A DNA stretch of 47,548 bases from a virus: positions 1 through 47,548 of IMG/VR virus record IMGVR_UViG_3300044911_002024. One strand, given 5' to 3'. This document shows positions 1 to 47,548 of the stretch, piece after piece. Both the position numbers and the translations under genes were made by a program. The notes below the pieces were generated by a model. It worked only from the letters and a program-made list of their open reading frames with translations, ran no database searches and was not told where the DNA came from. Each line of letters opens with the position of its first letter. Position 1 is the first letter of the stretch.

Positions 1-472
1 CAACAGAACGAGGATCGACGGTAACTTCGTACCCCAACCTTTGCAGCATCGCCCCCTGCTCCCACCACGGGTGGTCGCGGAACTCCTCGAGGTCGTCGTG
101 CCACATCGCCAGGAGCGTGTCGCGGATCGGCTTCCGCACCAGCCACACACCGCAGTTCGGCACCTGCCCGCACTCGGTCTGGTGGACGACCATGCCCTGC
201 CACGCAGTCGCCGGCAGTTCGTCGAAGATGCTCTCCTGCGACCGCGACACGACCACGTCGCAGTCCAGCCAGAGCACCTCGTCGTACTCTTGGAGGGCGA
301 TGGCAAGCGTCGGCACCTTCAGCCACGACGGCGGCGCCGCACTGCTCGCCAGGTTGATGCAGTCCAAGTCGCAGCCGTGGCGCTGGGCGTAGCGAAACAT
401 CGGGTCAAGCGTCAGCGCGGCCATCGCCCCGTGGGCCAGGCCGCACCAGCCGGTGACGATCAGTCGCTTCAT
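1..472 (-). CDS. Glycosyltransferase, GT-A type (3' end cut by window edge)
   Basis: The reading frame starts at ATG 472 and stays open to the window edge, giving 157 residues without a stop, so the gene is partial. It shows a DxD metal and nucleotide-sugar site in VLWLDCDVV (D70, D72), then NCGVWLVR (107-114) and WWEQGAM (136-142), the layout of GT-A transferases of the galactosyltransferase/GT8-like kind. It should transfer a sugar from a nucleotide-sugar donor; the acceptor is unknown. It overlaps the upstream methyltransferase stop by ATGA and may act with it on a glycan or a modified base. Family level is fairly sure, substrate unknown. Confidence 0.7.
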   Translation of the reverse strand, partial: MKRLIVTGWCGLAHGAMAALTLDPMFRYAQRHGCDLDCINLASSAAPPSWLKVPTLAIALQEYDEVLWLDCDVVVSRSQESIFDELPATAWQGMVVHQTECGQVPNCGVWLVRKPIRDTLLAMWHDDLEEFRDHPWWEQGAMLQRLGYEVTVDPRSV

Positions 473-975
473 CGCTTCCCCACGAAGAGCAGGCGGCCAC
501 GCTCATCCGGCGTGGTGGAGTGATCGGTGAACCGGGCGATCACCAGTTCGGCGCTGGCCGGCGACAACTGCTCGAAGTCGTGGATCGCCACGACCCGCCC
601 GATCTCGGCGCATCGCAGGTACTCGCCCACAACGAGGTCGCCGTGGACGGCGTCGTGGAACACGAGGTCGAACGCGGGTGCCGTCTGGAGGTACGCGCCG
701 GCCGCGCCGGCCACCGGAGTGATGTTCTCGATGCCCAGCGACTCCCAGTAGGCCACGCGATTCCACTGCGGAACCGTGTCGCAGAGATCGACGCTGACCA
801 GGGTGGCCCACGGGGCCGCCAGGGCCATCGCCGCCGTCGAGATGCCGGCATAACTGCCCAACTCGAGGACGGTTTCGGCTTCGGCGGCCAACTCAGCCAG
901 CACGCGAAGGTGGCACCGGCTGGTCGTCATCTGGTGGGAATCATCGACGCCGTCAACGAATTGATGCCAAGTCAT
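469..975 (-). CDS. Class I SAM-dependent methyltransferase
   Basis: 168 residues. Motif I is VLELGSYAGIST (36-47), an acidic residue ends strand 2 (SVDLCD, D63), FDLVFHDAVHG lies at 102-112 and VVAIHDFEQ near 128-136. This resembles Methyltransf_24-type small-molecule or sugar O-methyltransferases. It lacks DPPY, PPC or other DNA-methylase motifs, so DNA is not the obvious substrate. It starts on ATGA shared with the gene upstream and ends on ATGA shared with the glycosyltransferase, suggesting a common pathway such as sugar methylation. Fold call good, substrate inferred. Confidence 0.72.
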   Translation of the reverse strand: MTWHQFVDGVDDSHQMTTSRCHLRVLAELAAEAETVLELGSYAGISTAAMALAAPWATLVSVDLCDTVPQWNRVAYWESLGIENITPVAGAAGAYLQTAPAFDLVFHDAVHGDLVVGEYLRCAEIGRVVAIHDFEQLSPASAELVIARFTDHSTTPDERGRLLFVGKR

Positions 976-1316
976 TTGTCCATTGCCTCCGAAAGACGAT
1001 TAACCTTCTGATTCAGAGTCGCCAGCCTGTCATCGACTCCTGCCATGAGCGTGACGCAGGCTGAGTTTGCGGCCCGCTCGGCTGCCGTCTCGTAAGAATC
1101 AGGCAGCACCTTAAACTCCTCGGCGAACGCAGCGGCAACGTCCTCGGAGTCCGCGTCGCAAGCCAGGCACAGAAACTGCGCCAACTTCGCCAGCGATTCG
1201 CCGACACGGCGGGAGTCAAGCGACGAAACGGTGGTGAACTTCCCAACCGTTGGGCAGCCATCGTTCCACGGCATTTGCTCGCCGTACACCCTGATCTTGA
1301 ACTCGATGTGCTTCAT
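972..1316 (-). CDS. Hypothetical protein, 114 aa
   Basis: Not recognised. The start is the ATG at 1316, which overlaps the previous stop as ATGA. The protein is acidic and mostly helical in appearance. The last 40 residues are polar and heptad-like (DDRLATLNQKVNRLSEAMD), suggesting a short C-terminal coiled coil. No catalytic motif is visible. Its place between a Tat-like protein and a SAM methyltransferase gives no clear role. Confidence 0.6.
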   Translation of the reverse strand: MKHIEFKIRVYGEQMPWNDGCPTVGKFTTVSSLDSRRVGESLAKLAQFLCLACDADSEDVAAAFAEEFKVLPDSYETAAERAANSACVTLMAGVDDRLATLNQKVNRLSEAMDK

Positions 1317-1717
1317 GCCCAAACAACCTCGATCGTGTACCTGGGCGCCGACTGCGTCATTTGCTGCCCCAGATGGGAAACGTCGATCACGTCGCTTTCG
1401 CTCTCGGCCGTTGCCGTGATCGAAACAGGCTTCATGGTCTTAGGGAAATCGCCAACGATTTCACGCAAGTCTGCCCCGCGATACTGCTTCTTCGGGTCAT
1501 ATAGGTACTCGACCGTGTGCGTCGTCCACATGGCCCTGGACTCTGATCGCTCATAGCGGATCGGATGGCAGTGCTTGAGCATCTCCAATACCGTCGCCAC
1601 CAAGTCGTTTTGCTGGGGAGACAGTGGGAACGCAGAAACAGGCGCCGGCAGGCGAACGCCGGCCGCAATCGCGGCCGACACGGCGCCGAGACACTGAAGG
1701 AAGCCTCGCCTGTTCAC
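1313..1717 (-). CDS. Protein with twin-arginine-like signal, 134 aa
   Basis: The start is taken as GTG 1717, which forms GTGA with the upstream VRR-NUC stop; longer versions would overlap that gene deeply. The N-terminus reads NRRGFLQCLG, followed by an alanine-rich hydrophobic stretch and a possible signal peptidase site after PAPVSA (about residue 29). This matches a Tat-type signal (RRxFL) or a simple signal sequence. The rest (YLYDPKKQYRGADLREI and a beta-rich tail) is not recognised. Export to the periplasm or membrane is inferred. Exported phage proteins can act in lysis or superinfection exclusion, but nothing here proves either. Confidence 0.6.
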   Translation of the reverse strand: MNRRGFLQCLGAVSAAIAAGVRLPAPVSAFPLSPQQNDLVATVLEMLKHCHPIRYERSESRAMWTTHTVEYLYDPKKQYRGADLREIVGDFPKTMKPVSITATAESESDVIDVSHLGQQMTQSAPRYTIEVVWA

Positions 1718-1995
1718 TCGATCGCCTCCAGAAACTCTCGTGCATCGCCCACACTGCGAACGACAGTGGCCGGGCATCCGACTTGGATCAACTCCCGAAT
1801 CCGGTGCTGTTGGATTCTGGTCGGGTCTTCGCCCGGCCGCTTCACTTCCATCCACGCGGCTCGTCCCTTCTTGATCACCAGCACGTCGGGCAGCCCCTTC
1901 ACGCTGTAGGCGTTGCCATGATTCTTCATGGCCCACCAGCCGAGGCGGCGGGCCTCGTCCAGCACCTTCGCGACGATGGTTCGTTCAAGCGGCAT
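1714..1995 (-). CDS. VRR-NUC domain nuclease
   Basis: 93 residues, close to the size of single-domain phage VRR-NUC proteins. The PD-(D/E)XK signature is GLPDVLVIKKGRAAWMEVK: D37, E50 and K52, followed by DPTRIQQHRIRELIQVG as in family members. The family cleaves branched or structured DNA and is common near phage replication and recombination genes. No strong ribosome-binding site is seen upstream. The stop overlaps the next gene start (GTGA). Confidence 0.85.
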   Translation of the reverse strand: MPLERTIVAKVLDEARRLGWWAMKNHGNAYSVKGLPDVLVIKKGRAAWMEVKRPGEDPTRIQQHRIRELIQVGCPATVVRSVGDAREFLEAIE

Positions 1996-2028
1996 TTTCG
2001 CCGATTGTCGCCACCTGCCGACTAGAGT

Positions 2029-2376
2029 CTAGGTGGATTCCGAATGGGCGACGCCTTGCCGGTCGAAGCGGTAGTTCCGCAGTCGGAACGCCGTCGGTCT
2101 GCCGACCCGCCGGCGCTCCTCCTCCTCCGGCGACCACGTCGAGCGGATGGCCGCGGCCCGCTGCGCGATCTCCTCTAACGTCGGCGGCTCGACCTCGGCG
2201 AAGTCATCCTCCGGCTTCGCCTTGGCCCGCGGCGGCAGTTTCAGCCGCGCCTTGACGACGTAGAACGAGCCGTGGCGGATGCCCAGCGTCTGGCATATCT
2301 CCCGCTCTGCCACACCAGCAGCCCACAGCCGGAACAGCGCCGGCACGTCGATCTCACCCAGTCGTTTTCCTCGCAT
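2029..2376 (-). CDS. Helix-turn-helix DNA-binding protein, 115 aa
   Basis: The ATG at 2376 overlaps the preceding TGA (TGATG). A homeodomain/resolvase-like HTH fits residues 11-40: ALFRLWAAGVAEREICQTLG then IRHGSFYVVKARL. A proline- and acid-rich linker follows, then a basic tail with RRRVGRPTAFRLRNYRF. It probably binds DNA as a transcriptional regulator or a replication or packaging accessory. The target is unknown. No partner domain is visible. Confidence 0.65.
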   Translation of the reverse strand: MRGKRLGEIDVPALFRLWAAGVAEREICQTLGIRHGSFYVVKARLKLPPRAKAKPEDDFAEVEPPTLEEIAQRAAAIRSTWSPEEEERRRVGRPTAFRLRNYRFDRQGVAHSEST

Positions 2377-2654
2377 CACTCGGCCTCCTTGCCCCATAGT
2401 TCAATGATCCTAAGACTCAACCGCTGAACCTTGTTTTCCAGGCTGCGGGCCTCGGCCTCGGCCTTCCACCGCAGCGCTCGCTCTTGGGTGAGCGAGAGCC
2501 GCAACTCGCCGGCCAGCGACCGCTCGCGCCGCAGGCGGGCCAGCGCCCGCTCCAACCCGCGGGTCGCGCCGCGGCAGCCCTCGCGGGCGCGGTGCCAGAG
2601 TAGCTCGTACTCGTCGGCCGCCGCCCAGGCTTCGTCCAGCTCACTCTGACTCAC
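2376..2654 (-). CDS. Small coiled-coil protein, 92 aa
   Basis: Almost entirely predicted helix rich in A, E, R and L, with heptad-like spacing (LERALARLRRERSLAGELRL; ARSLENKVQRLSLRIIEL). Start GTG 2654 overlaps the previous gene by 14 bases. No catalytic residues are apparent. Such small coiled-coil proteins are frequent in phage early operons; a role in oligomeric regulation or host take-over is speculation. Not recognised as a named family. Confidence 0.6.
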   Translation of the reverse strand: MSQSELDEAWAAADEYELLWHRAREGCRGATRGLERALARLRRERSLAGELRLSLTQERALRWKAEAEARSLENKVQRLSLRIIELWGKEAE

Positions 2655-2859
2655 CGATGTATTCCTCGACCCATTTGGATAGTTCGGACGAGTAGACTAG
2701 CACACTCTCTCTCAGCATGTGAATAGCAAAGGCCAGCCCGTCGGCGCCGGTTTCCTTTGCTAGCGTTGCTTGCAACTGCGCGCCGTCGGCGACCTTTCGC
2801 AGGGCCGCCTGCATCTCCAGCATCCTGCCGAGAGCATCATACTTTTCATCACTGTCCAC
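2641..2859 (-). CDS. Hypothetical protein, 72 aa
   Basis: The start is set at GTG 2859, just inside the end of the preceding gene; upstream extensions are a shadow frame of that gene. The product is a helical acidic protein with an amphipathic C-terminus (HMLRESVLVYSSELSKWVEEY). Not recognised, no motifs. It belongs to a run of overlapping small genes from 2.0 to 3.4 kb. Confidence 0.5.
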   Translation of the reverse strand: MDSDEKYDALGRMLEMQAALRKVADGAQLQATLAKETGADGLAFAIHMLRESVLVYSSELSKWVEEYIGESE

Positions 2860-3010
2860 GCAGCCGCTCGATTTCTGCGAGCAGGCGCTCTCGCTCTTGG
2901 AGGAGCCGGCCGATGATCCTGGCCGCCGTCCCGTTCGTAGCCGTCCAAGCATTCGGCGGCCCCATGCGGTTGACGAACTGCCACGCCTCAACGACCTCTT
3001 CGTCGCTCAT
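2849..3010 (-). CDS. Small coiled-coil protein, 53 aa
   Basis: A short frame from ATG 3010 to TGA 2849. The ATG overlaps the stop of the GNAT gene as ATGA, the junction type used throughout. The N-half begins MSDEEVVEAWQFVNRMG and the C-half is strongly helical with heptads (RIIGRLLQERERLLAEIERL). Coupling and codon use support a real gene. Function unknown. Confidence 0.6.
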   Translation of the reverse strand: MSDEEVVEAWQFVNRMGPPNAWTATNGTAARIIGRLLQERERLLAEIERLRGQ

Positions 3011-3411
3011 GCCAGCCTCCAGCCGCCGGCTCCGTCCCGCTCGAAGAGCACCGGCCAGAACCCGGCCCGGCGAGCCACCAGCAGCATGTGCGGGTGGAAA
3101 ACCGCCACAGTTCCGCCGTTCTCGTGGAGAACGCCTGAGTAAAGCCCCGCGGCGCCGAGCACCGCGATGCCTTGCAGGCGTCGCTCCGGCCGAACGAACG
3201 CCTCCAGGGTGTCATACGACTGCCACCGCTCCGTCCTGGCCCAGCCCACAACTTGATCGTCGTGGAAGACGACGGCGATGTGGCCGTCGGTCTTCGTGTC
3301 GATCGCCTTGTTGAAGTCGCTGCCTGGCTTCGTCAGTTCGTCGCGGATGGTGCGCCGAATCGGCGCGTCCGCGACGAGATCGGCCATTGGCATGACGGAG
3401 CAGAGGATCAT
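3007..3411 (-). CDS. GNAT-fold N-acetyltransferase-like protein
   Basis: 134 residues from ATG 3411, which overlaps the GIY-YIG stop as ATGA. A GNAT pattern is visible: strands around HIAVVFHDDQVVGWART, a beta-bulge region YDTLEAFVRPERR, then the acetyl-CoA pyrophosphate loop RRLQGIAVLGAAGLY (R/Q-x-x-G-x-A form) and a C-terminal AVFHPHMLLVARRAGF. It should bind acyl-CoA and transfer an acyl group; the substrate is unknown. It lies beside DNA methyltransferases and a nuclease, so a DNA- or defence-related role is possible. Confidence 0.65.
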   Translation of the reverse strand: MILCSVMPMADLVADAPIRRTIRDELTKPGSDFNKAIDTKTDGHIAVVFHDDQVVGWARTERWQSYDTLEAFVRPERRLQGIAVLGAAGLYSGVLHENGGTVAVFHPHMLLVARRAGFWPVLFERDGAGGWRLA

Positions 3412-4316
3412 GCTGTTGCCTTCTTCTTTCTTGGCCGCTTCTCCATCAACCAAGCACGAACCTCTTTGTTGAGTCGCGGTTTGTAGGCGGCGATGTAAAC
3501 CAGCTCGGCAAGGTGCGTTTCGTTTTCCGGCATCGCGATCACCGAAACGTGGTCGGACGGCTCCGCGACGTGGTGGTTCTTGAATCGGGAACTGATGCAC
3601 TCCGCGCGCCCGACATAAACGATCTCGCCTCCGCGCCAGAGGAAGTAGACGCCAGAAACGCCGACTAGATTCTGGATAACGCACGGCACAGAAACCGCCT
3701 CGTCGGGCGGCATCGGCAACTCATCCAGCATCGCCTGAAGCCCTGCAATCGGCAGGCTAACGGCGTTCTGAGAGGCAGCGACACTGCCGGCAGCGCGAAG
3801 TTCTTCGTGCATCTTCGCGATTCTTTTCTTCAGTCGCTCACAATCGCTATGAATGTTTGACCACTTTGCAAGCTCAAGCTCGCAGCTCTGATTGGCGGCC
3901 AGCCTCTTCTGCTCAATGCTCGCGCAAATGCGATCATTTTCCTCGTTCTGCACATTCTCCAAGCACGCCAGAGCAAACCGGATTCCCTCAAAAAACGAAA
4001 AAGGGGCGCCGGTGTAGTTGACGAAGCGGAGGTATGAGTCGAATACCTGCGGCGTGTCGGTCGCCGACTCCGACACGCACCACCTCTCCCGATGCTTGCG
4101 GCAGTGAAGGTATAGTCCAGCAAACTTGATGTAGAAGCCGTCGTGGTGCGCCTTTATTTCTTCGGCGTAATCCGAGTCGAGCCACCCTTCAGGGAGCATA
4201 CTTGAGTATTCTTCGATTCGGCTGCAAAACGCAGCGACGATCTTGGTGGCAAGCTCTATGTCGCCCCGGCGGTACGCCGCCAGCAAGTCGAATTTGAGTT
4301 CAGTTATTCCGGCCAT
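3408..4316 (-). CDS. GIY-YIG nuclease with long N-terminal region
   Basis: 302 residues. The C-terminal GIY-YIG domain (about 218-285) has GVYFL (222-226), VYVGR (233-237), R244, KNHH (246-249), E271 and a late N283, so the catalytic set looks complete. Residues 1-120 are a cysteine-containing region of unknown fold, and 125-178 look like a coiled coil. It could be a free-standing homing endonuclease or the cutting partner of the adjacent methyltransferases. The start region shares a 27-nt repeat with the next upstream gene (see repeats). Nuclease fold sure, biological role open. Confidence 0.82.
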   Translation of the reverse strand: MAGITELKFDLLAAYRRGDIELATKIVAAFCSRIEEYSSMLPEGWLDSDYAEEIKAHHDGFYIKFAGLYLHCRKHRERWCVSESATDTPQVFDSYLRFVNYTGAPFSFFEGIRFALACLENVQNEENDRICASIEQKRLAANQSCELELAKWSNIHSDCERLKKRIAKMHEELRAAGSVAASQNAVSLPIAGLQAMLDELPMPPDEAVSVPCVIQNLVGVSGVYFLWRGGEIVYVGRAECISSRFKNHHVAEPSDHVSVIAMPENETHLAELVYIAAYKPRLNKEVRAWLMEKRPRKKKATA

Positions 4317-4329
4317 CTTAGATGTCGCG
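4303..4329 (-). repeat. 27-nt direct repeat, copy 1
   Basis: This copy matches copy 2 at 4595-4621 at 25 of 27 positions. It carries the region around the GIY-YIG start codon (ATG 4316, MAGIT...). The two copies lie 292 bases apart and bracket the 83-residue gene, as if that gene had been inserted with duplication of the junction. Confidence 0.85.
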
Positions 4330-4338
4330 CGCAGCAGA

Positions 4339-4590
4339 CTAGCCGAACCTCACATACAGCGGGCCGTTCTCGCCCACATACGCTCCGAGCGTGTTGGACG
4401 ACAGAAACCCATCTGCCTCCTCCGGCGTCATGCCGTCACGCTCAACAAGAACCTCAATGCACTTGTCGATGTCGTAGACCGCGACCTGCGGGTGGTGGTG
4501 GTTCACCGTGTAGCCCACCAGCGCGGCCTCGAGGCCGTCGGCCAGCACGGCGTCGGGGTTGGCTTCGGCGAGGTCGTCGAGAATGCTCAC
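4339..4590 (-). CDS. Phage protein of unknown function, 83 aa
   Basis: GTG 4590 is chosen because GGCAGGA lies nine bases upstream. An alternative TTG at 4608 sits at the same place in the 27-nt repeat as the GIY-YIG ATG, and would give an N-terminus MAGITDVSIL against MAGITELKFD there. The body reads NHHHPQVAVYDIDKCIEVLV, then MTPEEADGFLSSNTLGAYVG, a pattern I associate with a widespread small phage protein of unknown role. No catalytic motif. Confidence 0.65.
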   Translation of the reverse strand: MSILDDLAEANPDAVLADGLEAALVGYTVNHHHPQVAVYDIDKCIEVLVERDGMTPEEADGFLSSNTLGAYVGENGPLYVRFG

Positions 4591-4594
4591 GTCG

Positions 4595-4621
4595 GTTATT
4601 CCTGCCAACTTAGATGTCGCG
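4595..4621 (-). repeat. 27-nt direct repeat, copy 2
   Basis: Second copy, overlapping the last codons of the C5 methyltransferase gene and the leader of the 83-residue gene. It differs from copy 1 at two positions; one changes ATG to TTG at the equivalent start codon. Confidence 0.85.
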
Positions 4622-5305
4622 ACCAGTAGGCAAGGAAAGAAAGTTTTTCGCCTGCTCACCGACGTGCTGTGTGTATGCCGGAGGGAACCCCTCTTTCAGC
4701 TCGTCCCAGGATATGCCGCGCGAGACGCCCATAGCCTCGCGGCCTTCTTCGACTGTGCGGGCCGTCGAGCCGCCGACAACTAACTTGCCAGTCTTCTTGC
4801 AGACCCCTTTGCAGGTGTCGCCCATAACGTGGTAGACGCCCACAGGCTTTCCCTGCTCCTTGTGCTTGCAGCCTGATCCAGCCAGCGGAAACGACGCCAA
4901 GAAAAGCCGGTGCCGACGCACCTTGAGTCCGTATGCGGAACCGCACTCAACCGCGGCCCCGTCCATGCCTGGGGCGCCAACCACATTCTCGACCACCCAA
5001 GGAATGTCATACTTTCTTAGCAAAGCCAGTGTCGGAGTCAGGAGGTCGCCGTGCCGGCTGCGGCCGCCCTGCGCCTCCCGAAGATGCTTGGCCCTGGTGT
5101 GCGCCTGGCACGGAGGTGAGGCGTGTATGAGGTCAAACTGCTCGACGAATCTTCGGTCGTTGAGGATCGAAAGAGCGTCCCCCCAGACGAACTCGTATGG
5201 GTACGAAGCGCGCAACACAATGTCCACGCCAGTCGGCTCAAACCCCGCTGCGGCGTACCCGTCAGCCGCCATGCCTGCGCCGCAATAAAGGTCGAGGACT
5301 TTCAT
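4610..5305 (-). CDS. DNA (cytosine-5) methyltransferase
   Basis: 231 residues, shorter than typical 300-400-residue C5 enzymes, so the target recognition region is small. Motif I is DLYCGAGMAADGY (5-17), motif IV SPPCQ with nucleophile C66, motif VI ENV (106-108), motif VIII RHRLF (131-135). A late HVGEQ may stand for motif X. It should methylate C5 of cytosine in a short DNA site. The start overlaps the upstream methyltransferase stop (ATGA). It probably protects phage DNA from host restriction. Confidence 0.88.
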   Translation of the reverse strand: MKVLDLYCGAGMAADGYAAAGFEPTGVDIVLRASYPYEFVWGDALSILNDRRFVEQFDLIHASPPCQAHTRAKHLREAQGGRSRHGDLLTPTLALLRKYDIPWVVENVVGAPGMDGAAVECGSAYGLKVRRHRLFLASFPLAGSGCKHKEQGKPVGVYHVMGDTCKGVCKKTGKLVVGGSTARTVEEGREAMGVSRGISWDELKEGFPPAYTQHVGEQAKNFLSLPTGRDI

Positions 5306-6042
5306 GCCACACCGTTCAGCGAGTTCGCCACACGCCAGCCGGCGATCTTGGCGTACTCAGGATTCAGTTCGCACCCGATGCCGCTGCGGCCCAGGCGGGC
5401 GGCGACCGCCAGCGTCGTGCCGGAGCCGGCGAATGGGTCGAGGATCGTGTCGCCTGCATTGCTCGAGACGCGGATGATCCGCTCGACCAGTTCCTCCGGC
5501 AGTTGAGTCGGCACACCCTTCACCCGCTCGCGGAACGTGCCGCAGACCCGGTTGATCTGCCACACGTCGCCCATGATCTTGCCGGCCGGGTTGGCCCTCT
5601 TGTCGGCGTACTTCTCCTGCCTGGCCGACGGCACGGTCACGGCCTCGGCGTTGAACGTGAAGTGCTTCGGGTCTTTGACGGCGTAGTAGATCGGCCGCGA
5701 GCACCGCCCGAACTTCCGCTGGCAGTAGACGCCGAACGTCTCGTGCCAAGTGACGCGATTGCGGATCGTCAGGCCAGCCATCTGCATCTTCACGTCGATC
5801 CACGAGCCGTATTCCTGCCCGCTGATTATCCACATGGAGCCGTGCGGCTTGAGCGCCCGGTAGCACCAGCCGATCCACCGACCGCACCACTCGACGTAGT
5901 CGTCGATCAGGTCAGCCTTTGGCCCCCGGCCGTAGTCGATGCCGATGTTGTATGGCGGGTCAGTAACGACCAGATCGACGCTTTCTCGCTCGAGCGTCTT
6001 CAGCGATTCGATGCAGTCGCCGGTGATGATGCGGGTGCTCAC
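5302..6042 (-). CDS. DNA N6-adenine/N4-cytosine methyltransferase, beta class
   Basis: GTG 6042 overlaps the upstream stop as GTGA. 246 residues. The order is DPPYN (28-32, motif IV), a variable target region, then DPFAGSGTT (about 202-210, motif I), which is the beta-class arrangement of the N6_N4_Mtase family. It transfers methyl from SAM to adenine N6 or cytosine N4 on DNA; the motifs alone do not decide which. It is the middle gene of three consecutive methyltransferases. Confidence 0.9.
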   Translation of the reverse strand: MSTRIITGDCIESLKTLERESVDLVVTDPPYNIGIDYGRGPKADLIDDYVEWCGRWIGWCYRALKPHGSMWIISGQEYGSWIDVKMQMAGLTIRNRVTWHETFGVYCQRKFGRCSRPIYYAVKDPKHFTFNAEAVTVPSARQEKYADKRANPAGKIMGDVWQINRVCGTFRERVKGVPTQLPEELVERIIRVSSNAGDTILDPFAGSGTTLAVAARLGRSGIGCELNPEYAKIAGWRVANSLNGVA

Positions 6043-6692
6043 GTCAGCCCCCCCCACTGGTTAGCCATCGCGGCGGCCCAGCCGGCAAACGTCTCGCTCC
6101 TGATCTTCCAGCGATCATCTGCCGGCGGCTCCTTGTTCTGGCCGCTGTCGGTCTGGTTGCCCCAGCGAAACGAGTAGCTGCGGCAGTCCGTAGAAAGCGC
6201 GAGGCGGGGGGGGGCGAACGCAGTCGGCTCGAGCCGCGGCAGACCCTTCAGCCACAGGCAGGTCTTTTTGCTGGCGTCGTCGCCGTACTCGTATGGCTGG
6301 ATGAACTGATCCGGTTCCCGCCACCGCGTCGAGAGCACGCCAACCGGATTCTCAATGGCAATCCTCGGAATCGGCGCGTTCGCCAGCGCCATGACGAACC
6401 GAATGGCTTCCTCGCGGGCGTCGCGGCGGGCCTGACCAATCAGCGTGCTTGGCTTCATCTTCTTGGTCTGCACGTCCCTGTAGGCCCACTCGGCCGACAC
6501 GGTCAGGTAGGTGCATGGGGGATGCGCGATCATCAAATCCCAACCGCGGTCGAGCAACTCAAGAACGTCACCCTGATAGTGCTGTCCAGTAGTATCAGAG
6601 GGCAGCAGGTCGCAACTCATGGCCTCGTGGCCGGCTGCGATGAACGCATCCCGTACTCGGCCGCTGTATTCGCAGGCGACGAGGACTTTCAT
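6039..6692 (-). CDS. Cytosine-5 methyltransferase-like protein, divergent
   Basis: 217 residues from ATG 6692 (ATGA with the upstream gene). It keeps a Rossmann start (MKVLVACEYSGRVRDAF), the catalytic-type HPPC (C60) and an EN dipeptide in IAIENPVG (E114), but has PPCT instead of PPCQ and ENP instead of ENV. This divergent Dcm-like group is common in phages, and base specificity is not established from sequence. Activity on cytosine C5 is inferred. It may give a second modification alongside the two neighbouring enzymes. Confidence 0.75.
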   Translation of the reverse strand: MKVLVACEYSGRVRDAFIAAGHEAMSCDLLPSDTTGQHYQGDVLELLDRGWDLMIAHPPCTYLTVSAEWAYRDVQTKKMKPSTLIGQARRDAREEAIRFVMALANAPIPRIAIENPVGVLSTRWREPDQFIQPYEYGDDASKKTCLWLKGLPRLEPTAFAPPRLALSTDCRSYSFRWGNQTDSGQNKEPPADDRWKIRSETFAGWAAAMANQWGGLT

Positions 6693-6934
6693 GCGACCCT
6701 CGCCTCCCACCGATAAACCGCTCGGTCAGGCGTCACCTGCGCGAGCAGGATGTCGGCCACGCTCACGCTTGAGAGCCGGAAACCCTGGAGCGAATAGCAG
6801 CCAGCCGGCATGCGGATCGTCCCCAGCGTGTCAGTCGCAGGCTCGATGGCCCCGATGCCGCCGTCGAACGGCCCGCCGATGTACTCGGGCGTGACGAACG
6901 GCTTCTCGGGGTAGGGGTGCAGAATGCCAGTCAT
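6689..6934 (-). CDS. Phage protein of unknown function, 81 aa
   Basis: ATG 6934 overlaps the stop of the small membrane gene (ATGA). The protein has EYIGGPFDGGIGAIEP near the N-terminus and ends VTPDRAVYRWEA. This GGPxDG...YxW pattern occurs in small phage proteins of unknown function. No catalytic motif. It is coupled to the methyltransferases downstream. Confidence 0.6.
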   Translation of the reverse strand: MTGILHPYPEKPFVTPEYIGGPFDGGIGAIEPATDTLGTIRMPAGCYSLQGFRLSSVSVADILLAQVTPDRAVYRWEARVA

Positions 6935-7035
6935 TCGTCCCCCCAGAACGTCGTCGAGCCGAGGCACGACGCGAACGTCGCGGCGCCGACGATGGCGAGA
7001 AAAACGGCGATGTTGAGCCATGTGTGCAGCAGCAT
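6931..7035 (-). CDS. Tiny membrane protein, 34 aa
   Basis: The short frame starts at ATG 7035 (TGATG overlap with the upstream stop) and ends in an ATGA overlap with the next gene, so it fits the coupled series exactly. Residues 6-26 (WLNIAVFLAIVGAATFASCL) form one clear transmembrane segment, followed by a short acidic tail. Role unknown; small single-pass phage peptides can act as inhibitors or lysis helpers. Supported by junction architecture and hydrophobicity only. Confidence 0.55.
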   Translation of the reverse strand: MLLHTWLNIAVFLAIVGAATFASCLGSTTFWGDE

Positions 7036-7301
7036 CAGTCAAACTCCACCACGATTGCGACCTCGCTTCCGTCGCGGTTGATCTCCACCGACGTGGCAGA
7101 CATATCCGCCAGGAGCGCCCACAGGTCTTCATCGCTCATCGGGGCCATACCCTCGACGAACCGGACGGCGACCTCGTGCGGCGATTCGCCGACAAGGATC
7201 GAAATGTCCGCGTCCGATGAACGGCACCGCGACCGGAGGAACTCCTTGAGTTCGTAGATGCCGCCCTCAGCAGCGTGGACGGCGTCCAGCAGGAAGCTCA
7301 C
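7035..7301 (-). CDS. Hypothetical acidic protein, 88 aa
   Basis: The start is GTG 7301, overlapping the csrA stop as GTGA. The upstream extension of this frame is a shadow of csrA. The product is acidic: EGGIYELKEFLRSRCRSS, then SPHEVAVRFVEGMAPMSDED and a beta-like end EINRDGSEVAIVVEFD. Not recognised. Direct coupling to csrA makes it a candidate co-regulator or antagonist, but that is only context. Confidence 0.55.
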   Translation of the reverse strand: MSFLLDAVHAAEGGIYELKEFLRSRCRSSDADISILVGESPHEVAVRFVEGMAPMSDEDLWALLADMSATSVEINRDGSEVAIVVEFD

Positions 7302-7468
7302 TTGGTCGCCTCCCGCGGCTTCTGGAGCAGTTCCTCGCGGGCGATCAGCACCTCGGGCGGTGCCTTGATGGCGAGCCGCACCTGGCCCTCGAACACCTTC
7401 GTGACCATGACCTCGATGTCGCGGCCGATCTGAACTTTCTGCCCGCGGCGGCGGGTGATGACCAGCAT
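7298..7468 (-). CDS. csrA: CsrA/RsmA-type RNA-binding regulator
   Basis: 56 residues, ATG 7468 to TGA 7298, with a strong AAAGGAG ribosome site. It aligns by eye along the whole CsrA fold: MLVITRRRGQKVQIG at the N-terminus (R6), DIEVMVTKVFEGQVRLAIKA in the middle (VRL, R31) and PPEVLIAREEL at the end with the key R44-E45-E46. CsrA dimers bind GGA-containing hairpins in mRNA leaders and block or alter translation. A phage copy could control host metabolism or time its own genes. Residues needed for RNA binding are present. Coupled by GTGA to the next gene. Confidence 0.9.
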   Translation of the reverse strand: MLVITRRRGQKVQIGRDIEVMVTKVFEGQVRLAIKAPPEVLIAREELLQKPREATK

Positions 7469-7487
7469 GGCTGACTCCTTTCAGCGT

Positions 7488-7506
7488 TGTGGGGACGGGT
7501 AGCCTA
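7488..7506 (-). promoter_or_regulatory. Leader motif shared with 17651-17669
   Basis: On the minus strand TAGGCTAC, three bases, TCC, then CCACA lies just upstream of the csrA ribosome site. The same string (TAGGCTAC-N3-TCC-ACACA) lies upstream of the 58-residue gene at 17.6 kb. In both, the TAG is the previous gene's stop. It could be a promoter or RNA element, or chance. Confidence 0.3.
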
Positions 7507-7977
7507 TCCAGCCGGCTGGATTGAAGCAAGGTAGGTTTCGCACGCTTTCTTCACCGCCGGCCGGGGGTGCTCCTTGGCCGCCCAGGTCAGGTAGGCCATG
7601 CCCCGGCTCGAGCGGGACACGACTCCCAGCGTCTGCCCGTCGAACCGGCCGCCGCGCAGCATGAACTCGGCCCCCTCGGCCGGCGGCGTCAAGTGGCCCT
7701 CCACGACCGGCACCCACTGGCCTGTGCCGCAGAAGCAGCACTCGATCCGCCACTGCCCCCGATCCTCGTCGAGGATGTCGTGGCACTCGGCCCGACAGTT
7801 CTGGTCAAGGCAGGCCACGGTGCCGTCCAGGCGACCGAGGGGCGGGTGGGCCTCCGCTGGCAACGCCAGCGGAGGAGTGTCATGGGCCTCTGACTGGCCT
7901 CCGGCCGACTCAGTCTTAGCCTTCCGGCACCGCTTCTTGGTCGGCTGTTGTGGTGACGTGTCGAATAAAAGGCTCAT
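7504..7977 (-). CDS. Zinc-finger protein with ExoX-C-like domain
   Basis: 157 residues. The N-terminus is basic and disordered. Cysteines 56, 61, 65, 80, 81 and 83 could form a zinc site. Residues 106-150 (RGGRFDGQTLGVVSRSSRG, then AYLTWAAKE and a helix) resemble the exodeoxyribonuclease X C-terminal-like domain, which recurs in phage recombination proteins and alone has no nuclease active site. It probably binds DNA or a partner next to the helicase. It overlaps the helicase stop by ATGA. Confidence 0.65.
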   Translation of the reverse strand: MSLLFDTSPQQPTKKRCRKAKTESAGGQSEAHDTPPLALPAEAHPPLGRLDGTVACLDQNCRAECHDILDEDRGQWRIECCFCGTGQWVPVVEGHLTPPAEGAEFMLRGGRFDGQTLGVVSRSSRGMAYLTWAAKEHPRPAVKKACETYLASIQPAG

Positions 7978-9617
7978 AGTGGCAACTCCATCGAATAGGG
8001 TTCATCGGACTCGCAGACAATCAGCCGCTCCTTGGCCCTCGTGACGCCGACGTATTCGATCCGGCACTCCTCGTCGTGGACGCGGGGGTCAAGCTCCCGC
8101 TCGCGCTCCACCCTGGCGGCCGTCTCGGTGGAGAGAATCACGTCTTGGGCCTCCATTCCCTTGGCCCCGTGGATGGTCGATAGCCGCACGTTTGGCTTCG
8201 TCGCGATCTCAGGGCCGTGCCGTTTCGCGGCGGCGTACCACTTGCCGCCCCCGTCCAGCAACCCTGACCATCGCCCCTCCTTGATCATCTCCATCAGTTC
8301 CGGCGTGACGCCGCCCAGCGTCGTCATCTCGTCGGCCGACAGGAAGTCGATATCCTCCCGCCGGCCCTTCGTCCACGCAGCCTTCTCGCCGTGGCGAAGC
8401 AGGACGGCCGCGTCGATGGTCTTTGTGGGCGTCAAGTCGATGGCCGCCGTCCAGGCAGCCCCAGAGATGCCCTGGCCGTGCTGGAGCCTCCAGTAGGCGT
8501 TGTAGGCCATCATGGCCTTGGTGTCCGATTTCTCGTTGATGTAGGCGTGCGGCACCTTCCGCGACTCAAGCATCGTGGCGAACTTCGCCAGCGAGTATTT
8601 GCACCTCGCCAGCACCAGCGTCGTTCGGCTGCCGTCCACCTGGCTGATCGCCCGCTCGATCGACGGCTCGTTGATCACCCTGCCTTCGTGGGCGGCCGGT
8701 GCGATCCCGCGCTCAAAGTAACCCTTTCTCATCCGCCGCAGGCATCGCTCGCCAAGCTCCATGACGGCGGCGGGACACCGCCAAGACTGCGGCATCGTCC
8801 GCTCCTTGTCGGCCTCCCACGACATAAAGTTGCGGTAGTCGGCACCGCCAAAGCCGAAGACCGACTGGAAAGGGTCTGCGGCCAAGTACGCCCACTTCAC
8901 GCCGGGGGCGTAGGCCAGCCGGCGGCAGACGGCGTCCAGCAGCTTCGACGCATCCTGCGCCTCGTCGAAAATCCACGCCTGCACGCCCTCGGGCGTCGGC
9001 CCCTCCGGCTCGGTCATTTCTGGCCCGTCCAGCGTGAAGCGTATCCCAGCGTACCGGCCGAGGATGTCCACGAAGTCGGACTTGCCGTCCAGCCGCTTGG
9101 AGTCCTCGTATTTCCTCACGAAATACTTCACGGTGCCGTAGGCCGGCACCTCAATGCCCGCCATCGACTTCTCGCGGTGGACGGCCTCCAGCGGCTCGAC
9201 GCGGTTCCTGGCGATGTCCCAGAGCGTCAGCGCCGCAGCGGCCTCGTCGTCCCCCACGCAGACCTTGTAGCCACTGTCCTCGACCTTCCGCCACGAGACG
9301 TTCACCCGGAGACGGTCGGCGATCCACTTGGACGCCTTGTCATCGGAGGCCAAAAGTTCGTCCCCCTTGATCTGGAGCATCTTGTGGCAAGTCGAATGGG
9401 CCGTCCTGAACCACCCAGTGCCTTCCAGAAGGCTCGGATGGCAGTCGAACGCCTCGGATGCCCTGTTGACCATCTCCTCCCTGGCGGCCTTCGTGAGGCT
9501 CGCAAAGCCGATGGCCTGCGGGTCACGGCCGACCTCTGGCAGGACCGACTTCATGATGTTGAGCAGTTCGGTGGTTTTCCCCGTGCCTGCCCCTCCGATG
9601 AGCCTGGCTACCTTCAT
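7974..9617 (-). CDS. SF1 UvrD/PcrA-like DNA helicase
   Basis: The start is ATG 9617 (547 aa); earlier codons run through intergenic DNA. Walker A is GGAGTGKT (8-15), Walker B FDEAQD (217-222), motif III region YLAADPFQSVFGFGGAD (about 244-260), and near the C-terminus STIHGAKGMEAQDV and YVGVTRAKERL give motifs V and VI. This is the full set for an ATP-driven 3'-5' UvrD-like helicase, in a compact form. It should unwind DNA during replication or recombination, with the prim-pol encoded just upstream. A weak AAGGAAA site lies before the ATG. Confidence 0.9.
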   Translation of the reverse strand: MKVARLIGGAGTGKTTELLNIMKSVLPEVGRDPQAIGFASLTKAAREEMVNRASEAFDCHPSLLEGTGWFRTAHSTCHKMLQIKGDELLASDDKASKWIADRLRVNVSWRKVEDSGYKVCVGDDEAAAALTLWDIARNRVEPLEAVHREKSMAGIEVPAYGTVKYFVRKYEDSKRLDGKSDFVDILGRYAGIRFTLDGPEMTEPEGPTPEGVQAWIFDEAQDASKLLDAVCRRLAYAPGVKWAYLAADPFQSVFGFGGADYRNFMSWEADKERTMPQSWRCPAAVMELGERCLRRMRKGYFERGIAPAAHEGRVINEPSIERAISQVDGSRTTLVLARCKYSLAKFATMLESRKVPHAYINEKSDTKAMMAYNAYWRLQHGQGISGAAWTAAIDLTPTKTIDAAVLLRHGEKAAWTKGRREDIDFLSADEMTTLGGVTPELMEMIKEGRWSGLLDGGGKWYAAAKRHGPEIATKPNVRLSTIHGAKGMEAQDVILSTETAARVERERELDPRVHDEECRIEYVGVTRAKERLIVCESDEPYSMELPL

Positions 9618-9759
9618 TGGACCGCGTTTCCTTTCTTGGGGGTTTGTGGCCCGGTTTTCGGTCCACCCTAAGTCCTTGTTTTTCAACCACTTGCATCGCG
9701 TTGGACCGCAAACCCGCGTTCCCGCGCTCGTAATTGATTTCCGAATTTCAATTCCCCCC
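9618..9759. promoter_or_regulatory. Intergenic region before the helicase, possible promoter/operator
   Basis: 142 bases, noticeably AT-richer than the genes around it. It contains an imperfect palindrome AATTGA-N10-TCAATT at 9732-9753 and repeated GGTCCA-type words near 9617-9712. No convincing -35/-10 pair was found. One of the few gaps long enough to hold a separate promoter for the helicase operon. Confidence 0.3.
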
Positions 9760-11433
9760 CTATGTAATAAGGGCGGGTTGGCTTTCGGGATGGGCGATGG
9801 TTTCAAGATGGGTAATATGCGCCTGCGTCCAGACGACATAGCGCCGTCGGACGCCGACTTCCGTCCTGACCCGCTCGATGCGGAACTCCTTCTCGCCGGA
9901 GGCGGCCAGCATCCGCCGCTTGAGGGCCACCATCTCGCCCTCCAAGAGCCGCACCTTCCGGGTCTTCTGGATGTCCTCGAAGACCCGGTTCCATGAGAAG
10001 TAGAGTTCGTACTGCCCCTCGGCGTTTCGCACCCACGATGCCCTGCCTGACGGGTGCGGGGCCGAATCGTCCGACCCGGCCTCCGGGGTTGCCGTGCTGG
10101 AGAGGGCGTCTAGAAGCCAGCCCGCGACCTGAGCAAACCGCTGCTGCTCGGCCGGGGGCCATTCCTCCGTCTTCTCGTCCATCAGCTTGACCTTCAGCCC
10201 ACGCACCCGCGTGAACTGCTTCTCACCCTCTTTCTTGAACGAGTAGCCGTTCCAGATTTTGGCCCACTCCTTGGGATTGGGGTCGGTCACGTCGGTCGTG
10301 CCGGTGGCCTCCAGAATCTTCCTGGCAACTGAGATAGGACTCGACCAGTCGGCGCTCGACAGGCTGACTTGAACGCAGTCGCTCTTGCCGTCGCTGTTGG
10401 CGACCACGGGGACGTGCAGCCGGAACTCCTTGGGGTCGGAGTGAACGACCGTCAGTTTCCACATCCCCGGAAACCACTCAGTCCCGCGAAGCTCCAGGCC
10501 GCTGGCGGCGTGGACGTTGTCCTTCTTGGCCTTCTCGACTTTCTTGTCAGCGTCTTCGTCGGTACTGGCAATCTTCGTGGCCCCGGCGGCGCGCGCCTTC
10601 ATGCCCCACCGCAACTGCCCCATCCAGATGCTCTTCAACTCATTCTCCTCGAGCGGCGGGTTGCACTGCGCCTTGTTCAGTGCCCGCATGATCATGAGCA
10701 CATTCTGCTGCTCGGCTGCATCGTGAGGATCACGCATCCGCATGACCTCCGACGAAATCCACGACACCATCGACGTGTGGCGTTCGCCCGTGCCGACGAT
10801 CCGCTCGTAGATCGTGTTCTTTGTGATGGCCCCTTCCTCGCCCACGTCGCCCTGGCAGGCCGCAATGACGGCCAGCACCAGTGCCTCGGGCATCGGCAGC
10901 AGTTCAACGTCGTCCGGCGACCGCCCTTTGTCCCAGGCGTAGGTCACGCCGCTGTGATGCCGGCTGGGCGGGATGATCGACTGCGCCTGCTTGCCGCCGC
11001 CGCCAAACCGCACCTCGAGGCCGCCGATCTTCTTGACCGCCTTGGGGATGGAGATCAGCCGTTCGTCAAGCAGGTATAGCCGGTGGCCGCCGCGGCTCGA
11101 CGAGTAGCCCAGCGTCCTCGCCTCGACGAGGCCGAACTTTCTAGCGGTCGCCAGTGACTTCTCGTCATCCCACTCCAAATCGGCGACGCCGCTCGCCGGC
11201 CCCAGCGGCAGGCCGATGTTCCACTCCTCGCCGTTCTCGAACCATGAGGCGATCACCTCCTCGTCCTTTGTCGCGTGTGGGAGCCAATCGTTTTCGACGG
11301 GGTGCTTCCCCGGCGTGGCGCAGGCGTGGCCCAGGTGGCACATGCACCGGCCATCGACCATGCCGTAGTTCCGCAGAATCGGCCAATCCAGTTCCGCCGC
11401 GTAGCGGGCGGCTGCCTTGAAGATGTCGCTCAT
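9760..11433 (-). CDS. Bifunctional primase-polymerase (prim-pol, AEP superfamily)
   Basis: 557 residues from ATG 11433 (ATGA with the nuclease stop). The N-terminal prim-pol domain (about 1-190) shows LDWPILRNYG, the cysteine/PGKHP signature CMCHLGHACATPGKHP, an acidic GVADLEWDDEK, and the sugar-binding PPSRHHSG. A PriCT-like helical region follows (about 215-285). The remaining 270 residues are unrecognised and end with a basic region. Such enzymes make primers and can extend DNA on phages and plasmids. No family A or B polymerase is seen in the window, so this may be the main replicative nucleotidyltransferase or work with the host polymerase. Confidence 0.85.
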   Translation of the reverse strand: MSDIFKAAARYAAELDWPILRNYGMVDGRCMCHLGHACATPGKHPVENDWLPHATKDEEVIASWFENGEEWNIGLPLGPASGVADLEWDDEKSLATARKFGLVEARTLGYSSSRGGHRLYLLDERLISIPKAVKKIGGLEVRFGGGGKQAQSIIPPSRHHSGVTYAWDKGRSPDDVELLPMPEALVLAVIAACQGDVGEEGAITKNTIYERIVGTGERHTSMVSWISSEVMRMRDPHDAAEQQNVLMIMRALNKAQCNPPLEENELKSIWMGQLRWGMKARAAGATKIASTDEDADKKVEKAKKDNVHAASGLELRGTEWFPGMWKLTVVHSDPKEFRLHVPVVANSDGKSDCVQVSLSSADWSSPISVARKILEATGTTDVTDPNPKEWAKIWNGYSFKKEGEKQFTRVRGLKVKLMDEKTEEWPPAEQQRFAQVAGWLLDALSSTATPEAGSDDSAPHPSGRASWVRNAEGQYELYFSWNRVFEDIQKTRKVRLLEGEMVALKRRMLAASGEKEFRIERVRTEVGVRRRYVVWTQAHITHLETIAHPESQPALIT

Positions 11434-11945
11434 TTTGTCCTCCGTGCTTGCCACTGAACCTTGTTTCCAGATTCCTTCCACAACTCCATCGACCGCGAGT
11501 TTGCAAGCGATCCGCAGTTGCCGTCGTGCGGCACGAAAAACCGCAGGTCATAGTCGCCGCCGCCATCACCGTGGCCGATCATAAAGCGAGCAACGCTAGG
11601 ATCGACGCCAAACCTGCCAGCACCGCAGACCCCAAGAGAAACCTCCTCGTCCTTCTCGTGGTCATAAACGGAGCCGTACCCAACCTTGTATGCGAAGTGC
11701 CCCTGAAACTCTTCATCGCGAGAGTACGGCTTCACCTCGACGTAGAGGTCGTGGTATCCGTTGCATTCAGAGTGGCTGCACGGGAACTTTAGGTAGAAGT
11801 CAGGCGTCCAGCCGTCGAAGTCGATCGGCTCGTATCGCCACTCCCACCCAAGCAGGTCGAAGAACGCTGCCCACCTAGCCTCAAGCCGAGATCGGAACAT
11901 CACGCCCGCATACTTCGTCGGGTGCGCCTTAATGGTGTACTGCAC
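11430..11945 (-). CDS. PD-(D/E)XK endonuclease-like protein
   Basis: GTG 11945 is chosen because AGGGAGG lies five bases upstream and a strong hairpin lies just before it. 171 residues. FRSRLEARWAAFFDLLGW is a hallmark opening; YEPIDFDGWTPDFYL (D49) and YVEVKPY (E70, K72) supply the PD-(D/E)XK active site. Such small nucleases occur beside phage replication genes and may process replication or recombination intermediates, or cut host DNA. The stop overlaps the prim-pol start. Confidence 0.82.
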   Translation of the reverse strand: MQYTIKAHPTKYAGVMFRSRLEARWAAFFDLLGWEWRYEPIDFDGWTPDFYLKFPCSHSECNGYHDLYVEVKPYSRDEEFQGHFAYKVGYGSVYDHEKDEEVSLGVCGAGRFGVDPSVARFMIGHGDGGGDYDLRFFVPHDGNCGSLANSRSMELWKESGNKVQWQARRTK

Positions 11946-11976
11946 CGAAACCTCCCTGCTTCGTTGTGTAAGAAAC

Positions 11977-12012
11977 CCTCCCCGGCCCCGCTGCTCGCAG
12001 GGGCCGGGGAGG
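11977..12012 (-). terminator. Strong G+C hairpin, probable terminator or leader structure
   Basis: A perfect 13-bp stem (CCTCCCCGGCCCC with its complement) closes a 10-base loop at 11990-11999. On the minus strand it is followed by GTTTCTTACAC, a modest T-rich stretch. It sits between two same-strand genes in a 200-base gap, about 31 bases before the nuclease start codon, so it may end the upstream message or act as a leader attenuator. Confidence 0.6.
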
Positions 12013-12124
12013 CGTAGTTCCGCCAGCCGGCGTGGTGGGAAAGAGGCACCAGAGGCTCGGCCGACTTGCCGCGTTACTCGCCACCACGGCCTGGGCGACC
12101 GGCCCGCGAAGGTGCGGGTTTCGC

Positions 12125-12141
12125 GCCGCCGGCCCGGCGGC
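12125..12141 (-). repeat. Short hairpin after the 261-aa gene's coding end
   Basis: GCCGCC and GGCGGC flank a five-base loop, just downstream of the stop at 12146. Together with the 13-bp hairpin it makes this 200-base gap highly structured. Could be an mRNA 3'-end stabiliser or a weak stop signal; no T-run follows directly. Confidence 0.35.
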
Positions 12142-12145
12142 TGGA

Positions 12146-12931
12146 TCACTCGTCGTCCTGGCCGTCTTCGTCAAGCCGCTCGGCCGCCGCGGCACCCGCG
12201 GGGATCGCCGAGAACATCGCCGTCAGCGGCTCGGTGTAGAGCCGGCGGGCGATCTCACCCTGCTCCTCGGTGAGCATCCCCACGAGCCGCGGGACGATCA
12301 TCGAGTACGGCTGGCCGCTACCACCCTTGGCCTTCTCGAGCTTCAGCCCGATCACCGCCTCGTGGAACAGGCACGGCAACCGCATCCGAAACGGCCCCCA
12401 CGACGCCAGCGAGCCAGGGCCGACCGTCACGAGCACCGGCCACACATCGCCCTCGCGCAGGATCGCCAGGATGCGGCTCTCCTTGACCCGCTTCCCAGCC
12501 CCGCGGCCGGCGCCGTAGCCGAACTCGGGCGACGCCGAGAGCGCCGTCCAGTCGTAGCGACGGTCGCCGATCCGATACTTCTCGAGCGCCTTCGGGTCGA
12601 TGCTGCCCAGGTCATCGCTGACCCGGTAGCCGACCATCAGGTCGTTGCTGATCACCACCGGCCGCTGCTCGGTGGGGTCTTCGCTCGGCCACAACGTGCC
12701 GCGCTTGGCCTCCCCGACCAGCAGGCCAACGATCTCGTCGGCCGTCTCCTGATTCCCGTTCACGTCGAGCGTCCACTTCGTGGCGCCGCCCAGCGGGGTC
12801 TTCACCCGCACGAGGTCAGTCTCCCGCATCGCCCCGTCGCCCACGTTCTGGGCGATGATCTTCGCCAGACGCGAGTTGGGCGCGAACGCGGGGTAGTCGA
12901 TCGTCTTCACAGTCGCAATCGCAGTTGTCAT
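12146..12931 (-). CDS. Phage replication-associated protein of unknown function, 261 aa
   Basis: Starts at ATG 12931 with AAAGGA upstream. The body shows LVRVKTPLGGATKW near residue 43, IVGLLVGEAKRGTLWP near 67, and VISNDLMVGYRVSDDLGS near 93. The C-terminal end is acidic (RLDEDGQDDE), as in single-strand-binding proteins. I recall similar proteins in replication clusters of other phages with no proven role. An ssDNA-binding or recombination-mediator job would fit the acidic tail and the position before prim-pol, but this is inference. Confidence 0.55.
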   Translation of the reverse strand: MTTAIATVKTIDYPAFAPNSRLAKIIAQNVGDGAMRETDLVRVKTPLGGATKWTLDVNGNQETADEIVGLLVGEAKRGTLWPSEDPTEQRPVVISNDLMVGYRVSDDLGSIDPKALEKYRIGDRRYDWTALSASPEFGYGAGRGAGKRVKESRILAILREGDVWPVLVTVGPGSLASWGPFRMRLPCLFHEAVIGLKLEKAKGGSGQPYSMIVPRLVGMLTEEQGEIARRLYTEPLTAMFSAIPAGAAAAERLDEDGQDDE

Positions 12932-12968
12932 GGGTTTTGTCCTTTCATGACGACTATCTGAACCAGCG

Positions 12969-13439
12969 TCAACGTGACGCGATCGGTTGGAGCACGCACT
13001 CCCACCGAACTTTTCGGGCGTTTGCTTGCGTCGGCCGCCTTGGTCGCGACCTGCAAGACCATTCGCCAGCCCGCCTTGAGCCAGCCGGAGTCCAACCCGC
13101 GCTCTTGTAGATTGTTCCTTCGTGAACTGAAGTGTCTTGATAGCTCACAAGCCGACGAATGTGCGCCATCTCCCTTCCGATGAGCCTCCTCATTACGCCC
13201 AGCACTCGGCTGCCTGTGTTTTTTGGCGCGTCTGGCGCAATGGCAAACCTGCGCAGCTCAAGCGTTTGGCCGTCGTTCAACATTCTTGCAACAGGTGATG
13301 TCCATATAGCGACCGCGTAGGCAACCTCGCTGTCGCTCGCCATGTAGCAAACGTAGTCAGCGTTTCTGTAGATATTTGACCGCTCAATCACCGGGAGCCT
13401 GCTGTGCCACTTGCGGACGAGGTCGCAAGCAAAAAACAC
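12969..13439 (-). CDS. GNAT-type acetyltransferase, possibly Mom-like
   Basis: Start set at GTG 13439 after an AAAGG site, just downstream of the tRNA-like element; 156 residues. Features are WHSRLP (11-16), AVAIWTSPVARML (42-54), the core ELRRFAIAPDAPKNTGSRVL (61-80), LVSYQDT (97-103) and HEGTIYKSAGW (106-116). This matches a widespread phage family with a GNAT-like core, for which a relation to Mu Mom DNA modification has been suggested. With three DNA methyltransferases nearby, a role in base modification is attractive but unproven. Confidence 0.65.
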   Translation of the reverse strand: MFFACDLVRKWHSRLPVIERSNIYRNADYVCYMASDSEVAYAVAIWTSPVARMLNDGQTLELRRFAIAPDAPKNTGSRVLGVMRRLIGREMAHIRRLVSYQDTSVHEGTIYKSAGWTPAGSRRAGEWSCRSRPRRPTQANARKVRWECVLQPIASR

Positions 13440-13465
13440 CGAACACCTTTCGACTATCAAGCGAA

Positions 13466-13537
13466 GCGCAGAGGTCGGACTCGAACCGCCCCCCCCCTCT
13501 TGGAATAGAGGGTGTGCCACCCGGTCACTTCCTGCGC
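13466..13537 (-). tRNA. Degenerate tRNA-like element, isotype uncertain
   Basis: 72 bases on the minus strand. The ends GCGCAGG and TCTGCGC pair fully (one G-U). A T-arm with TTCGAGT loop and a mostly paired 5-6-bp stem follows a run of nine G. A D-arm GTG...CAC stem holds a GGG/GG loop. The anticodon arm is odd: CCCTCT/AGAGGG leaves only six loop bases, or an eight-base loop if the stem is shortened. Depending on register the anticodon would be UCC (Gly) or CCA (Trp). No CCA end is encoded. It may be a decayed or non-standard phage tRNA. Confidence 0.5.
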
Positions 13538-13569
13538 GGTTGTCCACAGTTTCACCTTTGTCCAAAGTT

Positions 13570-14004
13570 TCAACGTGACGTGACGTGCCGCAACACCGGG
13601 CGAACGAACTCGCCCACCAACCCGTCGAACTCCGTCCCAGCCGAGTAGGGCTGGCGGGCATCCTTGCCCGCCGTTTTCGCCCTCTCGGTCAACTCAGCTT
13701 TGAGCCGAGCCGTGTTCACCTGCGTGACCGCGTCCAGCAGCCCCGCACGTCGGGCGGCCTCCATTACCGCCTCCTTTCGCGCCTCCGGCGCAGAGAACGA
13801 GTGACTCCACTCGATCCTCCAACTCCTCCCTGCGGCCTTGACTCCATCCAATCGGCCGTTCGTCATCTCCTCGATCGCGATGCCCTCGAGGTGAGCACGC
13901 TTTTCCTTGAGCGTGTCGATCTTGTCGTTCAACTCCTTGACCTGCGCGTCGATCTCGCTGATCTCAGCGAGCGCGCGTTGCAGCGTATCCGTCGATGATT
14001 GCAC
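13570..14004 (-). CDS. Coiled-coil phage protein, 144 aa
   Basis: GTG 14004 is the chosen start: AAGGAGG lies six bases upstream and the frame overlaps the SNF2 helicase end by 41 bases. Residues 8-45 form a coiled coil (LAEISEIDAQVKELNDKIDT and onward). Then comes a small alpha/beta region (SWRIEWSHSFSAPEARKEAV) and a basic C-terminus. Comparable proteins sit beside recombination genes in other phages and may bind single strands or inhibit host nucleases, but I see no diagnostic motif. Confidence 0.6.
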   Translation of the reverse strand: MQSSTDTLQRALAEISEIDAQVKELNDKIDTLKEKRAHLEGIAIEEMTNGRLDGVKAAGRSWRIEWSHSFSAPEARKEAVMEAARRAGLLDAVTQVNTARLKAELTERAKTAGKDARQPYSAGTEFDGLVGEFVRPVLRHVTSR

Positions 14005-15346
14005 TGACGACCTCCTTGCGTTCCCTAAGTGCCTCATACACGCGGCCGTCCACCGTGGCGCGGCCGTTTGCGGTTGCGGTCAGGTGGTAGATGACCGTGC
14101 GTCGCTCCTGACCAGGGCGATGCAGTCGGGCCACGGCCTGCTCGTATTCTGCGAGACTGTAGCCTAAAGAGTAGAAGACGGCGTATGCGGCCCGCGTGAG
14201 ATCAATTCCGATGCCGCCCGACTGAATCTGGGCGATGAGCACCGAGGTCTTGCCGGCCTGCCAGTCCGCGAGTTCGTTGCGTGCTCCAGAGAGTTCGCTG
14301 ACGGTTCGCTCCGCGGCATTCGCCGCAGAGCGAACGGCCAGGATGTCACTGGTGAACCTGCAAAAAACCACGAACGGCTCGTTCTCGGGGGAATCCTCCA
14401 GCATATCGCTGAAGCGCGCGGCCTTGGCGGGGTTCTCGCCAGAAATCTGTTGCGCTGTCGCATTGCCGTCAAAACGGACGTATCCGCCGCAGATTTGCTG
14501 GAGCCGCAGCAGTTGCACCAGGGCGTTGGCGGGCGTGACCGTCCCCGCCTCGCACACGGCACAGAACTCCCGCTCCACGTCGCGGTACAGCCTTGCCTCG
14601 GCCGGCGACAACTCCACCGGCTCGTCAATGAACTGGATCGGCGGCAGGTCGAGCACGTCCTCGCTCCTGATGCGATGCGTCGTCGCGGCGATCTTGGCGT
14701 GGGCCTCGGGCAGGTTCTTGTAGGCCACGACCATCCCCGGTTGGTGCGGGTTCATCACGGCGTACTTGGCCCGGTGCATCGTGAACGTCTGGCCGAACGT
14801 CGTCAGGTCGGGGGACTCGAGGCTGCGGTAGATCGCCCACACGTCGAGGATGCTGTGCGGCACGAGCGTCCCCGACAGGCCGTAGCGGCGCGACTTGGGG
14901 TTCTTCTTGCTCATCCGACCAGCCCACCGGCTGGCCGCGCCGCTGGGAGCCTTGAGGCGGTGAACCTCGTCCCAGACGAGCACGTCCCACTTCTGCTTCT
15001 CAAGCTCGTCGAGCCGCCAGGCCGACTCGTAGTTGATCACCACGATCACGGGCGACAGGTCGGCCATCGCGTGGGCCAGTTGCTTCTGCTTCTTGGCCTT
15101 CGTCGTGCCGTCGAGCAGGACGATGCGAACGTGCGGACACCACAGGCTGACCTGCTTCTTCCAGGCCGGCATCACGGCCTTCGGGCAGCACACGAGAATG
15201 CGAGTCGCCGAGAGTTCGGCGATGCAGCGGAGGATCAGAGCCAGCGTGGTCGCCGTCTTCCCCGACCCCATGCCGTGGTTTAAGAGTCCCCACGACCGGC
15301 CCCAGGCCCAGTCCACCGCGTCCTGCTGGTGCTTCCACAAGTCCAC
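13964..15346 (-). CDS. SNF2-family DEAD-like helicase
   Basis: 460 residues from GTG 15346 with AAGGAG upstream. Motif I GMGSGKT (25-31), motif II DEVH in DVLVWDEVHRLKAP, motif III GLSGTLV, and C-terminal motifs V-VI GGIGIDLTRAA and ARLHRPGQ are all present. It is a compact phage SNF2/SSL2-type ATPase that should translocate on DNA and remodel protein-DNA complexes or assist replication. First gene of the replication block on the minus strand. Confidence 0.9.
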   Translation of the reverse strand: MDLWKHQQDAVDWAWGRSWGLLNHGMGSGKTATTLALILRCIAELSATRILVCCPKAVMPAWKKQVSLWCPHVRIVLLDGTTKAKKQKQLAHAMADLSPVIVVINYESAWRLDELEKQKWDVLVWDEVHRLKAPSGAASRWAGRMSKKNPKSRRYGLSGTLVPHSILDVWAIYRSLESPDLTTFGQTFTMHRAKYAVMNPHQPGMVVAYKNLPEAHAKIAATTHRIRSEDVLDLPPIQFIDEPVELSPAEARLYRDVEREFCAVCEAGTVTPANALVQLLRLQQICGGYVRFDGNATAQQISGENPAKAARFSDMLEDSPENEPFVVFCRFTSDILAVRSAANAAERTVSELSGARNELADWQAGKTSVLIAQIQSGGIGIDLTRAAYAVFYSLGYSLAEYEQAVARLHRPGQERRTVIYHLTATANGRATVDGRVYEALRERKEVVSAIIDGYAATRAR

Positions 15347-15397
15347 TGCTGCCGCTCCTTGGCTGGGCAGTGAACTTATCGGCAGTGTGTCTTCACG

Positions 15398-15958
15398 TCA
15401 AGACAATTTTCTGGGCCGCCCAACTTTGCCGCCGGCGGTCTGGAGCGCCCGCACTTTGGCGACGTTGGCGAGGCACGAGCGGCGGGACAGGATGCACTGC
15501 CGGCCGACGGTGGAGGCGCGGCGCTGGCCCCAGGCCATCCGGCCCACGATGTCGCCCTTGGCGACCAGCCGACCGATGAATGAGGGGTGGACACTCAGGA
15601 TTTTGGCCGCCTCGGCCACGCCGATCGCGTCGTCAAAGGACACGGGCGTCTTGACGGCCCGCAGAGCCTTGAGGACGGCGGGCCGGAGGTCGAGGTACGA
15701 CCGTGGCCGCCGGCCGACGGGGTCGCTTGGGTCGGCCTTCCTATCCTCGTAGTCGAGGTAGTCCCGCTCGCACTCCTGCCCGTCGAAAATCGCCTGCCGG
15801 CGGGCGCCGGCCGCCGAGTAGACCTGATCCATCACCTGGGCGGTCAGCAAGCCCTTGGCGACCATTTTGACGGGGGTGGCGAAATGCACCCCCATGATCG
15901 CAGCCGCCTCATATGTCCCGACGGCCTGTTTCGTCTCGGGGGCTGGTTTTTGCCGCAT
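15398..15958 (-). CDS. DNA-binding protein with two excisionase-like HTH segments
   Basis: 186 residues from ATG 15958; a GTG at 15970 is possible. Two HTH-like parts are visible: TYEAAAIMGVHFATPVKMVA near residue 15 and GVAEAAKILSVHPSFIGRLV near 113, the second in the MerR/excisionase style. The C-terminus is basic (GGKVGRPRKL). It lies head-to-head with the small plus-strand gene and next to the integrase, where a repressor or excisionase would be expected. Either role is inference. Confidence 0.62.
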   Translation of the reverse strand: MRQKPAPETKQAVGTYEAAAIMGVHFATPVKMVAKGLLTAQVMDQVYSAAGARRQAIFDGQECERDYLDYEDRKADPSDPVGRRPRSYLDLRPAVLKALRAVKTPVSFDDAIGVAEAAKILSVHPSFIGRLVAKGDIVGRMAWGQRRASTVGRQCILSRRSCLANVAKVRALQTAGGKVGRPRKLS

Positions 15959-16048
15959 TTTGCCGCCCACTTGATTCTCGATTTGCAGTGGAGGATAGGG
16001 GATTCGTATCCTTCACCGCCATGACCCGCAAGAAAGGAGTCTTCACTC
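15959..16048. promoter_or_regulatory. Divergent intergenic region
   Basis: 90 bases between the minus-strand HTH gene and the plus-strand 74-residue gene. It must hold start signals for at least the rightward pair. TTGATT occurs near 15971 on the plus strand with GATAGG downstream, a weak promoter-like pair. A clear AAAGGAG ribosome site lies at 16034-16040. No obvious palindrome for an operator was found. Confidence 0.35.
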
Positions 16049-16273
16049 ATGGCTGGTACGGATTGTCGCCTCGGAAAAACCATTGTTCAAGTCAAACTCA
16101 CCAAAGAGCAGGTCAAAGCCCTGTTTTCTGCCGTCAACACGGCCGGCAAGCTTTCCGCCGGCCGGATATGCCGCCCTGACCGTGGGCAGTGGGTCTTGCT
16201 TGACGCCATCGACGCGCTCGAGCAGGCCAGCGGCTTGTGTCAGGCCGACGCGGACGAGTGGCTGCTCGACTAA
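16049..16273 (+). CDS. Small plus-strand protein, 74 aa
   Basis: One of only two plus-strand genes. ATG 16049 follows AAAGGAG at good spacing. The protein begins with GTDCRLGKTIVQVKLT, has a helical centre (EQVKALFSAVNTAGKLSAGR) and an acidic end. Not recognised. Placed between a divergent DNA-binding protein and the integrase, it could be an excisionase partner, Cro-like factor or Int regulator; none is shown by motif. Confidence 0.6.
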   Translation: MAGTDCRLGKTIVQVKLTKEQVKALFSAVNTAGKLSAGRICRPDRGQWVLLDAIDALEQASGLCQADADEWLLD

Positions 16274-16319
16274 GCCCGCCGGCACAACCGTTTTAATTGT
16301 CAGTCAACTTTGTGGACTC

Positions 16320-16346
16320 CAACTTGGGGATCACTTGCCCCAGTTG
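16320..16346 (+). promoter_or_regulatory. Inverted repeat before integrase, possible Int/att or terminator site
   Basis: CAACTTGGGG and CCCCAGTTG form a stem with one bulged base around an eight-base loop. A related word CAACTTTG lies about 15 bases upstream. This could be arm-type integrase sites, an operator, or a stop signal for the 74-residue gene. An att core cannot be named without the host junction. Confidence 0.35.
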
Positions 16347-16384
16347 AGGTATAGCGCATCATCCTTCTACATAGCGGTGATGCC

Positions 16385-17233
16385 ATGACACTCGAGGAAC
16401 TTCTTGACGGGTACTACGTCCCCCTCTGCGGGGTATCTGCGCGAACCGAGAAACTCTACCGCTACACGATCCGCGCCTTCGGCGAGCACTTGGGCAGGAC
16501 GGCGACGGTGGACGACCTTGAGGAGTTGACGGTCGCGCGGTTCTTGTCGGCCAGGCTGCGTGATAAGGCCGTCGCCACGGCCGCGAAGGATGCCACGCAG
16601 TGCCGCGCTCTCTGGGGGTTCGCAGCCCGCCGTGGCCTCACCGCCCAGTGGCCGCAGATTCGCCGCATCCGCGTGCCGGAGCGGGTGCCGCAGGCGTGGC
16701 TGACCGACGAGTTGCAGCGTCTGCTCGACGCCGCCAGCCAGCGGGAGGGGACGATTGCCGGCGTGCCGGCCAAGCTCTGGTGGCGGTCGATGATCCTCGC
16801 GTGCTACGAAGTCGGCGAGCGGTGCGCGGCCATGCTGGCCGTCGAGTGGCGGGACTTGTCGCCCGACGGCATCCACCTGCGCGCCGAGACGAGGAAGGGG
16901 GCGACCCGCGACCTCTGGCGGCCGATCTCGCCGGAGTGCTACGCCGCCATCCAGGCGACGAGGACGAGCCGGATTCTGGTGTGGGAGTGGGATCGCTGCT
17001 ACACGAGCCTCTGGGGTCACTTGGGGAAGATATGCAAGGCCGCCGGCCTGCCGAACGACCGCTGGAGTAAGTTCCACCGCATCAGGAAGACGCACGCCTC
17101 CTACGCCGCCGCCGCGGGCCTTGACGCCCAGCGGCTGCTTGACCACGCCTCGCCGAAGACGACCAGGGCGTACCTCGACCCCAGGATCGTCAAGCCGCCG
17201 TCGGCGCCGGATGTGCTGCCGAAAGTGGGGTAG
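16385..17233 (+). CDS. int: Tyrosine recombinase / phage integrase
   Basis: 282 residues. An N-terminal SAM-like core-binding part covers about 1-95. The catalytic part has R146 (VGERCAAMLAVEW), a lysine near 171, H231-x-x-R234 (FHRIRKTHASY), H254 (LLDHASPKT) and nucleophile Y263 (TTRAYLDP), so the R-K-H-R-H-Y set looks complete. It should catalyse integration and excision at att sites. It lacks a clear arm-binding domain and is short for a phage integrase. Its stop faces the next minus gene with two bases between. Confidence 0.9.
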   Translation: MTLEELLDGYYVPLCGVSARTEKLYRYTIRAFGEHLGRTATVDDLEELTVARFLSARLRDKAVATAAKDATQCRALWGFAARRGLTAQWPQIRRIRVPERVPQAWLTDELQRLLDAASQREGTIAGVPAKLWWRSMILACYEVGERCAAMLAVEWRDLSPDGIHLRAETRKGATRDLWRPISPECYAAIQATRTSRILVWEWDRCYTSLWGHLGKICKAAGLPNDRWSKFHRIRKTHASYAAAAGLDAQRLLDHASPKTTRAYLDPRIVKPPSAPDVLPKVG

Positions 17234-17235
17234 GG

Positions 17236-17463
17236 CTACTTGTGCTGCGGCACCCTGGCCGGCGTGGCGGGGTGGTCGATGCCGTACATCGCATTACCCA
17301 TGACCCGCACCTCCGACGAATCGACGTGGACGACCTGGCCGCCGTTGAACTGATGCACGACCCAGACGGTATTGATGCTCGGCCCGTAGTCGATCAAAAA
17401 CAGGGCGTGGCCCTCGCCCAGTGGCGTCGTGACCCAGATGGGCGGGTTGCACTGGTGGATCAC
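17236..17463 (-). CDS. Phage protein of unknown function, 75 aa
   Basis: GTG 17463 overlaps the stop of the 58-residue gene (GTGA). The N-terminus reads IHQCNPPIWVTTPLGEGHA, then FLIDYGPSINTVWVVH and GGQVVHVDSSEVRVMGNAMYG. This looks like a small beta-rich phage protein I have seen in other genomes without a known role. The longer upstream frame is a shadow. Confidence 0.6.
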   Translation of the reverse strand: MIHQCNPPIWVTTPLGEGHALFLIDYGPSINTVWVVHQFNGGQVVHVDSSEVRVMGNAMYGIDHPATPARVPQHK

Positions 17464-17636
17464 GGCTTCACCTTCACGGGCTTGCCGGCGTAGAGCGGCG
17501 TGATTGTGGACGGCTGGCCCAGCCACCGGCAGTATTGGGCCTCCTGCGCGGCCTGCTTCTTGAATCGGAAGAACTCGGCGTACTCAGAGTAGCCGCGCTG
17601 CTGGAAGAGGTAGGCGATCGGGCGGCGCTTCTTCAT
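17460..17636 (-). CDS. Small basic protein, 58 aa
   Basis: ATG 17636 is preceded by a strong AAGGAGG, and the TGA is coupled to the next gene as GTGA. The protein is basic and aromatic: KKRRPIAYLFQQRGYSEYAE, then FFRFKKQAAQEAQYCRWLG. Charge suggests nucleic-acid contact. Not recognised. Confidence 0.65.
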   Translation of the reverse strand: MKKRRPIAYLFQQRGYSEYAEFFRFKKQAAQEAQYCRWLGQPSTITPLYAGKPVKVKP

Positions 17637-17650
17637 GCCTGCGGCCTCCT

Positions 17651-17669
17651 TGTGTGGAGAAGTAGCCTA
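17651..17669 (-). promoter_or_regulatory. Leader motif shared with 7488-7506
   Basis: TAGGCTAC, three bases, TCC, then ACACA on the minus strand just before the AAGGAGG of the 58-residue gene. It matches the csrA leader. As there, the TAG ends the preceding gene. Significance uncertain. Confidence 0.3.
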
Positions 17670-17861
17670 AGAGGCCGCCGGCGGGGCGTCAACCGCCCTC
17701 AGCTTCGCAGTCAGCCGCTCGATCTCGTCTGCGGCCTGGGCGAGTGCCTCGCACTGCTGCCGCTGGAACCGTTCGGCGGCGGCGAGCCGGTCGAGCAGAT
17801 CGGTGCCCAGGTGGTAGCCCGAGAGCAGCCGCAGGTGATTGGCTAGTTCGGTTCCGCTCAT
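17667..17861 (-). CDS. Small helical protein, 64 aa
   Basis: ATG 17861 overlaps the previous stop (ATGA). Nearly all helix with heptad spacing (LLDRLAAAERFQRQQCEALA, then ADEIERLTAKL). No catalytic motif. Typical of short phage proteins in the region between integrase and tail fibre; function unknown. Confidence 0.58.
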   Translation of the reverse strand: MSGTELANHLRLLSGYHLGTDLLDRLAAAERFQRQQCEALAQAADEIERLTAKLRAVDAPPAAS

Positions 17862-18061
17862 GCCTCCAGTAGCTCCGCTGGGATCATGGCTCGTATCTCC
17901 TGTGCGAGCCTGCGTGTTTCGTCGCTCGGCGTGCCGTGCTCTATGAGCGAGCGGCAGCCCTGTTCGATGTCCCACAGAGTGGACAGTGCCTGCCGCCCCC
18001 GCCGGGCGGCGTCGAACTCGCCCTGCTCATCGGGGAGCGTGAATGTGAGGGTGGCCCGCAT
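17858..18061 (-). CDS. Phage protein of unknown function, 67 aa
   Basis: Begins MRATLTFTLPDEQGEFDAAR, a pattern I recall from a widespread small phage protein, followed by a helical stretch (LSTLWDIEQGCRSLIEHG) and AQEIRAMIPAELLEA. A GAGG site lies about ten bases before the ATG. The family has no assigned role that I know of. Confidence 0.62.
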   Translation of the reverse strand: MRATLTFTLPDEQGEFDAARRGRQALSTLWDIEQGCRSLIEHGTPSDETRRLAQEIRAMIPAELLEA

Positions 18062-18079
18062 CGTCCCAAGCCTCTTTAT

Positions 18080-18289
18080 CTAGCGCACCATCGTCAGGCC
18101 CATGAGCGAGGCGAACTCGCCCATCTCGTCTATCAGCCCATGCTCGTCGGCCAGCCGCTTGCGGAGCCGCTGGTTCTCGGCGTGTAGGCTGTCCACCATT
18201 TCTTTCAGGTGGCGGATCGTCCGCTGTGCGGCGTCGGCGGCCTGCTCCAGAGACTGCCCAGCGGTCAGGTCGGAAAAGTTCTCAGCCAT
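18080..18289 (-). CDS. Small coiled-coil protein, 69 aa
   Basis: Start chosen at ATG 18289 with AGGAG upstream; the longer frame is a shadow of the preceding gene. A long coiled coil runs through AADAAQRTIRHLKEMVDSLH and AENQRLRKRLADEHG. C-terminus GEFASLMGLTMVR. Not recognised beyond its helical nature. Confidence 0.58.
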   Translation of the reverse strand: MAENFSDLTAGQSLEQAADAAQRTIRHLKEMVDSLHAENQRLRKRLADEHGLIDEMGEFASLMGLTMVR

Positions 18290-18614
18290 TGTTGCTCGCT
18301 CCTGATGGTTGTTGCGTCCGCTCCAGCAGCCCCCGCAGCGTGGCGGCCTGTCGCGCCTCAAACTCGCCATCCCCGAGGGCCGCCTCTGCGTCCAGCGTTG
18401 CGACGGCCCATTGGATCGCCGCCCGCTCCGCGTCGGTGAGCTTGAACGGCGTCAGCGTGCAATAGCGGGTGACGGTGCCGGTGACGTAGGGGCAGGGCTG
18501 CGCCCGCAGCCGTTCAATCTCGGCCGCCGCCTCATCCATCAGGTCGCTTGCCGGGACGGCGTCGGTGGCAATCGCCCACTGTCGCAGCCGAGTGACGATG
18601 TCGTTCACGCCCAT
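18282..18614 (-). CDS. Hypothetical phage protein, 110 aa
   Basis: ATG 18614 follows AGAGGACGG. The N-terminal DIVTRLRQWAIATDAVPASD and LMDEAAAEIERLRA resemble a recurrent phage element in which short helices precede a variable tail. No active site. First gene after a 107-base AT-rich gap, so it may head its own transcript. Confidence 0.55.
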   Translation of the reverse strand: MGVNDIVTRLRQWAIATDAVPASDLMDEAAAEIERLRAQPCPYVTGTVTRYCTLTPFKLTDAERAAIQWAVATLDAEAALGDGEFEARQAATLRGLLERTQQPSGASNNG

Positions 18615-18721
18615 ATGTTCCGTCCTCTAGGGACAGTTTTTGCCGCCCCAATCATATCTGGAAAACGATCATTTACGATGCTTTTCTCATACGAAAGGAG
18701 CGTTACCTAGTGCGTCTAGCG
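18615..18721 (-). promoter_or_regulatory. AT-rich intergenic region, possible promoter
   Basis: 107 bases, distinctly AT-rich against its surroundings. On the minus strand TATGAT occurs about 45 bases before the next ATG, with no good -35 partner at 17 bases. It is the best place in this area for a promoter driving the small genes down to 17.2 kb. Confidence 0.35.
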
Positions 18722-19051
18722 TCATGGGGCCGGCGGCTCGGGGAGCGGCATCCAGTGGGTGACATTCGGAAACAGCCACTCGCCACCGTAATCGCAAAAC
18801 CACTCGCCTTCTTCGTCAACTGAGGCGACGTGGCTGCCTAGCACTTCCGTGTAAATCAGCACAGGCTCGTTTGCCTCCGGCAGTCGCTCGCTCACCGGAA
18901 TCCAGCGTGGCGAACGGTACAGCGGGACGATCTCGCCGCCGATGTCCTCGGCGCAGGATTCAGCCTCGCTGTAGCCTTTGGCGATGTGCATCCTGTCGAT
19001 GCCGTCGAACACTGCCCACGCTACTGGTAGCGGCTTTCTCATGCCCGCCAT
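18722..19051 (-). CDS. DUF551-like protein, 109 aa
   Basis: The central segment RWIPVSERLPEANEPVLIYT, followed by HVASVDEEGEWFCDYGGEW and VTHWMPLPEPP, is the DUF551 signature (W-P-x-S-E-R-L-P ... T-H-W-M-P-L-P). The family is common in phages and prophages; its function is unknown. The N-terminal 45 residues are extra relative to the core domain. ATG 19051 is used; ATG 19042 is an alternative. Confidence 0.8.
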   Translation of the reverse strand: MAGMRKPLPVAWAVFDGIDRMHIAKGYSEAESCAEDIGGEIVPLYRSPRWIPVSERLPEANEPVLIYTEVLGSHVASVDEEGEWFCDYGGEWLFPNVTHWMPLPEPPAP

Positions 19052-19115
19052 CGTACCGACCTGGGCAAACGAGTCTACGCCTGTTCCGGCACCAGATTGT
19101 GTGGTCTACGGACAT

Positions 19116-19430
19116 TCAGACCGGCGACGGCTCGGCAGGCAGCAACGCCAGGGCTTCCGCCAGCGGCACCACTTCGATCTCGCTGAACCGCCCGGCGTCC
19201 AACTGGCTGAACCCGCCATAGACCAGCCCGCCGGGCACGCACTCGGTCAGGATGTCAGCGGTGAGCATGAATCGCCCATCGGTCAGGCGGCGCGGGCTGG
19301 GAACGTGGCGCGGGTCGCCGTGCTGGCCTTGCACTTCTGCCAGCCGCTGGGCCAGGGCAACGTCGAACAGCAGAGCGTGAGCCACGCCCCACTCGTAGGA
19401 CACAGGGAGAGTCAGGTCGGAGAGTGTCAT
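19116..19430 (-). CDS. Hypothetical protein, 104 aa
   Basis: ATG 19430 overlaps the stop of the fibre gene by ATGA. Starts TLSDLTLPVSYEWGVAHALL, followed by a helical region and EIEVVPLAEALALLPAE at the end. Not recognised. Coupling to the LamG-type protein suggests a fibre chaperone or an accessory tail part, a guess from position only. Confidence 0.55.
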   Translation of the reverse strand: MTLSDLTLPVSYEWGVAHALLFDVALAQRLAEVQGQHGDPRHVPSPRRLTDGRFMLTADILTECVPGGLVYGGFSQLDAGRFSEIEVVPLAEALALLPAEPSPV

Positions 19431-20962
19431 GCTCGGCTTAAGGAGGTTTGGAAGGCGCTGATAGCCGTGTAATAGTCGGCCACCTGTTGAGCTGTCATCG
19501 ACGCGCCCACGGAATAAGCCGTCAGGCGTGCGGCCGTGTAGTCAATGCTCGTCGCGTTTCTGTTCAACGCGAAAACGAACACATCAAGGTTGGGTGCAGT
19601 AAACGCACCCGCTGGCCCCGTAACGGCGGACGCTCCGTTGGCATAAGCCGCAGCCGACCCGTTGCCTGACAACACAATGTGCGGCGTTCCGCTGGCCGTA
19701 AAAGAAGTGGAGTTGGCGGCCGCCGACTGCGCCCGCACCATGAATTGCGATGCCGTAACTGACCCCGTCATAATGCCCCAGAAAGCGTTCCCGCTGCCGC
19801 CGAAGTTATCCATGCCCAGGAAATACTTCGACGTAGTCGCGGCGGTTGTCACGCCAACCATTGAAAGATGGCGATCAGTCTGGCCGAGCGCGTCGGCTTT
19901 CAGTCCGGTGTTGAGGTACTTGCTTGTCCCGTTGCTAGTGAGGCCGCCGCTCGCCCCGGTTTCGGCATAGTCGCCGCTGACGAATGGCCCGTTATTGGTG
20001 TCCGTGGTGTTGCCGTACTGCGTCCCCGTGCGGCTGGGGCCACGGTACAGAGGCACCAGAGCAGCGTTCAGCTCCGTGCCGCAGAACAGATTCAGCCGGA
20101 AGAAGCGGTCGCGGATGGATGCCGCGTCAATGGCATCGCAGAACGCGCTGACCGCCGCTGCCGTGCTCGCACTGACAGTGCCGCCGTTGGCGTAAGTCTT
20201 GGAAATCCAGTCCTGCGCCTCTGGGTTAGCAACGCTTGGCACTGACGCGACTGTGATCCCCCACTTTCTTCCAAGGTACTGCTGAACTTTCTCCCTTTCG
20301 GCCGCAGTCAACGCGCGGTTCCAGTGAAGCACCTCCGCAATATCACCCTGTAGGTACTCGCCCACATCTCTCCGGGAACCCAGCCACGGCCCGCTGTTGT
20401 TGTCATAGGCGGTAGCGACGTTGGCTGTAGAAACCGGAGTGCCGTTCACAAATCCCGACTGATTCGCCGGCTCAATCACGGTGGAGTAAATGTTTACATT
20501 GCTGTTTGTGTTTGCGTTGTTGGCTATCGTCGCCTCTAGGCCGTCGTTTTTCTGGTACAGCCAGAACGTCGTTCCGGTTCGGTATCGCATAATCACGCCG
20601 ACCGCAGAGTTGCTATCGCCCTTGTACCAAAGTGCCTGATTGGCGTCGGCGTTCTGTCGGGCTACGACGATGATCGTCTGGCTGGTGGCATTGAAGGCGG
20701 CGTTCGCCCCGATCTGCATGGTGTCATCGGTGCCTTGGAACGTCACCACGTTTTTGCCGTTGATGGTGCTGCTGTAGGCGGGTTGCTTGCCGCCCGTGGC
20801 TTGGGAGGCGTTGCGGCCGTTGCCGCTCTTGTCGGCCCACACTGACACGCCAGTGGAAATGGTCACGGTGCTGGCGTCGGCCGCGTCCAGCCACAGCGAA
20901 AGCCCGGCGATGCTCTTGGGGTTAAAGCCCGAAGCCAGCGGGCGAAGCAACCGGGGGCTCAT
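19427..20962 (-). CDS. Tail fibre/adhesin with LamG (concanavalin-like) domain
   Basis: 511 residues from ATG 20962. Residues about 15-240 carry a LamG-like lectin fold: GLSLWLDAADASTVT, VSVWADKSGNGRNASQATG, VVARQNADANQALW, GDIAEVLHWNRALTAAEREK and the closing YLGRKWG. A second beta-rich half (about 270-510) may be another lectin-like domain. It probably binds a surface glycan of the host as a tail fibre or receptor-binding protein. Part of the accessory virion genes at 19.4-22.5 kb. Confidence 0.75.
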   Translation of the reverse strand: MSPRLLRPLASGFNPKSIAGLSLWLDAADASTVTISTGVSVWADKSGNGRNASQATGGKQPAYSSTINGKNVVTFQGTDDTMQIGANAAFNATSQTIIVVARQNADANQALWYKGDSNSAVGVIMRYRTGTTFWLYQKNDGLEATIANNANTNSNVNIYSTVIEPANQSGFVNGTPVSTANVATAYDNNSGPWLGSRRDVGEYLQGDIAEVLHWNRALTAAEREKVQQYLGRKWGITVASVPSVANPEAQDWISKTYANGGTVSASTAAAVSAFCDAIDAASIRDRFFRLNLFCGTELNAALVPLYRGPSRTGTQYGNTTDTNNGPFVSGDYAETGASGGLTSNGTSKYLNTGLKADALGQTDRHLSMVGVTTAATTSKYFLGMDNFGGSGNAFWGIMTGSVTASQFMVRAQSAAANSTSFTASGTPHIVLSGNGSAAAYANGASAVTGPAGAFTAPNLDVFVFALNRNATSIDYTAARLTAYSVGASMTAQQVADYYTAISAFQTSLSRA

Positions 20963-21012
20963 GGCACACATGGGTCAGTCTCTGTCGCTAGAGTAGGTTG
21001 ATGTAACGCCGG

Positions 21013-21546
21013 TCAGCGGTTATCGGTGATGGTGCCGGTGACGGTGCCGTCGTTTTGCGAACTGTCGTTGAACGTCGCGTTGCCGCCGACGGTGCCATCG
21101 CTGCTGTTGGACGAACTATCGTTGAACGTCGCGTTTCCGGTGACGGTGCCGCCGTTAGTCGAAGTGTCGTTAAACGTCGCATTGCCGGTTATCTGAGCAA
21201 AGTTGACGCTATTGTCGGTGAAAGACGTTGAACCTAAAACCGTGTACTGGCCATAGAACTCGTCACTACTGCTGACAGTCAGTGAAGCCAACACAACTGG
21301 GGATGCCGAAGTATAAACGGCACCTAGCACAACTGCGGAATCCACGGACGCCGGCAGGCGGCCGGCAGGCTCCGTCCCTGCCGCGTCCAGCCACCAGTTG
21401 CCGACCGTCGCCCAGTCGTTGTCCACGGCACCGTCGAAGTACAGCGTGGCCGCCGCCGAATACACCTGCACGGCCCCCAGATACGCCGCAACCGGCGTGC
21501 TGCCCAGGTACAGGCTCGCTTCGGTGTTGCCCAGTTTGACCGCCAT
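21013..21546 (-). CDS. Virion-associated protein with tandem GNATFND repeats, 177 aa
   Basis: The N-terminus (VKLGNTEASLYLGSTPVAAY) has the LGxT-x-LGxxxVxxxYLG pattern of phage minor tail proteins. Residues about 35-100 are beta-rich (LYFDGAVDNDWATVGNWW). From about 115 it repeats GNATFND(T/S)S-x-N-(x)-GTV three times, ending TVTGTITDNR. The repeats should form a small beta-solenoid or stalk. Probable tail decoration or adhesin. Confidence 0.65.
   Translation of the reverse strand: MAVKLGNTEASLYLGSTPVAAYLGAVQVYSAAATLYFDGAVDNDWATVGNWWLDAAGTEPAGRLPASVDSAVVLGAVYTSASPVVLASLTVSSSDEFYGQYTVLGSTSFTDNSVNFAQITGNATFNDTSTNGGTVTGNATFNDSSSNSSDGTVGGNATFNDSSQNDGTVTGTITDNR
21040..21190 (-). repeat. Tandem coding repeat
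   Basis: About three imperfect units of roughly 45-57 bases, each carrying a GTCGTTGAACGTCGC-like word on the plus strand, encoding the GNATFND repeats. Unit number could vary by slippage or recombination. Confidence 0.75.
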
Positions 21547-21564
21547 GTCGCTAGAGCCTCTCTG

Positions 21565-21816
21565 TCAAGACGTAATGATGTACAGCGTCTGGCTGTCCTT
21601 GACCGCCAGGGCGTCGTAGGCGGCCTGCGTGAGGGCGACGATGCGGCGAAAGCCCACGGCCCCAGGAAACTGGCCGTCGCGGTGGTAGAGGACGCCGTCG
21701 CCGCTGTTGATCGCGAGTTCCCCGCTAACCAGGGCCGGCTTCACTTCGCCCGCGACGCTCGAGTGCTTCAGGCTGACCTTGCCGCCGGATACGTTTGAAT
21801 CTTGGTATGGCATCAC
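21565..21816 (-). CDS. Tail fibre-like short protein, 83 aa
   Basis: ATG 21816 overlaps the upstream stop (ATGA). Contains KVSLKHSSVAGEVKPALVSG, then GELAINSGDGVLYHRDGQ and ALTQAAYDALAVKDSQTLYI. The GELAIN...DG.LY and LTQ..YDAL..KD..TLY patterns are typical of phage fibre N-termini and neck-fibre parts. Likely structural; too short to be a whole fibre, so it may attach one. Confidence 0.7.
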   Translation of the reverse strand: MMPYQDSNVSGGKVSLKHSSVAGEVKPALVSGELAINSGDGVLYHRDGQFPGAVGFRRIVALTQAAYDALAVKDSQTLYIITS

Positions 21817-22070
21817 TCAACCTCCGATGATCGGAACTGCTCCTTGAGTTCCGGCTTGAGTGCGTAGAGGAGCCGCGTCTGCTCGCGGACGGCCTCGCTG
21901 ATCTCTTTCTGGCTCTCGCCGATCGTCTTGAGGAACGCAGAATGCTGCTCGACCAAGGGCTGCAAAACGTCAGCGCGAATCACATACATACAAGCTAGGG
22001 CCACCAGGGTCGGAAACCCCCAGCGCTCGATCACCGTCTTGACCGTCTCGCTCATCTCGGCCCCACTCAT
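21813..22070 (-). CDS. Holin-like single-pass membrane protein, 85 aa
   Basis: ATG 22070 has GAGG nine bases upstream. One hydrophobic segment (GFPTLVALACMYVIRADVL, about 18-36) is followed by a charged helical cytoplasmic tail (TIGESQKEISEAVREQTRLL). This layout resembles BhlA/UviB-type small holins and related phage membrane proteins. If it is the holin it forms the membrane lesion for lysis. No endolysin partner is obvious nearby, so the call is tentative. Confidence 0.5.
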   Translation of the reverse strand: MSGAEMSETVKTVIERWGFPTLVALACMYVIRADVLQPLVEQHSAFLKTIGESQKEISEAVREQTRLLYALKPELKEQFRSSEVE

Positions 22071-22077
22071 CGGAGCC

Positions 22078-22437
22078 TCACGACTTGAGCATCACGACGG
22101 CGGTCGCCGCGGTGGAGTTCGTGCTCCCCGCGACGATCCTGATGGCCCCCACGCCGTAGGCGGCATCAGGCAAGCTGTACACCTGCGGCGTGACAGTGGA
22201 CGGGGCGAGGGTGATGTCAGCAACCGAGCCGTCGGCGGCGTAAACGCGGCCCCAGTTGCCGTCAACGGCCGTCGAGGCCCAGATTTGCAGCGTCTGCGAC
22301 GAGGCGGTGCTGCCAGTGCCGATGTAGACGGCCCCTCCGGCAACGTCATCCCAGCGGATCGTGGTGGCCGACGCCGTCGCCGTGGTCAGCGTGATCGGCA
22401 GAGCCTTGAACTTACGGCGAATCTTCGGGTCGCTCAC
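22078..22437 (-). CDS. Probable virion protein, 119 aa
   Basis: GTG 22437 is preferred: GGGAGG lies five bases upstream, while GTG 22443 overlaps that site. The protein is beta-rich, low in charge and high in T, S, A and V (ITLTTATASATTIRWDD, VYIGTGSTASSQTLQIW). This composition is that of head or tail decoration proteins. No family recognised. Confidence 0.55.
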   Translation of the reverse strand: MSDPKIRRKFKALPITLTTATASATTIRWDDVAGGAVYIGTGSTASSQTLQIWASTAVDGNWGRVYAADGSVADITLAPSTVTPQVYSLPDAAYGVGAIRIVAGSTNSTAATAVVMLKS

Positions 22438-22484
22438 TTGCACCTCCCTGTGCGTTGCGGGCCTCTAGGGCCACTCGTGGCGGG

Positions 22485-23054
22485 CTACGGGGTCGATACC
22501 CTTATTGTAGCCACGAGGCGACTATGAAAGGCGGCATCCACGGCATCCTCGAGGTCGTCGAGGGTGCCGACGTTCCTGACCACCTGATGAATCAGGTGGT
22601 CAGGAATCCCTGCCTCGCTCGCGTGCTCACCTGCCGCCCCGCCCAGCCCCGCGCCCGGCCGCTCGACCCGCCAGACCTGCCCGCCGCCGGCCACGATGGC
22701 CTCGGCCTCGTTTGTGAACCGCACGTCGGTGATCGCGACGTTCCAGCCCTCCTGCGTGTACTCGGCGGCCCGCCGCATGGCGATTCTGATCCAGATGTCG
22801 TCCCGCACCATCTGCCTCCCCCACTCGGTGCCGAGCGTTTGGAGCAACTCCCGCGGCGATTTCCCCAGCCACGGGATCGGCCGCTCCTTGGCCTCGCGGT
22901 TTTTCAGTTGGGCCGGCGGCAGGCCGGTGATCTCGCTGACGGCCTTGTAGATCGGCCCGGCGAACGAGATCGCCGCGAACCGCCACCGGCGGGAGAGAAT
23001 CGCCGACACCTCGTCCTTGCCGCTGCCGGCCAATCCGCACAGTCCGATGATCAT
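22485..23054 (-). CDS. Deoxynucleoside monophosphate kinase
   Basis: 189 residues, close to phage dNMP kinases such as the T4 gene 1 family. P-loop GLAGSGKD (7-14), ELLQTLGTEWGRQMVRDDIW around 70-90 for nucleotide contacts, AITDVRFTNEAEAI near 108, then WRVERPG. It phosphorylates dNMPs to dNDPs with ATP and supplies precursors, including modified ones in some phages. It overlaps the phosphoesterase gene by ATGA. A perfect 16-bp inverted repeat lies in the last third of the gene. Confidence 0.85.
   Translation of the reverse strand: MIIGLCGLAGSGKDEVSAILSRRWRFAAISFAGPIYKAVSEITGLPPAQLKNREAKERPIPWLGKSPRELLQTLGTEWGRQMVRDDIWIRIAMRRAAEYTQEGWNVAITDVRFTNEAEAIVAGGGQVWRVERPGAGLGGAAGEHASEAGIPDHLIHQVVRNVGTLDDLEDAVDAAFHSRLVATIRVSTP
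22573..22606. repeat. Perfect 16-bp inverted repeat with 2-base centre
   Basis: TTCCTGACCACCTGAT and its exact complement flank a two-base centre at 22589-22590. The repeat lies inside the coding sequence of the dNMP kinase (residues IPDHLIHQVVRNV region), about 90 bases before its stop. A match of this length at such spacing is very unlikely by chance. It could extrude as a cruciform, form an RNA hairpin, or bind a dimeric protein. Confidence 0.95.
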
Positions 23055-24220
23055 TTTGGCTCCGAAACGTGAAGTGCCACCAGGCCACCCTCCGGCCGGT
23101 AGAGAAATGTTTCCATCGCCTGGCGGCTGCCGATGAAGCCGTGCTCGCTGTGCCAGTCATCCGGCTCCGAGAGGCTTGGGCAGGTTCTGAGGATCACCCC
23201 CGATAGCGTCTCGATGGGCCGCTGCCATTCGGCGGCCTGCGAGTGGAAGTGGCCCGTATGCCATTCTCGGCAGAGGCTACCGCTCCACTCGCTAGGCCGC
23301 TCTAGCGCCATGATCTGCGGCAACTTCTTCTTGGCCTTGTTGCCGTGGCAGAACCCCAGGAGGTTCTTGCCGTGGCTCGCGTACTGCCGGCCGGTGTAGT
23401 CCATGCGGACTTCGACGCGGCGGTCTTTGCGGAACCGCTCGGCGACGATCCGCTGAAACGCCCAGGTCAGCGTCTCGTCGTGGTTCCCGTTCACGACGAT
23501 CACGTCAGTCGGGCAGGTGGACGCCGACCGCTCGATCACTCTGATCAGCGACTCGCAGCCGACCTCGATCATCTTCTGGAGCCGGCCGTCCCGCTCGAGC
23601 GGCGTGCCAGAGGTTGTCGTGCCGCCGGGCGTGTCGTAGTGGAAGATGTCGCCGAGGAACGCGATCGTGCGACGGGCCGGCTTGTAGGAGTCGCCGATGT
23701 CGAGGAGTTCGCTGGCCGCGGCCCCGACGCGGCGATCCGCGATAGCGAGGTCGTAGTCACCGCCTCCGGTCGTGCGCCTCCATGCGTACTTACCATAATG
23801 GGGGTCGCCGATTGGCAGCACCTGCCAGGTGCCGTCGCGCCTGGCCGGCTTCTTGACCGCCGGCACTCGCAGCTTCTTCGCCGCCGCGGCGATCATCGCC
23901 TCGACGCACTCCTGCACGCTGGGGCCAGCCTTGGGCCGGAGCCGCACGAACACCCGGTGCAACTCAGTGACGGTCGTGCCGCCCTCGCCGTCGGAGGTGC
24001 CGACCTCCCACTTCGTGGCCTCTGACGCCGCTACCTCGTAGCGGGTCAGGTCGGCCTCGATATGCCGCAGGAGGTCTTCCACGGTTTTGATGCGGCGGCT
24101 CGTGCTCTTGGCCTCGAGCACGTCGCCGTCCTGCCGCTGCGTGACCTGCTCAGACGAGGCCGTCGGCGACGGCTCCGGCAGGGCAGACGCCACGGCAGCC
24201 TTCAGACCTTGCCGAGCCAT
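23051..24220 (-). CDS. Calcineurin-like metallophosphoesterase
   Basis: 389 residues from ATG 24220, with CAGGAG upstream; earlier codons are shadow. Metal motifs are GDPHYG (138-143), FLGDIFHYD (188-196), VVNGNHDE (242-249), a CHGNK near 294 and GHFHS near 329, the full phosphoesterase set. The first 130 residues have a helical N-terminal part. Substrate could be DNA ends, nucleotides or protein phosphates; Mre11-like nuclease activity is possible but unshown. Common in phages near the dNMP kinase. Confidence 0.85.
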   Translation of the reverse strand: MARQGLKAAVASALPEPSPTASSEQVTQRQDGDVLEAKSTSRRIKTVEDLLRHIEADLTRYEVAASEATKWEVGTSDGEGGTTVTELHRVFVRLRPKAGPSVQECVEAMIAAAAKKLRVPAVKKPARRDGTWQVLPIGDPHYGKYAWRRTTGGGDYDLAIADRRVGAAASELLDIGDSYKPARRTIAFLGDIFHYDTPGGTTTSGTPLERDGRLQKMIEVGCESLIRVIERSASTCPTDVIVVNGNHDETLTWAFQRIVAERFRKDRRVEVRMDYTGRQYASHGKNLLGFCHGNKAKKKLPQIMALERPSEWSGSLCREWHTGHFHSQAAEWQRPIETLSGVILRTCPSLSEPDDWHSEHGFIGSRQAMETFLYRPEGGLVALHVSEPK

Positions 24221-24531
24221 GCACGCACTCCTGCGACACCGCAGATCGGGATGCCGCGCGCGCGGCAGTTGTCCACCAGGCTGATCGCGAGCGAGAGGCA
24301 GGAGGCTTGCAGTTCGCCGGCCATCCACGCCTTCCTGATGTCTTCGATCTCATCTCTCTGCTCGGCAGAGAGACGATCTAGCCAGTTCGGCGGCTTTCGC
24401 TTCAGCGAGACGCTGGCTGCGACGGCGTCACGAAGGCTCGACGAGCCGGTAGCCGAGGGCGTGGAGGACGCGGGCGATGTCTCGGCCGCTTTCGGTGATT
24501 GTCTCTTCGCAGACCTGGGGGAAACACGCAT
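24202..24531 (-). CDS. Hypothetical protein, 109 aa, overlapping the HExxH gene
   Basis: The frame starts at ATG 24531 inside the HExxH gene and overlaps its last 104 bases in another frame; no ATG, GTG or TTG is available between the overlap and the conserved-looking part. The N-terminal 32 residues are low-complexity S/P/A. The rest (PPNWLDRLSAEQRDEIEDIR, then LSLAISLVDNCRARGI and GVAGVRAWL) looks like a helical DNA-binding-type domain. It overlaps the phosphoesterase start by 19 bases. Real gene likely, function unknown. Confidence 0.55.
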   Translation of the reverse strand: MRVSPRSAKRQSPKAAETSPASSTPSATGSSSLRDAVAASVSLKRKPPNWLDRLSAEQRDEIEDIRKAWMAGELQASCLSLAISLVDNCRARGIPICGVAGVRAWLGKV

Positions 24532-24721
24532 GGAGTGCCTCGTGAACCTCGGTTTCGAGCCTCGCGCGGCCGGTGAGCCGCGTGTCGATCAGAATCTTGG
24601 GCCGCTGCTTTGGGTTCTTAGCATCGGGCCAGAACGTCCACCCCGCGGCGGCGCCGCGGAGCCGGGAGTACCGCCAGAGCCAGACGCGCCCCGCGATCGT
24701 AAAGTGGTGGTCGGCGGCCAT
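24428..24721 (-). CDS. Small HExxH putative metallopeptidase, 97 aa
   Basis: Contains ETEVHEALHACF (HEALH, residues 60-64) with E57 upstream and a later ESGRDIARVLHALGYRLVE whose glutamate could be the third metal ligand. RPKILIDTRLTGRARLETEV precedes the motif, as in small phage minigluzincins. It may cut a peptide substrate such as a host protein or cell-wall peptide, or be a non-peptidase relative. Start ATG 24721 has no ribosome site; TAGACT lies six bases upstream, suggesting leaderless translation. Confidence 0.65.
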   Translation of the reverse strand: MAADHHFTIAGRVWLWRYSRLRGAAAGWTFWPDAKNPKQRPKILIDTRLTGRARLETEVHEALHACFPQVCEETITESGRDIARVLHALGYRLVEPS

Positions 24722-24727
24722 AGCAAT

Positions 24728-24733
24728 AGTCTA
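24728..24733 (-). promoter_or_regulatory. Possible -10 box of a leaderless promoter
   Basis: TAGACT on the minus strand ends six bases before ATG 24721, the spacing expected if transcription starts at the ATG. No good -35 is visible. Weak evidence on its own. Confidence 0.35.
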
Positions 24734-24741
24734 CACAAGTA

Positions 24742-24760
24742 GCCTAGCAGCCCGCTAGGC
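24742..24760. repeat. Short hairpin at the end of the zinc-protein gene
   Basis: GCCTAGC and GCTAGGC flank a five-base loop over the stop codon of the upstream gene. It may act as a weak transcription or mRNA-end signal before the HExxH gene. No T-run. Confidence 0.35.
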
Positions 24761-25054
24761 AGTTTGCGGAGGCTCGCTATCTCGCCCAAGCAGCCTATCT
24801 GAAAGCCGGTTCAGCGCGGCCTTTCTGCGTCCACACCCGCAGTCTTTGATGCCGACCGCGTTCGCCACCCGCTGGACGCGCTCCTCGGTGATGCCGATCG
24901 CGGACAGACCGGCGGCGACGAGGTCGCCGAGGCCAGGCCTGGTGTCGTTGACTTCGCACTTGCACTGGCCCCTGTGCGGTGCCGCTTGGTCTGGGCTGGG
25001 GCGAGAGCACTTGGCACAGACCCACACGCCTGCGGTCTTTCTGATTCGTCTCAC
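24755..25054 (-). CDS. Small zinc-ribbon-like phage protein, 99 aa
   Basis: GTG 25054 has GAGGAG upstream. Cysteines VCAKC (C13, C16) and CKC (C31, C33) can form a zinc site. A second part, AIGITEERVQRVANAVGIKD then CGCGRRKAALNRL, matches the widespread phage motif GIxxCGxCxxRRxxLN. The role of that motif is unknown to me. First gene after the tail module. Confidence 0.7.
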   Translation of the reverse strand: MRRIRKTAGVWVCAKCSRPSPDQAAPHRGQCKCEVNDTRPGLGDLVAAGLSAIGITEERVQRVANAVGIKDCGCGRRKAALNRLSDRLLGRDSEPPQTA

Positions 25055-25060
25055 TGGCTG

Positions 25061-28000
25061 CTACTCCTCGATCTCAACAAGGGTCACCGTGACCGTGGCC
25101 GTCGCGGCGTGCTTGGTGACGACTAACTCTGCGCCGTCTGTGATGCAGCATCGCTCCCCACTCTCGTCCCTGGCCGAAGGGAGTTCGACAACCATCGAGA
25201 TGATGTCGCTCTCCCCAGGCTCCTGGCCGATGCTTGTGCATCCGGTTTCGTCGGTCTGGGCGGAAATCTCTACTGCGTACTTCTTCGCTGTCGTGCAGGC
25301 AAGAGTCACGACGATGTACCAGCCATCAACTGATCGAACCGATTTCCAATACCCGCTGGCGCTGTTTTTGTAGCCTTTGAACAATGGGATGGTAACGGTC
25401 AGCCCGGCGCACCGACCAGGGTCTTCCGCGTCTGGCTCGACCTGTATGTCCAATTCGATCAGCAGCGACTCGATGCCGCAGGGTACGAGATCAAGCGGGT
25501 CAGTCCACATATTGCACGGGCAAAAACAGCATGGCTCCTTGGCGTCGTATTTGCCGCCGGCAGATAGCGTAATCTCTCCGCTAGGCCCGTCGTATGCGCT
25601 GACGTAGACACCCTCGGGCAGGCTCGCGCAGTCCTCGACCTTGTCCTGCGAGAGGAATAGCCCGCCCCAGCGATACTCTGCCTCGTCCTCGTCGATAGGA
25701 ATCTGCGCGTCAGAAGAGATGACGGCTCGCCCGAGTGAAACGCGAAGCTCTCCGTCTTGCAGGGTTGCTTCAACAAACTGCAAATGCTCTGGGCAAAGGT
25801 ACTGGTACTTGCAGTTAATCGGCCCACTGCGCATCAAGTAGTCCGCGCCTGGCTCCTCCACCTCGACTGACTCGATCTTCCCGAAGTCAGCGCTTGCCGT
25901 GTCGTCATTGACCGTCGCTTTGATTACCGCACCGGAGCCTGCGCTGGGGAGCGTCTGTATGACGCTAACCTCTTCGAGGCCGATGTATGGCGGCAGGTGG
26001 TCGTTTTCCTGATAGTAGACGCCGCGCCGCAAGATGGAGAACTCTTGCGGAACGCCGCGGTCTCTGTAGTAGGCCCCGGAGTTCGTCACAGTTGCCGACT
26101 GCACTGCTCCGTTTTCGTCTGTTCTTGCGGTTGCCGTTCCGCCCGCCCCAGTGTGTGGCGTTGTGACTGAAAGAACCAGGGTGGAGTTCGGCGGGTAGCC
26201 TGTGCCAGGCTCAGTGACTTGTATTGACTGAACTGCCCACGTCGCCCCGACAACTCCCTGCGGTATGTTGAAGACTTCCGACCAGCCGCTGACCGACGGC
26301 CCCGACTTCACGAGCGTGGCCGCAAACGTCGCCGTGCCGAAGCCCGCGGCGACGTTGACGGTGGGCTGCTCGCGAGTGTGAACGGCTATCCTGGCGGCAG
26401 TTGAGACGGTAGCGGCGGTCTGGATCAGCAGTCTTGAGCCGTCAACGTAGCCCGTGCCGCTTGGCTCAACGGAATCAATCTCCCAGTACGGGAGTCCGCA
26501 GGAGTCTTCCATCTCCTCCAGCGTGACGGCCATCTCCCCTGAGTTGCCTGCGGTAACTGCCGGCTGGGTTCTCGCCTTTTTTGCATACCCAGAGCCGCGT
26601 CTCGTCAAACGGACATGGCTGATTGGCGTTGCAACGCCGTCCCAAGCGTCTGACTCTTGATAATAAGCGCCTGGCTCTGTGATTGAAACAGACTTGAGAT
26701 ACCCATACGGGTAACCCTCTGGAAGTGCAGCCGCGTCTTCGGGGGGCAGCTCAACTTCAGTGACGGTAATGACTGCGGCCACCTCTTCCTTGGTTCGCAT
26801 ACCGACCGGAGTGGATAGCAGGTAGAAGTTTGCTGGGTTCTGCGGGAACGGTGGAAAGAACCCTGCTTTTATCGTTTGCCCCACCTCAAAGAACGGCCCC
26901 GCGAAGCCCTCGACTCTCGACACGCCCCAGGTCTCTGGGTAGCCATCGTTTTTCTCAAGGTAAATATCGGCGACCTCACCAAGTCCCTCTACGCTTCCGA
27001 TCATCCGGGGCATCTTTCTGAAGATCGGCTCAACTTCGCCGCCCGACCCGAAGCACGCTTTGACGCATGTGCGGACAAGTGGAGTGCTGTCGAATGCCTT
27101 CAGCGTGATCGAGCGATCGTTCAGTTCTGTGATGCACCTCGGTGGCGTCCACGCCCAGCCGCGGTAGTTGTCGCCGCCCTCCTCAACGTCAACGCCGATA
27201 ACGTGGCCGAATGTTTTGCTTGCGGGGTCGTCGTCCACAACGCCGCGCAGCACCGCGCCGGCTGGCAGGGGGTCTGTTGGACGAAGCCGGCTGGTGGAAG
27301 AGAAGGTCACGTCTGCCACGAGCGGTGGCACGTCGGTATCTCGATAGTAGAGACCGCCGCTGGTGACGACCGCCGCAGTCGCCTTGCCATTTTCAATGGT
27401 GATGTATGCCTCGGCCAGGTTTTCCCCAACAGCCTTTGTCCGATCACCGAGAGAGAACGACACTGAAGACTTGTCGCCCTCAAGGCCGTCCCCGGCGTAA
27501 AGAATGGAAAGCTCAGACACACTCCACGTCGAAGGATGCTCGCCATTGAATGACACGGTCGGCCGCAGCCTCACGCCGCCAGTCGCCGTTGCCGAGATGA
27601 TGGGAATATCCCGCTCGGCGATGACTTTCCGGTGATATTCGCCGGCAGACTGTAGCGTCACAGTCGTCTCGCCGCCGGCCTGCGATATGATTCCGACCGC
27701 CTGAGACACCTCCACATCGCGCGCGGCTTTCGACACATAGACCAGCGAGGAATTCGCCAGGTCGCCGCCGTTGGTGACCTTGATCGACGACACCTTCCAC
27801 GCTGGGCGGCACTGAGAGACAAACTCAGTGGTCTCGATTGTGAAATTCGCCTTGGGCGACGCAGAGAATACAGAGAGTGTGGGAGCGACGCGGCCCTGCT
27901 CTGCGTAGCAACTCCCTGGCAGCGTCACGAATGCCTTCGTCACGGGGCCGGCGTCACCGACCTCGCCGCCGGGGGCTGAAATACCGATCGCGGCACCTTG

Positions 28001-28147
28001 ACCAAACGACGAGTGGCACGACTTAGCAAAGCCCCTGGCGACCTCCGCGCCCATCTTCGCGTCGAACTTTGCGAAACTTGCGGTGATGCTATATGGCAAG
28101 AAACTGCACGAGCAGCCGCACTTATTGCAGCAGTCTGGCAGAAACAT
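25061..28147 (-). CDS. Large distal tail protein, repeat-rich and cysteine-clustered, 1028 aa
   Basis: Begins MFLPDCCNKCGCSCSFLPYS with five cysteines in nine residues, and has further clusters near the C-terminus (CCFCPCNMW; GERCC). The middle carries about a dozen degenerate units built on a G-x-x-Y core: SGGLYYRDTDVPP, EPGAYYQESDAWDG, SGTGYVDGS, EPGTGYPPNS, NSGAYYRDRGVP, EPGADY. Such repeats occur in large phage fibres and base-plate proteins and suggest stacked beta-modules. The cysteine clusters could bind metal or form disulfides. Likely receptor-binding tip or central fibre. The start has GGAG seven bases upstream. Confidence 0.7.
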   Translation of the reverse strand: MFLPDCCNKCGCSCSFLPYSITASFAKFDAKMGAEVARGFAKSCHSSFGQGAAIGISAPGGEVGDAGPVTKAFVTLPGSCYAEQGRVAPTLSVFSASPKANFTIETTEFVSQCRPAWKVSSIKVTNGGDLANSSLVYVSKAARDVEVSQAVGIISQAGGETTVTLQSAGEYHRKVIAERDIPIISATATGGVRLRPTVSFNGEHPSTWSVSELSILYAGDGLEGDKSSVSFSLGDRTKAVGENLAEAYITIENGKATAAVVTSGGLYYRDTDVPPLVADVTFSSTSRLRPTDPLPAGAVLRGVVDDDPASKTFGHVIGVDVEEGGDNYRGWAWTPPRCITELNDRSITLKAFDSTPLVRTCVKACFGSGGEVEPIFRKMPRMIGSVEGLGEVADIYLEKNDGYPETWGVSRVEGFAGPFFEVGQTIKAGFFPPFPQNPANFYLLSTPVGMRTKEEVAAVITVTEVELPPEDAAALPEGYPYGYLKSVSITEPGAYYQESDAWDGVATPISHVRLTRRGSGYAKKARTQPAVTAGNSGEMAVTLEEMEDSCGLPYWEIDSVEPSGTGYVDGSRLLIQTAATVSTAARIAVHTREQPTVNVAAGFGTATFAATLVKSGPSVSGWSEVFNIPQGVVGATWAVQSIQVTEPGTGYPPNSTLVLSVTTPHTGAGGTATARTDENGAVQSATVTNSGAYYRDRGVPQEFSILRRGVYYQENDHLPPYIGLEEVSVIQTLPSAGSGAVIKATVNDDTASADFGKIESVEVEEPGADYLMRSGPINCKYQYLCPEHLQFVEATLQDGELRVSLGRAVISSDAQIPIDEDEAEYRWGGLFLSQDKVEDCASLPEGVYVSAYDGPSGEITLSAGGKYDAKEPCCFCPCNMWTDPLDLVPCGIESLLIELDIQVEPDAEDPGRCAGLTVTIPLFKGYKNSASGYWKSVRSVDGWYIVVTLACTTAKKYAVEISAQTDETGCTSIGQEPGESDIISMVVELPSARDESGERCCITDGAELVVTKHAATATVTVTLVEIEE

Positions 28148-28486
28148 CTAAGCGCACTCCGCGGCAACGAGTTGCCAAACACCGTCCACGGAGGCGACGA
28201 ATGCTTCCCGGTCTTCGCCGCAGCCCGTGTCAACGGTCGCCATGATGTTGTGCGCCGTCGCCGTTTCATCTGTGCCGTGGAAGTAGATGGTTTTTGTAGC
28301 GCCCTTGTTCCACGCCCCGGTGAATGTCGCCCGGCGAAGCCCTTGGGACGGCTGCTGCATCTCTTGCAGCCGCGTGGGGATTCTCGTGACTGCCGAGCCG
28401 ATGGGCTGCGACTCGACTTGCCCAACAACCCTGCGAATGTCGCCGAGCAGCCGGGGGCCGATGTAGTACTTCTCTGTCTTTTGCAT
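28148..28486 (-). CDS. Tail-associated protein, 112 aa
   Basis: ATG 28486 overlaps the previous stop (TGATG). Sequence such as YYIGPRLLGDIRRVVGQVES, RRATFTGAWNKGATKTIYF and VASVDGVWQLVAAECA is beta-rich and neutral. Not recognised. Its place between two distal tail genes suggests a structural or attachment role. Confidence 0.55.
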   Translation of the reverse strand: MQKTEKYYIGPRLLGDIRRVVGQVESQPIGSAVTRIPTRLQEMQQPSQGLRRATFTGAWNKGATKTIYFHGTDETATAHNIMATVDTGCGEDREAFVASVDGVWQLVAAECA

Positions 28487-29598
28487 CAGCGCAGGTCGAG
28501 GGTTTGCTTAAAGTCGATGGCTCGGTGAACCTGATATCCGTAGACGAGCGGGGCAAGGGTCGCGCTGCGGGGCCGACCGTTGTCGTTCAGGGGGATCGGC
28601 TGGGCGCAAGGAGCCTGCGCTGCGCCGCCGCCTTGATAGTCAAAAACCTTGACCATCCCGCGCACCTTGTCGCCCGGCGTCACTTGGGTGGGCAGCGCCC
28701 TGGTCGCGACGATTTTGCCGTTAACGTGCTTGAGGGGCTGCCCGTCGAGTTCATCCATCTCATCGCCGGGCGGCGCGAACGCCTTGACGTTGAACCCGGT
28801 CTGAGGGACTGCGATGTCCCAGCCCAGTTCGACCACCCGAAAGCCGTCCTCGCCGTTCTCGCCAAAATGAATCTGAGTGCTGTTTGCCTTATAGGCGAAC
28901 TCGTAGGTGCAGTTCCACCCTCGGTACAGCAGATTTCCCCAACTCTCTACGACTGCGGTTGACGAAAGGCCGCGAAACATCACGGTGTGCGGCGCCGCCG
29001 CTAGCGATCCTATTGTAAAAGCGTTTGAATTAATCGCCCCGACGTGCCGCGCGTGGCGGGTGGGGTCGAGCGGCTCAAACTGCTGGACGCTGATCGTGAC
29101 CAGCGCGTCAAATCGTGATACGCCGTCATAGAAATCCTTGGCGGGATTTGCGGCAGGCACGGCCTCGTCGGCCCATGCATTTTGCCCCGTTCGCTTCCAC
29201 CACGACCAAGTTGGAATCTCGTAAAGCGACGAACTGATGCTCCAGTTTGCAGGGCGGATCGTCGGTGGCTGCGACTTGGGGTCGCTTCCTCCTCCGCCTC
29301 CGCCTCCGCCTCCGCCGACGCCGCCTGCACCTGGCGTGCTTTGATAGTTGAATGTGCAGACCGCCACCATTCTGCTGTCCCCCTCTGCCCTACAGTCGAA
29401 AGACACGCAGTAGAGGTTGAGATTGAACGGGTGCTGCTGGCCGATCGAGACTCCGCAGGCTTGCTGAATGTCAAAGACTTCACCAGGACTTGTTTTCAAC
29501 AGCCGAAAAACGCGAGTCTGCGCGTCGGCTAACTGCCCCTCGTTGCTCGAGCGAGCAAACGTACTGCCGCTGATGAGTTCAAGTACTTCCTGTGGCAC
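28486..29598 (-). CDS. Distal tail protein with poly-glycine linker, 370 aa
   Basis: GTG 29598 with GAGGGC upstream. Two regions are joined by a linker of about ten consecutive glycines near residue 95-105 (coding 29289-29333). The N-part (residues 1-85) includes VFDIQQACGVSIGQQHPF; the larger C-part is beta-rich with SISSSLYEIPTWSWWK and NLLYRGWNCTYEFAY. A flexible hinge between an anchoring and an exposed domain is the simple reading. No named family recognised. Confidence 0.6.
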   Translation of the reverse strand: MPQEVLELISGSTFARSSNEGQLADAQTRVFRLLKTSPGEVFDIQQACGVSIGQQHPFNLNLYCVSFDCRAEGDSRMVAVCTFNYQSTPGAGGVGGGGGGGGGGSDPKSQPPTIRPANWSISSSLYEIPTWSWWKRTGQNAWADEAVPAANPAKDFYDGVSRFDALVTISVQQFEPLDPTRHARHVGAINSNAFTIGSLAAAPHTVMFRGLSSTAVVESWGNLLYRGWNCTYEFAYKANSTQIHFGENGEDGFRVVELGWDIAVPQTGFNVKAFAPPGDEMDELDGQPLKHVNGKIVATRALPTQVTPGDKVRGMVKVFDYQGGGAAQAPCAQPIPLNDNGRPRSATLAPLVYGYQVHRAIDFKQTLDLR

Positions 29599-29601
29599 GG
29601 T

Positions 29602-29970
29602 TCAGCCCTCGGTGATGTCAACGCGGAGCCGGGCGCCGGCGGCGCCGGTGGCCTGATAGGTCGTCCCGCTCGAGAGCCGCACGATCGCCGGCTCGCCGGC
29701 TCGCAGAGTGGCGAAGCCAACGAACGAGCCGCCGGCCGCGATGCCGATCGCGGCGGTCTGGATGGTGCTGGTCGAGAGATTCTGGAGGAACGCCAGCCCG
29801 ACGCTCGATAGGTTCGCGGTCGAGATGCTGACGGCGTTCGTCGAGAGGGTCAGGGTCTGCGAGAGCAGCCCCGTGTTCGTCATGTTCGCCGTAACGCCGA
29901 TGGCATTGACGGAGTTAGACAGAAAGCCCTTGGAGACGAGGTATGAGATGCTGTAGTTGATGTCTGGCAT
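29602..29970 (-). CDS. Tail-associated protein, 122 aa
   Basis: ATG 29970 has AAGGAA upstream. The product is rich in S, T, N and A with alternating polarity (SNSVNAIGVTANMTNTGLLS; LTLSTNAVSISTANLSSVG) and ends with an RLSSGTTYQATG strand. It looks like a beta-structured virion protein directly after the tape measure, where distal tail or hub parts lie. Not recognised. Confidence 0.55.
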   Translation of the reverse strand: MPDINYSISYLVSKGFLSNSVNAIGVTANMTNTGLLSQTLTLSTNAVSISTANLSSVGLAFLQNLSTSTIQTAAIGIAAGGSFVGFATLRAGEPAIVRLSSGTTYQATGAAGARLRVDITEG

Positions 29971-29981
29971 GGGGGGGTTCC

Positions 29982-32900
29982 TTAGTTGGCTAGTTTTGCT
30001 TCGTTGTTTTCGACGCCACGGGCAATGCGGTCGAGCAGCCTGTTGTTTTCTCGCTGAAGCTGAACTAGGTCTTGGTTGCGCGCTGGGTCGTCGCCACGCA
30101 GGAGTCGGTTGAGTTCGCGCGACCCCTCAACGGTGGAAACGTCGGTGGCTTGAAGGGCCGCGCGAGACGGGCCTTGGAGGACGGCGTTGGCGACTTGGTC
30201 GGCGAGGCCGAAGATACCCGGCGCCAACTGCCTGAGGCCGTCTTCTTGAAGCCGGAGGATGGCGGCCCTCCGCTGATTCGCATCTATCTCACCCTGCCGG
30301 AGCGCTGCGTTAAGTTGCTGGACTTGGACGACAAACTCGTCTGCCGCTCGCTGGCCGTCCGTCAGGGCGAGTCTGCGGCCAGCCTCTACCGCCTCGGCGA
30401 CGGCAATGGCACCCTGAACAGCCCTGTCAAGCTGATCGGCCAAAGCCGCCAGTTTCTGCGCCTGTGGCAGCGACTCAAAAAGTTGCTGAATGCGCTGAGA
30501 TACTCGAGCCAGCGTCAACTCCGCGGCGTCTCTCTGCACCGGCGTCGAAGCCCTGTTGTCAAGGACGGCCTGCGCTGCATCTCGCTCACGAAGTAGCCCC
30601 TGGGCGCGGTCGCCGAGGCGGCCAGTAAAGGCGGCTGACTCGAAGCTGGCTCTCGCGGTAACCCTGGCGGCATTTATTTCGGCCGCCTGCTCCTCTATGT
30701 TGCCCGCGAGGTCTTCTGCCGCTCGCCGCTGCCGCCTCGCAAATTGTTCGTCTCTCCCCAGGCCAATCCCGCTGGCGAGCCTGCCGGCCGCACTGTTCGC
30801 GTTACGCCGCGCGGCGGATGCCGCCCCTCTGGCGTCCCCGACAACGGACTCGACAAGCTGACCAGCGACGCGATCGACGGCTTCGGCGAAGGCATTGACG
30901 CTTGTAAGCACCGACTTTATGGACGCGACCTCGCTGCTTCTGGCCGCCACTGCCGCTTCAATCTGGGCGATCTCAGCGTTGATCGCCTCAACAGCACGAG
31001 ATCGCTCCCCAGCGTCCTCGATGGCAAGCGATTCAACCAGCCTGTCTCTCGCATCTCGCAGAGACGCGCCTAGGTTTTCTTGGGCCTGAAGTGCCGCCGC
31101 CGCACCTGAGACACTGTTCGTCACAGCCGAATCAAGTGTCTCCACGTTTTCGCTGATTGATTGACCAGCGCGATTGATCACTTTCAACGACGCATTCGCC
31201 GATGCATCTACGGCCGCGGTCAAGTCGCGTTCAACAGCGGCAATCTGCCCCTGCACGTCTCCCAGTGCGGAGCGAACATCAATGCGTCGCGACAGACCAA
31301 GGGGGCCGCGCGGAGACTCAAGGATTGCGCCCAGTTGACCCTCAGATTCCCGAAGGGCTGCAAGTTGACTGCGCCGCGCGGCAACCGTATCGCCTGCAAG
31401 CACCCGATCTGCGGCGCCAGCGATCTCCCTGCCTCTGGCCTGGAGCGTCCTGTCCTCAAACACGCTTCGAGTTTGTGGCGCTCTCGCAAACCCCAGCACG
31501 CTGCCGCCGATGCGGCGAAGAGTTTCCGCTATTTGGTCTGCCGTGGGGGCCGGCGCGCCGGCCACTTGATTTCGCACACGCGCGGATGAGTCCTGCAACT
31601 CACGCCGCCGCCGCGCCAGAATCTGCGCGCGCACGGGGTCGATTTCTGACTCCAGCGCCCGGTCAACGACAGATATGTCTGCGCCGATCGCGGCAGTCCT
31701 TGGGTCGCGGGCCGCCGCTACGTCGCCCCTGGCCTTGGCCTGCTGCCGCTCTAACTTGCGAATCTCTTCGGCAAACAGCCGCAGGTCGCGGTTTGCGGAA
31801 GAAAAAACGCCGTCAGCGAGCGTTCCGGCCAGTGACTCAAATGCTTGGCGAAGTTCATCAACTATGGTTCGCTGTTGATCCAGCGCGGCATTGATTGCCT
31901 TCGCCTGGTCTTCAGCGCCGCGGCCGTTGTTGGCGAACTTAATGAGCGACGCAACCAGTTGCGCGCCGATCCCGATAGCCACGCCAGCGATCAGACCTTT
32001 GGTGCTGCCGAGGATGAACCCAAGTTGCGAGATGTTGTTGCCGGCCGCGCGGATTCTCTGGTCGAGGCCGCCGGTGACGCTGAAGAAGTCTTCGATGGCG
32101 AAAGCCGCCTGCTGAACCCCGAGCCCGATGTTGCCGAACGCCCCTCGGCCAATGTCTCCGGCTCGCTGAAGTTGGGTCGCCAATCGCCGGTCGCTAATGC
32201 CAGCGGCGGCAGCGGCGGCCTTTACGGCGTCCCTCGTCAGTTGCTGGATCGCTCGCCTGGCTTGCTCAGTCTCAAGAGTGCCACTTTCCATCGCATCGGC
32301 GATGGCGCTGCGGAGGGCATTGAATGCGACGACGGCGGGGCCGCGGGCAGCCTGGGATGTCCCAGCCAGAGTTTGCTGGAGAATCTGCAACTGCGCCGTA
32401 TACCCTCGCAGAGCCTGCTGGTTCAGCCCTTCCTCAATACCTCGCAGGCCGGCGCCACCGAATGACTGGCGGAAGTTGAACGCCTCGGACGCCCGCCTGG
32501 CCGCTGCCTCGAGCCGCTGGACTCGCTGGGTAGCGTTCTCGATGGCCTGAACGGTCGCGACAGGCGAGTTCTGCAACCTGACCAACTGGGCCTGCGCTCG
32601 CTGCAACTCAGGGATGAACCGTGTGCGAATGGAGTTCGGCAGCGTCTCCAACTGCTGCCGTACCGCTCCGACGCGAGTGCCGAGGGCGTCGATGTCGCGC
32701 TGGGCCTGGCCCGAGAAGTTGTCTCCGAAGCCAGACCCTGGCGGTGGTGTCGAGTCGATGTTGATGTCGCCAGTGCGACTTCTGACTCTCCGGCGGCCCT
32801 GCTCGGCGAGGGTGTCGCCGAGGTCGGTTCGACGCCCAGCGACGACCTCCAACTCCTCTTCTCGTCGCCGCTGCGCAACCGCTTCCCCCTGCTCGCGACG

Positions 32901-33926
32901 ACGCACTCGCTCGGCAGGGTCTTGGTCGGCCAGTTGGTCAGCCAACTGCTTCGCGGCCTGCTGTTGGCGAATGTACGCCTGGAAGACTTTTTCCTCTTCG
33001 GATGCCCGCTGCTCCGCGGCATCCGCAAGCTGGTTTTCGAGCTTCAGGCTCTCCTGTTGTGACTTCACGAACGCAGTAAACGCTGCGTCATCGGCCGCCT
33101 TGGGGTCAGCCGAAAGCCTGTTCAACTCCTCGACGGCCCGCCGCTGCTGCACCAAGAGGTCTTGGTATTCACCCTGCGCTCGCTCAAGCTGCGAGGTGTC
33201 CACTTGTGGCGCAAGGCGGATGCCATTGACCTTGGCGGCTGCTTGGGAAACGAGTTGGTCAAACCTCGTGACCTCGCGGACGGCGTCGCCAAGAGCACCG
33301 CCAACCCTGGACGACACTCCCGGCTTCGCGGCGTCGCGTCGGGCCGAGGCGCTGGCTTGCAGTGCGCCAAAAAGCTGCGGGTCGGCAAACTGAAGTTCTT
33401 GCCCCCTCGGCGCGCTGCTGATGATCTGCTCTGCCTGGCGAAACCGCTCAATGGCCGCTGCTGCGCGGTCAATGGCCTGCTCCGCGACCCGATAACTAGA
33501 CGCCGTGACGCCGCCTGTCGTGCCGATCTCATCATTGACGCGCTGGGCGGCATCCTGCGCCCGCAGGAGGGAGGGGAGAAGGCCCGACGCAACTTCAGCA
33601 GAAAGCCCCTGAAAGGCGCGGCTGGCCGCTACGAGCGGTTTGTTGATCTGCTCCGCGATGCTGACGGTCTGCTGGAGTCGGCGAACCTGGGCGTCGTCGA
33701 TGAGGTTGAGCGCGCGGCCCGCACTGAAGGCCCGTTGAATCCTCTGGAGCGGCGTGAAGATGCCCTCCAGGCTCCTCTTGGCGCTGCTTGAGGCGCCAGC
33801 GATCTGCGAGTTGACGCTGTTGGCAAACCGATTCACGTCCCGCGTGCTGCCTTGCAGCTTCCGCGAGAGGTCGGCCGTGCTGGCCGTGACCAGTGCCGAG
33901 ATTTTGCCGATGTAGCCGTTCGCCAT
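29982..33926 (-). CDS. Tape measure protein, 1314 aa
   Basis: ATG 33926 is preferred over GTG 33935 because AGGTG lies at the right distance. The protein is long, A/Q/R-rich and overwhelmingly helical with heptads (VRRLQQTVSIAEQ; QLADQLADQDPAERVRRREQ). One hydrophobic segment sits near residues 632-660 (STKGLIAGVAIGIGAQLVAS). It sets tail length and may form the DNA channel at ejection. At the usual ratio its length would fit a tail of roughly 200 nm. It follows the frameshifted chaperone genes, the standard siphovirus order. Confidence 0.93.
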   Translation of the reverse strand: MANGYIGKISALVTASTADLSRKLQGSTRDVNRFANSVNSQIAGASSSAKRSLEGIFTPLQRIQRAFSAGRALNLIDDAQVRRLQQTVSIAEQINKPLVAASRAFQGLSAEVASGLLPSLLRAQDAAQRVNDEIGTTGGVTASSYRVAEQAIDRAAAAIERFRQAEQIISSAPRGQELQFADPQLFGALQASASARRDAAKPGVSSRVGGALGDAVREVTRFDQLVSQAAAKVNGIRLAPQVDTSQLERAQGEYQDLLVQQRRAVEELNRLSADPKAADDAAFTAFVKSQQESLKLENQLADAAEQRASEEEKVFQAYIRQQQAAKQLADQLADQDPAERVRRREQGEAVAQRRREEELEVVAGRRTDLGDTLAEQGRRRVRSRTGDINIDSTPPPGSGFGDNFSGQAQRDIDALGTRVGAVRQQLETLPNSIRTRFIPELQRAQAQLVRLQNSPVATVQAIENATQRVQRLEAAARRASEAFNFRQSFGGAGLRGIEEGLNQQALRGYTAQLQILQQTLAGTSQAARGPAVVAFNALRSAIADAMESGTLETEQARRAIQQLTRDAVKAAAAAAGISDRRLATQLQRAGDIGRGAFGNIGLGVQQAAFAIEDFFSVTGGLDQRIRAAGNNISQLGFILGSTKGLIAGVAIGIGAQLVASLIKFANNGRGAEDQAKAINAALDQQRTIVDELRQAFESLAGTLADGVFSSANRDLRLFAEEIRKLERQQAKARGDVAAARDPRTAAIGADISVVDRALESEIDPVRAQILARRRRELQDSSARVRNQVAGAPAPTADQIAETLRRIGGSVLGFARAPQTRSVFEDRTLQARGREIAGAADRVLAGDTVAARRSQLAALRESEGQLGAILESPRGPLGLSRRIDVRSALGDVQGQIAAVERDLTAAVDASANASLKVINRAGQSISENVETLDSAVTNSVSGAAAALQAQENLGASLRDARDRLVESLAIEDAGERSRAVEAINAEIAQIEAAVAARSSEVASIKSVLTSVNAFAEAVDRVAGQLVESVVGDARGAASAARRNANSAAGRLASGIGLGRDEQFARRQRRAAEDLAGNIEEQAAEINAARVTARASFESAAFTGRLGDRAQGLLRERDAAQAVLDNRASTPVQRDAAELTLARVSQRIQQLFESLPQAQKLAALADQLDRAVQGAIAVAEAVEAGRRLALTDGQRAADEFVVQVQQLNAALRQGEIDANQRRAAILRLQEDGLRQLAPGIFGLADQVANAVLQGPSRAALQATDVSTVEGSRELNRLLRGDDPARNQDLVQLQRENNRLLDRIARGVENNEAKLAN

Positions 33927-33935
33927 CCCTGGCAC

Positions 33936-34573
33936 CTACTGCTTCAGTTTCGCCAACTCAGCCCACATCTGATCTGCCGACTGGTTCGGCTTCACGGCCG
34001 CCGGAATGAACACCGACTCCTCCGGTATGTCATTCCGCTTGTAGTTACCGCTGGCAGCCATCACGATCCGGCAGAGCCGTGCGGTCTGCTGCCACGGGTC
34101 TGGCAGAGGCCACCGCTGATCGAACGCATACCACTCGCTCAACTCCTCGCTGTCTGTGTTTGCCAGCAACTGACGAACCGTCATCCCGAGGGCCAGGGCT
34201 AGGCGGAAGTAGAACCGCCGCTCTGGCCGTCGGGAGAACCTTCCCCCAGGCTCTCGACCGCCTCGTTCGTGAAGGCATTGTGCTTCCAGGCTGCCTCGAA
34301 GAGCCGATTGATCACCACGCTCGACTTCTTGCCGAGGTCGGCCACGTCGGCGTCCTCGAACAGCCGCTGCCCCTTGTCGTCGCAGAGCGTCAGGACAAGG
34401 AAGCGGCATCGGAATGCCTTCATCTTGTTCTCGGCGTAGGCGTCCTCGAACGCATCGCGGTCGGTTCCCGACAGGGTCTTGATGTAGACCTCCCCGCCCC
34501 ACTCCGGCACCGGCAGTGCCTCGGAGAGTTTGGTGTCCTTTGCCGCCAGAATCGCCGCCTTCGACAGGGCCAT
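33936..34573 (-). CDS. Tail assembly chaperone GT fusion, by -1 frameshift
   Basis: The second frame is real from about 34241 to 33936 and would be joined to the first chaperone by a -1 shift at GGGGGAA (34247-34241). The C-terminal part (FYFRLALALGMTVRQLLANT, DSEELSEWYAFDQRWPLP, then a tail ending MWAELAKLKQ) has the DUF4035-like look of gpT-type extensions. It has no good independent start. Lambda gpGT and many siphophages use this device, giving a short major and long minor chaperone. Confidence 0.75.
34199..34573 (-). CDS. Tail assembly chaperone, gpG-like
   Basis: 124 residues from ATG 34573 with a perfect AAAAAGGAG site. Its place between tail-tube and tape-measure genes, its size and its overlap with a second frame are the hallmarks of gpG-type chaperones. 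Sequence: WGGEVYIKTLSGTDRDAFED, MKAFRCRFLVLTLCDDKGQR. It should hold the tape measure soluble for tail assembly. The C-terminus is G/S-rich. Confidence 0.8.
   Translation of the reverse strand: MALSKAAILAAKDTKLSEALPVPEWGGEVYIKTLSGTDRDAFEDAYAENKMKAFRCRFLVLTLCDDKGQRLFEDADVADLGKKSSVVINRLFEAAWKHNAFTNEAVESLGEGSPDGQSGGSTSA
34241..34247 (-). other. Candidate -1 ribosomal frameshift site GGGGGAA
   Basis: In the gpG-like frame the codons read CTG GGG GAA. A -1 slip keeps GGG in the P site on GGG, then GGA AGG continues in the gpT-like frame. It is not the classical X XXY YYZ heptamer: the A-site codon would mis-pair. The 40-odd bases downstream are G+C-rich and could form a stimulator. Confidence 0.6.
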
Positions 34574-34585
34574 CGGTGCTCCTTT

Positions 34586-34975
34586 TTAGGTGCTGCTATC
34601 AATCACAAAAGTCAGGCTGCCACGCATTAAGTCGCCGCTCGCGAACTCGCTGGACGCCGACTGCAAAACTCCCTTGACCGTAAAACTGCCAGCCGCGGTG
34701 TGCGAGAAGACGATGCTCACCGCCTGTCCGCCGTTGACACCATTTGCCCCGGTGATAGCCATAGGCTTCGCCGTGTTCTGGAGTCGCACATAGTCCACGC
34801 GCATGCGGCCCGGCGAGGTCACGTCGAGCGTTGGCACGATCCTCTTCTTGCCGAGCGGCGTATCGACGCTCGTCATATCGACGACCTCGGCCTCCGGCTC
34901 CTCCACCGAAATGGATGTATAGTGAGCCGTGAAGCCGGGGAACGTGAATGTCGTCCCCAGCGAAGAGATCGCCAT
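34586..34975 (-). CDS. Tail tube protein paralogue B, 129 aa
   Basis: ATG 34975 has GGAGG. Beta-rich: GTTFTFPGFTAHYTSISVEE, then RMRVDYVRLQNTAKPMAITG and DLMRGSLTFVID. By eye it shares the frame G-x-TFTF...D-x-T...DY...AI+G...MRGS-TF with the preceding gene product. Two tube-like genes in a row suggest a tube protein plus a related tube or decoration subunit. Confidence 0.7.
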   Translation of the reverse strand: MAISSLGTTFTFPGFTAHYTSISVEEPEAEVVDMTSVDTPLGKKRIVPTLDVTSPGRMRVDYVRLQNTAKPMAITGANGVNGGQAVSIVFSHTAAGSFTVKGVLQSASSEFASGDLMRGSLTFVIDSST

Positions 34976-34995
34976 TTATGCCTCCAGCAGAGGCG

Positions 34996-35328
34996 TCAGG
35001 CGAGCCGGAAGGTCGCCGAACCTCGGACGAAGTCGCCCACGCTGCCGCCCAGCGAGGCGTTCGAGACGGTCGCGTTTCCGCTGAAGGCGAACGGGCCGCT
35101 GATCGCCATAGCGCCGGACTGGCCGGCGGTGAGGATCGTGGTCGAGATGTAGTCGATCTGCACCTCGCGGTCGGTGGCGAAGCCGCCGATGAAGATGCGG
35201 CGGGCGTTGGGGGCCACGCCGAGGTGGGTCGCGTCGAGGAGGTCTTGCGTGTCATTGACCTGCACGCTCGTGACGGTGATGGTCGAGCCACCGAACGTGA
35301 ACGTAAGTCCCTGTGCCGACGTTGACAT
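34996..35328 (-). CDS. Major tail tube protein paralogue A, 110 aa
   Basis: Strong AAGGAGG before ATG 35328, consistent with high expression. The sequence (GLTFTFGGSTITVTSVQVND, REVQIDYISTTILTAGQSG, VGDFVRGSATFRLA) fits a small tail tube fold. Order relative to tail terminator and chaperones supports it. Which paralogue makes the tube is not decidable here. Confidence 0.72.
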   Translation of the reverse strand: MSTSAQGLTFTFGGSTITVTSVQVNDTQDLLDATHLGVAPNARRIFIGGFATDREVQIDYISTTILTAGQSGAMAISGPFAFSGNATVSNASLGGSVGDFVRGSATFRLA

Positions 35329-35366
35329 TGGTTGCGCCTCCTTGCGCTGTTATCCCGACCAGTCGG

Positions 35367-35792
35367 CTAGGTGGCCGACTCAGTCCATCTGATCTGATAC
35401 AGTTGCCGAGTTTCGTAGGCCGGCGGCAGTTGTGCTCCAACCGCCGACGGGTCGAGGTAGTCGTCCGTTTCGGACACCAGCCTCATATCATGTATTGTAC
35501 AGCCGGCTAGCGTCCCGATGTAACCATTGAGGGATAGCCGAATCTGGTCGGCCAGGCTGCGGGCGTCGTCGTGGTACATCGCCCAGGCGGCGATCTGGAG
35601 GTTGACCTCCGGCATCAGGATCGGCCCGCCGAGGGAGTGCTGGCGGCTGATATTTGCTCGCCTGTAGACAATGAACGGGAACTCGGCGCCCTTGGGGACG
35701 GCCACCGGGTAAATCTGAAAACCGACCAGCCGGGCCACGCCGGGGGACGAGGCCAGCCGGTGATAGACGGCGTTCTCCGGTGTGATCAGCAT
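35367..35792 (-). CDS. Tail terminator / tail completion protein, DUF3168 type
   Basis: 141 residues. ITPENAVYHRLASSPGVARL, PFIVYRRANISRQHSLGG and EVNLQIAAWAMYHDDARSLA, then QIRLSLNGYIG, fit DUF3168-like gpU-type terminators that cap the tail tube and join it to the head. Position between gp10-like and tube genes agrees. Confidence 0.75.
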   Translation of the reverse strand: MLITPENAVYHRLASSPGVARLVGFQIYPVAVPKGAEFPFIVYRRANISRQHSLGGPILMPEVNLQIAAWAMYHDDARSLADQIRLSLNGYIGTLAGCTIHDMRLVSETDDYLDPSAVGAQLPPAYETRQLYQIRWTESAT

Positions 35793-35794
35793 GG

Positions 35795-36568
35795 CTAGGC
35801 TGCCTGGATGCGGTTGATTTCGTTGCGGATCGCGTCGGTCAGGATGCTCAAGGAGGCACTCTTGGACGACAAAATGGCCCGCTCCATCGCATTCGACGGG
35901 GGCATAGCCCCGTAGGTTTCGCCGGGGGCCAGGGCGAAGGGGCCAAAGTCGTGCGGGTAGCCGCTGCCTCGGCGGGCCTGGCGGGTCGGCTCGTTCTTGC
36001 TGCCCATGATGAAGTAGAACCCGCGGCCCATCCGCTCAAACTGCTGATTGTCGAACGGGCGGCCCTGGTTCGGCACGCGGTTGAACTTACCGTTGATCTT
36101 CTGGTGGACGTTCAGGTAGGTGCGCCGGCCCTGCGTGCTGGGCCGGCGGGGGCCGGTGCCGAACTCGTAGAGCCAGGCGTGGTTGCCCGCGCCCTTGACC
36201 TCAACGTCCCATTGGTCGCCCGACTTCCCGCCGCCGCTGATGACGTGCTGGGGGCCGCCGATCGCCACGCCGACACCGCGGGCGCGCTGATTCTTGATGC
36301 CGCGAATCTCAACGCTTTTCTTCAGGTTCCCGGTCACGTCCGGCACCACCCGCTTGTAGTTCTCCATCACCTCCTTCATCGCCACCTTGCAGGCGGCGTT
36401 GAGTCGAGGCGTCGCGTCCTCGCCGACCTGCGTGGCGGCGCGGAGGAGGGCGCGGATCAGGTCATCGACGCCCTCCAGGCGGATTTGGACGAAGCCTTCC
36501 GCCGCCTCGCGGCCGGTCTGGCCGCTCGAGAGTGTGCGAGGCGTCGTGCCGAGGATAGGGACGGCCAT
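35795..36568 (-). CDS. HK97 gp10-like neck/tail component, 257 aa
   Basis: Contains RLEGVDDLIRALLRAATQVG at the N-terminus, VPDVTGNLKKSVEIRG in the middle and a HAWLYEFGTG segment, the typical set of gp10-type proteins (PDxTGxLxxS...EFGT). It has a longer basic middle than most. It should sit at the head-tail junction. Ends with two bases before the next gene. Confidence 0.8.
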   Translation of the reverse strand: MAVPILGTTPRTLSSGQTGREAAEGFVQIRLEGVDDLIRALLRAATQVGEDATPRLNAACKVAMKEVMENYKRVVPDVTGNLKKSVEIRGIKNQRARGVGVAIGGPQHVISGGGKSGDQWDVEVKGAGNHAWLYEFGTGPRRPSTQGRRTYLNVHQKINGKFNRVPNQGRPFDNQQFERMGRGFYFIMGSKNEPTRQARRGSGYPHDFGPFALAPGETYGAMPPSNAMERAILSSKSASLSILTDAIRNEINRIQAA

Positions 36569-36569
36569 G

Positions 36570-36893
36570 CTAGGTCAACTCCCTCGCCAGTAGCTCGAGC
36601 GTCTCGCGGCCGGCACGGTCGGTGACGCTGGCGATCTCCATCGTCCGATTCCTCCAGATTATCCGGTGGGTGTGGGTCACGTCGTCCCGATGGCGGATGC
36701 GAATCCGGTGGGTCGCGACCACGTTGGCCTGCTGGGCCTGGAGGATGTCACGGCTCGACAAGCCCTCGACGCTGGCCCAGACGGTGGCGAGCGTCGTGTC
36801 CCAGTTGAGCGTCGTCTCGCCGGAGCGGCTGCGCACCTCCGTCGGCGACTTGATCGTCACCCGCTCGCGCATCCTGCCGATGTCGAGGGTCAT
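36570..36893 (-). CDS. Head closure / head-tail adaptor, SPP1 gp16-like
   Basis: 107 residues. Opens MTLDIGRMRERVTIKSPTEV, then ATVWASVEGLSSRDILQAQQ and THRIRIRHRDDVTHTHRI, ending EIASVTDRAGRETLELLARE: the usual adaptor pattern (GxLRxRVxI...W...HxVxIRYR...ixsv.d...r...LellA.E). It completes the connector after packaging. ATGA junction with the gene upstream. Confidence 0.85.
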   Translation of the reverse strand: MTLDIGRMRERVTIKSPTEVRSRSGETTLNWDTTLATVWASVEGLSSRDILQAQQANVVATHRIRIRHRDDVTHTHRIIWRNRTMEIASVTDRAGRETLELLARELT

Positions 36894-37387
36894 GTGACCG
36901 TCCCCTCGCCGATGAGGATGATTTCGTAGGCCGCCGCGGTTGAGGCCGACTGATTTGTGATGGTGATATACTTGCCCACGCCGGTTGCAGCCCAGCCGGC
37001 GGCGGTCGGGTTGGTTGCCAGCCAGACGCCGCCCGCCGGCACCTCGTAGTTGCTGGTGTCGGGTAACTTCTGCGGCCCGGTGTTCCAGTCGCCGTTTCCA
37101 ATGAGATTTAGGGCGACTGACCCCGTGTTCTTGATGTAGATCAACTTGACGGCGGAAAAGGAGACAGTCCCGCGGTCGTCCGTCAGCGCGCGAACGTCTG
37201 GCAAGTCATCACCCTGCGCCTCAATCGTCCTTGAGTCGCTCCATACCACCTGGGCTTGGTTGGCCCCGGTGCCGTTCGATAGCCCCAGCGAGTACGTCGC
37301 CGGCGTGGCCCGCAGAGTCTGCGAGATGTCGCCGCTCGAGGTTTCGTGGGCCAGGATTGAGAGCAGAATCTGGGCGTCGAGTGCCAT
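36890..37387 (-). CDS. Probable virion protein, paralogue of the next upstream gene, 165 aa
   Basis: Shares with the 37391-37879 product the blocks VVWSDSRTIEAQGDD, VKLIYIKNTGSVAL and a C-terminal AYEIILIGEG. Beta-rich, charge-poor. Such phage proteins near connectors are often decoration or neck parts. The pair probably arose by tandem duplication and has diverged heavily. Not matched to a named family. Confidence 0.6.
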   Translation of the reverse strand: MALDAQILLSILAHETSSGDISQTLRATPATYSLGLSNGTGANQAQVVWSDSRTIEAQGDDLPDVRALTDDRGTVSFSAVKLIYIKNTGSVALNLIGNGDWNTGPQKLPDTSNYEVPAGGVWLATNPTAAGWAATGVGKYITITNQSASTAAAYEIILIGEGTVT

Positions 37388-37390
37388 CGG

Positions 37391-37879
37391 TCAGGTTCCC
37401 ATAACGTAGATTTCGTAGGACTGCCCCGCGGTGCCGCCGATCCGCAGGATGCTGCCGCCGGCCGTCGTCCCGAAGCCACTGCTGTTCGGGCAGGACAGGA
37501 GCAGCGTGCCGGCTTCACGGATCGGGTAGCCGCGCAGCGTCAGGCTCCCGAGGTTGATCATCGGGGAGAAGTTCCACGAGGTCGTGTCCTGGCGGAAGAC
37601 GCTGAACTGGCTGCCCGTCCAGCCTGCCGACAGGGCGATCTGGTGCTGACTCGACAGGTTGCGAACGTAGAGCAACTTCACAACGTCGATGCCGATGGTC
37701 GAGAAATCGACCTCGTCGAAGCCGGAGGCTCCAAACGTCCGCTCGTCGCTCCAGACCTCGGTGCAGTCGCCCACGTCCACGGTGAACTGCACCGTGTGGT
37801 CTTCGATGGCACTGGTCAGGCCGCTCTGGGTGAGCCGCCGGGCAGAGACGCCGGCCTGCACCTGGGCCTGGACGGTCAT
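37391..37879 (-). CDS. Probable virion protein, paralogue of the next downstream gene, 162 aa
   Basis: ATG 37879 overlaps the connector stop (ATGA). Blocks: EVWSDERTFGASGFDEVDFS, VKLLYVRNLSSQHQIALSAG, SYEIYVMG at the end. It has the same order of motifs as the downstream gene. Likely a structural protein of the neck or head surface; no function shown. Confidence 0.6.
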   Translation of the reverse strand: MTVQAQVQAGVSARRLTQSGLTSAIEDHTVQFTVDVGDCTEVWSDERTFGASGFDEVDFSTIGIDVVKLLYVRNLSSQHQIALSAGWTGSQFSVFRQDTTSWNFSPMINLGSLTLRGYPIREAGTLLLSCPNSSGFGTTAGGSILRIGGTAGQSYEIYVMGT

Positions 37880-38526
37880 CGGTAGCCCCCCCAACCGCTC
37901 GCCGCCATCAGCGTCTCGAACGTGTGTGGCACTGGGATCACCTGCGAGTAGGAGGCAAAAACCGGCTGCCGCATTTCATACCAGTGGGCCACCAAAAGCA
38001 GGGCGGCCTGCTTCAGGATCATCGGCACGGCCGCGCCGCTGGCCCCGTAGCCGGCCTGCCACTGCACGGTGACGCTGTTCTCGTCGCCTCGAACCGCCGG
38101 CCAGACGCCGTTGTAAAGCGGGTAGACGCGGCCGGGGGTGATGTTCGAGTCCACCTGGAAGTGGCCGCTGGCCGAGAGCAAGGTCTGGTTGTTGCCTGCC
38201 TCGTCGCGGTAGGTGATCGTCACGGCCGCCGGCGCCATCGGCGGGCGGGGCAGGATCAGTTCCCAGAGCGGAAACACGTCATAGCGGGCCTGCCAGGTCT
38301 GCGTGATCATGGAGATGTCGAGCACCTCCTCCATGTACTGCCGCGCACAGGTGATCAAGCCGGAGATGTAGGCATCGTCGTCAGAGATGTCCACGCGGCA
38401 CTGCGTCTTGGCCTCGGCCAGCGTCACCGGCTCCGCGGCCGGCTGCACCGAGCGAACGAGGCTGCGATACGGCGTGATCGACGAGTCGGGGTGCTGCGGC
38501 GAGCCGTAGACGATGGTGACGGTCAC
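37876..38526 (-). CDS. Head-tail connector protein, gp6-like
   Basis: 216 residues from GTG 38526 (GTGA overlap). EPVTLAEAKTQCRVDISDDD followed by AYISGLITCARQYMEEVLDI and QTWQARYDVFP is the standard opening of gp6/Gp15-type connectors, and the C-terminal helix pair AVPMILKQAALLLVAHWYEM fits too. It forms the adaptor ring below the portal. Confidence 0.85.
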   Translation of the reverse strand: MTVTIVYGSPQHPDSSITPYRSLVRSVQPAAEPVTLAEAKTQCRVDISDDDAYISGLITCARQYMEEVLDISMITQTWQARYDVFPLWELILPRPPMAPAAVTITYRDEAGNNQTLLSASGHFQVDSNITPGRVYPLYNGVWPAVRGDENSVTVQWQAGYGASGAAVPMILKQAALLLVAHWYEMRQPVFASYSQVIPVPHTFETLMAASGWGGYR

Positions 38527-38726
38527 TTGGGCTTCCTTCGCTTCAGGGGTTGATCAATCACAGCCCGCTCGAGGCCGGTGTCGGGGGCCACGGCTCGCTC
38601 GACGGCCTTCTCCTCGGCCGGCTCCACCATGCCGCGGGCGATCATCACGCGGGCCATGCCGTCGCCCCAATCGAAGACCTGGCCGATGCGGTAGCCGTTG
38701 AACGATTTGGTGACGCGAATCCTCAC
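38523..38726 (-). CDS. Small basic protein, 67 aa
   Basis: GTG 38726 overlaps the glycosyltransferase stop (GTGA). IRVTKSFNGYRIGQVFDWGD, then GMARVMIARGMVEPAEE, then a basic C-terminus KRRKPK. The first half resembles small proteins found beside connector genes in other phages (x-GxxY-G-x-VF-x-x-P-x-x-x-A-x-x-LIxRG). Role unknown. Confidence 0.6.
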   Translation of the reverse strand: MRIRVTKSFNGYRIGQVFDWGDGMARVMIARGMVEPAEEKAVERAVAPDTGLERAVIDQPLKRRKPK

Positions 38727-39451
38727 TTGATGAACCCCCAGGCGCCCTCGGGCGGGTTGCGGTCGCTGTTCCAGAAGTCGGTGCAGTGCTGCTGAATCTT
38801 CCCGCCGGCAGCCTCTCGGCTGGGCCAGGTGATCATCAGTTCGGCGTGGCCGACGCTGACCTGCGTGGCGATACCCAACTTGTTGCCGGCCTTGTGGAAC
38901 GCTTTCCAGAAGTGCAAATCTTCATCGACGTGGCCGCCACGGTAGTCGCCGCGCTCGCTGGCCTCGGCGATGAACCACGGCTTCGGCGTCTTCCTGATCG
39001 CTTCGGTACGGATGAACGTGCAGCCGAAGTGGGCCGTCTCGACCAGTTGGACGGGCTTCTGGAACCAGTCATCCTCCACGGTGGTCTTGTCCTCCGGCTT
39101 AATGCCGGGGAGGGCAAACATGACCGTGTTGGCCTCCCGCTTGGTCTGGAGCGGGGCGATGGCATCGACGCCGCTGAACATCATCAGCGTCAAGAGGGCT
39201 TCGACAGTCTTGGCCGTGAAGACCGTGTCGTAGTCGAACGTGAGAATCACGTCGCTCTTGTCAATCACGTCCTCAAAGCAATTCTGGAGGCATTGGCCCC
39301 AGAATGCGCCGGTGTACTTGATCGGCGAGATGCGATGCGGCGCCAGAGCCTGGGCGATGCAGAAGAAATTATCAGTGAAGCCGAGGCGGGGGCAGCTCAT
39401 CAGAGCCGCCACCTTGACCTCGGCCTCACAATCACCGACGCGAACGAGCAT
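38723..39451 (-). CDS. GT-A glycosyltransferase-like protein in the head module
   Basis: 242 residues with AGGAG before ATG 39451. Motifs: ALMSCPRLGFTDNFF near the start, DVILTFDYDTVF with a DxD (about 70), IAPLQTKREAN, and GGHVDEDLHFWKAFHKAGNK followed by VGHAELMI. That is the GT2-like layout (DxD, later ED acid pair, late histidine). It should transfer a sugar, possibly to virion proteins, as it sits between the decoration and connector genes. The acceptor is inference. Confidence 0.72.
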   Translation of the reverse strand: MLVRVGDCEAEVKVAALMSCPRLGFTDNFFCIAQALAPHRISPIKYTGAFWGQCLQNCFEDVIDKSDVILTFDYDTVFTAKTVEALLTLMMFSGVDAIAPLQTKREANTVMFALPGIKPEDKTTVEDDWFQKPVQLVETAHFGCTFIRTEAIRKTPKPWFIAEASERGDYRGGHVDEDLHFWKAFHKAGNKLGIATQVSVGHAELMITWPSREAAGGKIQQHCTDFWNSDRNPPEGAWGFIK

Positions 39452-39512
39452 GGGACGCTCCTATGGTTTAGGAGCGGGCGCGCCTCCTTGCGCCTTTGCC
39501 GGCCGTCTTGGC

Positions 39513-39532
39513 CGTCCCGCTTGGACGGGACG
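39513..39532 (-). terminator. Hairpin after the decoration gene, possible terminator
   Basis: CGTCCCG and CGGGACG pair around a six-base loop just downstream of the stop at 39534, followed by a second small GGCC hairpin. No T-run follows. It could reduce read-through after the abundant head proteins or stabilise their mRNA. Confidence 0.4.
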
Positions 39533-39533
39533 A

Positions 39534-39971
39534 CTAGCCGACAACCCAGCCGATCAAGCCCTTGCCAGCAGCCGCGGTGGGGGCCACCTCGGCCTGCGAC
39601 AGGCCAGCGACGATCCCAAGGGTCGCCGACGCGCCGGGCGTCATGCTGACCTTGAGGTATCGCTTCTTGGCCCGGCAGTCGATGTCCATCTGGACGATCG
39701 CGGCCGAGTTGGTGTCGCTGACAGCCGGGATGGAGAACCCGCCGGTGCCGCCGCCAACGAGGGCGGTCACGTTGGAGTAGGAGACGTTGTCGTCCGACTC
39801 CTCCACCTTCAGGACGCTGGCAAACACCGTGCTGGCGTTGCTGGCGCGGATCGCGGAGACGCTGACGTGGTCGAAGCCGAGGCGGTCGATCGTCAGGGTG
39901 CTCGTCGCGGTCGAGCCAACGGCGGCAGTCGGAAGCGTGGCGAGGAACTTGTTGAACTGGTCGTGGATCAT
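39534..39971 (-). CDS. Probable head decoration/minor capsid protein, 145 aa
   Basis: Directly downstream of the capsid gene with AAGGAG. Beta-rich: DRLGFDHVSVSAIRASNAST, VLKVEESDDNVSYSNVT, ALVGGGTGGFSIPAVSDTN, and a GIVAGLSQAEVAP end. I recall the VxESDD-x-xxYxxVxxLxGGGTGGF pattern from proteins beside phage capsid genes. Decoration or capsid-stabilising role inferred. Confidence 0.65.
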   Translation of the reverse strand: MIHDQFNKFLATLPTAAVGSTATSTLTIDRLGFDHVSVSAIRASNASTVFASVLKVEESDDNVSYSNVTALVGGGTGGFSIPAVSDTNSAAIVQMDIDCRAKKRYLKVSMTPGASATLGIVAGLSQAEVAPTAAAGKGLIGWVVG

Positions 39972-40003
39972 CTAGGTGCGAACTCCTTGAAGATGGATGG
40001 CGA

Positions 40004-41350
40004 TCACGAGGCCGCGGTCTTGAGGGCGATCACCGGCCCAGCCTCGGAGGCCGAGCCAAGCGAGTGGTGGTTGATGTCGAACCGCATCGTGCCTTGGAGC
40101 AGCAACTGATCGGTGGTCGCGTAGACCTGATCGAACAGACGGACGCTGAAGTCGCGCCGGCGGGCGTAGATCGACGACAGGCCCAGGTTGCCGAACAGCA
40201 CCTTGACCTTGCTCACGTCGGCGCCGAGCGTGCTGTTCATCACATGCACGAGACGCACGGGGTAGCCGAGCCAAGAGTCGCCAGCCGCGCCCCCGACGTT
40301 CTCGACGGTGTTGCCACCAGCCGCGTACTTCAGGCGAGCGATGCTGGCGGCATAGCCGGCCGGCGAGACGTACCACGCGGCGCCCTGGCGGGCGTAGATC
40401 GGCAGCTTGCCCATCGCACCGAGGAAGTCCTCGATGTCGAGCGTCTCGAAGGACGTGTTGCCGCTGGCCGCACCGTGAACGCTGGCGGCGTAGTTGCCGT
40501 CATTGATCTTGTTGACGATGCCGTTGATTCCGCCGTAGGTTCCCTGCGTCCCGTCACCGAGCCAGCCACAAATATCGATTTTGTAGGCCAGGCTGGTTCC
40601 GAACTCCTGCCCGACTGCGTCGGCCAAAGACACTACGCCGTTGGTATCCTCGACGACCTCGCTGCTCATCCGGCAGCCAACGGCGAGCTTCTTCGCCACC
40701 AGGCTGACGTTCGCGTAGGTCGGCTCGCTCTCGGTCACGGCCGAGCCTTCGCCGACGAAGTAGGCCGTGGTGCCGGTGATCCGCTTGGGGATCACCATCG
40801 TGTCACGGCTCATCGACACGTTCTCGGCGGCGCCGGGGAAGGTGCCGTAGGTTTCGACCAGCCGGATCACGCGGGACGCGAACTCCTCGGGAACGAGGGC
40901 GCCGCCAGCGGCGTTGCTGCCCTCGTTCATGGCGCGGGCCTCGATGCCGTGGTCACGGCACCACCGGATGTCGGACTCCCGCTTGAACACCGTCGCAGCG
41001 ATCCAGCGACCGCAGCGGTAGGCGCTCTCGACGGCGTCGGGGCCGTCGTTGAAGCAGCGGAGGGTGCTGTGATGCGGGTTGACGGGGCGAATCTCGAGCT
41101 TCCGCTCCTCGACGGCCGGGGCGGCCACCGGAGCCGGGGCGGCCTTCTCGACCACCGCGCGGAGTTCCTGCTCCTTGGCGGCGAGGCGGCCCTCGAACTC
41201 AAGGTCGGCCTTGACGGTGTCGGCCTCGTCGGAGAGCTTGCGGAGTTCCGCGGTCTGCTCCTCCGAACGCTCGGCCACGTCGGCCAGTTCGGTCATCCGG
41301 GCGGCGACGGCCGCGGCACGATCCTGAAGTCGCTTGAGGTTCGAGGGCAT
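40004..41350 (-). CDS. Major capsid protein, HK97 fold
   Basis: 448 residues from ATG 41350 with AGGAG upstream (TTG 41380 is less likely). Residues 1-70 form a coiled-coil delta domain (LKRLQDRAAAVAARMTELAD, EEQTAELRKLSDEADTVK), probably removed by the protease encoded upstream. The mature part begins near NEGSNAAGGALVPEEFASRV (142-161), the typical HK97 start, followed by a spine helix and P-domain and ending AGPVIALKTAAS. Forms the head shell. Confidence 0.94.
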   Translation of the reverse strand: MPSNLKRLQDRAAAVAARMTELADVAERSEEQTAELRKLSDEADTVKADLEFEGRLAAKEQELRAVVEKAAPAPVAAPAVEERKLEIRPVNPHHSTLRCFNDGPDAVESAYRCGRWIAATVFKRESDIRWCRDHGIEARAMNEGSNAAGGALVPEEFASRVIRLVETYGTFPGAAENVSMSRDTMVIPKRITGTTAYFVGEGSAVTESEPTYANVSLVAKKLAVGCRMSSEVVEDTNGVVSLADAVGQEFGTSLAYKIDICGWLGDGTQGTYGGINGIVNKINDGNYAASVHGAASGNTSFETLDIEDFLGAMGKLPIYARQGAAWYVSPAGYAASIARLKYAAGGNTVENVGGAAGDSWLGYPVRLVHVMNSTLGADVSKVKVLFGNLGLSSIYARRRDFSVRLFDQVYATTDQLLLQGTMRFDINHHSLGSASEAGPVIALKTAAS

Positions 41351-41456
41351 CTTGGCCTTGCTCCTGTTTGAGCCGGCCAAAACGCAAAAGCGGCGGCCGG
41401 CGGGTGGTTCCCGCTAGCTCGCCGCAGACGTGAATCCTCACGCTGCTCGTGCTGTC

Positions 41457-41478
41457 CCTCGCGATGTCCGTCGCGAGG
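41457..41478. promoter_or_regulatory. Inverted repeat in the gap before the capsid gene
   Basis: CCTCGCGA and TCGCGAGG flank a six-base centre, in the 158-base gap between protease and capsid genes. It could be an operator, processing hairpin or stop signal. A second weaker stem (GCGGG/CCCGC) lies near 41400-41414. No clear -35/-10 seen. Confidence 0.5.
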
Positions 41479-41508
41479 CGTGTATCTACTTGTAGTGTAG
41501 GGAGGCGA

Positions 41509-42798
41509 CTACTTGCCGTGCAAGGGAGTCGAGAGCAGCGCGGCCTTGAGTCGCGCCATCTTTCCGACGAAGTCGGTCGTGTCAGCGCTCACCTTCACGA
41601 CGATGGTCGGCTCGTCTTCGATGTCGCGCTCTTCGTCGATCGCCGGCAGGTCGCGCTCGCCGTCCATCTCCTTCACCTTGCGGGCCGACCAGTTCTTGGC
41701 CGCGTTGCCGCCCCAAAGAAGCCAGGCCACAAAAGCAGGTGAGTAGTCCGGCGGCTGATCCCAGCCGGCCGTCTTACTGGCCTCGTGCCGGGCGAACCAG
41801 GCATTCATCTCGCGAATCCAGTCCTCGTTCATCTCCTCGCGGCGAGCGAGGCGGTTGGCCCGAGCGACCGTCTCAGGCTTCAGGCCGTCGCCGCTCTTGC
41901 CGTCCTCGTGGAGTTTCAGGCCGCGCCGAGCCGCCGAGGCCATGCCGGCTGTCGGCCGCATCGACACGGCGCGCTCGTCGTCATCCTCGCTCTCGGTCGG
42001 CTCGGGCAGGGGGTCGATCTTGGTCAGCGTGCTGACCTTGTGGCCGACCTGGGTGTCGGTCGCCCGCCAGCCGTCACCGGCCTTCTCGTAAACCGTGATC
42101 AAGGCCGCGGGGTCGTCCTCGCTCGCATTGACCTTGAAGTCGGTGTTGGGAACGTCCAGCGTGCCGTCGAACATGACGTGGTCTACCCGCCCGCGGGCCG
42201 TGCCGCCCGAAGACCCCCACGACACGAAGTCGCCCTCGACCACGCCGTCGGGCGAGGCTCGATTCTCGGCCTGGGCCATCTCCAGGGCACGCTTGCTGAC
42301 GTAAGTCTCGGTGGCGAGATACGCCGGCGTATCCACGGGGCCGGCGTCGCCGAGGAAGGAAAATTTCTTGATCCGGCGGATCATCCGGCCGCCGGCGTCC
42401 CGCTGCCAAGACTCGTCCGCTGGACGGGAGCGGAAGGCGAAGCTTGATCCGCGCACATCCCCGCGCTCGATCAATTCGACGACCGCCGCCGCCGACCGGG
42501 GCGGGTCGATCTCGTACCGCAGGCCGCGCTCGTCCACCATCAGGCGCATCGTGCCGCTGGAGGTTCGGCCGATCACCTGCGTGTGGTTGTACTTGCCGAA
42601 CACGTCGGGGTTCGAGGCCATGACCTCATCGAACGCGCCGCGCTCCACGATCTCGTAGAAGCCGCCGAGGTCTTGGCTCTCCGACTCAAAGACGGCCGCA
42701 TAGCCGCGAATGACGGTGCGGCCGTTCTCGTCGGCCTTCACCTCCAGCCCCGGCAGGTCGGCGATCAGCCGCCGTTCAAGTTCGCTCTGTCCGTCCAT
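41509..42798 (-). CDS. HK97 prohead protease with C-terminal add-on domains
   Basis: ATG 42798 has a strong GAGGAGG; the frame overlaps the portal gene. 429 residues, about twice a normal gp4-type protease. Residues 15-170 are the protease (RGYAAVFESESQDLGGFYEI, H72, DVRGSSFAFR with S118/S119). Residues about 186-265 (GDFVSWGSSGGTARGRVDHV ...) look like a DUF2945-like SH3/Tudor barrel, and about 285-380 (AGMASAARRGLKLHEDG, FVAWLLWGGNAAKNWSARK) is a helical module seen fused to phage proteases. It trims capsid protein during maturation; the add-ons may be scaffold. Confidence 0.85.
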   Translation of the reverse strand: MDGQSELERRLIADLPGLEVKADENGRTVIRGYAAVFESESQDLGGFYEIVERGAFDEVMASNPDVFGKYNHTQVIGRTSSGTMRLMVDERGLRYEIDPPRSAAAVVELIERGDVRGSSFAFRSRPADESWQRDAGGRMIRRIKKFSFLGDAGPVDTPAYLATETYVSKRALEMAQAENRASPDGVVEGDFVSWGSSGGTARGRVDHVMFDGTLDVPNTDFKVNASEDDPAALITVYEKAGDGWRATDTQVGHKVSTLTKIDPLPEPTESEDDDERAVSMRPTAGMASAARRGLKLHEDGKSGDGLKPETVARANRLARREEMNEDWIREMNAWFARHEASKTAGWDQPPDYSPAFVAWLLWGGNAAKNWSARKVKEMDGERDLPAIDEERDIEDEPTIVVKVSADTTDFVGKMARLKAALLSTPLHGK

Positions 42799-44399
42799 GT
42801 TTTCGTCGCCTCCTCGTAGGGCTTGCCAGACCGATGGCAGTCCAGCAGTCGATCCCGCGTGCTCTCCATCCACTCAGTCACGAATGTGTCGATGTCGCGG
42901 CCAGTCGCCTTGGCGGCGTCGCAGAGTTCCGTCCGCATCCGCTGCTCGTGCGCCTCGAGCCACGTCTGCAACTTGGCCGGCTTGTTGCGGCGTTCCAGAA
43001 TGCCGTCGGCCTCGACGGCGGCGAGCCGCCGGAGGGTCGTGCGGAAGAGAGCTTCGCGGGCGTCGGTGACGGCGGCGTCGGACGGGGCAGGGCCGTCATT
43101 GCCGTCCAACTGGTCGTCGTCCTCGCTGTTGTCGTCCGGTTCGTCAGCCGGAGCGGCCGGCTGCGCCGGGTTCTCCGGCTGACCGTTCGGCGTCTCCACC
43201 GTGAACGCATCCAGCAACTGCATATTCACCTGCACGAATCGCTTGTTGCCGAGGCCGTCGGGCAGGGGGTTGTAGCCGATCTGGGCGCGAATCTCGTCCA
43301 CCGACAGGGCGCCCATGTTGAACGCCTCCCGCATGAACTGGGAGCGGGCCGCGAAGTCGCCGGCCAGGAGCGCCGTCGTGTCGAACTCCACGAAGTAGTC
43401 GCGATCCTCGGTGATCAGGTCGCGGCGGCAGGCAAACTGCCAGCGGCGGGTGTGCGGGTAGAGGCCGAAGGTGACGAAGTCGATGGCTGCCTGCTCGACC
43501 GTGCTGTGCCGCACATTCGTCAGGTCGCCGAGCATATGGAGAGGAACCCGATAGCACCTGGCGATCTCCTCGACGGCGTAGCGCCTGGTGTCGATCAGAG
43601 CACTGTGCTGGTTGTTGACCGGGTCGGTCTTCTTGTGGAAGCCGTGGGGCATGACCACGGTTCCGAAGGCTTTCATCGGGCCGCGGTGGGCGTCGTCCCA
43701 TTGCTGCTTGAACCGCTGGATCGCCTCTGGCTTGAAGGGCTGATCGACCTCGATGTAAGTGCCGCTGGTGGCCCCATTCCCAAAGAATGCGGACGAGTAC
43801 AGTTCCGTTGCCCGCGCCAGCCCGATCGCGTCCTGGGAGAGGGTGGTGGGGACGTAGCCTGTCACGCCGTCGCTCGAGAGCCAGCGCAGGTGGAAAATCT
43901 GATCCTGACGGTAGTTCGTCGGGGTCGGCTTGCCGTCCTCTCGGTACTGGTACTGGAGCCGGCCGTTCTCAAGCCGCACGATCTCCATGCGGGAGGCGTG
44001 GAGCGGGATGAGTTGATCGACGCTGCCGCGCCGGCCGGGGCGGATCAGCGAGTAGGCGTTGCCCCAGAGGAGCATCTGGCTGGTCATCCACTCGCGCCAC
44101 TCGAACGAGGTCATCCAGTCGTTCGGCTGGTAGGCCAGCACGTCTTGGAGCGGGTGGTCTTCGGCGATTTCCTTGCCGCCGCCGGGTATCTTGCGGTAGA
44201 CGTTGAATGGCATCGCGGCCATCGATTCGGCCAGCACCCTGACGCACGACAGGACGGCCGAGCAGCGGAGGCTCGACTCCGGCGAGACGTAGACGCCGGC
44301 GGCGCCCTTGCGACTCTCGACGATCTCCTCGAAGACCCGCGAGAGGCTGGTTCGCATCTCGTACAGGTCGCCGGCGTCCGCGTATTGCGTTTCAGCCAC
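42765..44399 (-). CDS. Portal protein, HK97 family
   Basis: 544 residues from GTG 44399, whose G is the last base of the large terminase TAG. Typical blocks: SSLRCSAVLSCVRVLAESMA, DHPLQDVLAYQPNDWMTSFE, ILWGNAY-like region LLWGNAYSLIRPGRRG, DTRRYAVEEIARCYRVPLHM and LGDLTNVRHSTVEQAAIDFV. It forms the dodecameric DNA gate. C-terminal 130 residues are acidic and variable. Confidence 0.95.
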   Translation of the reverse strand: MAETQYADAGDLYEMRTSLSRVFEEIVESRKGAAGVYVSPESSLRCSAVLSCVRVLAESMAAMPFNVYRKIPGGGKEIAEDHPLQDVLAYQPNDWMTSFEWREWMTSQMLLWGNAYSLIRPGRRGSVDQLIPLHASRMEIVRLENGRLQYQYREDGKPTPTNYRQDQIFHLRWLSSDGVTGYVPTTLSQDAIGLARATELYSSAFFGNGATSGTYIEVDQPFKPEAIQRFKQQWDDAHRGPMKAFGTVVMPHGFHKKTDPVNNQHSALIDTRRYAVEEIARCYRVPLHMLGDLTNVRHSTVEQAAIDFVTFGLYPHTRRWQFACRRDLITEDRDYFVEFDTTALLAGDFAARSQFMREAFNMGALSVDEIRAQIGYNPLPDGLGNKRFVQVNMQLLDAFTVETPNGQPENPAQPAAPADEPDDNSEDDDQLDGNDGPAPSDAAVTDAREALFRTTLRRLAAVEADGILERRNKPAKLQTWLEAHEQRMRTELCDAAKATGRDIDTFVTEWMESTRDRLLDCHRSGKPYEEATKTWTDRANLNGG

Positions 44400-46996
44400 T
44401 AAAACACCACCAGTTGCGGGTCTTCGTCGATTCCTTTGACCTCGGCACTCGCGAGGCCCAATGCCATGATCAGGGCCACGGCCGCGTCAATTCGGCTTGT
44501 CGAGTTTGAGTTGCTCTTCGTGGGCTTGATGTTCCCTGCGTCGTCCTGCCGCACCTGAAGGTTGCTCGTGTGGAGCGTCAATGGCGGGTTGCCGCCGTGC
44601 CGGAGACGCTGACTGAGCACGGTCGCTTCAAGGAGCTTGGTAGGCGCCGACAAAGAGGCATAGCCCTGCCCATAAGGCTTTACGTCAACGCCCTCGTTCA
44701 CCAACTGGGTCGTAATATGGGTCGCATTCCAGCGATCAATTGCCACGCCGCGAACCACGTTCTCCTCGCAAAACGAGAGGACGTAGTCGCGAACAACGTC
44801 GTAATCCGTAATGTCTCCTTCAGTTATTGTACAAAACCCGTCCTTGGCCCATTGACGATAGGGGGCTTCCGAGCGGTCAATGTTCTTCTCGGGGATGAAG
44901 ACGTGCGCCATCGCGTCGTAGGTGCCGTCGGGGTTGCCGTTCTCGTCCAGGCCGGGCCAGACGGCGGCGAACGCCGTCGTGTCCTGCGTGCTCGAGAGGT
45001 CGAGGCCGCAGTAGCAGGGGCGATCCGCCGGTGGCCGCAGCGGCTGGCCGCACGCCTCGAACTGGCCCGTCCTGAAGAACTTGTTGGCCCCGTTACTGCA
45101 CCACTGGTTCAGGTAGAGGGTGCGGAACTTCAGTTCTTGGGCGACCGACTCGCGGGCCAGGGCGGCCTCGCGCTCAAGGAACTCGGGCCTTACCGTGATT
45201 GAGAAGTTCGGATTAGCTTTTGCCCACGTTTTGGGGTCGTAGGGGTCGTCGTCTGGTTCAGCCGCGTGAATGCACGGCAGGAATGTGGGGTCTTCAATGA
45301 TGCCGTCGCGAACCTTGATCGCCCTTTGCCACTCGTCATAGCAAGGGCCGACTCTGTCCATGCCCGCCGTTGTCACATAGATGACGAGCGGCTCGGCTCG
45401 CGCGCCCATGCCGCTCTCTAACACGTCTATCAAATCCCGATTGGGCTGGACGTGGAATTCGTCTACCAGCACCAGCGACGGATTGAAGCCGTGTTTTCCG
45501 CGATGCTCGCTAGAAAGGAACTGAATTACGCTGCTCTTGTGCGGAATTACTATTGAGCCTTTGTATATCTTCGCCCTCTTGAGCAGGCCAGGACAGGACT
45601 CGATGTAACGCGAGCACGCAGTGAACAGGAGGCTGGCCTGCTTCCGGTCGCCGGCGGCGATCAGAATCTGGCCTCCGGCCTCGCCGAAGAACCCCTCGTA
45701 GGCGCCGATGACGGCGCACATGGCTGAGTTGTGGGTCGGGATGAGCGATCGACCCGCAAGGAACATTCCGTCCTCGCTGGCGACTTGAATGCAGCGGACG
45801 GGGACCGATTCGGTGGGGTCGCACGAGACGATCTGTCGCGTTCGGGATCGCGGCTGGACGCTAGGCGGCGACTTCACCCTCGCCTGCTTCCGCTCCATCC
45901 TGAAGACTTTAGCGGGCAGGAGGGGCGTGAACTGAACGCGGTACTTTGGGCCGATGACTCGGCCATGAAGTTTCGCCACGCCTTCATTGAGCATGACTTT
46001 GAAGCCCAAGCCCGCCGCCAATTCCGCGAAGTCCTCGGCGAGCCGTCGCTTGACGGAGGTGAACTCGCACTGGCCTCGGTGAGCAATGGTGCCGTCGGTA
46101 TCCATGAGCCCCTGGAGGAGGGCCACACGCTGCTCGACGCTTGCCTGAAGGTACGCCGTCGGTATGTGCTTGTTGTTGAGGAGGTTGAGCCGGCGAAGCT
46201 GAGTCCGTATCGCAAGGACTCCTTTTCCGCGGTTCTTCTTGCGGTGGGCGTTGCCGCCAAGGCAGACGGTTAGGGCGGCATCGCCGTATTGCTTGACTGA
46301 AACTGGCGCCCCTGCGGCGACTAGATTGTCAACTATTGTGCGTTCGTGCCGACTAACGGTTACGGTGGCGGCGGATGACGTGCCGTCGCCCAGCCAAACC
46401 CCAAGCACATAGGGGTCGATAGGAAGTTCAGCCGCGGGCATCTGGAGCGGCTCCGCGACGGCGACGCTGTGATTGCGGTCGCCGCGGCCTCCTGTGAGGC
46501 AGGTTTCCGCTATCTGGCGAGTTGTTCTGATCGACCAGCCGGCCTTAGACCTGCCTTTGTTGCCGATGCCGGAGCCCGGCCGATCAATCCTCGCGTGTGT
46601 CAGCCAAAGGTGCTCGGCGTCCGCGATGATCTCGTCGGCTCGAGCGAACTCGACCTTGTAACACGGCCTATCGTGCATTACATCACTGACAGCGATGACG
46701 CCAACAGGGCGGCCGGACGGATGGAAGACTTGGTCGCCGACCTTGACCGACCCCATCGTCTTCCACCCATCGGTGGTCAGGAGCGGTGTGTTGAGGGCCA
46801 GGGCTTTCCCATTCTTCCGCGGAATCGCCAGCAAACTCCGCTGGTACTGCCGGCGGCCGTCGGGGCGAAGGGTGTTGAAGAGCTTGTCGAGGTACTCGTC
46901 CTGCCAGGGCTCCGGCACAAAAGGCTGCCCTGTGAAGGGGCTTTCTGTGTGCTTTAGTAACCTGGCGAACTGGCGAATGTCAACCTGACGTGCCAT
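44399..46996 (-). CDS. terL: Terminase large subunit, interrupted by a class 3 intein
   Basis: 865-residue precursor from ATG 46996 (upstream ATGs at 47008 and 47047 are possible); spliced terminase would be 506 aa. The host protein has LLAIPRKNGK at the P-loop, immediately broken by the intein and resuming SAMCAVIGAYEGFFGEAGGQ. Walker B is VLVDEFH, and the nuclease part has YCGLDLSSTQDTTAF. It cuts and pumps DNA into the head. With the P-loop split, activity should need protein splicing. Ends on the portal start codon. Confidence 0.95.
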   Translation of the reverse strand: MARQVDIRQFARLLKHTESPFTGQPFVPEPWQDEYLDKLFNTLRPDGRRQYQRSLLAIPRKNGKALALNTPLLTTDGWKTMGSVKVGDQVFHPSGRPVGVIAVSDVMHDRPCYKVEFARADEIIADAEHLWLTHARIDRPGSGIGNKGRSKAGWSIRTTRQIAETCLTGGRGDRNHSVAVAEPLQMPAAELPIDPYVLGVWLGDGTSSAATVTVSRHERTIVDNLVAAGAPVSVKQYGDAALTVCLGGNAHRKKNRGKGVLAIRTQLRRLNLLNNKHIPTAYLQASVEQRVALLQGLMDTDGTIAHRGQCEFTSVKRRLAEDFAELAAGLGFKVMLNEGVAKLHGRVIGPKYRVQFTPLLPAKVFRMERKQARVKSPPSVQPRSRTRQIVSCDPTESVPVRCIQVASEDGMFLAGRSLIPTHNSAMCAVIGAYEGFFGEAGGQILIAAGDRKQASLLFTACSRYIESCPGLLKRAKIYKGSIVIPHKSSVIQFLSSEHRGKHGFNPSLVLVDEFHVQPNRDLIDVLESGMGARAEPLVIYVTTAGMDRVGPCYDEWQRAIKVRDGIIEDPTFLPCIHAAEPDDDPYDPKTWAKANPNFSITVRPEFLEREAALARESVAQELKFRTLYLNQWCSNGANKFFRTGQFEACGQPLRPPADRPCYCGLDLSSTQDTTAFAAVWPGLDENGNPDGTYDAMAHVFIPEKNIDRSEAPYRQWAKDGFCTITEGDITDYDVVRDYVLSFCEENVVRGVAIDRWNATHITTQLVNEGVDVKPYGQGYASLSAPTKLLEATVLSQRLRHGGNPPLTLHTSNLQVRQDDAGNIKPTKSNSNSTSRIDAAVALIMALGLASAEVKGIDEDPQLVVF
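45728..46804 (-). other. Class 3 intein with LAGLIDADG-type endonuclease
   Basis: 359 residues (65-423 of the precursor), between P-loop lysine and serine. Residue 1 is Ala, not Cys/Ser. The class 3 triad is present: W67 in ADAEHLW, C338 in VPVRCIQVA, T357 in LIPTHN, with terminal H358-N359 and Ser as +1. The middle holds both endonuclease dodecapeptides, VLGVWLGDG (133-141) and LLQGLMDTDG (229-238). Block A reads ALALNTPLLTTDGW. Splicing and homing competence are expected from the intact motifs. Confidence 0.93.
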
Positions 46997-47462
46997 CGAA
47001 AAGGGCATCCACGGGGTCGGCGACCACCTTGACCGCGCCGTACCCAAGTCGGGTGCGGTCGGCGGGGGTCAGGCCCAGCACCGTCTCGAGGTGCCGGAGT
47101 TGCTCGCCCGTGTCCTTGGCCTGGGCGGCCATCGCGGTCGGCCGCGAGAATCGCAGCGAACCGTCTGGCCCCAGAATCTCCTTGTAGAGACAATCGACCT
47201 GCTGAAGCTGCTGGACGGAATACTCCCAGGCAACGTAGGTCGTGCAGTAGCGGGTGATGACGTGCTCGTCGGTTTCGGCGAGCGTACCCATCCGCTCGAG
47301 CCAGCCCACGACCCGCACAAACACCTCTTTCGCCCGTGGTTTCAGCCACTCCGGCGGCAGCATGGCCTCGGCGGGCTTCGTCCCCAGTTCCTCGCGGGTC
47401 TTGGCGTGCTTCGACCCCACGAGTTGGAGAACGTGCTTCGGCTTTGGAGGGCGACCCTTCAT
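46980..47462 (-). CDS. terS: Terminase small subunit, P27 family
   Basis: 160 residues from ATG 47462 (ATG 47471 also possible). MKGRPPKPKHVLQLVGSK at the N-terminus, then LGTKPAEAMLPPEWLKP and RAKEVFVRVVGWLERMGTLA, follow the P27-type small terminase. It recognises phage DNA and loads the large subunit, with which it overlaps by 17 bases. Upstream the same frame stays open to the window edge, but the conserved part starts here. Confidence 0.88.
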   Translation of the reverse strand: MKGRPPKPKHVLQLVGSKHAKTREELGTKPAEAMLPPEWLKPRAKEVFVRVVGWLERMGTLAETDEHVITRYCTTYVAWEYSVQQLQQVDCLYKEILGPDGSLRFSRPTAMAAQAKDTGEQLRHLETVLGLTPADRTRLGYGAVKVVADPVDALFDGTSG

Positions 47463-47548
47463 GCCTGCCATCCTACTGGACGGCAGAACCAGGCCGCAAA
47501 GGAGTCGGCGGGCGAAATGGCCCAGTTTTGTCGCCGCCTGCTCGGGCA
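47463..47548. other. Right-edge stretch without an assignable gene
   Basis: 86 bases. The minus strand carries no clear start signal; one frame ends in TAG just before the terS start and could be the tail of another gene outside the window. No terminal repeat with the left edge is visible. Confidence 0.4.

Follow-up and report, generated by a model that had tools for sequence, protein, structure and literature searches.

A class 3 LAGLIDADG intein interrupting the Walker A motif of a phage large terminase subunit

The large terminase subunit (TerL) of an HK97-type phage is interrupted in its Walker A loop by an insert which is very probably a complete class 3 LAGLIDADG intein, and probably an active one. 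The sequence analysed, hereafter the window, is a 47,548-base virus record of IMG/VR type. The insert is assigned to class 3, and to the TerL P-loop, because of its signature residues, its homologues, the existence of empty alleles and its predicted fold. The locus is a well-supported additional member of a known intein type at a known site, hosted by an uncultured TerL clade. Judging from the sequences of close relatives, some of which carry the insert and some of which do not, the intein still moves between phages. The set of alleles, and the question raised by a cysteine at position 48, are of more interest than the intein itself.

The interrupted terminase gene

The TerL ORF lies on the minus strand, from the ATG at 46996 to the stop at 44399; this ATG is the likely start, rather than the TTG at 47047 of the mechanical ORF list. 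The gene is split at 46804-45728 by 359 in-frame, stop-free codons, which start with ALALNTPLL and end with SLIPTHN. These limits, set by the first-pass annotation, are exact, as the Ala1 codon occupies 46804-46802 and the Asn359 codon 45730-45728. Pfam domains TerL_ATPase (PF03354, E=6.6e-21) and TerL_nuclease (PF20441, E=5.3e-31) were both found outside the insert, and LAGLIDADG_3 (PF14528, E=3.8e-7) inside it. The N-extein is 81-92% identical to the N-terminal part of the nearest intein-free TerLs. The gene is directly preceded by terS and followed by genes for the portal, the head protease and the major head protein. The features of the locus are:

46980..47471, minus strand: terS, terminase small subunit (phrog_83, E=3.3e-27); its stop overlaps the TerL start
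46805..46996, minus strand: TerL N-extein, 64 aa from the ATG, ending IPRKNGK, the first part of Walker A
45728..46804, minus strand: class 3 LAGLIDADG intein, 359 aa
46802..46804, minus strand: Ala1; the N-terminal nucleophile is absent, which excludes class 1; Ala in 56/58 distinct homologues
46661..46663, minus strand: Cys48, numbered like the redox partner found in M. smegmatis DnaBi1 (PMC6195587)
46604..46606, minus strand: Trp67, block B:12, of the WCT triplet; the preceding DAEH provides Asp62 and His65
46382..46411, minus strand: first LAGLIDADG motif, YVLGVWLGDG, with Asp140
46091..46120, minus strand: second LAGLIDADG motif, LLQGLMDTDG, with Asp237 (PF14528)
45791..45793, minus strand: Cys338, block F:4, the nucleophile predicted to initiate splicing and to serve as branch point
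45734..45736, minus strand: Thr357, block G:5, of the WCT triplet
45728..45733, minus strand: His358-Asn359, C-terminal splice junction (Asn359 codon 45730-45728)
45725..45727, minus strand: Ser+1 (TCA), the predicted second nucleophile, which also supplies the hydroxyl of Walker A; 84/84 intein-free relatives have Thr (ACN) here
44399..45727, minus strand: TerL C-extein, with the remaining ATPase and the nuclease domain, stop included (PF03354, PF20441); 93% identical to the intein-free allele L083

Class 3 inteins lack an N-terminal nucleophile, and carry Trp at B:12, Cys at F:4, Thr at G:5 and Ser or Thr at +1 (PMC3196547, PMC5222942). In the window intein position 1 is Ala, and not Ser, Thr or Cys; Trp67, two residues past the block B His65, aligns with Trp67 of 6bs8 and 6rix; Cys338 aligns with the VPVRC of the same proteins; Thr357 is found within PTHN, and the terminal Asn359 is followed by Ser. 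Ala1, the W67-C338-T357 triad and the His-Asn ending followed by Ser all lie where the first-pass annotation had placed them. Both dodecapeptides are kept, as it had also claimed (YVLGVWLGDG and GLMDTDG), with the catalytic acids D140 and D237, and the insertion falls, as described, exactly between GK and S (RKNGK/SAMC). RKNGK/S, which corresponds to RKQGK/T in empty alleles, is the site of the TerL1-a inteins of mycobacteriophages, located between the Walker A Lys and Thr of TerL (PMC5050341); the type was therefore known, as had been supposed.

Among solved structures, the class 3 DnaB inteins 6rix, 6riy and 6bs8 come closest (E about 1e-25); they align from residue 1 and share the residue numbering of the window intein through Trp67. 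The AlphaFold2 model of the intein, built with 37 sequences, has a pLDDT of 91.2 and a pTM of 0.90. PI-SceI was the top Foldseek match (E 1.3e-20), and I-DmoI was also matched; 6riy, 6rix and 6bs8 (E 2e-9 to 5e-8, target TM 0.81-0.86) ranked behind other endonuclease-bearing inteins. A 6,147-bp stretch that includes the whole intein recurs with 100% identity in a second contig, L082, which counts against an assembly error. No further class 3-type intein was found elsewhere within the window, and the RNA structure at the intein junction was unremarkable (z=+1.2).

Splicing would start with the attack of Cys338 on the Lys-Ala1 peptide bond, forming the block F branch. Ser+1 would then accept the N-extein, and Asn359 would cyclise, GK and S being joined in a continuous GKS Walker A P-loop. 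As the P-loop is split in the precursor, normal ATP binding and hydrolysis by TerL would not be expected, given the site, before splicing. The same Ser would act first as a nucleophile in splicing and then, in the mature protein, as Mg-ATP ligand, two roles that one Ser also plays in DnaBi1 (PMC6195587). A degenerate insertion, which has lost splicing or hosts a dead endonuclease, has a precedent in the class 3 intein pseudogene Arth_1007 (PMC3196547), yet is very unlikely here: all the catalytic residues and both LAGLIDADG aspartates are retained, TerL is essential for a tailed phage, and the ORF is intact in two contigs.

Empty, occupied and converted alleles

About 95 related TerLs were gathered from viral contigs. 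In the 84 empty alleles with a readable junction GK is joined directly to Thr, the insert being absent at precisely the same position; six alleles are occupied by an intein. The nearest empties, L083-L087, are 92-93% identical to the window in the C-extein, and the nearest is 93% identical over the joined exteins. The alignment of intein-free homologues across the junction, suggested in the first-pass annotation as a check, identifies the segment as an insertion, and not as an ordinary stretch of TerL. That it could be a normal domain, specific to this family, with no intein at all, can practically be dismissed, as 84 relatives do without it and the insert has a predicted intein-plus-endonuclease fold.

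The +1 codon is Ser (TCA or TCG) in 6/6 occupied alleles, and Thr (ACN) in 84/84 empties. The association corresponds to only 5-6 independent contrasts, all in the same direction; a sign test on the five well-supported contrasts gives p=0.0625. The data do not favour Ser+1 as the ancestral residue of the P-loop, since every intein-free relative has Thr.

In a TerL tree computed without the intein and the +1 residue, the six occupied alleles are scattered and need 6 changes, at least 5 of which are forced by starred, well-supported branches. The inteins themselves all fall in a single clade (SH-aLRT 99). Identity between any two inteins at this site is no higher than 46-70%, so that transfers need not be recent.

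Two occupied alleles, L164 and L170, plainly carry what read as gene-conversion tracts around the insert. From -186 to -62 they have zero mismatches to their own empty clades; from -62 to about +560 they differ from these by 8-25 mismatches per 62 nt and, downstream of the intein, largely match each other; past about +660 they are again 0.95-1.00 identical to their own clades. Such tracts argue that the element homes. The pattern in the window allele is suggestive of a short conversion tract upstream of the intein. The last 31 nt before the intein have 4-5 mismatches to the occupied alleles L136 and L140 against 9-10 to the own clade, a tract score reached by 2-7 of 756 windows; past the +1 codon, the next 31 nt show no difference from L083. 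Some inteins are mosaics. Those of L136 and L140 exhibit 92-97% nucleotide identity over the first 40 codons, and about 40-50% over much of the core; those of L164 and L170 are 87-96% alike in the last 36 codons. Similar ends adjoining strongly diverged cores suggest recombination within the intein, or exchange of the endonuclease domain, at one site.

The endonuclease would plausibly cut the intein-free GK/T alleles of co-infecting phages, and repair would copy the intein along with variable flanks, Ser codon included. It is probable that the intein is a purely selfish homing element, which splices fast and constitutively and has no regulatory effect. The intact endonuclease motifs, the scattered distribution on the TerL tree, the conversion tracts and the empty alleles of near relatives all fit this, as does the fast splicing of other TerL inteins (PMC5050341); the counterargument is indirect, and comes from a homologous class 3 intein in which splicing is slow or conditional (PMC6195587). 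Empty, occupied and gene-converted alleles, found side by side in one uncultured TerL clade, amount to a natural homing experiment.

Homologous inteins and cysteine 48

Homologues were surveyed in two ways. The first set (58 distinct sequences) was partly collected with the peptides IADAEHLW and MHDRPCYK, and is biased accordingly at D62, H65 and W67 and in some Cys48 rows. The second set (80 loci) was obtained by searching viral contigs for endonuclease motifs alone; W-C-T is found in 79/80 of these loci, and its conservation is thus independent of how loci were found. Lack of W/C/T conservation against class 3 inteins had been named beforehand as a ground for abandoning the assignment; the three residues are conserved. 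In the first set, 56/57 distinct other homologues sit after a GK dipeptide, and the +1 residue of the 57 is Thr (29), Ser (27) or Cys (1). A general Ser requirement for class 3 splicing was rejected, Thr+1 being found in about half of the homologues. Most of the host proteins are TerLs, which belong to two families (TerL_ATPase and Terminase_6); DnaB/AAA-type and primase-like proteins are hosts in single cases. Some variants were noticed. The inteins at L046:3001-3981 and L058:2112-3101 have Pro or Ser at position 1, the other class 3 residues being complete, and those at L053:3001-4059 and L070 end with T-S-N instead of T-H-N, the penultimate residue being Ser.

In the intein tree, which includes very few class 1 rows and has modest support at its deep branches, the window intein is located near DnaB1 class 3 inteins with a support of 84 (not starred). 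The M. smegmatis DnaBi1 (6BS8) and M. chimaera DnaB1 (6RIX/6RIY) inteins share with it the numbering of Ala1, Cys48, Asp62, His65 and Trp67, the GK/S insertion in the P-loop, that of DnaB for DnaBi1 (PMC6195587), and the fold of the splicing domain. They are mini-inteins of about 139-145 aa, hosted by DnaB and lacking the endonuclease, whereas the window intein is full-length and interrupts a phage TerL. The intein of mycobacteriophage SophKB gp9 (TerL1-a, PMC5050341), whose TerL1-a membership was read from the junction ARKNGK/TELL and is to be taken as such a reading, resembles that of the window in host protein, Walker A Lys/hydroxyl site, class 3 residues, Cys48 and LAGLIDADG motifs. The two are 39% identical, differ at +1 (Thr in SophKB, Ser in the window) and are not sister groups in the intein tree; the same site is occupied by different lineages and, unlike SophKB, the TerL in the window belongs to an uncultured clade. 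The closest match in a catalogued phage, 41% identical over all 359 residues, is the DnaB intein of Brevibacterium phage Rousseau (OV696622), which shares the P-loop GK insertion, W-C-T and Cys48, but is hosted by a DnaB helicase and is followed by Thr. This class 3 P-loop intein spans OV696622.1 30756-31814, in an annotated DnaB-like helicase whose product name makes no mention of an intein. The inteins of Violet gp10 (TerL) and Zeeculate gp67 (RecB-like) feature W-C-T in a phage setting as well; unlike that of the window, they are not inserted after the Walker A GK and have Thr at position 48.

In M. smegmatis DnaBi1, oxidants reversibly link Cys48 to the catalytic Cys by a disulfide, and splicing stops (PMC6195587). 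Zinc and chlorine species likewise block splicing in the mycobacterial class 3 inteins (PMC7360933, PMC8557812). The window intein has both Cys48 and Cys338 at positions homologous to the DnaBi1 pair. Cys48 is present in 58/58 homologues of the first set, in part selected on nearby residues, and in 48/79 class 3 inteins (about 61%) of the endonuclease-selected set. It is missing from several catalogued W-C-T phage inteins, as those of Violet TerL and Zeeculate RecB. The hypothesis that Cys48 is universal in class 3 was rejected on the 48/79 count, obtained once loci found only by endonuclease motifs were considered. Judging from these alignments, Cys48 is common, not universal, in class 3 inteins; DnaBi1 and the window intein both have it. 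The residue was termed non-conserved in the DnaBi1 study, where every Cys48 substitution tried abolished splicing (PMC6195587); its invariance in the nearest homologues, and its frequency of about 61% in the class 3 sample, bear on that label.

The control point proposed in the first-pass annotation is still hypothetical, but Cys48 allows it to be put in more specific terms. Oxidation could join Cys48 to Cys338 and block splicing, leaving TerL inactive until the cell is reduced. The disulfide demonstrated in DnaBi1, the frequency of Cys48 in both sets and the effects of zinc and chlorine species would be in keeping with such a switch on packaging, which is nonetheless unlikely. Cys48 is frequent in phage inteins of many gene contexts, tested mycobacteriophage TerL inteins spliced rapidly (PMC5050341), and homing is enough to maintain an intein whose endonuclease is intact, with no need of a benefit to the phage. 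Moreover, as DnaBi1 Cys48 mutants never splice, the residue may just serve folding or catalysis (PMC6195587), and it is possible, and equally simple, that Cys48 is structurally required in this intein lineage. The broader idea that Cys48 renders the window intein, and the many phage P-loop inteins that have this residue, thiol-gated is improbable. Were it true, the packaging motor, or DnaB-type helicases in other phages, would be off under oxidative or metal stress, and reduction of the Cys48-Cys338 bond would release the motor. Redox sensitivity could be a property of the lineage, or the by-product of a residue required for splicing, rather than a mycobacterial adaptation.

A more complex arrangement was observed at L029:2761-6812 (L281, IMGVR_UViG_3300001270_000035), where a Terminase_6-type TerL is split over two ORFs. 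In the first ORF the N-extein, ending ARQTGK, is followed by a class 3 intein (ALDINT...PTHN), then by CVVGNTEVDVVD... (37 aa) and a stop. This 37-aa segment (CVVGNTEV...), located directly after the class 3 intein, is the apparent N-part of a split intein. Two ORFs lie downstream. One shows a zinc-finger-like match to ROS_MUCR (PF05443); the other has 605 aa, the first 160 of which resemble parts of gp41-1 (E 2e-4) and of the VidaL intein (E 1e-3). The intein-like part of the latter ends with SHN/STVSAAF, and its remainder is TerL. Simpler states of the same site are the empty alleles L282 and L288, L283 with the class 3 intein only, and L290 with the split intein only (CVSGDT... after GK). 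Two unrelated inteins are apparently stacked at a single TerL P-loop. If this is real, the +1 residue of the class 3 intein would be supplied by Cys1 of the split intein, and a Cys at +1 has been reported for just one class 3 intein (PMC5222942).

Phage lineage and other regions of the window

The nearest TerL of a catalogued phage is about 41% identical to that of the window. TerL and portal searches of phage records gave a best identity of 41% and named no host; a scan of bacterial genomes for TerL relatives detected two MAGs only, at 31-33% identity, and no tRNA genes were found in the window. With TerL relatives as distant as these, the phage belongs to an uncultured clade. The early suggestion that the host lineage may be new is thus supported in part, for the phage clade, by these identities (about 41% to catalogued phages and 31-33% to the two MAGs).

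Away from the terminase locus, three consecutive DNA methyltransferase genes (4610-6710, minus strand), a Mom-family protein (PF25680, E=7.9e-12; 12969-13661, minus strand) and a deoxynucleotide monophosphate kinase gene (22485-23054) constitute an apparent DNA-modification set. A direct terminal repeat was not found in the window. Its right end (47548) coincides to the base with the end of L082, and contig ends of the window, L082 and about 27/30 hand-picked relatives fall just ahead of terS, at a distance of roughly 715-937 nt upstream from the TerL P-loop. These shared ends hint at a fixed DNA end, such as a cos site.
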